Origin: Candidatus Aenigmatarchaeota archaeon
GTDB lineage: Archaea > Aenigmatarchaeota > Aenigmatarchaeia > Aenigmatarchaeales > JAHLMR01
Length of the DNA stretch: 27,015 bases
Assembly: GCA_018920255.1 (NCBI GenBank)
Contig: JAHLMR010000009.1
Location: forward strand, 1-27,015
Direction of reading: 5' to 3'
Shown here: one piece after another, positions 1 through 27,015 of the stretch
Numbering within the stretch: position 1 is the first letter of the stretch
How the letters are laid out: each line of letters begins with the position of its first letter
Position numbers and translations under genes: made by a program
The notes under the pieces: model-generated
The model's input: the letters and a program-made list of their open reading frames with translations, nothing else
Told to the model about the DNA's origin: nothing
Database searches by the model: none

Positions 1-3
1 CCA

Positions 4-109
4 TGGTGGGCGAGAGGAGATTTGAACTCCTGACCACCAGTTTCTACACTGCTTATATGAAGCGTAGTCTTATAAGACTGGCGCTCCAACCTGGCTGAGC
101 TACCCGCCC
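4..109 (-). tRNA. tRNA-Ile(UAU), intron-containing, CCA encoded
   Basis: Read on the minus strand, the gene folds as a class I tRNA. The acceptor stem pairs 103-109 with 8-14. The D-arm is GCTC/GAGC, the anticodon stem CCAGT (77-81) with ACTGG (37-41), and the T-arm AGGAG-TTCAAAT-CTCCT (15-31). Discriminator A is at 7 and CCA is encoded at 4-6. The anticodon stem halves are separated by 35 nt instead of 7, so about 28 nt must be removed. Removing 43-70 leaves loop CTTATAA with anticodon TAT (72-74), which is isoleucine. The body resembles archaeal tRNA-Ile and has a short variable loop, so a Leu reading (TAG, from other junctions) is unlikely. The intron junction can slide by one or two A residues without changing the anticodon. 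Confidence 0.85.
43..70 (-). other. tRNA-Ile anticodon-loop intron (about 28 nt)
   Basis: This is the segment that must be removed to restore a 7-nt anticodon loop. It contains a GCTT/AAGC hairpin. A perfect bulge-helix-bulge cannot be drawn: the best central helix is TATA with TGTA, with a small internal loop at the 3' site. The junction is ambiguous over an A run (36/37 to 38/39). Confidence 0.65.
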
Positions 110-134
110 ATTAAATTTTATTTTCATATTTTAA

Positions 135-144
135 TATTTAAATA
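135..144. promoter_or_regulatory. TATA-like palindrome between tRNA-Ile and the ACT gene
   Basis: TATTTAAATA is a perfect palindrome 26-35 nt upstream of the tRNA-Ile 5' end (minus strand) and about 55 nt before the first ACT gene start (plus strand). It could serve both divergent units. The call rests on position and sequence only. Confidence 0.4.
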
Positions 145-196
145 GATTATAAACATTAAATATTTTAATATTTAATTAAATAATAGAGGTGTTTAA

Positions 197-580
197 ATGC
201 AACAATTTGAGATTTTTATACCAAAGAAAGTCGATATATTATCAAATCTTTTAGATACAATAGCATCCGAAGGCATTAATATAAAAGCAATAGCAACAGA
301 AAGCAGAGATGATATCTTTATATTAAAAATTGTAACTCAAGACGATAAAACAACTGAAAAGGTTTTAAAAAATGGAAAATATAAATATAATACTTCTGAA
401 ATTCTTTCAATAAAACTTATAGATAGACCAGGAGAATTAGCAAAATTTACAAAAATACTTGCTAAAGCAAAAATAAACATAGAATCTATTTATATTTTGG
501 GAAAGGAAGATGGAAGTACAGAAGTTGGAATAAAGCCAGATAATCTTGAATTAGCAAAAAAAATTTTAAAAATAATTTAA
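197..580 (+). CDS. Tandem ACT-domain protein, copy 1
   Basis: 127-residue protein made of two ACT domains (about residues 1-60 and 66-127) with no catalytic domain. The second repeat keeps the family signature DRPGEL (76-81) followed by an INIES motif. The first repeat has lost the usual PG turn (PKKVDIL at the equivalent place), so only the second may bind a ligand in the classical way. ACT domains bind amino acids or similar small molecules and usually regulate metabolic enzymes; stand-alone tandem forms are probably regulators whose partner is unknown. The Shine-Dalgarno GAGGTG lies just before the ATG. The next gene is a clear paralogue, which points to local duplication. Confidence 0.8.
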   Translation: MQQFEIFIPKKVDILSNLLDTIASEGINIKAIATESRDDIFILKIVTQDDKTTEKVLKNGKYKYNTSEILSIKLIDRPGELAKFTKILAKAKINIESIYILGKEDGSTEVGIKPDNLELAKKILKII

Positions 581-669
581 CCACCTTTTAGAAATTTATA
601 TCTTTTATTGTCGTATAGACATGTTTATTTTAAATATCTTTTAAAATAAATTAATTTTTAGGTGAGATA

Positions 670-1065
670 ATGCGACAATTCGAGATAGCATTACAAAATA
701 AGCCAGGTCAATTAGCAAATGTATGTGAAGTTTTAGCAAAGTCAGGTATAAACATAAAATCTGTTTCAACAGAAATAAGAGATGAAACATTTGGAGTTGT
801 AAAAATTTTAACAGAAGATGAAAAAGCAACAAGAAAAGCTCTTGAAAGAGCAGGTTTTAATTTCAATGAATATGAAGTAATAAGTGTAGGGTTACCTGAT
901 AGGCCAGGAGAACTTTCAAAAATAAGCAAAAAATTAGCAGAATCAAATATAAATATTGAATCTTTACAAATTTTAGATAAAAGTGATGGTAAAGTATTTT
1001 TAGCAATGAAAGTTGATAATCTTTCGTTTGCAAAAAAAATATTAGAAAAAATGCTTGCAGGATAA
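670..1065 (+). CDS. Tandem ACT-domain protein, copy 2
   Basis: 131-residue protein of two ACT domains. Both repeats keep the Pro-Gly turn: NKPGQLA at 10-16 and DRPGEL at 77-82. Each is followed by a GINIKS or NINIES strand, so it looks like the better-preserved copy of the pair. It aligns along its whole length with the gene at 197-580. GGTGAG precedes the ATG by three nt. An 89-nt AT-rich spacer separates the two copies. Role inferred: small-molecule-sensing regulator, possibly of amino-acid metabolism. No partner enzyme is encoded nearby. Confidence 0.82.
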   Translation: MRQFEIALQNKPGQLANVCEVLAKSGINIKSVSTEIRDETFGVVKILTEDEKATRKALERAGFNFNEYEVISVGLPDRPGELSKISKKLAESNINIESLQILDKSDGKVFLAMKVDNLSFAKKILEKMLAG

Positions 1066-1215
1066 AAATATTTTCTTTATGAAAAAATAGAAATTAAAAA
1101 CAAAATATTAAGAGAAAATTTAGACTTAAGAATATTTTAGTTTGTACAAGAAATTTAAACTTTTAAGGATTTTATTTTAATGCTTTATTGTATTTTGTAT
1201 AAAAATAGGCATAAT

Positions 1216-1227
1216 CTTTAAAAACTT
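1216..1227 (+). promoter_or_regulatory. TATA box of the thermosome gene
   Basis: CTTTAAAAACTT in a very AT-rich spacer, about 70 nt before the thermosome ATG. This implies a 5' leader of roughly 40-50 nt that carries the GAGGTGAT Shine-Dalgarno. No clear heat-shock operator palindrome is visible. Confidence 0.5.
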
Positions 1228-1292
1228 TATTTTATTTATATAAAATTATTAATTATTTAATTAAAATTAAATTTTGTTTATGAGGTGATTTT

Positions 1293-2936
1293 ATGAACGG
1301 ACAACAGTTAGCAGGACAACCTATATTAGTTTTACCTGAAGGTACTTTAAGAAGTATTGGAAAAGATGCACAACATAATAATATTGCAGCTGCAAGATTA
1401 GTTGCAGATGCAGTAAGAACAACATTAGGTCCAAAAGGTATGGACAAAATGTTAGTTGATTCACTTGGAGATATTACAATAACAAATGATGGAGTTACTA
1501 TTTTAGAAGAAATGCAAATAGAACATCCTGCAGCAAAAATGGTAGTTGAAGTTGCAAAAACGCAAAATGAAGAAGTTGGAGATGGGACAACAACTGCTGC
1601 AGTTATAACAGGAGAATTACTAAAACAAGCAGAAACACTTTTAGATCAAAATGTTCACCCAACTATTATTACACGAGGATTTAAAATAGCAGCAAAAAAA
1701 TCATTGGAAATTTTAGATAGTATAGCAAAGGATATTAAAAAAACAGATAAAGATTTGCTTAAAAAAATTGCTATGACAGCAATGACAGGAAAATCAGCAG
1801 AACATGCAAATGAACATTTGGCTAATATTGCAGTTGAAGCTGTAATTCAAGTTTCTGAAGAAATTGATAATAAAACTATTATAGATTTAGAAAATATAAA
1901 GGTTGAAAAAAAACAAGGTGCTACAATAGAAGCATCTGAATTAATTCAAGGAATCCTCATAGATAAAGAAGTTGTTCATTCAGGAATGCCTAAATATATT
2001 AAAAATGCAAAAATAGCATTAATAGATGCAGCACTTGAAATTGAAAAACCTGAAACAGACGCTCAAATACAAATTACAACCCCAGAGCAATTAGAAAACT
2101 TTTTAGAACAAGAAGAAAAAATGTTAAAAAACATGGTTGAAAAGATTGCAGCAACTGGTTGTAATGTAGTATTTTGTCAAAAGGGTATTGATGATATCGC
2201 TCAACATTATCTTGCAAAGAAAGGTATTCTTGCAGCAAGAAGAGTAAAGAAAAGCGATATGGATAAACTTGCTCGTGCAACTGGAGGAAGAATTGTAACA
2301 TCACTTTCTGACATATCACCACAAGATTTAGGTTTTGCAGGAATTGTTGAAGAAAGAAAAATAGCAGGAGAACAAATGATTTTTGTGAAAGAATGTAAAA
2401 ACCCAAAGGCAGTAACAATTTTAATTAGAGGTGGAACAGAGCATGTAGTAGCAGAAGCAGAAAGAGCAATGGAAGATGCATTAGGTGGAGTAAAATCAGC
2501 AATAGAAGTAGGTAAATTTGTTGCTGGTGGAGGAGCAGCAGAAGAAGCAGTTGCAATTCAACTTAAAAAATTCGCTCAAGGATTTTCAGGAAGAGAACAA
2601 TTAGCAATATTAGGGTTTGCAGAAGCTCTTGAAATAATACCAAGAACTCTTGCAGAAAACGCAGGTTTAGATCCTATAAATATATTAGTGGAACTTCGTG
2701 CAGCACATGAAAAAGGTAATTATACTTATGGAGTTAATGTTTTCAATGGAAAAATAGAAGACATGCTAAAAAATGGAGTAATTGAGCCATTGAAAATAAA
2801 AACTCAAGCAATTAATTCAGCATCAGAAGCAGCAGAAATGATTTTAAGAATTGATGATGTAATTGCAGCAAGTAAAATGAGCAAATCTTCTAGTGGTTCA
2901 CAAAACTTACCTCAAGGAATGGGAGAAGAATATTAA
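1293..2936 (+). CDS. ths: Thermosome subunit (group II chaperonin)
   Basis: 547-residue cytosolic ATP-driven folding chaperonin, related to eukaryotic CCT and normal in length. The group II nucleotide-binding motifs are present in order: [12 protein letters not shown] (44-55), NDGVTIL (65-71) and GDGTTT (96-101), with the second equatorial motif [15 protein letters not shown] near residue 410. The C-terminus ends in a short GMGEEY tail rather than a long Gly-Met repeat. The start ATG follows GAGGTGAT by three nt. It appears to be a single-gene unit with its own promoter; a T-rich stretch follows the stop. Only one subunit gene is in the window, so a homo-oligomeric or multi-subunit ring cannot be told apart here. 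Confidence 0.97.
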
Positions 2937-2942
2937 ATTCTT

Positions 2943-2972
2943 TTAAATAATATTTTTTCTTATTTTTTATTT
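2943..2972 (+). promoter_or_regulatory. Thermosome T-run terminator overlapping the trm1 TATA box
   Basis: TTTTAAATAAT at about 2942-2952 lies roughly 25 nt before the trm1 ATG, which has no Shine-Dalgarno, so trm1 is probably transcribed leaderless. The following T-rich run (about 2951-2972) is a plausible archaeal terminator for the thermosome transcript. Position-based inference. Confidence 0.45.
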
Positions 2973-4043
2973 ATGATAATTAAAGAAGGAAATATAGAAA
3001 TAGAGACTAATGAAAAAGTTTTTTATAATCAGGAAGCAGAATTAACAAGAGATATTTCTGTTTGTGTATTAAAAGTCTTTTCTAAAAATTTCAAAAAATT
3101 AAATATATTAGATGCATTTTCTGCAACAGGAATAAGAGGTTTAAGATATGCTTCTGAAATAAAAAATACTAATGTTTTTTTAAACGATATAAGTAAAGAT
3201 GCTGTTAAAATTATTAAGAAAAATATTTTAAAAAATAAATTAAAAAATTGTAAAGTTTTTTGTAGTGATGCAAGAAAAATAATGCTTGAAAATAAATTTG
3301 ATGTAATAGATATAGATCCCTTTGGTTCTCCTGTAGAATTTTTAGAATCTTCAGCAAAATCAATAAATTTAAACGGATTAGTTGCTATAACAGCAACTGA
3401 TACTGCAGCATTAAATGGTTCTGCGAAATTATCTGGAGTTAGAAAATATGGCATTATTTCTGAAAAAACAGATTTTTATACTGAATTAGGAATAAGAAAT
3501 TTAATAACCTCAATAATTTTAAGTTTTTCAAAATATGAAAAAATATTTATTCCAATTTTTTCATTAGCAGATAAACAGTATTATAGAGTTTTTGGTAAAA
3601 TTAGTTATAAAAATTCTGAAATTTCTGAAATATTAAAACAAATAAAAATTTTTTATTATTGTAAAAATTGTGGAAATAGAAGTTTTATTAATAACATTTG
3701 TGATGTTTGTGGAAAATCATTTATTTCATTGGGGCCAACATATCTTGGAAAAATTTCTGATAAATTTTTTTCTAAAAAAATTTTAAACGAATTAAAAAAT
3801 AAAGATTATAAATTAAAAGAAAGGGAAATTAAAATTTTAATTAATTCAATTAATGAAATAGATATACCTTTTTATTATGATATTCATAAAATTGCAAAAT
3901 TAAATAAAATTAATATTCATAAAATTGAAAAAATAATTCAAGAATTAAAGAATGTTGGTTTTCTTGCCTCAAGATCTGTTTTTTGCTCAACTGGAATTAA
4001 GACAAATGCTAAATTAAACGAATTAATAAAAATTATGAAATGA
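2973..4043 (+). CDS. trm1: tRNA (guanine26-N2)-dimethyltransferase Trm1
   Basis: 356-residue S-adenosylmethionine-dependent enzyme that dimethylates G26 of tRNA. The Rossmann SAM motif DAFSATGIRGLRYA is at 47-60, the acidic NDIS motif at about 71-74, and the catalytic-core motif IDIDPFGSP near 112-120. A C-terminal zinc ribbon has two CxxC pairs at about 230-233 and 243-246. Length matches archaeal Trm1. All four tRNAs in this window keep a G or A at position 26; Ile, Ser and Leu have G26 and are possible substrates. The ATG lacks a Shine-Dalgarno and sits about 25 nt after a TATA box, so the message is probably leaderless. It converges with the small gene at 4048-4251, with 4 nt between stops. 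Confidence 0.95.
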   Translation: MIIKEGNIEIETNEKVFYNQEAELTRDISVCVLKVFSKNFKKLNILDAFSATGIRGLRYASEIKNTNVFLNDISKDAVKIIKKNILKNKLKNCKVFCSDARKIMLENKFDVIDIDPFGSPVEFLESSAKSINLNGLVAITATDTAALNGSAKLSGVRKYGIISEKTDFYTELGIRNLITSIILSFSKYEKIFIPIFSLADKQYYRVFGKISYKNSEISEILKQIKIFYYCKNCGNRSFINNICDVCGKSFISLGPTYLGKISDKFFSKKILNELKNKDYKLKEREIKILINSINEIDIPFYYDIHKIAKLNKINIHKIEKIIQELKNVGFLASRSVFCSTGIKTNAKLNELIKIMK

Positions 4044-4047
4044 AAGA

Positions 4048-4251
4048 TTATTTTGCTTTTCCAAGTTTTGGAAATACTGTTTGAATTAAATGCTTTTTAT
4101 TCATAAATTTACAATTACCAATTTGTGCCCAATAACACATTGGTCCTAGACACTCTTTTCTTTCTGTCCAAAGAAAACATCTTTGAACCTCATATCCTTT
4201 TCTTATAACCATAGGTCTTTTAGGTTTTAATTTTGAAAACCCATTTATCAA
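4048..4251 (-). CDS. Small four-cysteine protein, unknown function
   Basis: About 67 residues, basic, not recognised. Four cysteines are spaced C-x8-C-x4-C-x6-C within a core containing ECLGPMCYW and GNCKF, suggesting a small zinc or iron-sulfur site. The start is taken as TTG at 4251: the sequence GGTGAT (4256-4261) lies 4 nt before it, matching the Shine-Dalgarno spacing used elsewhere here. A GTG at 4263 is in frame but overlaps that Shine-Dalgarno. A TATA-like AAGCTTTAAATATA lies upstream at about 4290-4302. The gene stands alone, convergent with trm1 and downstream of the rpoF-DUF655 unit. Confidence 0.65.
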   Translation of the reverse strand: MINGFSKLKPKRPMVIRKGYEVQRCFLWTERKECLGPMCYWAQIGNCKFMNKKHLIQTVFPKLGKAK

Positions 4252-4332
4252 ATTTATCACCACTATATAATAAATATTGTAAGAAGTTATATTTAAAGCT
4301 TTCGATTTTTAACACTTTTAAGTAATAAAGAA

Positions 4333-4908
4333 TTATTCAAACCTTTTTTGTGGTTTAATAACAAAAAGATAATATTTTTCGTCTTCACTTTCAATTTCTT
4401 GAAGAATTCTTTTTTTCAAAAGTTCAACAGGATCAGGAATCATTGTTAATCTTTTCTTTATATCTTCAAACGATGTAAACGGACCTTTTTCTCTTTCTTC
4501 AATAATATTCCACATATATTTTTTTCCTATTCCATGTAATAGTTCTAACTGATGCATTCTTGTTGTTATTGGCTTTGCATTGTTAAAAAAATCTACAAAT
4601 CTTTTTTCATTATTCTTTATAATTTTTTCTACAATTTCTGGTAGTGCAGAATGTGCAATGTTTGTAAGATCTTTAGCACTAATTCTTCTTTTAATATATT
4701 CAACTTCTTTTCTTTCTCCAGGACCAATGTATAATCTGTCACCTTGTTTTACAATAACATCTTTTTTTATACAAACTTCTAATAAACTAAAAAAATTCTC
4801 CCCAATTCCTTGGGCAATAGGTTCCATTTTTCCTGTTGCGTGACCACGAGGTAAAAAATCTAAAACTATTAAATAATTATCCTTAAAGAATGTCATAAAA
4901 ATTACCAT
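4333..4908 (-). CDS. DUF655 family archaeal protein
   Basis: 191 residues, recognised as the archaeal DUF655 family by the N-terminal YLIVLDFLPRGH segment (12-23), a central small OB-like part containing DRLYIGPGER (57-66), and a C-terminal helix-hairpin-helix stretch LELLHGIGKKYMWNI (121-135), which in other proteins binds nucleic acid backbone. Function is not established; its regular neighbours in archaea (eL21, rpoF, ksgA) suggest RNA or translation work. It follows rpoF with one nt between stop and ATG. An alternative start is the ATG at 4896, which has a GGTAAT sequence 4 nt upstream; the protein would then begin MTFFKDNY. Confidence 0.85.
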   Translation of the reverse strand: MVIFMTFFKDNYLIVLDFLPRGHATGKMEPIAQGIGENFFSLLEVCIKKDVIVKQGDRLYIGPGERKEVEYIKRRISAKDLTNIAHSALPEIVEKIIKNNEKRFVDFFNNAKPITTRMHQLELLHGIGKKYMWNIIEEREKGPFTSFEDIKKRLTMIPDPVELLKKRILQEIESEDEKYYLFVIKPQKRFE

Positions 4909-4909
4909 T

Positions 4910-5239
4910 TTATATGTATTTTTTAATTATTTCAAGTATTTTTGTTATCTCTTCTTCCTTTAAAATAAAACTTTCACGAGATGTAATAAGTCTTAATTCA
5001 TCCGGGCTTTTAGGTAAAATATTTACGATTTGTATAGCTATTTCTGGAGAAAGTCTTATAAATGAATTTATTTCTTCTAATAATTTTATACTTTCAGCTT
5101 CATTAAGTTTGGTAAATTTTTTTAAATGCTCTAATGCAAGTTTTTGTTCATATGTTAATTCTTTTTTATTTTTTTCAACTTTAGTCATAATTTCTTTTGC
5201 TTCACCCATTGTTATAGGTTTTGCTTCTATAATTTTCAA
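4910..5239 (-). CDS. rpoF: DNA-directed RNA polymerase subunit F (Rpo4/Rpb4)
   Basis: 109 residues. Rpo4 pairs with Rpo7 to form the RNA polymerase stalk. Family features are the N-terminal KPITMGEAKEIM strand and helix, a lysine/glutamate-rich middle, then FTKLNEAESIKLLEEI and LSPEIAIQIVNILPKSPDELR near the C-terminus. The start is set at TTG 5239, because GGTGAG (5244-5249) is a Shine-Dalgarno 4 nt upstream; the in-frame GTG at 5248 lies inside that Shine-Dalgarno and cannot be the real start. It heads a two-gene unit with DUF655, the usual archaeal pairing, but eL21 and ksgA are not present here. It is divergent from the uL3 operon. Confidence 0.93.
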   Translation of the reverse strand: MKIIEAKPITMGEAKEIMTKVEKNKKELTYEQKLALEHLKKFTKLNEAESIKLLEEINSFIRLSPEIAIQIVNILPKSPDELRLITSRESFILKEEEITKILEIIKKYI

Positions 5240-5272
5240 AATTCTCACCTTTTATTTTATTTATATTTTAAT

Positions 5273-5287
5273 GTTTTTAAAGATTAA
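5273..5287 (-). promoter_or_regulatory. Probable TATA box for rpoF-DUF655
   Basis: On the minus strand this reads as an ATCTTTAAAAACA-type box about 35-45 nt before the rpoF TTG start, leaving room for a short leader with the GGTGAG Shine-Dalgarno. Confidence 0.4.
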
Positions 5288-5385
5288 TTTTTCCATTACT
5301 AAAACTTTAAATACTTATACTAACAAATTTAAAAATGGAAAGTTTTCGTATATAGTTAGCTACGTGTTCTAAAATAGATCTAATA

Positions 5386-5398
5386 AGCTTTAAATAGG
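5386..5398 (+). promoter_or_regulatory. TATA box of the ribosomal-protein supercluster
   Basis: AGCTTTAAATAGG lies about 50 nt before the uL3 ATG and is the best TATA/BRE match in the divergent rpoF-uL3 spacer. The transcript would have a leader of about 25-30 nt with only a weak Shine-Dalgarno (GTTGATG). Confidence 0.55.
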
Positions 5399-5445
5399 TT
5401 AAAAAATTATTTATTTTAAAAATAAAATTTAAAAAAGTTGATGCT

Positions 5446-6420
5446 ATGCCAAAAGTAAAACGTCCGTTGCGTGGAAGTAGAGCATTTTATCCAAGAAAAA
5501 GAGCTAAAAGAATTTATCCCAGAGTTAAGAATACAGGAAAATTAAATCTTAATGAAATAAAACCTCTTGCATTTGCAGCATATAAAGCAGGTATGACACA
5601 TGTTATATTAAAAGAAAATAATCCAAACTCTCAATTGAAAGGGAAACATATTATGAAGGCCGTAACAATTTTAGATGCACCACCAATTTCTGTTTTTGGG
5701 TTTAGATGCTATACAACAGATGAAAACAATAGAAAAATTAGTGCAATAGATATTTTTTCTGAAAAGTTAAATAAAAATCTTGCAAGAAAATTAAAAATAA
5801 AACCAGAAACAAAACTTTCTGAAAAATTAGAAAAAATATCAAAAATAAATATAATTGATGTTACATTACTCTGTCATACAAATCCAAGTTTTAAGAAAAA
5901 ACCAGAAGTTTTTGAAATTCCTATTAATGGAGAAATAAATAAAAAATTAGAATATGCAAAACAAATTTTAGGAAAAGAAATAAATATTTCTGATATTTTT
6001 AAAGAAGGAGAATATGTTGATGTTTCTGCTGTTACAAAGGGAAAAGGAACAGAAGGTCCAGTTAAAAGATTTGGTATAGTTGTTTTAGGGAGAAAATATC
6101 AACAAATGCAAAGACATGTTGGTTCTTTAGGAACAACTGAACCAGGAAAAATAAGACCAACAGTTCCAGCAGCAGGACAACTTGGTTTTCAAACAAGAAC
6201 AGAATTTAATAAAAGAATATTAAAAATACAAAATGGTTTTGAAATTAAAGGTGGATTTGTAAATTATGGAAATGTAAAAAATAATGCAATAATTTTAGAA
6301 GGTAGTGTGCCCGGTCCAGCAAAAAGATTAATATTTCTTAAATATCCTGTAAGACTACATAAAACAAAATATCCAATAGAAATTATCCATATTTCAAATT
6401 CGAGTAATTTAGGTGACTAA
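5446..6420 (+). CDS. rpl3: Large-subunit ribosomal protein uL3
   Basis: 324 residues, archaeal/eukaryotic length. It begins with the typical basic MPKVKRPLRGSRAFYPRKRA and carries the family signature VTKGKGTEGPVKRFG near residues 195-210, the part of uL3 that reaches toward the peptidyl transferase centre. It is the first gene of the S10-type cluster, as in other archaea. Its last codons form GGTGA, which serves as the Shine-Dalgarno of uL4 two nt after the stop. Confidence 0.98.
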   Translation: MPKVKRPLRGSRAFYPRKRAKRIYPRVKNTGKLNLNEIKPLAFAAYKAGMTHVILKENNPNSQLKGKHIMKAVTILDAPPISVFGFRCYTTDENNRKISAIDIFSEKLNKNLARKLKIKPETKLSEKLEKISKINIIDVTLLCHTNPSFKKKPEVFEIPINGEINKKLEYAKQILGKEINISDIFKEGEYVDVSAVTKGKGTEGPVKRFGIVVLGRKYQQMQRHVGSLGTTEPGKIRPTVPAAGQLGFQTRTEFNKRILKIQNGFEIKGGFVNYGNVKNNAIILEGSVPGPAKRLIFLKYPVRLHKTKYPIEIIHISNSSNLGD

Positions 6421-6422
6421 AA

Positions 6423-7211
6423 ATGGTGGCAGTATATGATATTAAAGGAACAAAAATAAAAGATATTCAACTTCCAAAAATATTTTATTCAGAAATAAGA
6501 GAAGATATTATAAATCGTGCTTTCTTATCATACTTATCAAAAATAAGACAACCATATGGTACAGATATTTTAGCTGGTTTAAGAACATCTGCACATTATC
6601 ATGGTAGGGGAAGAGGATATTATTCAATGAAAAATAGAGAAATGGCAAGAATACAAAGAATTCATGGAGGAAATCCTGGACAAGAACTTCGTGCAAAGGT
6701 AGCTCCTCAAGCAAGGTCTGGAAGAAGAGCACATCCGCCAAAAGTAGAAAAAAAGTTTGAATTAAAAATAAATAAAAAAGAAAAAAAATTAGCTTTACTT
6801 TCTTCAATTGCCGCAACTGCAAATTATGAGTTAGTTTCAAAGAGGCATAAAATTCCAAAAATTGATTTACCATTAGTAATATCAGATGATTTTGAAAATA
6901 TATCAAAAACAAAAGATGCTAAAAATATTTTAATTTCTTTAAATCTTAAAGATGAATTAAAAAGAGCAAAAAATAAAAAAATTAGAGCAGGAAAAGGTAA
7001 GATGAGAGGAAGAAAATATAAACAAAAACGTTCTTTATTAATAATTTCCAAAAATGATAAAAATTTGAAAAAAGCATTTGAAAATATTCCTGGTATAGAT
7101 GTTTGTAAAGTTTCAAATATTTCAGTTAATCTTCTTGCTCCAGGAGGAAAGCCAGGAAGATTAACTTTATGGACAGAGAGTGCAATAAAGGAGTTAGAGA
7201 AATATGGCTGA
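6423..7211 (+). CDS. rpl4: Large-subunit ribosomal protein uL4
   Basis: 262 residues, archaeal form. The exit-tunnel loop with GLRTSAHYHGRGRGYYSM (about 52-69) and QRIHGGNPGQELR lies in the N-terminal half; the C-terminus has LLAPGGKPGRLTLWTESA. Starts two nt after uL3, with GGTGA inside the uL3 end. Overlaps uL23 by 8 nt, which suggests translational coupling. Confidence 0.98.
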   Translation: MVAVYDIKGTKIKDIQLPKIFYSEIREDIINRAFLSYLSKIRQPYGTDILAGLRTSAHYHGRGRGYYSMKNREMARIQRIHGGNPGQELRAKVAPQARSGRRAHPPKVEKKFELKINKKEKKLALLSSIAATANYELVSKRHKIPKIDLPLVISDDFENISKTKDAKNILISLNLKDELKRAKNKKIRAGKGKMRGRKYKQKRSLLIISKNDKNLKKAFENIPGIDVCKVSNISVNLLAPGGKPGRLTLWTESAIKELEKYG

Positions 7212-7509
7212 GAAAAAAACTTCAGAAAATAAAAATTTAATTCCGTTAATTGATCCATGGTCTATTGTTTATTATCCATATATGACAGAAAAATCTATAA
7301 AACTTGTAACCAATCAAAATACAATTTGTTTTATAACTAATATAAAAGCAAATAAAAAACAAATAAAATGGGCAGTTGAAAAATTATTTAATGTTAAAGT
7401 AGAAAAAATAAGAACATTAATATCAAGAAAAGGAGAAAAACATGCCTATATAAAACTTAAACCTGAATTTAAAGCATCTGATATTGCAACAAAGTTTGGA
7501 ATGTTATAG
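7204..7509 (+). CDS. rpl23: Large-subunit ribosomal protein uL23
   Basis: 101 residues; protein at the tunnel exit that contacts SRP and chaperone factors. The segment YYPYMTEKSIKLV followed by NKKQIKWAVEKLFNVKVEKI is diagnostic. The N-terminus has a short charged extension before the core. The ATG lies inside the end of uL4 and is preceded by GGAG; the next gene follows after 8 nt. Confidence 0.96.
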   Translation: MAEKKTSENKNLIPLIDPWSIVYYPYMTEKSIKLVTNQNTICFITNIKANKKQIKWAVEKLFNVKVEKIRTLISRKGEKHAYIKLKPEFKASDIATKFGML

Positions 7510-7517
7510 GTGAAGTT

Positions 7518-8213
7518 ATGGGAAAAAGAATAATTTCAAGAGCAAGAGGAAAGGGAGGACCAAGATATAGAGCTCCTAGTCATAGATATGTTGCAGAAAT
7601 TTCGTCATTCCCAAAGCCAGGAGAATATATTGTTAAAGACATTGTTCATGATCCAGGAAGAAGTGCACCTCTTGCACTATTAAAATCAAAAGAAGGTGAA
7701 ATTAAATATATAATAGCAGCAGAAGGGTTAAAGGTAGGAGAAATACTTAATATTGGTGGCATGGCTTATAATGGAAATGTAACAAAATTAAAAAATATTC
7801 CAAAGGGTTCTCCTGTTTTTGCAATTGAAAATGTACCAAATGGAGGACCAAAATTTTGTTGCTCATCTGGAACATATGCTTTTGTAATAGCAAATGAAGA
7901 AGATAAAGTTATTTTACAAATGCCTTCAAGAGAATTTAAAACATTAAGTCCAGAATGCTTAGCATGCGTTGGCTATCCTGCAGGTGGTGGAAGAATAGAT
8001 AAACCATTTGTAAAGGCAGGACAAGTATTTTATGCTAAACGTGCAAGAAATAAACTTTGGCCAAGATCTTCAGCAAATAAAATGAATCCTGTTGATCATC
8101 CATTTGGAGGTAGAACAAAACCAGGATGGCCTAAAACTGTAAGTAGAAATGCGCCGCCTGGTCAAAAAGTAGGATCAATAGCTGCAAGAAGAACTGGTAA
8201 ACGTAAGAAATAG
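7518..8213 (+). CDS. rpl2: Large-subunit ribosomal protein uL2
   Basis: 231 residues, near the archaeal norm. uL2 binds 23S rRNA at the subunit interface. The C-terminal signature VDHPFGGRTKPGWP holds the conserved His (about residue 194), followed by SRNAPPGQKVGSIAARRTGK. The N-terminus has the glycine- and arginine-rich GKRIISRARGKGGPRYRAP. Shine-Dalgarno AGGTGAA precedes the ATG. Confidence 0.98.
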   Translation: MGKRIISRARGKGGPRYRAPSHRYVAEISSFPKPGEYIVKDIVHDPGRSAPLALLKSKEGEIKYIIAAEGLKVGEILNIGGMAYNGNVTKLKNIPKGSPVFAIENVPNGGPKFCCSSGTYAFVIANEEDKVILQMPSREFKTLSPECLACVGYPAGGGRIDKPFVKAGQVFYAKRARNKLWPRSSANKMNPVDHPFGGRTKPGWPKTVSRNAPPGQKVGSIAARRTGKRKK

Positions 8214-8222
8214 GGTGATTGT

Positions 8223-8603
8223 TTGGCAAAAATATTTACATATAGAGGAAAAAATGAAGAAGAATTAAAAAAAATGTCCCTTGAAGAATTTGCAAAACTA
8301 TTACCTTCAAGAGAAAGAAGGAGCTTATTAAGAGGACTAACAGAGAGACAAAAAAAATTTTTAATAAGATTAAGAAAAGCACAAAAACCATTAAAAACGC
8401 ATTTAAGAGAAATGATAATTATTCCAGAAATGATAGGAAAAAGAATTTTAGTTCATAATGGAAAAGAATGGATTCCTGTTGATATTAAAGTAGAAATGAT
8501 AGGGCATAGATTGGGTGAATTTGCATTAACAAGAAAACGTGTATTACACAGTGCACCTGGAGTTGGTGCAACAAAATCAAGTAAATTCCTTCCACTTAAA
8601 TAA
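8223..8603 (+). CDS. rps19: Small-subunit ribosomal protein uS19
   Basis: 126 residues with an archaeal N-terminal extension ([20 protein letters not shown]) before the core. The core has [20 protein letters not shown] and [10 protein letters not shown]. It lies in the small-subunit head. The start codon is TTG, set by GGGTGAT 4 nt upstream; no ATG fits. It ends 10 nt before uL22. Confidence 0.97.
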
Positions 8604-8613
8604 GGTAATAACT

Positions 8614-9042
8614 ATGAAATATGCAATTAATAAAGATGTATTAGCAAAAGCATGTAAAACTGCTAGAATTAGTAATAAAGCTGCAATTAAAATATGTAGA
8701 AAAATAAATAGATTAAAATTTCAAAAAGCAGTTTCAATAATAAATGATTTAGTTTCCAAAAAAATAAGTTTAGAAGGAAAATATTTTACATCAGCAGCTA
8801 AATCCATTCAAAATCTTTTAAAAGAATTGGAAGCAAACGCAAAACAAAAAAATATAGATTTAAATTCAACAATACTTTTTATTTCATCTCATAAAGGACC
8901 AACTTTAATGCGTTCACGAAGAAAAAGAAAATTTGGGATATATATAAAATCAACTAATTTACAAGCAGTACTTAAAAAACATGAAGGTATGAAAAAAGAA
9001 AAGGTGCAAGAAAATGAAGGAAAAAAAGATAGTACAAGATAA
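8614..9042 (+). CDS. rpl22: Large-subunit ribosomal protein uL22
   Basis: 142 residues, lining the exit tunnel. Starts MKYAINKDVLAKACKTARIS; the family signature includes SSHKGPTLMRSRRKRKFG (about 87-104). The start is the ATG at 8614, preceded by AGGTAATA; a longer in-frame ATG at 8539 lies inside uS19 and would add residues unlike the family. The lysine- and glutamate-rich tail overlaps uS3 by 29 nt. Confidence 0.96.
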   Translation: MKYAINKDVLAKACKTARISNKAAIKICRKINRLKFQKAVSIINDLVSKKISLEGKYFTSAAKSIQNLLKELEANAKQKNIDLNSTILFISSHKGPTLMRSRRKRKFGIYIKSTNLQAVLKKHEGMKKEKVQENEGKKDSTR

Positions 9043-9652
9043 AATTAAAAGAATGATGTTAGAAGAATTTTTGAAAAAAGAATTTTCAAAAGCAGGTTAT
9101 AGTAAATGTGAAATACAGCATACACCATTAGCAACAAGAATAATAATCTGGGTTCAAAAGCCAGGTATAATAATTGGAAGAAGTGGAAAGACAATAGAAT
9201 ATTTAACAGAAGTTTTAAAATCTCAATTTAATATAGAAAATCCTCAATTTGAGATTGAAGAAGTTAAAAATCCGTTTACTGATGCTCAAATTGTTGCTGA
9301 TTATATAGCTTCAGCAATTCAACGTGGTCTAAATTATAAAAAAGTTATAAATACAGCCATTCAAAACTGTATGGCTGCGGGCGCAATAGGAATTGCAGTT
9401 AGAATAAGTGGGAAACTTGGCGGTGCAATGGGAAGAACAGAAAAATTTTCTGCAGGCTATCTTAAATTTGCAGGAGCCCCAGCAGATAATATTGTACAGA
9501 AAGCATATTCAAAAGCTCAAGTTAAACTTGGGACAATTGGAATTCAAGTAAGAATTTTAAACGAAAAACCTGAAGAGCTTTTATTATTAGAAAAAATAAC
9601 ACAAGAAAATTTAAGTGATGCTCATGGCAATAATAAAGAAAAGACAACTTAA
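9014..9652 (+). CDS. rps3: Small-subunit ribosomal protein uS3
   Basis: 212 residues. The N-terminal KH domain has the GxxG loop IGRSGK (54-59) in GIIIGRSGKTIEYL; the C-terminal domain contains GAIGIAVRISGKLGGAMGR (about 122-140). It lies at the mRNA entry site of the small subunit. The ATG lies within the end of uL22, with AGGTG a few nt upstream. The 3' end overlaps uL29 by 29 nt, so three consecutive genes are interlocked. Confidence 0.98.
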   Translation: MKEKKIVQDKIKRMMLEEFLKKEFSKAGYSKCEIQHTPLATRIIIWVQKPGIIIGRSGKTIEYLTEVLKSQFNIENPQFEIEEVKNPFTDAQIVADYIASAIQRGLNYKKVINTAIQNCMAAGAIGIAVRISGKLGGAMGRTEKFSAGYLKFAGAPADNIVQKAYSKAQVKLGTIGIQVRILNEKPEELLLLEKITQENLSDAHGNNKEKTT

Positions 9653-9821
9653 TGAAATGAAAAAAGAAGAATTAATTAACAGATTAAATGAATTAAAATT
9701 AGAACTAGCAAAAGAAAAATCTAAAATAAAAATTGGAGGAGTACCATCAAATCCAGGCAAATTAAAAGAAATAAGAAAAACTATAGCAAGAATATTAACA
9801 AGGGTGAAAAAAACTGAGTGA
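9624..9821 (+). CDS. rpl29: Large-subunit ribosomal protein uL29
   Basis: 65 residues: two helices, rich in Lys and Glu, of the form MAIIKKRQLNEMKKEELINR, then a Gly-Gly turn (IKIGGVPSNPGKLKEIR) and a closing helix. The start is the fourth of several close methionines: GTGAT lies 4 nt before ATG 9624, as in eL19. It overlaps the end of uS3. Its final codons AGG GTG A supply the Shine-Dalgarno of aIF1. Confidence 0.94.
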   Translation: MAIIKKRQLNEMKKEELINRLNELKLELAKEKSKIKIGGVPSNPGKLKEIRKTIARILTRVKKTE

Positions 9822-10119
9822 TGTATGTAAAAAATGTGGATTACCAAAAGAGCTTTGTGTTTGTGGAACAATAGAAAAAGAAATGGTAAAAATACGTATA
9901 ACAACTGTAAAACGCTCTTTTGGAAAATTTGTAACAATAGTAAGTGGTTTAACTGAAAATACAAATCCAAAAGAAATAACAAAAAAATTAAAGCAAGAAC
10001 TTGCATGTGGTGGAACGTATAAAAATGGAAATATTGAATTACAAGGAAATCATGCTGAAAAAATAAAACAAATCCTAATAAAATTAGGATTTAATCCAGA
10101 ACAAATTGAAGTATCTTAG
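9814..10119 (+). CDS. Translation initiation factor aIF1 (SUI1), apparent CTG start
   Basis: 101 residues. aIF1 sits at the P site of the small subunit and rejects wrong start codons, like eIF1. The SUI1 core runs from VKIRITTVKRSFGKFVTIV to the end (KQILIKLGFNPEQIEVS). The archaeal N-terminal zinc site is intact: C5-x2-C8 and C15-x-C17 in DVCKKCGLPKELCVCG. To include it, translation must begin at CTG 9814: in-frame codons upstream are TGA AAA AAA, and no ATG, GTG or TTG occurs until ATG 9883. GGGTGA (9802-9807) lies 6 nt before the CTG. The start overlaps the uL29 stop by 8 nt. Starting at 9883 would give a 78-residue protein lacking the zinc site. Confidence 0.9.
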   Translation: MSDVCKKCGLPKELCVCGTIEKEMVKIRITTVKRSFGKFVTIVSGLTENTNPKEITKKLKQELACGGTYKNGNIELQGNHAEKIKQILIKLGFNPEQIEVS

Positions 10120-10128
10120 GAAGCCAAT

Positions 10129-10410
10129 ATGACTCTTAATGAAAAAACAATATTAATGCATGAACTCATCGGATTAAAAGTAGAAGTTGTTAACTCATCA
10201 AATGCTGCAAATATTGGAATTTGCGGCACTGTTATAGATGAAACTAAAAATACTATAAAAATTAAAACAAGTAAAGGAATAAAAACTATTCCAAAAGAAG
10301 GTAATGAATTTATATTTATACTTCCAAATGAAATGAAAATAAAAATTAAAGGTGAACGTCTTAAAAAGAGACCAGAAGAAAGATTAAAAATAAAAGTAAA
10401 AAAATGGTGA
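10129..10410 (+). CDS. rnp1: RNase P protein component 1 (Rpp29/Pop4)
   Basis: 93 residues. Protein subunit of archaeal RNase P, which trims tRNA 5' leaders; it works with Rpp21. The Sm-like barrel is visible as [36 protein letters not shown] and [25 protein letters not shown]. Its place between aIF1 and uS17 is the conserved archaeal order. No strong Shine-Dalgarno beyond AGGAAG; 9 nt after aIF1. Confidence 0.95.
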
Positions 10411-10414
10411 AAAA

Positions 10415-10768
10415 ATGAGAACAAAAAAACAAATAGAAAAACAAGGATATAGAAATATAGGATTGCCAGATGTAACTCCACCAAAAAATAATTGTTTAGA
10501 TATAAAATGTCCATGGCATGGAGTTTTGCCAGTAAGAGGAAGAGTTTTATTAGGAAAAGTTGTTAAAAGCAAATCTCAAAAAACAGTTGTAGTAGAACGT
10601 GATTATAATTTATTTATAAAAAAATATGAAAGATTTGAGAGAAGAAAAAGTAAAATATTTGCTTATAATCCTCAATGTATTAATGCTAAAGAAGGGGATA
10701 TAGTTAAAATAGCAGAATGTAGACCATTAAGTAAAACAAAATCATTTGTTGTGGTGTGTAAATTATGA
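10415..10768 (+). CDS. rps17: Small-subunit ribosomal protein uS17
   Basis: 117 residues, archaeal form with N-terminal extension [14 protein letters not shown] and [19 protein letters not shown], then the OB-fold core [21 protein letters not shown]. It binds 16S rRNA early in assembly. GGTGA precedes the ATG by 4 nt; the stop overlaps uL14 by 4 nt. Confidence 0.97.
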
Positions 10769-11163
10769 AACCAATAACTGCATCTATAACAAGAGGTTTA
10801 CCAGTTGGAGCATATGTAAAATGTATAGATAATACAGGTGCAACTCTAGTCCAAATAATTGCTGTAAAGGGATATAAAGGAGTAGCAAGAAGAATACCAT
10901 CAGCAGGAATAGCTGATATGGTAGTTTGTGCAGTTAAAGAAGGTGATACAAAAATAAAGCATGAAGTCGTACTTGCTGTTGTAGTTAGACAAAAGAAAGA
11001 ATATAGAAGAGCAAACGGAATGAGAATAAAATTTGAAGATAATGCTGTTGTTTTGGTTAATGAAAGAGGCGAACCAAGAGGAACTAGAATAAAGGGGCCA
11101 ATAGCAAAGGAAGTTGTTGAAAGATTTAGTGCTATCGGAAAAATAGCATCAATGGTGGTATAA
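10765..11163 (+). CDS. rpl14: Large-subunit ribosomal protein uL14
   Basis: 132 residues. Typical features are [19 protein letters not shown] near the start and the C-terminal [18 protein letters not shown]. It sits on the subunit interface and contacts 16S rRNA. ATG overlaps the uS17 stop. Confidence 0.98.
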
Positions 11164-11165
11164 AA

Positions 11166-11528
11166 ATGATAAAGTCATCTAAACCAAGAAAACAAAGAAA
11201 ATATCGTTATGAAGCACCATTACATATAAAAAGAAAGTTTTTGAATGTTCACCTTTCAAAGGAATTAAGAGCACAATATAAAAGAAGATCACTATTAATA
11301 AGAAAAAATGATAAAGTTAAAATTTTACGTGGTGAGTTTAAAGGAAAAGAAACAAAGGTTATCGATGTTGATATAAAAAAAGGAAAGGTTTATTTAGAGG
11401 ATGTTAAAAGAAAAAATGCAAAGGGTATTGAAGTTAATATCCCTATTTCACCATCAAACCTTTTATTAATAGAACCTGTACTAGATGATCCAAAAAGAAG
11501 AGAAAAATTAGTTGAGGTAAAAAAATAA
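11166..11528 (+). CDS. rpl24: Large-subunit ribosomal protein uL24
   Basis: 120 residues with the KOW motif KNDKVKILRGEFKGKETKV (about 47-65). The N-terminal APLHIKRKFLNVHLSKELR segment is the archaeal/eukaryotic form. An assembly-initiating rRNA-binding protein. Two nt after uL14; Shine-Dalgarno GGTGG inside the uL14 end. Confidence 0.97.
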   Translation: MIKSSKPRKQRKYRYEAPLHIKRKFLNVHLSKELRAQYKRRSLLIRKNDKVKILRGEFKGKETKVIDVDIKKGKVYLEDVKRKNAKGIEVNIPISPSNLLLIEPVLDDPKRREKLVEVKK

Positions 11529-11540
11529 ATAGGTGTAATT

Positions 11541-12218
11541 ATGAGACAAAAAAGACTTACGATTCCAAAAGAAATTTTAATTAAAAGGAAAGGAATACCA
11601 TATATAACATGTCCTAGAGGTGGAAGGACAGGAGTTAAAATAGCATTACTTACATTAATAAGAGATATTCTTTCTTTTGCAAATACAGCATCAGAGGCAA
11701 AAAAAATAATAACCGGAAAAAAAGTTTTAGTTGATGGAAAAATTTGTACAGACAGAAAATTTGGTTTAGGTTTTATGGATGTTGTTTCTTTTCCTGATCT
11801 TAAAAAACATTATAGAATTACAATAAAATCACATATAACTCCAATAGAAATATCTGAAAGCGAAAGTAAATTAAAATTATGTAAAATAATAAGAAAGCAA
11901 TCTGTTAAAGGCGGAAAAATTCAAATAACTCTTCATGATGGAAGAAATATTCAAAACAATAATCTTAATTACCATGTTGGAGATTCGCTTCTTATAAAAA
12001 TACCTGAGCAAGAAATTAAAGAGCATTTAGAATTTAAAGAGGGAATGCTTGTATTTATAACCGGAGGAAAGAGAAAAGGACAATTTGCTTATATAAAGGA
12101 AATAATTAGAGGAATTAATCCAAGAGTTATATTAACATTTAACGGAAATGATTTTGAAGCTTCAAGTAAAGATATTATTGTTGTTGGAATAGAAAAACCA
12201 TTAATCCAAATAGTATAG
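11541..12218 (+). CDS. rps4e: Small-subunit ribosomal protein eS4
   Basis: 225 residues, archaeal/eukaryotic-specific protein. An S4-like RNA-binding segment (DILSFANTASEAKKIITGKK, then VLVDGK) is followed by a central domain and a C-terminal KOW segment EGMLVFITGGKRKGQFAYI (about 171-189). Its site between uL24 and uL5 is the standard archaeal order. GGTG Shine-Dalgarno before the ATG. Confidence 0.97.
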   Translation: MRQKRLTIPKEILIKRKGIPYITCPRGGRTGVKIALLTLIRDILSFANTASEAKKIITGKKVLVDGKICTDRKFGLGFMDVVSFPDLKKHYRITIKSHITPIEISESESKLKLCKIIRKQSVKGGKIQITLHDGRNIQNNNLNYHVGDSLLIKIPEQEIKEHLEFKEGMLVFITGGKRKGQFAYIKEIIRGINPRVILTFNGNDFEASSKDIIVVGIEKPLIQIV

Positions 12219-12228
12219 GTGAGAAAAT

Positions 12229-12729
12229 TTGGAAAATAAAATGCGTGAGATAAGAATTAATAAAGTAACAATAAATATAGGATGTAAAGAGCCAGGAGAA
12301 AGACTAGAAAAGGCAAAAATACTTTTAGAAAGAATTACTGGAAAAAAAGCTGTTATAACTCATGCTAGAAAAAGATCTACCTTTGGTGTTGCTAAAGGAA
12401 GACCTCTGGGTTGTAAAGTAACACTTAGAGGAAAAGATGCAATAGAATTTTTAAAAAAAGCTTTAGATGCTATTAATTTTACAATACCAAAAAAATCATT
12501 TGATACTCAAGGAAATTTTTCATTTGGTATAGAAGAATATATTAATTTACCTAAAGTAAAATATGATCCTGAAATAGGAATGTATGGTATGGACGTATGT
12601 GTAACATTAGAAAGGCCTGGTTATAGAGTTTCAAGAAAAAGACTTCCAAGAAAAATAGGAAAAAATCATAAAATTACTAGAGAAGATGCAATAAAATGGG
12701 CAGAAAAATTTGGAATAAAAATAATTTAA
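12229..12729 (+). CDS. rpl5: Large-subunit ribosomal protein uL5
   Basis: 166 residues; binds 5S rRNA and the P-site tRNA elbow. Features: RINKVTINIGCKEPGERLEK at the start, RKRSTFGVAKGRPLGCKVTLR in the middle, then YGMDVCVTLERPGYRVSRKR. The start is TTG 12229 with GGTGAG 5 nt upstream; an ATG four codons later has no such signal. Confidence 0.97.
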   Translation: MENKMREIRINKVTINIGCKEPGERLEKAKILLERITGKKAVITHARKRSTFGVAKGRPLGCKVTLRGKDAIEFLKKALDAINFTIPKKSFDTQGNFSFGIEEYINLPKVKYDPEIGMYGMDVCVTLERPGYRVSRKRLPRKIGKNHKITREDAIKWAEKFGIKII

Positions 12730-12741
12730 TGGTGAAAATAT

Positions 12742-12900
12742 ATGAAACCAATAAAGAAAAAAAGAAAATTTGGACCTGATACACATCCATGTAGAAGATG
12801 CGGAAGAACATATGGAGTAATAAGAAAATATGGATTGTTATATTGTAGACAATGTATGAGAGAAATTGCAAAAAAACTTGGATTTAAAAAATATAATTAG
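12742..12900 (+). CDS. rps14: Small-subunit ribosomal protein uS14 (zinc-binding)
   Basis: 52 residues. The compact archaeal form has two CxxC pairs, HPCRRCGRT (C17, C20) and YCRQCMRE (C35, C38), that hold zinc, followed by the usual [11 protein letters not shown] end. Starts [22 protein letters not shown] lies just upstream of the ATG. It fills the uL5-uS8 space exactly, the conserved place. Confidence 0.97.
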
Positions 12901-12908
12901 GTGATATT

Positions 12909-13295
12909 TTGAGACACGATATATTATCAGATGTATTTTCAATAATTAAAAATGGAGAAAAAAGTGGAAAATTAGAGGTTTATGTACCAGCATCAAATTT
13001 AGTTAAATCTGTTTTATTAGTTTTACAAAAAGAAAATTATATTGGTGAATTTGAATTTATTGATGATAAACGTGGTGGAAAATTTAAAATACAATTACTT
13101 AAAAAAATAAATGAATGCAATTCTATAAGACCAAGAATTTCTGTTAAAAATAAGGATATTATAAAATATGAAAAAAGATATTTACCTTCAGTAAATACTG
13201 GAATTATTATAATTTCAACTTCAAAAGGAGTTATGACACATAATCAAGCAAAGGAAGCAAATTTAGGAGGAAAATTACTTGGATATGTTTATTAG
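12909..13295 (+). CDS. rps8: Small-subunit ribosomal protein uS8
   Basis: 128 residues. N-terminal HDILSDVFSIIKNGEKSGK and C-terminal NTGIIIISTSKGVMTHNQA (the conserved STSxG and A motif that grips 16S rRNA) are diagnostic. The start codon is TTG, three nt after GGTGAT; the protein lacks the more usual Met-Ser start but no other codon fits. Confidence 0.97.
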   Translation: MRHDILSDVFSIIKNGEKSGKLEVYVPASNLVKSVLLVLQKENYIGEFEFIDDKRGGKFKIQLLKKINECNSIRPRISVKNKDIIKYEKRYLPSVNTGIIIISTSKGVMTHNQAKEANLGGKLLGYVY

Positions 13296-13303
13296 TGATT
13301 TTT

Positions 13304-13846
13304 ATGAAAGAAATAGTAAAAATACCACAGGAAGTTCAAGTAGAAATTCAAGGCTTAAATATTAAAGTTAGTGGTAGTAATGGAAGCTTAGAAAGAGATT
13401 TTTCTAATCCAGAAATAAATAAAATAATAAAAATAGAAAAGGAAAATAATAATCTAATAGTATCCTCTTCTTCTGATAAAAGAAAAATAAAAGCATATGT
13501 AGGAATGATAGCTGCAAGAATAAATGAAATGATAAATGGAGTTATTCAGGATTATGTTTATAAATTAAAAATTGTCTATATGCATTTTCCAATTAATGTA
13601 AAAATAAGTGAAAATAAAATTATTATTTCAAATTTTTTGGGAGAAAAAACACCAAGAATCGCAGAAATTCCAAAAAATGTTAAAGTAGAAATTCAAGGAG
13701 ATACTATAATTGTAAAAAGTCCTAATAAAGAATTAGCAGGTGAAACAGCTGCAAGAATTGAAATGGCTACAAGAATAAAAGCAAGAGATAGAAGAGTTTT
13801 TGAAGACGGAATATTTATTGTAGAAAAGCCAGGTAGATTAAAATGA
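13304..13846 (+). CDS. rpl6: Large-subunit ribosomal protein uL6
   Basis: 180 residues with two repeated alpha/beta domains; C-terminal ETAARIEMATRIKARDRRVF is the conserved rRNA-binding part. The ATG at 13304 follows AGTGAT by 4 nt; a GTG at 13295 is in frame but lies within that signal. The stop overlaps eL32 by 4 nt. Confidence 0.96.
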   Translation: MKEIVKIPQEVQVEIQGLNIKVSGSNGSLERDFSNPEINKIIKIEKENNNLIVSSSSDKRKIKAYVGMIAARINEMINGVIQDYVYKLKIVYMHFPINVKISENKIIISNFLGEKTPRIAEIPKNVKVEIQGDTIIVKSPNKELAGETAARIEMATRIKARDRRVFEDGIFIVEKPGRLK

Positions 13847-14229
13847 ATATAGAGAAAATAAAAAAATTAAAAAGAAAATTTAAAAAACCAAAATTTTTAA
13901 GACAAGAATGGTTTAAGTTTAAAAGATTAGGAGAAAAATGGAGAGCACCTAAAGGAAATCAAAGTAAACTTAGAAGAGGTTTTAAGGCAAGAGGTCATAT
14001 ACCAACAGTTGGATATGGAAAGCCAAAAGAGATTCGTGGAATTCATCCTTGTGGATTAAAACCAATTTTAATAGAAAACTTAAATCAATTGAAAAATGTT
14101 AATAAAGAAAAGGAAGCAGTAATAATAAAATCCTCTGTTGGAAAGAAGAAAAGATTGGAAATAATAAAAACAGCTGAATCTCTTGGAATAAAAATATTAA
14201 ATAAAAATATTCAAGTGGGTGAACAATAA
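13843..14229 (+). CDS. rpl32e: Large-subunit ribosomal protein eL32
   Basis: 128 residues, archaeal/eukaryotic-specific. Diagnostic parts are FLRQEWFKFKRLGEKWRAPK and GFKARGHIPTVGYGKPKEIR followed by GIHPCGLKP. Overlaps uL6 by 4 nt. Its 3' end contains GGGTGAACAATA, which provides the Shine-Dalgarno for the next small gene; stop and next start share one base. Confidence 0.97.
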   Translation: MNIEKIKKLKRKFKKPKFLRQEWFKFKRLGEKWRAPKGNQSKLRRGFKARGHIPTVGYGKPKEIRGIHPCGLKPILIENLNQLKNVNKEKEAVIIKSSVGKKKRLEIIKTAESLGIKILNKNIQVGEQ

Positions 14230-14402
14230 TGTTTTTGGTTATTGGAGAAGATAAATGTCCTTTTTGTGGCATAAGCGGAAAAGTAATAAAAAATACTTAT
14301 AACATTAATATTTATTTTTGTCCTTTATGTAAAACAAAATTTAATGAATTTGGAATAATAGAGAATTCAAATATTACTAGTGAAATAAATAACAACATGT
14401 GA
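14229..14402 (+). CDS. 57-residue zinc-ribbon protein, unknown, inside the spc block
   Basis: MFLVIGEDKCPFCGISGKVI begins a small protein with two CPxC knuckles, C10-x2-C13 and C31-x2-C34, a classic zinc-ribbon spacing; the tail (after about residue 40) is Asn- and Ser-rich without a clear fold. GGTGA lies 6 nt before the ATG, which overlaps the eL32 stop by one base, and the stop is 5 nt before eL19, so it is fully embedded in the operon. I do not recognise it as a known ribosomal protein; in other archaea eL32 is followed directly by eL19. Codon use and base composition match the neighbours. A ribosome-associated or RNA-binding role is inference from position. Confidence 0.8.
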   Translation: MFLVIGEDKCPFCGISGKVIKNTYNINIYFCPLCKTKFNEFGIIENSNITSEINNNM

Positions 14403-14407
14403 TGCGT

Positions 14408-14854
14408 ATGAGTCAATATACAACTTCAAATACTCAAAGAAAAATTGCAGCAAAAATTTTAAAATGTGGTATAAGTAAAGTTTGGATAGATCCTAAAAAT
14501 TTAGATAAAGTAAATGCTGCAATAACAAGAAAAGACATTAAAAGGCTTATTGAAGAAGGAATAATAAAAAAGCGCAAGGAAAAAATAAAAGCTTCAAAAT
14601 CTAAAAGCAAAAGACAAGGTTTAGGCAGTAGAAAAGGAAAAAAACATGCAAGACTACCTTCAGGAAAAAAAACCCAATGGCTTAAAATTGTTAGACCTCA
14701 AAGAAAATTACTCAGTGAATTGAAACCAGAACTTGAAAAAGGGGTTTATAGAGAAATATATAAAAAAATAAAAGGAAACATGTTTAGAAGTAAAGCACAT
14801 TTGCTTTCATATCTTTCAGAAAAAGGATTAATAAAAAAGAAACAAAAAGCTTAG
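14408..14854 (+). CDS. rpl19e: Large-subunit ribosomal protein eL19
   Basis: 148 residues. N-terminal QRKIAAKILKCGISKVWIDP and the basic SKRQGLGSRKGKKHARLPSG stretch mark eL19, which forms inter-subunit contacts in archaea and eukaryotes. The ATG at 14408 follows GTGATG by 3 nt, the same arrangement as uL29; the in-frame GTG 14399 and ATG 14402 lie inside that signal. Confidence 0.96.
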   Translation: MSQYTTSNTQRKIAAKILKCGISKVWIDPKNLDKVNAAITRKDIKRLIEEGIIKKRKEKIKASKSKSKRQGLGSRKGKKHARLPSGKKTQWLKIVRPQRKLLSELKPELEKGVYREIYKKIKGNMFRSKAHLLSYLSEKGLIKKKQKA

Positions 14855-14863
14855 TTGATAATT

Positions 14864-15364
14864 ATGAGTGTAAAAATAAGAAAAATTCCTCATAGAAGAA
14901 GAAGAGAACAAAAAACAGATTACAGAAAGAGATTAGCACTTTTAAAATCAAAGTTACCTAGAGCTGTTATAAGAAAATCCTTATCACATATGAACGTACA
15001 AATTATAGAATACAATAAAAATGGAGATAAGACACTTGTTGGCGTAAAATCAAATATCTTAAAAAAATTTAATTGGAACTTTGGAACAGGAAATATACCC
15101 GCAGCATATCTTACAGGCTTACTTGCAGGAAAAAAGGCAATTAAAGCAGGTATTAAAAAAGCTGTGTTAGATATTGGTTTACAAACAAGCACAAAAGGAT
15201 CAAGAATTTATGCTGCATTAAAGGGATTACTTGATGCTGGTATTGAAATACCTCATGATGAAAAAATATTACCTTCAGAAGATAGAATATCAGGAGCACA
15301 TATAAAAAATTTTGATTTAAAAACATTTACAGAAGTTAAAGAAAAAATTTTAAAGGGAGAATAA
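14864..15364 (+). CDS. rpl18: Large-subunit ribosomal protein uL18
   Basis: 166 residues, archaeal form, binds 5S rRNA with uL5. The N-terminus PHRRRREQKTDYRKRLALLK and the later GLLAGKKAIKAGIKKAVLDI are diagnostic. The ATG at 14864 is chosen over the TTG at 14855, which lies in the weak Shine-Dalgarno TTGAT. Confidence 0.96.
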   Translation: MSVKIRKIPHRRRREQKTDYRKRLALLKSKLPRAVIRKSLSHMNVQIIEYNKNGDKTLVGVKSNILKKFNWNFGTGNIPAAYLTGLLAGKKAIKAGIKKAVLDIGLQTSTKGSRIYAALKGLLDAGIEIPHDEKILPSEDRISGAHIKNFDLKTFTEVKEKILKGE

Positions 15365-15365
15365 T

Positions 15366-16097
15366 ATGCCAAGAGAATTAAAAAAACAAGAAATAGAAAA
15401 AGAAGAAAATATAAATGAAGCAGAAGAAATTGTAACAGAAATTAAATCAGTAGAAGCTGGAAAGTTTATTCCAAAAACATCTTTAGGTAAAGATGTTGTA
15501 AATGGAAAAATAACTTCAATAGATCAAATTTTTGAATCTGGAAGAAAAATAATAGAACCAGAAATAGTTGATATTCTTATACCAAATATTTCTGTAGAAA
15601 CAATTTTAATAGGTGGTTCTACAGGAAAGGGTGGAGGAATAAGAAGAACTCCAATAAGAAGAACAACAAGAATGCATAAGTCTGGAAGAAGATACAGAAT
15701 TTCTATTATGGTTGTAGTTGGTAATGGAAATGGTTATATTGGTGTTGGATTTGCTAAAGGTTCTGCACAAAAACATAAAGAAATAATGGAAAAGGCAATT
15801 AGAAATGCTAAATTAAATATATTTCCTGTATTACGTGGGTGTGGAAATTGGGAATGTAGATGTGGAACAAATCACTCTATTCCATTTGCTGTATCAGGAA
15901 AATCTGGATCTGTAAGAATAAATTTGTTTCCAGCTCCAAAGGGAGTTGGATTAGTGGCTAGTGATGAAATTAAGAAAATTTTTAGATTAGCTGGAATAAA
16001 AGATATTTGGTGTAAATCAAGAGGAAAAACAGCAACAAGAATAAATCATATTTATGCAACAATAGACGCATTAAAAGAATTAAATAGGAGAAAGTGA
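15366..16097 (+). CDS. rps5: Small-subunit ribosomal protein uS5
   Basis: 243 residues with an archaeal N-terminal extension rich in Glu and Lys. The double-stranded-RNA-binding part has RTTRMHKSGRRYRISIMVVV and GNGNGYIGVGFAKG (about 118-131), then the C-terminal domain SVRINLFPAPKGVGLVASDE. It works in mRNA entry and decoding accuracy. One nt after uL18. Confidence 0.97.
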   Translation: MPRELKKQEIEKEENINEAEEIVTEIKSVEAGKFIPKTSLGKDVVNGKITSIDQIFESGRKIIEPEIVDILIPNISVETILIGGSTGKGGGIRRTPIRRTTRMHKSGRRYRISIMVVVGNGNGYIGVGFAKGSAQKHKEIMEKAIRNAKLNIFPVLRGCGNWECRCGTNHSIPFAVSGKSGSVRINLFPAPKGVGLVASDEIKKIFRLAGIKDIWCKSRGKTATRINHIYATIDALKELNRRK

Positions 16098-16102
16098 AGT
16101 TT

Positions 16103-16537
16103 ATGCTTGAAAATATGGTTGCTATAATTAGAATAAGAGGAAAAGTACATGTAAGAAATGATATTAAATATACATTAAAACTTTTAAGATTAAACAGAAA
16201 AATGCATTGTGTTATAATAAAGAAAAATAAAGTTTATGAAGGAATGTTACAAAAAGTTAAAGATTATGTTACCTGGGGAGAAATTTCAGAAGAAATTTTA
16301 AAAAATATTATTGAAAAAAGAGGAAGAAAAATAGGAAATAAGAGATTAACAAAGGAAGAAGCAGAAGAGGTATTTAATGATTTTGTTAAAAATGGAAAAT
16401 CTGATAAAATAAAACCAGTATTTAGATTAACCCCACCCTCAGGCGGATTTAAGAAAAGTATAAAACAACATTTTCCAAATGGAGAATTGGGATATAGAGG
16501 AAATAAAATTAATGATTTATTAAAAAGAATGATATAG
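16103..16537 (+). CDS. rpl30: Large-subunit ribosomal protein uL30
   Basis: 144 residues, the archaeal/eukaryotic long form: NMVAIIRIRGKVHVRNDIKY at the start and FRLTPPSGGFKKSIKQHFP toward the end. The ATG at 16103 is preferred; the GTG at 16094 overlaps the uS5 stop and sits within a weak GTGAAG signal. GGTGA at the stop serves uL15. Confidence 0.95.
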   Translation: MLENMVAIIRIRGKVHVRNDIKYTLKLLRLNRKMHCVIIKKNKVYEGMLQKVKDYVTWGEISEEILKNIIEKRGRKIGNKRLTKEEAEEVFNDFVKNGKSDKIKPVFRLTPPSGGFKKSIKQHFPNGELGYRGNKINDLLKRMI

Positions 16538-16546
16538 GTGAAAAAA

Positions 16547-16951
16547 TTGACAGCAAGATTTAGAAAAAAGGTAAGAAAATTACGCGGGTCTAAAACTCAT
16601 GGTTGGGGAAGCAAAAAGAAACATCGTGGTGCAGGGTCACGCGGTGGAAGAGGAAAAGCTGGAATGTTAAAACATAAAAAATCTTGGATGATTAAATATG
16701 AGCCAGATCATTTCGGAAAACGAGGTTTTAAATCAGTTCAAAGGAAAGAAATAAAATGTATAAACCTTTATGAATTAGAAGAATTAGCAAGAAAAAATAA
16801 TTTAAAAGAAATTAACATAAGTAATTTTGGTTATGAAAAAGTTTTAGGATCTGGAAAAATAACAATTCCAGTTATTGTGAAGGCAAATTTATTTTCAAAA
16901 AAAGCAAAAGATAAAATTGAAGCAGTTGGAGGAAAAATTGTACAGGGATAA
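16547..16951 (+). CDS. rpl15: Large-subunit ribosomal protein uL15
   Basis: 134 residues. Starts with the basic RFRKKVRKLRGSKTHGWGSK, then KHRGAGSRGGRGKAGMLKHK, typical of archaeal uL15. TTG 16547 is the start because GGTGA (16537-16541) is 5 nt upstream; the in-frame GTG 16538 lies inside that Shine-Dalgarno. Confidence 0.96.
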   Translation: MTARFRKKVRKLRGSKTHGWGSKKKHRGAGSRGGRGKAGMLKHKKSWMIKYEPDHFGKRGFKSVQRKEIKCINLYELEELARKNNLKEINISNFGYEKVLGSGKITIPVIVKANLFSKKAKDKIEAVGGKIVQG

Positions 16952-16953
16952 AA

Positions 16954-18483
16954 ATGTTAGATTTTTATTCTTTTGCTCAAAGATTTCCATCAGTTGTACA
17001 ACCAACGCAAAAATTAAACTTTAAAGAAAAAATGAAATGGACAGGAATTATTTTAGTTTTATTTTTCTTATTAGGTTCTATAACTGTTGCAGGAATAACT
17101 CCTTCTGCTGTAGCACAATTTCAATTTTTAGAAATAGTTTTTGGTGCAAAATTTGGTTCAATTATGACATTGGGTATAGGTCCAATTGTTACAGCATCTA
17201 TTATATTACAGCTTCTTGTAGGAAGTAAAATAATAAATTGGAATTTACAAAATTCTGTAGATAAAGCAAAATTCACAAGTACTCAAAAAATACTTACAGT
17301 TCTTTTTTGTTTTTTTGAGGCAGCGGCATATGTTTTAGCTGGTGCAATTCCTCCAGCAAGTTCAGATATTGGTATTGTTTTATTTGTAATTCTCCAACTT
17401 GCTGCTGGTGGAATATTAGTTATGTTTATGGATGAAGTTGTTTCAAAATGGGGAATAGGTTCAGGTATATCTTTGTTTATTGCTGCTGGAGTTGCAAAAA
17501 CTATAGTTTTAAGACTTTTTAATCCTCTTAGTGCTGATGGTGGTCTTCCAACACCAGATAATCCCTCAGTAGGTTTAATTTTTTCTATTTTTAATACTCT
17601 TGCGGCAGGTCAGCTACTACAAACTTTAGCTGTTTTACTTCCAATAATTTCAACAGCCATTATTTTTGCTATTGTAATTTTTGCACAAGGAATTCATGTT
17701 GAAATTCCATTAGCATTTACTCTTCCATTTGGAAAATTCGGGGCAAGAAAATGGCCATTGAAATTCTTCTATTCTTCAAATATACCAGTTATTTTAACAG
17801 CAGCACTTCTTGCAAATTTTCAACTGATGGGAAAAGCAATTAATTTTCCAATATTTGCTACATATGATGAATCAGGACAAATTATAGGAGGACTTTTATA
17901 TTTCTTAACACCACCACACTCAGAATCAATTTATTTTGTTGTAATTTTTGCAGGTATTTTTGCTTTATTATTTTCGATATATGGAAGTAAACTCATTTTA
18001 AAAAGAAGAAGTATAAGAATGGGAATTTTAGGAGCAATTTTTGGTTTAGTTTTAGGTTTATTTATTTCATCTTCTATTGGTTTTTCATCTATTTCAATTA
18101 TAGATTTAGTTAGAGTATTTACATACATATTAGTATATATAATAGGATCAACAATTTTCTCAATCTTTTGGGTAAATACTGCTGGAATGGATGCACATTC
18201 AATAGCAGAACAATTTAAATCATACTCAATTATGATTCCTGGTTTTAGGCACGATCCAAGAATAATAGAAAGTATATTAAATAGATATATACCGTCTTTA
18301 ACTGTTTTAGGGGGAGCTGCTGTAGGTTTACTTGCTGCTTATGCAGATTTGTGCGGAGCAATAGGAACAGGAACAGGAATACTTCTTACTGTTATGATAA
18401 TCTATCAATTTTATGAACAATTAATATCACAGCACAGTGAAGATATACCAGAAAAAATAAAAAAATTTATTGGTGAGGTGTAA
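16954..18483 (+). CDS. secY: Protein translocase subunit SecY (Sec61 alpha)
   Basis: 509-residue membrane channel for protein export and membrane insertion. About ten transmembrane helices are visible, starting after the amphipathic N-terminal YSFAQRFPSVVQPTQKLNFK. The plug and first lateral-gate region has GITPSAVAQFQFLEIVFGAK and LGIGPIVTASIILQLLVGSK; the large cytosolic loop near residues 265-275 has GARKWPLKFFYSSNIPVILT; and a late loop has MIPGFRHDPRIIESILNRYI. Longer than many archaeal SecY (roughly 430-480), with an added extracellular segment near residues 190-205. Two nt after uL15, the usual archaeal place; SecE and Sec beta are not in the window. Confidence 0.97.
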   Translation: MLDFYSFAQRFPSVVQPTQKLNFKEKMKWTGIILVLFFLLGSITVAGITPSAVAQFQFLEIVFGAKFGSIMTLGIGPIVTASIILQLLVGSKIINWNLQNSVDKAKFTSTQKILTVLFCFFEAAAYVLAGAIPPASSDIGIVLFVILQLAAGGILVMFMDEVVSKWGIGSGISLFIAAGVAKTIVLRLFNPLSADGGLPTPDNPSVGLIFSIFNTLAAGQLLQTLAVLLPIISTAIIFAIVIFAQGIHVEIPLAFTLPFGKFGARKWPLKFFYSSNIPVILTAALLANFQLMGKAINFPIFATYDESGQIIGGLLYFLTPPHSESIYFVVIFAGIFALLFSIYGSKLILKRRSIRMGILGAIFGLVLGLFISSSIGFSSISIIDLVRVFTYILVYIIGSTIFSIFWVNTAGMDAHSIAEQFKSYSIMIPGFRHDPRIIESILNRYIPSLTVLGGAAVGLLAAYADLCGAIGTGTGILLTVMIIYQFYEQLISQHSEDIPEKIKKFIGEV

Positions 18484-18486
18484 TTT

Positions 18487-19146
18487 ATGAAATTAATTAT
18501 TATAGGGCCTCAAGGTTCAGGAAAGGGTACATATGCACAAAGAATTTCACCTATTTTTAATATACCGCAAATATCTGCAGGAGATTTAATAAGAGAAGAA
18601 ATAAAATCTGGATCTAAATTAGGAAAACAAATAGAGCCAATTGTTAAACAAGGAAAACTTATTCCTGATGAAATCGTTACAGATCTTGTTAAAAAAAGAA
18701 TTAAAAAATCAGATGCAAAAAAAGGATTTATTTTAGATGGGTATCCAAGAACATTAAAACAAGCAGAACTATTAAATAAAATTACAAAAATAGATGCAGT
18801 AATAAATTTGATTGTACCAGAAAAAATAATTTTAGAAAGAATTTCAACAAGACTTACTTGTGAAAACTGTAATACTATTTATAATATAAAAACTTTAAAA
18901 CCAAAGGTTGATGGTATTTGTGATAAGTGCGGTGGAAAATTAATTCAAAGAGAAGACGATAAACCAGAAGCAATAAAAAGAAGATTAAAAATTTTTGAAA
19001 CAGAAACAAAACCAGTTATTGATTATTATAGAAATCAAAATTTAGTAATAGATATTGAAATTAAAGAAAATGAAGGAGATATACCACCTGAAAAAATTGT
19101 AGAAAGAATTATTGAAAAATTAAAGAAAATACAAAAATTTAAATAG
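18487..19146 (+). CDS. adk: Adenylate kinase, long form with zinc LID
   Basis: 219 residues; catalyses ATP + AMP = 2 ADP. P-loop GPQGSGKGTYAQ (7-18), the AMP-binding FILDGYPRT (81-89), and a full LID with four cysteines C125, C128, C145, C148 as in zinc-bearing bacterial enzymes, followed by DDKPEAIKRRL. This is the bacterial-type Adk, not the trimeric archaeal AdkA; both types occur in archaea, and Adk after SecY is a common arrangement in archaea and bacteria. Three nt after SecY with GGTGAGGTG upstream. Confidence 0.96.
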   Translation: MKLIIIGPQGSGKGTYAQRISPIFNIPQISAGDLIREEIKSGSKLGKQIEPIVKQGKLIPDEIVTDLVKKRIKKSDAKKGFILDGYPRTLKQAELLNKITKIDAVINLIVPEKIILERISTRLTCENCNTIYNIKTLKPKVDGICDKCGGKLIQREDDKPEAIKRRLKIFETETKPVIDYYRNQNLVIDIEIKENEGDIPPEKIVERIIEKLKKIQKFK

Positions 19147-19176
19147 ATTTAAAAAGAAACTTAAAAATTGATAAAT

Positions 19177-19638
19177 ATGATAGAAGTAATAAACAATGGT
19201 TTTAATTTTATATTTAGTCCAATTTTAGAACTACCACCAATTATAGCAGAAACTATAATTGTAGCTTTAATTATTTTTATTATAACACTATTATCTAAAT
19301 ATTTAGTTAACCAAGAAAAAGTTAAACAAATTAAAGCAGAAATAAAATCGCTTCAAGAAAAAATTAAAGAATTACAAAAAACAAACCCAAGTGAAGCAAA
19401 TAAACATTTTTATAATATTATTATGCTTAATAATAAATTAATGCGTTTAAATTTAAAATCAATGGTAGTTTCGTTACTTATTTTTATTTTATTCTTTCCA
19501 TGGCTTTCTTCAGTATTTTTAGAAAATGTAGTTATAATAATTCCATATTTAAATATAAAATTTGGATGGTTAATGTGGTATTTAATTACTTCACTTACAT
19601 TTTCATTTTTATTTAGAAAAATTTTAAATGTTGAATAG
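19177..19638 (+). CDS. EMC3/TMCO1 (DUF106) family membrane insertase
   Basis: 153 residues, archaeal YidC-like protein of the Oxa1 superfamily. Three membrane segments: about 22-44, 94-114 and 123-145. Between the first two lies a charged coiled-coil (QEKVKQIKAEIKSLQEKIKE) typical of the family, which is thought to touch the ribosome or nascent chain. Its place after adk downstream of secY is the conserved archaeal order and fits work with SecY. ATG 19177 is preferred to TTG 19168; an AT-rich TAGATTTAAAAAG stretch about 25-30 nt upstream could be an internal promoter. Confidence 0.9.
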   Translation: MIEVINNGFNFIFSPILELPPIIAETIIVALIIFIITLLSKYLVNQEKVKQIKAEIKSLQEKIKELQKTNPSEANKHFYNIIMLNNKLMRLNLKSMVVSLLIFILFFPWLSSVFLENVVIIIPYLNIKFGWLMWYLITSLTFSFLFRKILNVE

Positions 19639-19647
19639 GTGAATGAT

Positions 19648-19920
19648 ATGGTAAGAAGAGCATTACAATCAAGATCATTAAGGAGAGTACAAAGAAAAAC
19701 TCCTGGAGGAAGAACAGTAACTCATTTTGAAAAAAAGAGATCTAAAAAACCAACATGTGGAATTTGTGGAGCAAAATTAAATAGTATACCAAGGCAGGAT
19801 AATATTAAAAAAATTCCTAAATCATCTAGACGTGCAGAACGCCCTTATCCCGAGCTTTGTCCAAAATGCATGCGTGAAAAAATTAAAGAAAAATTAAAAC
19901 TATTTATTAAAGGTGCATAA
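19648..19920 (+). CDS. rpl34e: Large-subunit ribosomal protein eL34
   Basis: 90 residues. RALQSRSLRRVQRKTPGGRT at the N-terminus and two zinc pairs, C37-x2-C40 (CGICGAKL) and C71-x2-C74 (CPKCMRE), identify eL34. The ATG at 19648 follows GGTGA by 5 nt; GTG 19639 overlaps that signal. In many archaea cytidylate kinase follows; here eL14 follows directly. Confidence 0.96.
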   Translation: MVRRALQSRSLRRVQRKTPGGRTVTHFEKKRSKKPTCGICGAKLNSIPRQDNIKKIPKSSRRAERPYPELCPKCMREKIKEKLKLFIKGA

Positions 19921-19922
19921 AA

Positions 19923-20183
19923 ATGTTAGATATTGGAGATGTATGTTTAAAAGTTTGTGGAAGAGAAGCAGGAAAATTATGTGTTATAATAGATAAGGTT
20001 AATGAAAACTATGTTATTATTTCAGGACCAAAAAAACTAACTGGAGTTAGAAAAAGAAAATGTAATATTATGCATTTGGAACCAATAGGAATAAAATTAA
20101 AAATAGAAAAAAATGCAGAAGATTCTATTCTTGAAGAAGAAATTAAAAAAATAGGAATTTTAGATAAAATTAAAAATAAATGA
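19923..20183 (+). CDS. rpl14e: Large-subunit ribosomal protein eL14
   Basis: 86 residues with the KOW-like start DIGDVCLKVCGREAGKLCVI and the segment VIISGPKKLTGVRKRKCNIM then HLEPIG. It is archaeal/eukaryotic-specific. Two nt after eL34; GGTGCATAAAA before the ATG. The C-terminus after about residue 60 is Lys/Glu-rich. Confidence 0.95.
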   Translation: MLDIGDVCLKVCGREAGKLCVIIDKVNENYVIISGPKKLTGVRKRKCNIMHLEPIGIKLKIEKNAEDSILEEEIKKIGILDKIKNK

Positions 20184-20190
20184 AATATTT

Positions 20191-21147
20191 ATGAGAAAAT
20201 TTTTAATAAAGAAAAAAGAAATATCAGATTTAAAATATGGAAAATATCCAGGAGCACAGTCAACTAAAGAGCTTCTTGAAAATGGAATAATTATTATTGA
20301 TAAACCAAAGGGTTATACTTCTCATCAAATAGATTCTATTATTAAAAAAATAACAGGAATAAAAAAATGTTCTCATGGAGGAACTTTAGATCCTAATGTA
20401 ACGGGAGTTCTAGTAATAGCTTTAGGTAAGGCAACAAAATTGATGCAAATTCTTTTAAAGGAAGATAAAGAATATGTTGGTCTTATTTATCTTCATAAAG
20501 ATATTGATGAAGAAAAAATAAAAGAAGTATGTAAAAAATTTATAGGAAAAATAAAACAAATTCCACCAGTAAAATCTGCTGTTGCAAGAATTGAAAGAGA
20601 AAGAGAAATTTATAATTTAGAAGTTTTAGAGATAAAACAAAGACATGTATTAATTAAAGTTTCTTGTGAAGCAGGTACTTATATTAGAAGATTAGCAGAT
20701 GATATAGGTAAGAGTTTAGGAGTCGGTGCACATTTACAAGAATTAAGAAGAATAAGATCTGGAATTTTTTCTGAAAAAGATGCTATAACTCTTCAAGAAT
20801 TTATAAGAATATTTTCAGAATATAAAGAAGGAAATGAAGAAAAACTAAGAGAAATTTTAAGACCTTCAGAAATAATAGCAAATGCAAAACCAGTTATAAT
20901 AGTTAGAGATTCTGCAATAGGTTCTATATGTAATGGAGCACCCTTATATGTTGCTGGAATTAGTAGAGTTGAGGAAAATATAAAAAGGGGAGATATTGTT
21001 ATTATGCTTTCTGGAAAAGGTGAGTTAGTAGGATTTGGTTATGCAAATTTAAGTACAGAAGAAATGATAAAAGAAACAAAAGGAATTGCAGTAAAAACAG
21101 ATTCTGTTATAATGAAGATAGGAACATATCCAAGAAAACATTTATAA
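20191..21147 (+). CDS. cbf5: tRNA/rRNA pseudouridine synthase Cbf5
   Basis: 318 residues. Catalytic subunit of H/ACA RNPs and, in archaea, also able to make pseudouridine 55 in tRNA. TruB-family motif HGGTLDPNVTGVLVIALG (62-79) with catalytic Asp67; RRLADDIGKSLGVGAHLQELR near 170-190; a C-terminal PUA domain (about 230-310) with IVRDSAIGSICNGAPLYVAG. Length is close to other archaeal Cbf5. It is the last gene of the long run from uL3, after eL14 as is usual. No Shine-Dalgarno is evident 7 nt after the previous stop. U55 in tRNA-Ser and tRNA-Leu here lies in T-loops that hold introns. Confidence 0.96.
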   Translation: MRKFLIKKKEISDLKYGKYPGAQSTKELLENGIIIIDKPKGYTSHQIDSIIKKITGIKKCSHGGTLDPNVTGVLVIALGKATKLMQILLKEDKEYVGLIYLHKDIDEEKIKEVCKKFIGKIKQIPPVKSAVARIEREREIYNLEVLEIKQRHVLIKVSCEAGTYIRRLADDIGKSLGVGAHLQELRRIRSGIFSEKDAITLQEFIRIFSEYKEGNEEKLREILRPSEIIANAKPVIIVRDSAIGSICNGAPLYVAGISRVEENIKRGDIVIMLSGKGELVGFGYANLSTEEMIKETKGIAVKTDSVIMKIGTYPRKHL

Positions 21148-21148
21148 A
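21139..21148 (+). promoter_or_regulatory. TATA box of the two small zinc-protein genes
   Basis: TTTATAAATC overlaps the end of cbf5 and lies about 25 nt before the ATG at 21171, which has no Shine-Dalgarno. This suggests a leaderless transcript for the 48- and 55-residue genes. Confidence 0.45.
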
Positions 21149-21170
21149 TCTATTAAGTTATTTTAAAAAT

Positions 21171-21317
21171 ATGTCAAAGAAAAAAGCTATAAAGTTAAAA
21201 TTAGGAAAATGTGATTTTTGCAATAAACCAGCTGAGGTAGCAGTAGGAGAATTTAAAGTATGTCCTTTACATGTAAGAAGAGCTGAAATAGAATCTGGGA
21301 TTTATGAGCAAGGATAA
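21171..21317 (+). CDS. 48-residue zinc-site protein, unknown function
   Basis: MSKKKAIKLKLGKCDFCNKP begins this short protein. A basic start is followed by C14-x2-C17 and, after 13 residues, C31-P-L-H34, a likely CCCH zinc site, then VRRAEIESGIYEQG. I do not recognise the family. It is expressed with the Trm112-like gene 2 nt downstream (GGATAATTATG). Codon use is like its neighbours and both ends are well defined, so it is likely real. Confidence 0.7.
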   Translation: MSKKKAIKLKLGKCDFCNKPAEVAVGEFKVCPLHVRRAEIESGIYEQG

Positions 21318-21319
21318 TT

Positions 21320-21487
21320 ATGTTAGATAAAGAACTTCTTGAAATTTTAGTTTGTCCAAAATGCAAAGGAAAATTAATTTATAATGAAGAAGAAAATTTT
21401 TTAATTTGTATTAAGGATAAATTAAAATTTAAAATTCTTGAAGGAGATATTCCTGATATGCTTCTTGAAGATGCCGAACCATTATAA
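21320..21487 (+). CDS. Trm112/YcaR-like zinc protein
   Basis: 55 residues. MLDKELLEILVCPKCKGKLI followed by NFLICIKDKLKFKILEGDIP and MLLEDAEPL follows the Trm112p-like (UPF0434/YcaR) pattern: LL-ILxCPxCxGxL, then a lone Cys-strand and a DGIPxML end. Only three cysteines (C12, C15, C30) line up. In eukaryotes and archaea Trm112 activates SAM methyltransferases that act on tRNA, rRNA and release factors; that role here is inference. Its neighbours, Cbf5 and a tRNA, fit an RNA-modification setting. Confidence 0.82.
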   Translation: MLDKELLEILVCPKCKGKLIYNEEENFLICIKDKLKFKILEGDIPDMLLEDAEPL

Positions 21488-21500
21488 AATTTAAAAACAT
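21486..21500 (+). promoter_or_regulatory. TATA box of tRNA-Ser
   Basis: AAATTTAAAAACATT lies about 25-35 nt before the tRNA-Ser 5' end, the expected archaeal spacing. It overlaps the end of the Trm112-like gene. Confidence 0.45.
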
Positions 21501-21562
21501 TAAAAAGTATTATTATTTCTAAGCCGGCGTAGCGAAGCTAGGTTTAACGCGCCAGACTTGAG

Positions 21563-21655
21563 CACTTTATGTGAAATGAGTATATGGCTTGACTCAGAAA
21601 AAAGCAGAATTTTTCTGCTTTGCGGCGGAGATGTTGAGTCTCCTTAAGTTAAGAT
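21563..21655 (+). other. tRNA-Ser anticodon-loop intron, 93 nt, canonical 37/38
   Basis: A strict bulge-helix-bulge can be drawn. The anticodon stem is followed by CTTG (positions 32-35) pairing with TAAG (21650-21653), with 3-nt bulges AG/C at the 5' site and AT/A at the 3' site, and an inner helix ACTT (21564-21567) with AAGT (21646-21649). Inside is a 9-bp hairpin AAAGCAGAA/TTCTGCTTT (21601-21621) and two partly exclusive helices, GACTCA/TGAGTC and GGAGA/TCTCC. No box C/D or H/ACA signature was seen. Confidence 0.88.
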
Positions 21656-21669
21656 ATCTGGTGTCCGCA

Positions 21670-21714
21670 AAATCAGATATTATGATGCATAAAGTGCATC
21701 TAATATTATGCGGA
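21670..21714 (+). other. tRNA-Ser variable-arm intron, about 45 nt
   Basis: The variable region is 60 nt. Removing this segment gives a normal arm, 5-bp stem TGTCC/GGACA with a GCAA loop. The intron itself folds into ATATTA-T-GATGCA/TGCATC-TAATAT. The flanks also offer another 6-bp helix, TCCGCA (21664-21669) with TGCGGA (21709-21714), that excludes the mature arm. Bulge-helix-bulge is only approximate and the junction can shift by a nucleotide. Confidence 0.7.
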
Positions 21715-21756
21715 AGGACACGCAGGTTCAAAGAAACTTCTTTTAGAAAAAGAAGT

Positions 21757-21782
21757 TTCATCAAGAAAACTTAAAAAGTTTT
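21757..21782 (+). repeat. 26-nt direct repeat, copy 1, in the tRNA-Ser T-loop intron
   Basis: Begins TTCATCAAGAAAACTT and is repeated exactly at 21827-21852, 70 nt downstream. The repeat can itself fold (AAAACTT with AAGTTTT). The intron therefore looks built by duplication of modules. Confidence 0.85.
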
Positions 21783-21825
21783 TCTTGCTGAAGCTTCTTT
21801 TTTTGAAAAAGAAGCTTCGAAGAAG
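21777..21825 (+). repeat. 49-nt block shared with the tRNA-Leu intron (Ser copy)
   Basis: Identical to 24355-24403 on the other strand. It starts AGTTTTTCTTGCTG, holds the 13-bp GAAGCTTCTTTTT hairpin and ends CGAAGAAG. Both copies have the same sense relative to their tRNA. Confidence 0.93.
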
Positions 21826-21826
21826 G

Positions 21827-21852
21827 TTCATCAAGAAAACTTAAAAAGTTTT
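21827..21852 (+). repeat. 26-nt direct repeat, copy 2
   Basis: Exact copy of 21757-21782. This copy provides the 3' half of the splice fold: its AAGTTTT end pairs with the intron 5' end and with the central helix. Confidence 0.85.
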
Positions 21853-21959
21853 GAAATTCCTGCCGCCGGCGCCATTTATTTTATATAAAAATATCTAAAA
21901 ATAAAAGAATTAAAAAAAGAATAAAGAATAAAAATAAAAATATAAAAGAAAATAAGAAA

Positions 21960-21971
21960 TCTTTATAAACC
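21960..21971 (+). promoter_or_regulatory. TATA box of the uS13-Rpo3 operon
   Basis: TCTTTATAAACC, about 75 nt before the uS13 ATG, in a purine-rich spacer (21875-21959) with no gene. The expected leader of 50-55 nt contains the seven-codon frame ATG 22008 to TAA 22031 and the GGTGA Shine-Dalgarno at 22036-22040. Confidence 0.55.
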
Positions 21972-22044
21972 TTTAAAAAATTAAATAATTATTCCAAACC
22001 TAAATAAATGGGTTGCCAGTTCAAGGCATAATTCAGGTGAAAAA

Positions 22045-22614
22045 ATGGTTGAAAAAAAAGAAATAAAGTCTCAAAAAATTCCACAAAAACCTCAAATAAA
22101 AAAACAAAAAGTTATTGAGGGAGTTCGTGGAATAGTACATATAGCTGAAACAGATTTAGATGGTACAAAAAAAGTTTCACATGCTCTTCTTAAAATTAAA
22201 GGAATAAGTCATGCTTTAGCAAGAGCAATACCTTATTTTGCAGGAATAAATCATAATGAACTTTTAGGAAAACTTTCTGATGAGCAATTAGAAAAACTTG
22301 AAGATGTTATCTTAAATCCTGTTAAATATGGAATTCCATCGCATTTATTAAATAGAAGAAGTGATCCATTTACAGGTGAAGTAAAACATTTAGTAGCATC
22401 AGAACTTACAATTACAACAAAATCTGATATTGATTTTATGAAAAAAATAAGATGTTATAAAGGAATAAGACATGAATTAGGTCTTCCTGTTCGTGGTCAA
22501 AGAACAAGAAGTAGCTTTAGAAAAGGAATACTTGTTGGTGTAACAAAGAAAAAACAACAAACAAAACAAGCATCACAGGAAACCAAACAAGAAAAGCCAG
22601 CTGAAAAAAAGTGA
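22045..22614 (+). CDS. rps13: Small-subunit ribosomal protein uS13
   Basis: 189 residues, a little longer than usual because of a Lys/Gln-rich start (about 1-23) and a Lys/Gln/Glu-rich tail (after about 168). The core has GVRGIVHIAETDLDGTKKV, the helix-two-turn-helix region and the C-terminal KGIRHELGLPVRGQRTRSSF. It lies in the small-subunit head contacting uL5. First gene of the alpha-type operon; AGGTGA precedes the ATG by 4 nt. Confidence 0.97.
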   Translation: MVEKKEIKSQKIPQKPQIKKQKVIEGVRGIVHIAETDLDGTKKVSHALLKIKGISHALARAIPYFAGINHNELLGKLSDEQLEKLEDVILNPVKYGIPSHLLNRRSDPFTGEVKHLVASELTITTKSDIDFMKKIRCYKGIRHELGLPVRGQRTRSSFRKGILVGVTKKKQQTKQASQETKQEKPAEKK

Positions 22615-22619
22615 TATGA

Positions 22620-23117
22620 ATGAGAAGACAACATAAATTTTATGAAACTCCAAGAAAACCATGGGATAAATTAAGAATAGAGCAAGAAAATAAATTAATG
22701 AAAGAATATGGATTAAAAAGAAAACGTGAAATATGGAGAGCTGAGGCTATTTTAAGAAACTTTAGAAGACAAGCAAGAGAACTAGCTGGCATGCCAGGAG
22801 AAAGCACAAGAAAAGAAATTTTAATTGGAAAACTTAACAGATTAGGAATCTTGCCCACAAATGCAACTTTAGATGATATTTTAGCTCTTGAAATAAATAA
22901 TATTTTAGATAGAAGATTGCAAACGCTTGTATTTAAAAAAGGTCTTGCAAAAACTCCAAAACAAGCAAGACAATTTATTGTACACGGACATATTTCGGTT
23001 AATGGTAGAATTGTTAAATGGCCAAGTTTTTTAGTGCCAACTGAATTAGAAAATAAAATTTCATTTTCAAAAAAGAAAGAACAAATTTTAACAAAAATTG
23101 TTAAAGGTGAAATTTAA
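22620..23117 (+). CDS. rps4: Small-subunit ribosomal protein uS4
   Basis: 165 residues, short archaeal form. RQHKFYETPRKPWDKLRIEQ at the start and the S4 RNA-binding domain LAKTPKQARQFIVHGHISVN (about 117-136). A nucleating protein for small-subunit assembly. The ATG at 22620, not the overlapping ATG at 22616 (which soon stops), is in frame; GTGAT lies 4 nt upstream. Confidence 0.97.
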   Translation: MRRQHKFYETPRKPWDKLRIEQENKLMKEYGLKRKREIWRAEAILRNFRRQARELAGMPGESTRKEILIGKLNRLGILPTNATLDDILALEINNILDRRLQTLVFKKGLAKTPKQARQFIVHGHISVNGRIVKWPSFLVPTELENKISFSKKKEQILTKIVKGEI

Positions 23118-23510
23118 ATGGCAGAAATTAAAAGATGGGGAAAAGCATATATTTTTTCATCCAGTAACAGTACTATAGTTCATATTACTGATATTTCTGG
23201 AGCAGAAACAATTGCTAGAATATCATCTGGTATGATGACAGATAAAGATAGAGAGGGGGGTTCACCATTTCCTGCTTTTCAAGCAGCAACAAGAGCAGCT
23301 GAAATTGCTTTAGAAAAAGGAATTAATGCAGTACATATTAAAGTTAGAGCACCTGGAGGAATAAAATCAAAAACACCTGGTGCAGGTGTTCAACCAGCAA
23401 TTCGTGCTTTGGCTCGTGCTGGTTTAAAGATAGGAAGAATTGAAGATAGAACTCCAATACCCCATGATTCATGTAGAAGAGCAGGAGGAAGACGTGGAAG
23501 AAGAGTATAA
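23118..23510 (+). CDS. rps11: Small-subunit ribosomal protein uS11
   Basis: 130 residues. [20 protein letters not shown] and the C-terminal [20 protein letters not shown] are diagnostic of archaeal uS11, which lines the mRNA path in the platform. It follows uS4 without a gap, with GGTGA inside the uS4 end. Confidence 0.98.
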
Positions 23511-23522
23511 AGGGTGATTTTT

Positions 23523-24299
23523 TTGGAAATAAAAATTCTTAAAAAAAATGATAGAGAATTAGAATTTATAATTACAAATACAACACCACAATTTGCAAAT
23601 GTATTAAGAAGAACTGCAACAGAAGAAATACCAATATTAGCAATAGATACTGTTGATATTTACGAAAATGATTCTATATTTTATGATGAAGTTATTGCAC
23701 ATAGATTAGGATTAATACCATTAGTTTTTAAACAAGATCAGTTTAATTTACCGTCAGAATGTAAATGTAATGGGGCTGGCTGTCCTTTATGCCAAGTAGT
23801 TTTTGTGATAGATAAAAAAGGTCCTTGTACAGTATATAGTAAAGATATAAAATTTAATAATCCTGATGTTTCTGTACTTTACCCAGATATGCCAATTTTA
23901 GAATTAGAAGAAGGACAAAAATTTAAAGCTGAAGGTACAGCAAAAATTGGTTTTGGAATAAATCATGCAAAATGGCAAGCAGCAAAAGCATATTATAGAT
24001 ATTATCCTGAAATAAAAGTTATTGGAAAAATTAAAGATAAAGAAAATATTATAAAAATTTGTCCAAAAAAAGCAATTTCTTTTAAAGGAGATGAATTAGT
24101 ATTATCAGATTCTTGCAATTTATGTGGAGAATGTATTTCAGCTTCTAATAATGCATTAAAAATAACATCAGATGGAAGTAAAATAATTTTTACTATTGAA
24201 AGCATATCTGGTTTAACAGCTAAAGAAATTATAAAAGAATCTATTTCTAAATTAAAAGAACAGGCAAAAGAATTTGAAAAAGCATTAGAAAAGGTATAA
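23523..24299 (+). CDS. rpoD: DNA-directed RNA polymerase subunit D (Rpo3)
   Basis: 258 residues, counterpart of Rpb3 and bacterial alpha; pairs with Rpo11 for polymerase assembly. N-terminal FIITNTTPQFANVLRRTATE; a cysteine cluster ECKCNGAGCPLC (about 79-90) that can bind zinc; and an inserted ferredoxin-like domain. Its cysteines C180, C198, C201 and C204 (ICP, then SCNLCGEC) match the set that holds the iron-sulfur cluster in Sulfolobus RpoD; the second cluster is absent. Start is TTG 23523, with GGTGAT 4 nt upstream; the in-frame GTG 23514 lies inside that signal. Last gene of the operon, convergent with tRNA-Leu. Confidence 0.97.
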   Translation: MEIKILKKNDRELEFIITNTTPQFANVLRRTATEEIPILAIDTVDIYENDSIFYDEVIAHRLGLIPLVFKQDQFNLPSECKCNGAGCPLCQVVFVIDKKGPCTVYSKDIKFNNPDVSVLYPDMPILELEEGQKFKAEGTAKIGFGINHAKWQAAKAYYRYYPEIKVIGKIKDKENIIKICPKKAISFKGDELVLSDSCNLCGECISASNNALKITSDGSKIIFTIESISGLTAKEIIKESISKLKEQAKEFEKALEKV

Positions 24300-24343
24300 T
24301 AATTATAAATTTTAAAATTTTCTATTTGGTGCGGGGGGTGAGA

Positions 24344-24447
24344 TTTTCCCGCAACTTCTTCGAAGCTTCTTTTTCAAAAAAAGAAGCTTCAGCAAGAAAA
24401 ACTGTCTTTCTTGATGAACCTTCTTTCTTTAAGAAAGAAGGTTCATC
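24344..24447 (-). other. tRNA-Leu T-loop intron, 104 nt, position 59/60
   Basis: Removal restores T-loop TTCAAAT. The intron opens with a near-perfect 17-bp hairpin (24413-24447), followed by a 7-bp hairpin and the 13-bp hairpin shared with tRNA-Ser. The splice fold is weaker than in Ser: TTC pairs with GAA (24346-24348) but the fourth pair is A with G. The junction can slide over an AAA run (56/57 to 59/60). Confidence 0.85.
24355..24403 (-). repeat. 49-nt block shared with the tRNA-Ser intron (Leu copy)
   Basis: Reverse-complement identical to 21777-21825. Because the two tRNAs are on opposite strands, the copies form an inverted repeat about 2.5 kb apart, flanking the uS13-Rpo3 operon. 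Confidence 0.93.
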
Positions 24448-24479
24448 TTTGAACTCACGAACTCACTAAGAGACAGGAT

Positions 24480-24515
24480 TTCTTATCATTGTTTCCTCAA
24501 AACTTAAGTTTTAAA
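24480..24515 (-). other. tRNA-Leu anticodon-loop intron, 36 nt, canonical 37/38
   Basis: Canonical bulge-helix-bulge: CTTA (positions 32-35) pairs with the intron TAAG (24482-24485), with 3-nt bulges AG/T and AA/A, and a short inner helix. An internal CTTAAG-type palindrome is present. Confidence 0.88.
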
Positions 24516-24573
24516 CTTAAGTCCTGCGCCGTTGACCTGGCTTGGCGACCCCCGCATATTTTTTAAATAGATA

Positions 24574-24587
24574 TTTTTATATTTAAA
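24574..24587 (-). promoter_or_regulatory. TATA box of tRNA-Leu
   Basis: On the minus strand TTTAAATATAAAAA lies about 20-32 nt before the tRNA 5' end. It shares the 24556-24600 spacer with the divergent eL18 promoter. Confidence 0.45.
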
Positions 24588-24600
24588 TTTTAAAATATAA

Positions 24601-24613
24601 AAAACTTTATAAA
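24601..24613 (+). promoter_or_regulatory. TATA box of the eL18-Rpo10 operon
   Basis: AAAACTTTATAAA, about 40-50 nt before the eL18 ATG, followed by a short leader with GGGTG as Shine-Dalgarno. Confidence 0.55.
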
Positions 24614-24650
24614 GATTAAAAATTAATAAAAATCAAATCTGGGTGTAGTT

Positions 24651-25016
24651 ATGCCAAAACCAACAGGACCAACAAATCCAAAAATGAAAGAATTAATAGA
24701 TTTTATAAGAGAAAAAGGCTTTAAAGAAAAAAGTAATTTTTTGTTAGATTTAGCAAGATATTTATCAAAACCAAGAAGAAAATCAATTGCAGTTAATATT
24801 GAAAAATTAGAAAGATATGGAAAAGAAGATAAAATATTAGTTATTCCCGGAAAACTACTTTCTTCAGGAAACTTATCAAAACCACTGAATATTGTAGCTT
24901 TAAAATGGTCAAAAGCAGCAAAGGATAAAATTTTAAAATCAGGTGGGAATATACAGGATATAAAAACTTTTATAACCCAAACTAATGATTATTCAAATGT
25001 AATCATATTGGTGTAA
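24651..25016 (+). CDS. rpl18e: Large-subunit ribosomal protein eL18
   Basis: 121 residues, uL15-related archaeal/eukaryotic protein. PTGPTNPKMKELIDFIREKG at the start, WSKAAKDKILKSGG toward the end and LSKPRRKSIAVNIEKLERYG in the middle. It heads the L13/S9 block as in other archaea. Confidence 0.96.
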   Translation: MPKPTGPTNPKMKELIDFIREKGFKEKSNFLLDLARYLSKPRRKSIAVNIEKLERYGKEDKILVIPGKLLSSGNLSKPLNIVALKWSKAAKDKILKSGGNIQDIKTFITQTNDYSNVIILV

Positions 25017-25019
25017 CTT

Positions 25020-25430
25020 ATGAAAGTTATAGATGCTGAAAATTGTATTTTAGGAAGGCTTGCATCAAAAATAGCAAAAATGCTTTTAATGGGTGAAAAA
25101 ATTATAATTGTAAATGCAGATAAAATTGTTGTTTCTGGAAAAAGAAATTATCTTTTAGAGTTTTTTTATGAAAGAAAAACAAGAGGAGATAGACATAAAG
25201 GCCCGTTTTATTCAATTCAACCTAATGCTATATTTAGAAGAGCTGTTCGTGGAATGCTTCCAAAAAATAAAAGAGGAAGAGAAGCATTTAAAAATCTTAT
25301 GGTATATAGATCAATACCGAAAAATTTTGAAGGAAAAGCAGAAAAATTAAAAAATGTAAAAGCTGCTGAAGATTTGCAATGTAAATATTTATTTTTAATA
25401 GATATAGCAAAAGAATTGGGTGTTAAATAA
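25020..25430 (+). CDS. rpl13: Large-subunit ribosomal protein uL13
   Basis: 136 residues. Starts VIDAENCILGRLASKIAKML, then VVSGKRNYLLEF and AIFRRAVRGMLPKNKRGREA, the conserved rRNA-binding segment of archaeal uL13. Three nt after eL18; GGTGTAACTT before the ATG. Confidence 0.97.
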   Translation: MKVIDAENCILGRLASKIAKMLLMGEKIIIVNADKIVVSGKRNYLLEFFYERKTRGDRHKGPFYSIQPNAIFRRAVRGMLPKNKRGREAFKNLMVYRSIPKNFEGKAEKLKNVKAAEDLQCKYLFLIDIAKELGVK

Positions 25431-25898
25431 ATGGTAGAAGAAAATAATCAAAAAGATCAAGAAAAAAATATTAAAAAGAAAAAAACTGAAAAAATAAAAT
25501 TAAAGCAAATACTAACAGTTGGAAAAAGAAAATCAGCAATAGCAAGAGCAAGTATTAAACAAGGAACTGGAAAAATAAAGATTAATGGAAAACTTTTAGA
25601 CTTATATGAACCAGAATTTATAAGAATGTTTATATCTGAACCTATTATTCTTGCAGGTGATGTTAGTAAACAAGTAGATATTTCTGTAAATGTTAGAGGT
25701 GGTGGAATATTTGGACAAGCAGAAGCAGCAAGACAAGCAATTGCAAAGGGTCTTGTTGAACTTGATTCAAGCTTAAAACAAAAATTCTTAGAATATGATC
25801 GTACTTTATTAGTTGCTGATTCAAGAAGAAATGAACCACATAAACCATCAAGAAGTAAGCAAGGTCCAAGAAGACATAAACAAAGATCTAAAAGGTAA
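25431..25898 (+). CDS. rps9: Small-subunit ribosomal protein uS9
   Basis: 155 residues with a Lys/Gln/Asp-rich N-terminal extension of about 24 residues, then VGKRKSAIARASIKQGTGKI and the C-terminal SRRNEPHKPSRSKQGPRRHK, whose last basic residues touch the P-site tRNA anticodon. Follows uL13 with no spacing; GGGTG in the uL13 end. Confidence 0.97.
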   Translation: MVEENNQKDQEKNIKKKKTEKIKLKQILTVGKRKSAIARASIKQGTGKIKINGKLLDLYEPEFIRMFISEPIILAGDVSKQVDISVNVRGGGIFGQAEAARQAIAKGLVELDSSLKQKFLEYDRTLLVADSRRNEPHKPSRSKQGPRRHKQRSKR

Positions 25899-25911
25899 AA
25901 GGTGATAAATA

Positions 25912-26109
25912 ATGATTATACCTATAAGATGTATAAGTTGCGGAAAACCAATTGCACATTTATGGGAAATTTATCAAAAAAGAATTTCTTCTGGTGAAGA
26001 CCCAAAAATTGTTTTAGATGAATTAGGTTTAAAAGATATGTGTTGTAGGTCAGTTTTTCTTACGCATGTTGATTTAGCAAGGAAAATAGCAAAATTTAAA
26101 AAAATATAA
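25912..26109 (+). CDS. rpoN: DNA-directed RNA polymerase subunit N (Rpo10)
   Basis: 65 residues, counterpart of Rpb10. Zinc bundle CISCGKP (C7, C10) with the adjacent cysteines C44-C45 in LKDMCCRSVFLTHVDL. It helps assemble the Rpo3/Rpo11 platform. GGTGATAAATA before the ATG. Ends the L13/S9 block; rpoK, which often follows in archaea, is replaced here by tRNA-Pro. Confidence 0.97.
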   Translation: MIIPIRCISCGKPIAHLWEIYQKRISSGEDPKIVLDELGLKDMCCRSVFLTHVDLARKIAKFKKI

Positions 26110-26121
26110 AATATAAAAACT
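26108..26121 (+). promoter_or_regulatory. TATA box of tRNA-Pro
   Basis: AAATATAAAAACTT overlaps the rpoN stop and lies 13-26 nt before the tRNA 5' end; the ATATAAAA at 26101-26110 just upstream could be used instead. A T-run (26121-26130) follows. Confidence 0.4.
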
Positions 26122-26133
26122 TATTTTTTCTTA

Positions 26134-26238
26134 GGGCCTGTAGTCTAGCTACAAATATTTTTTAAAATATTTGCTAGAATGGTAGGATACCAGCTTGGGG
26201 TGCTGGAGACTCGTGTTCAAATCACGACAGGCCCACCA
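26134..26238 (+). tRNA. tRNA-Pro(GGG) with a D-loop intron, CCA encoded
   Basis: Acceptor GGGCCTG (26134-26140) pairs with CAGGCCC (26228-26234); A73 at 26235, CCA 26236-26238. Anticodon arm CCAGC-TTGGGGT-GCTGG (26190-26206) is uninterrupted, with anticodon GGG at 26197-26199. T-arm TCGTG-TTCAAAT-CACGA. The D-stem GTCT (26143-26146) pairs with GGAT (26185-26188), but the loop between is 38 nt instead of about 7-10, so an intron must be removed there. The rest of the sequence is the standard archaeal tRNA-Pro. Confidence 0.92.
26152..26179 (+). other. tRNA-Pro D-loop intron, about 28 nt
   Basis: CTAGC (26145-26149) pairs with GCTAG (26173-26177), flanked by 3-nt bulges TA/C and AA/T, and an inner AAATATTT/AAATATTT helix (26153-26160 with 26165-26172): a bulge-helix-bulge with a 5-bp centre but almost no outer helix. 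This predicts D-loop AGCTATGGTA. Removing 26149-26179 instead would give the commoner AGTGGTA. Confidence 0.75.
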
Positions 26239-26239
26239 A

Positions 26240-26250
26240 TTTTAAATAGC
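26240..26250 (+). promoter_or_regulatory. TATA box for the downstream secreted-protein gene
   Basis: TTTTAAATAGC about 25-30 nt before ATG 26274, which has no Shine-Dalgarno. This again suggests a leaderless message. Confidence 0.45.
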
Positions 26251-26273
26251 TTTAAGAATAATTAATTAAATAT

Positions 26274-27015
26274 ATGAGATTAACTTATCTTTTAAGTTTG
26301 TTTTTAATTTTTTATTCTAATATTTCTTATGCTCAAGTTTTTGATATAAATAACGGTGTTTCTCAAGGATTTAATTTATTTAATGCATTTACTATTGGAA
26401 TTACAGCAGGAATTGGCGGAATTGGTATTTTTGGCTTTTTAAGAGGAAATATTAGAAATTTTATAATAGAAAATTCTAATAAAATAAAAAATATTAGCGA
26501 TACTGCTGGATGGATTAGTGTTGGATTAATGGTTGCTGGTGGAATATTAATGATTTCTGGAATTGGTGCTCCTTTAGGAGCTTATCTTTTAGCTGCTGGT
26601 TTTGGAATGGGTGTTGCATCATCTGTTGCTGATATTTCTGTTGGTTTAGCAAGAAAATCTGCAGGAATAAATGATACGGATGATAATTTAAGATTAATTT
26701 TTGCACCTCTGGGTTTTATTCCTGTTGGAAAAACAGCAGGTCAAGTTGGAAAGCAGGTGGGTAAAAGAATTGGAAAAGAATTTATGAAAAGAGAGTTAGA
26801 GGATATGAGTAAGTATGTAACAAAAATATATAAAAATTGGGGTGGTAAGCTTCAGGGTTTAATACCTGTTAAGGCCACAAATCTTCCATTAGATACATAT
26901 GCACAGATTCGTTATGAATTACAAATAAATAAAATGGGTAACATACTTAGAATTCCTAAAGTAATAGAAGTTAATAAATTAAAATTTAATGAAATATTAA
27001 AATATAAAAAAGATA
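26274..27015 (+). CDS. Secreted or membrane protein, unknown, partial (cut by window end)
   Basis: Open from the ATG to the window edge (247 codons, no stop). The N-terminus MRLTYLLSLFLIFYSNISYA looks like a signal peptide with a possible cut before QVFD. Then come two hydrophobic glycine-rich stretches, about residues 37-60 (with GITAGIGGIGIFGFLRG) and 80-122 (with GLMVAGGILMISGIGAPLGA), a short APLGFIPVGKTAGQVGKQVG segment (about 144-163), and a charged soluble part (KNWGGKLQGLIPVKATNLPL onward). The Gly-rich membrane part followed by an LGFIPVGKT-type linker recalls the region before the C-terminal domain of some polymorphic toxins, but that is only a resemblance. It breaks the ribosomal synteny just after a tRNA. 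Confidence 0.7.
   Translation, partial: MRLTYLLSLFLIFYSNISYAQVFDINNGVSQGFNLFNAFTIGITAGIGGIGIFGFLRGNIRNFIIENSNKIKNISDTAGWISVGLMVAGGILMISGIGAPLGAYLLAAGFGMGVASSVADISVGLARKSAGINDTDDNLRLIFAPLGFIPVGKTAGQVGKQVGKRIGKEFMKRELEDMSKYVTKIYKNWGGKLQGLIPVKATNLPLDTYAQIRYELQINKMGNILRIPKVIEVNKLKFNEILKYKKD

Follow-up and report, generated by a model that had tools for sequence, protein, structure and literature searches.

A CTG start codon for the initiation factor aIF1 in Aenigmatarchaeota and a probable archaeal counterpart of IF3-type autocontrol

Introduction

In bacteria, infC has an ATT start in E. coli and an ATC start in Streptomyces, and its product, the initiation fidelity factor IF3, autoregulates its own synthesis (PMC5472188). 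The same study describes Streptomyces sigR, a gene with a GTC start that is repressed by IF3 (PMC5472188). In eukaryotes, eIF1 autoregulates through an AUG in poor context, as described by Ivanov (2010) and in a second paper, both as cited in PMC6237735. Regarding archaea, aIF1 of Saccharolobus is reported to discriminate in vitro against non-canonical starts and to destabilise improperly paired initiation complexes (PMC6237735, PMC8211752), and a review of archaeal initiation names AUG, GUG and UUG as starts (PMC7531240).

In this study, we describe an archaeal aIF1 gene that starts at CTG, together with weak aIF1 starts in related and more distant archaea. The closest described system is infC, which is likewise a fidelity-factor gene with a weak start, where the class of the codon is kept while the codon itself varies, as between E. 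coli and Streptomyces (PMC5472188). Nevertheless, IF3 is not homologous to aIF1 and belongs to another domain, autocontrol is proven for IF3 only, and weak aIF1 starts occur in some archaeal lineages only. Eukaryotic eIF1 is a homologous factor of the SUI1 family that disfavours its own start (cited in PMC6237735), but it keeps an AUG in poor context, whereas the aIF1 codon is weak in itself and is placed by a Shine-Dalgarno sequence. In the case of sigR, a non-canonical start is also read by an initiation fidelity factor (PMC5472188), although the gene is a target and not the fidelity factor's own gene. A published report of weak aIF1 starts was not found in the open-access literature. IF3 and eIF1 already exemplify the principle; the archaeal form of it, combining a weak codon, a SUI1-family factor and placement by a Shine-Dalgarno sequence, appears to be undescribed.

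Results

The window, that is, the whole stretch of 27,015 nucleotides of Candidatus Aenigmatarchaeota archaeon that was analysed, carries the aIF1 gene inside a ribosomal protein operon, at 9814..10119 of the forward strand (101 aa). Directly upstream, on the same strand, lies the uL29 gene (9624..9821, in an ORF spanning 9615-9821), an arrangement shared by almost every genome of the phylum; the two genes overlap by 8 nt, uL29 ending with the TGA at 9819-9821. Judged from its sequence, the predicted protein is a clear archaeal aIF1, full-length and including the N-terminal zinc knuckle. It matches NCBIfam NF002096 with 126 bits (cut-off 98) and aligns with residues 2-100 of the solved archaeal aIF1 4mo0 (E 4e-29). 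The gene is single-copy in the window genome. A scan of genome contigs gave three distant matches only. NCBIfam lists this family of archaeal aIF1 proteins as 'stress response translation initiation inhibitor YciH', a name that may mislead annotation. Elsewhere in the window, at 7-109 of the reverse strand, a tRNA gene is recognised by Rfam and not by ARAGORN; its length of 103 nt suggests an intron.

The aIF1 frame reads TGA (9805) AAA AAA CTG (9814) AGT GAT GTA TGT (9826) and is open to the TAG at 10117-10119. The initial annotation had proposed that the zinc site (C5, C8, C15 and C17) is in frame with the SUI1 core and that no standard start precedes it, and both proposals hold: the four cysteines are TGT codons at 9826, 9835, 9856 and 9862 (codons 5, 8, 15 and 17 from the CTG), and ATG, GTG and TTG are absent between the in-frame TGA that closes the frame upstream (9805..9807) and the first zinc cysteine. 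Residue 2 of 4mo0 pairs with the codon that follows the CTG (9814..9816). A Shine-Dalgarno sequence, GGGTGA, was likewise located where it had been described, at 9802..9807, 6 nt ahead of the CTG, and the GGTG in it ends 7 nt ahead of this codon, which is the commonest spacing among weak-start relatives. Two neighbouring codons, GTG 9818 and ATG 9821, were rejected as aIF1 starts, as they lie in another frame, closing at TAG 9872-9874. The start at CTG is well supported by this reading of the frame, by the alignment with 4mo0 and by the occurrence of CTG, ATA, ATC or ATT at this place in 31 further aIF1 genes of the phylum and 23 of other phyla.

The window genome is the sole representative of its family among those sampled for the genus- and family-level comparison of aIF1, and for this reason the search was widened to the aIF1 start regions of the phylum. 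CTG, ATA, ATC and ATT were taken as weak starts and ATG, GTG and TTG as standard ones, with a uniform call over the sampled genes. The phylum has 94 ATG starts, 9 GTG or TTG starts and 32 weak starts (13 ATA, 10 ATC, 8 CTG and 1 ATT), besides aIF1 genes lacking the zinc motif and a small number extended at the N-terminus, about 140 genes in total. In 20 of the 32, the frame contains no ATG, GTG or TTG from its upstream stop to the first cysteine, and in 3 the sole standard codon is the one directly before that cysteine. The other 9 have a GTG or TTG in frame slightly upstream of the weak codon or beside it, mostly within or adjoining the Shine-Dalgarno sequence; we judge these codons too close to it to be likely starts, so the weak label is here a matter of judgement. 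The first cysteine lies 3-4 codons after weak starts in this phylum, and most often 4 after ATG starts.

Within the order of the window genome, CTG is found at the homologous place in 7 other genomes, from 4 other families, and ATA in 3 more. ATG is the aIF1 start in the majority of the phylum's genomes, and 5 members of the clade with CTG and ATA use ATG or GTG, which indicates that the weak start is not essential. The comparison of aIF1 starts in relatives, which the initial annotation had put forward as a check, therefore came out on both sides: many relatives have a weak codon and some have ATG or GTG at the same position, so that the trait varies among lineages, while the start in the window stays non-standard. 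A single ACG start call (L122) proved false, the protein having an N-terminal extension with an upstream ATG. Two variants of the N-terminal region were also observed. One family (f11; L052, L062, L078, L087 and L121) has an additional CxxC pair before the usual zinc knuckle, and several lineages have an aIF1 with no zinc knuckle (L140, L144, L145, L340-L342 and L346-L351), with standard starts where these are readable.

Outside the window, weak aIF1 starts were found in 54 other sampled archaeal genomes, of which 31 belong to the same phylum and 23 to two others; such starts thus recur in at least three archaeal phyla. The second phylum, with 28 genomes sampled, contributes 17 CTG starts, of which the majority follow a GGAGGTG. 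The third, the phylum of genome G567, which we infer to be Asgard-like, has at least 6 weak cases (at least 4 ATA and 2 CTG) among the 30 aIF1 genes read. A CTG case listed among other archaea (L241) is the same gene as one already placed in this Asgard-like phylum (L319). No weak start was seen in the sampled Thermoproteota, in two smaller phyla or in about 60 further archaea, all of which have ATG, TTG or GTG.

Some of these genes differ between close relatives. In one family of the second phylum (f60; L280, L282 and L286 against L275 and L277), one genus reads ATG AGC GCG CAA in frame where its sisters have ATGAGCGCTGCAA, so that a single-base difference decides whether the gene starts at ATG or at CTG; in the sisters, the ATG is out of frame. 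An ambiguous case is present in the Asgard-like phylum, where L297 has an ATA and a two-base insertion through which an upstream ATG comes into frame, and its sisters L299, L301 and L305 have ATG. In one lineage of Thermoproteota (L152-L175), a TTG start of aIF1 is near-universal, which may be a less extreme version of the weak-start device.

The neighbouring genes do not share the weak start. Among the uL29, uS3, rnp1, uL14, uL24 and uL22 genes of genomes of the same phylum, none of 234 lacks a standard start, and neither does any of the 16 genes for another initiation factor, aIF1A, that were found in the same order. The operon controls inside the weak-start genomes themselves all have standard starts. 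Comparison of the strict aIF1 cases (20/140) with the controls (0/250) gives a Fisher p of 5e-10, which ignores relatedness and serves as a guide only. Among the genes compared, the weak start is therefore a feature of aIF1 alone; judged by the control genes, these genomes have not relaxed their start codons in general. One aIF1A gene that seemingly had no standard start (L363) does have an ATG, and seven uS17 genes called as having none are an alignment artefact, with a Met within a few codons in each.

The weak codons are paired with strong ribosome binding sites. GGTG is present ahead of 45 of the 55 weak starts, with a spacing of 6, 7 or 8 nt in all 45, and the predicted Shine-Dalgarno pairing, calculated with an assumed archaeal 16S tail, has a median of -12.7 kcal/mol at weak starts versus -9.75 kcal/mol at ATG starts (p = 1e-8). 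On a tree made from aIF1 plus uL29 (168 columns, many forks weakly supported), one clade has weak starts in 25 of its 30 genes. A subclade on the same tree is weak throughout (14/14), with ATA, ATC and ATT exchanged for one another and no return to ATG: the codon drifts but remains weak. Over the whole tree, weak and standard starts replaced each other at least 8 times. Together, the strong Shine-Dalgarno sequences and the drift within the weak class suggest selection for weakness, as in bacterial infC. A poor codon paired with a strong ribosome site would be unexpected if merely little aIF1 were wanted, and the identity of the codon drifts while its weak class stays.

Discussion

All these data lead us to propose that aIF1 is made from the CTG at 9814, placed by its Shine-Dalgarno sequence, and limits its own synthesis, which we consider the best explanation and a probable one. 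In this scheme, the GGGTGA would position the ribosome on the CTG, which the initiator Met-tRNA would decode, presumably as methionine. aIF1 would then destabilise initiation complexes on non-AUG codons, its own CTG, AUA, AUC or AUU included. When aIF1 is plentiful, little new aIF1 would be made, and when it is scarce, more would be produced, the level of the factor thereby governing the use of its own codon. We infer this feedback because the discrimination by aIF1 in vitro is published and because of the analogy with infC and eIF1. An archaeal counterpart of the control described for IF3 had been suggested in the initial annotation; the comparative part of this suggestion has gained strong support (a weak class that is kept, repeated origin, a strong Shine-Dalgarno sequence and specificity to aIF1), while the feedback itself is proposed.

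Among the alternatives, the one that survives best accepts the CTG as real and supposes that it keeps aIF1 output low and constant compared with the ribosomal proteins of the operon, without feedback. Weak starts generally reduce output, and aIF1, lying within a ribosomal protein operon, may be needed in smaller amounts than its neighbours. Nevertheless, the Shine-Dalgarno sequence is stronger at weak starts, contrary to simple down-tuning, no weak start was seen in other genes of the operon, and the known activity of aIF1 makes a dependence on its level hard to avoid. We regard this explanation as unlikely.

Far less probable is a fusion of uL29 and aIF1 through a frameshift or slippage of the polymerase at the A-run (9807-9813). 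Seven A are found at the junction of the two genes and a shift of one base would join the frames; however, the uL29 stop and the weak start are separated by anything from -14 to +50 nt (one outlier of 321), with all frames represented, many uL29 stops precede the weak start, and the A-run is not conserved, whereas the Shine-Dalgarno spacing is. It is this variation in distance and frame, against a constant spacing, that speaks against a fusion. Just as improbable is a start at the internal ATG at 9883..9885 of the forward strand, which we dismissed as the principal start. No standard in-frame start codon of the gene comes earlier, and initiation there would yield an aIF1 without the zinc knuckle, as exists in some archaeal lineages, but among 191 aIF1 genes only that of the window has a Met in this column, the CKKCGLPKELCVC upstream is preserved in both phase and sequence, and a Shine-Dalgarno-like sequence was not seen just before the codon. 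The initial annotation had named both this Met and a sequencing error as possible refutations of the CTG start, and the comparison of sequences speaks against both. A change of ATG to CTG by sequencing or assembly error, for which the window genome, as the only sampled member of its family, offers no near copy for comparison, is practically excluded because weak codons recur at the homologous place in the relatives from the same order described above.

A start at CTG with self-limited synthesis of aIF1 has a broader form, which we hold as likely, if slightly less firmly: archaea would possess a convergent loop of the IF3 type, with a self-rejected start gained repeatedly in at least three phyla and kept by selection in some clades, autocontrol then being present in all three domains. 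In practical terms, gene finders restricted to ATG, GTG and TTG would truncate aIF1 in weak-start lineages, removing its zinc knuckle. If true, archaeal autocontrol would provide a natural reporter for the judgement of start codons by archaeal ribosomes. It would also represent a convergence between the non-homologous IF3 and aIF1, and would complete the set formed with bacteria (IF3, AUU/AUC) and eukaryotes (eIF1, poor-context AUG).

Follow-up and report, generated by a model that had tools for sequence, protein, structure and literature searches.

A single family of hairpin-built introns occupies position 59/60 of the T loop in 16 tRNA genes of one small archaeal genome (G000; 552 kb, 94.6% complete), the source of the 27,015-nt stretch of DNA analysed here (the window). 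By size and gene content, this would be the genome of a DPANN-type archaeon. The introns share sequence, site and a 3' pairing rule, and the genes for a tRNA splicing endonuclease (EndA) and the RtcB ligase are present in the same genome. These insertions are very likely BHB-type introns of one lineage, which would be cut by EndA, sealed by RtcB and copied from one tRNA gene to another.

Two of the interrupted genes, tRNA-Ser(UGA) and tRNA-Leu(UAA), lie in the window and have the following features:

21523..21874, + strand: pre-tRNA-Ser(UGA) gene including the encoded CCA (7-bp acceptor GCCGGCG/CGCCGGC, T stem GCAGG/CCTGC, anticodon UGA)
21733..21857, + strand: T-loop (59/60) intron of tRNA-Ser(UGA), 125 nt
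21733..21759, + strand: hairpin module A (GAAACTTCTTTT..AAAAGAAGTTTC) of the Ser(UGA) intron
21777..21825, + strand: 49-nt block of the Ser(UGA) intron, identical to the Leu(UAA) intron
21790..21818, + strand: hairpin module C (GAAGCTTCTTTTT..AAAAAGAAGCTTC) of the Ser(UGA) intron
21849..21863, + strand: 3' splice region of Ser(UGA), in which TGAA pairs with the T-loop TTCA (21727-21730), followed by AT^T and the T-stem strand CCTGC
24327..24555, - strand: pre-tRNA-Leu(UAA) gene including the encoded CCA (acceptor GCGGGGG/CCCCCGC, T stem GTGAG/CTCAC)
24344..24447, - strand: T-loop (59/60) intron of tRNA-Leu(UAA), 104 nt
24355..24403, - strand: 49-nt block of the Leu(UAA) intron, identical to the Ser(UGA) intron

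A preliminary description of this DNA had placed T-loop insertions of 125 and 104 nt at 59/60 of the two genes, and this placement is exact to the base. The 49-nt identity that it reported is confirmed (21777-21825 and 24355-24403, 100% complementary), as is a module of 18-19 nt that stands in a different order in the two introns and is 100% identical over 19 nt (21820-21838 and 24407-24425). The hairpin inside the shared 49-nt block has a chance expectation of 0 in shuffles of the window. Removal of the T-loop introns leaves fully paired acceptor and T stems, restores a 7-nt T loop and yields a standard tRNA. The Ser(UGA) gene is also interrupted in the anticodon loop and carries a third insertion in the variable arm (window 21523-21722). 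The insertions disrupt the T arm, so that such tRNAs easily escape standard detectors: of the four tRNAs of the window, just one reaches the RF00005 gathering score and none is detected by ARAGORN. No Rfam match to a group I or group II intron catalytic core occurs within the window. At its start (7-109), the window holds the same tRNA-Ile as a second contig of G000 (C13, 3-105); the two copies lie at the ends of contigs C13 and C25 and probably represent an assembly overlap that joins both contigs.

Of the 39 tRNA genes identified in G000, with anticodons assigned by hand, 19 have a T-loop insertion. The hairpin family accounts for 16 of these insertions, in tRNA-Ser(UGA, GGA, CGA), Leu(UAA, CAA and probably UAG), Gly(UCC, CCC), Trp, Lys(CUU), Met, Thr(GGU), Asn, Arg(UCU, CCU) and Phe, while those of Thr(CGU), Cys and Gly(GCC) are 15-24 nt long and have no hairpin modules. 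The spread is thus wider than the pair of class II tRNAs first described, as 16 tRNAs carry the family and most are class I. The proposal that the introns are homologous and the genes are not holds well beyond that pair: introns at the same 59/60 site are 98% identical between Lys and Met, 97% between Arg(CCU) and Phe and 92% between Leu(UAA) and Trp. Unrelated tRNAs of G000 thus carry near-identical introns, the mark of Thermoproteales-type transposition; among the genomes compared, G000 is the sole member of its family. Further introns of this genome include insertions in the D loop of Met, Thr, Asn, Val, Glu and Pro tRNAs and one in the T stem of Leu(GAG).

The hairpin-family introns are chains of near-perfect hairpins, in which GAAxCTTCTTT...AAAGAAGxTTC is followed by ATCAAGAAAG...TTTCTTGxT and then by a second GAAG hairpin. 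Their lengths range from 53 to 129 nt through hairpins added or dropped. In the outer pairs of the first hairpin both sides vary, with pairing preserved in 99% of cells (compensatory changes). An intron so strongly palindromic and modular might instead be a MITE-like or REP-like mobile element or repeat, striking tRNA genes as integrases do, with splicing incidental, and tRNA genes commonly serve as integration sites. Such an element is very unlikely, however, given where the copies are found. BLAST of the Ser insertion against its own genome gives E-values to 1e-43 at other tRNA genes; each strong match was read and every one is a tRNA T loop, with no convincing copy outside tRNAs in the 552 kb. 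Strong matches to a covariance model built on the first hairpin are likewise confined to the T-loop loci of G000 and to one tRNA-His of G013, a genome from another family of the same order, in which the first-hairpin module of G000 is placed in the T stem. The genome-wide search that the preliminary description had proposed therefore leaves all strong hairpin-model matches of G000 within tRNA T loops, and the objection that the shared block is a general genome repeat falls away. The insertions also have no ORF of their own, sit exactly at 59/60 and nearly always end according to a TTC:GAA pairing rule at the 3' side, a rule also followed by the unrelated insertions that relatives carry at this site. 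Six weak BLAST matches outside tRNAs have no tRNA context and are attributed to chance. Three matches to the module pattern on viral contigs are likewise without tRNA context, and a search of plasmids with this pattern gave no match.

The pairing rule is drawn from 65 T-loop insertions in seven genomes (19 in G000, 17 in G015, 12 in G016, seven in G011, six in G012, three in G010 and one in G013). In 60 of the 65, a triplet separated by 3 nt from the 3' T-stem strand (GAA, or one of equivalent pairing) pairs with T54-T55-C56, so that the 3' splice site has the central helix and 3-nt bulge expected of BHB-class introns; TTC pairing at the other offsets tested is found in 0-17% of the insertions. 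Exact GAA occurs in 31 of the first 46 introns, compared to a mean of 1.0 and a maximum of 5 in 2000 shuffles. R57 forms a fourth pair in 34 of the 65, and the helix is 3 bp rather than 4 bp in about half. A conserved h' helix on the 5' side was sought in the T-loop introns and is absent, as is the full two-bulge BHB. Since this 5'-side helix is missing, the splice motif, as predicted from sequence, is a relaxed half-BHB (hBH-type) and not a textbook two-bulge BHB. Relaxed sites of this type are cut by endonucleases of broad specificity, most of which are heteromeric (PMC4033280, PMC4090602).

The processing enzymes of BHB-class introns, a cognate EndA and a ligase, are both encoded in G000. 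EndA is represented by two adjacent tRNA_int_endo genes (alpha and beta), and the ligase is RtcB. The alpha subunit has the Tyr and His residues, and its His is preceded by a loop rich in Lys that resembles the one in a chain of PDB 3iey, which we take to be the EndA of Nanoarchaeum equitans. The beta subunit is without the catalytic His. Wherever EndA alpha was found in the order (G000, contig C11, 57379-58187, and relatives), Ala or Ser stands at the position of the catalytic Lys (K156 of the Methanocaldococcus jannaschii EndA; HNIRANMLW compared to HSVRKKLLI), with Tyr and His retained. Among genomes of the order, the beta gene is present in G000, G005, G009-G013, G015 and G016 and was not detected in the family f2 genomes G003, G004, G006, G007 and G008. 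Nearly all tRNAs of G004 and G006 are intact; as f2 is one clade, this correlation counts once. The enzyme genes also bear on whether the insertions are simply retained, to give tRNAs with giant T loops. This is most improbable, as about half of the tRNAs, sole isoacceptors among them, would be without a normal T loop, the splice-type pairing stands at a fixed offset, and EndA and RtcB are encoded.

In the mechanism proposed, the heteromeric alpha plus beta EndA would remove the T-loop introns and RtcB would seal the exons. The 3' splice site would be recognised by the short helix that exon T54-T55-C56 (often with R57) forms with the GAA-like intron triplet; beyond this helix, a bulge fixed at 3 nt (NN^Y60) leads to the T stem. 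Since nearly all tRNAs contain TTC, the same intron could fit almost any tRNA gene, and a single lineage of stackable hairpins may have spread in this way to the 16 genes of G000. The route of spread would most likely be gene conversion, in which homology between T arms guides DNA recombination; an alternative is an intermediate that was reverse-spliced and then copied. Points that weigh against this mechanism are the missing 5'-side helix, the replaced catalytic Lys of EndA alpha and the null result of a Mantel test on whole introns.

The T stems that flank the introns are informative on this route. Among nearest-relative introns in tRNAs of different amino acids, the mean Hamming distance of the T stem is 0.94 compared to 2.02 when permuted (p = 0.0005), in a nearest-neighbour test that was performed after a Mantel test between T stems and whole introns had proved null; a Mantel test on the last 12 nt is weak (p = 0.04). 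The sharing of T stems would favour homology-guided transfer over blind insertion. A different account of the same family is that T-loop introns are old and vertically inherited, and that recombination swapped hairpin modules among existing introns with no gain at empty sites. T-loop introns are indeed found across the order and phylum, three short introns without modules are retained in G000, and some 3' ends of G000 resemble those of G011 mini-introns in the same tRNA (8 of 9 nt in Gly(UCC), 6 of 9 nt in Arg(CCU)). Across genomes, however, introns of the same anticodon have 3' ends no more alike than others (p = 0.8), as is expected if introns jump between tRNAs. Vertical inheritance with module exchange is thus a possible but rather unlikely history compared to spread between tRNA genes.

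Relatives of G000 have spread different introns at the same site, and have done so independently. One T-loop intron is common to Ser(GCU), Ile(GAU) and His(GUG) of G012, two Thr tRNAs of G016 have identical T-loop introns, and three tRNAs of G073 (Ser, Ser and Leu) share another. Putative T-loop mini-introns of 9-10 nt occur in seven tRNAs of G011. Insertions of this length are also seen at two loci of G010; both sets fall below the minimum of 11 nt reported for archaeal tRNA introns (PMC3218864). A T-loop-intron pattern has 325 matches in 156 genomes of the phylum compared to 93 in a reversed control, by which the counts include chance matches, and at least four matches occur in 28 genomes compared to one in the control. 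Of 20 pattern places that were read, about one third have no tRNA by the detector; tRNAs are confirmed in G073, G042, G066 and G009. T-loop intron mobility thus appears to be recurrent phylum-wide. Of the earlier suggestion that T-loop intron spread in the class II tRNAs of one compact archaeon may be new, the spread itself stands, while the limits to class II and to one organism do not, as class I tRNAs are hosts and other introns have multiplied in the order and phylum. On balance, the T loop may well be a general landing site for selfish introns in the phylum, where unrelated introns repeatedly and independently invade 59/60 via the TTC helix and one lineage grows by hairpins. Another intron family (AACCCTTTT..GCAAAAGCGTTCACGGAAAA) is seen in G013 in the D loop, the anticodon loop and the variable arm of tRNAs for Pro, Ile, Gly and Leu (five loci); introns of this genome therefore cross between tRNA positions.

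The spread of near-identical introns between tRNAs is described in Thermoproteales, and 59/60 is a known archaeal intron site (PMC4033280, PMC4090602); Pyrobaculum calidifontis is reported to have 71 introns in 46 tRNA genes (PMC8450103). As reviewed for Thermoproteales, nearly identical BHB introns occur in many tRNA genes per genome together with a heteromeric EndA, as in G000. By contrast, the introns examined here are from a different lineage, are dominated by the 59/60 site, form hairpin chains of 53-129 nt and, within one phylum, include unrelated introns that spread to this site independently on several occasions. The 59/60 site and the relaxed BHB-like (hBH/HBh') motif are shared with non-canonical archaeal tRNA introns (PMC4090602, PMC3218864); these range from 11 to 129 nt with a median of 15 (PMC3218864), whereas G000 has a whole lineage of about 100 nt and G011 has putative introns of 9-10 nt. 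Nanoarchaeum equitans is similar in its small genome, its heteromeric EndA and the loop rich in Lys that precedes the catalytic His (PDB 3iey); however, its split tRNAs are not seen in G000, which has T-loop introns instead, and the catalytic Lys is replaced. A literature search, with most subscription journals outside its reach, returned no paper that describes T-loop introns in comparable archaea with small genomes. In the papers covered, tRNA intron spread and the 59/60 site are known, while spread in this phylum, its fixation on a single site and the construction from hairpin modules were not found. The mobility of tRNA introns described for Thermoproteales is thus extended to a phylum of small-genome archaea, in which many apparently recent copies, close in sequence, and a simple target rule (the T-loop TTC) make archaeal tRNA intron movement testable. 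Many tRNAs of these archaea are overlooked or truncated by standard annotation, and apparent gaps in their tRNA sets can therefore be false.
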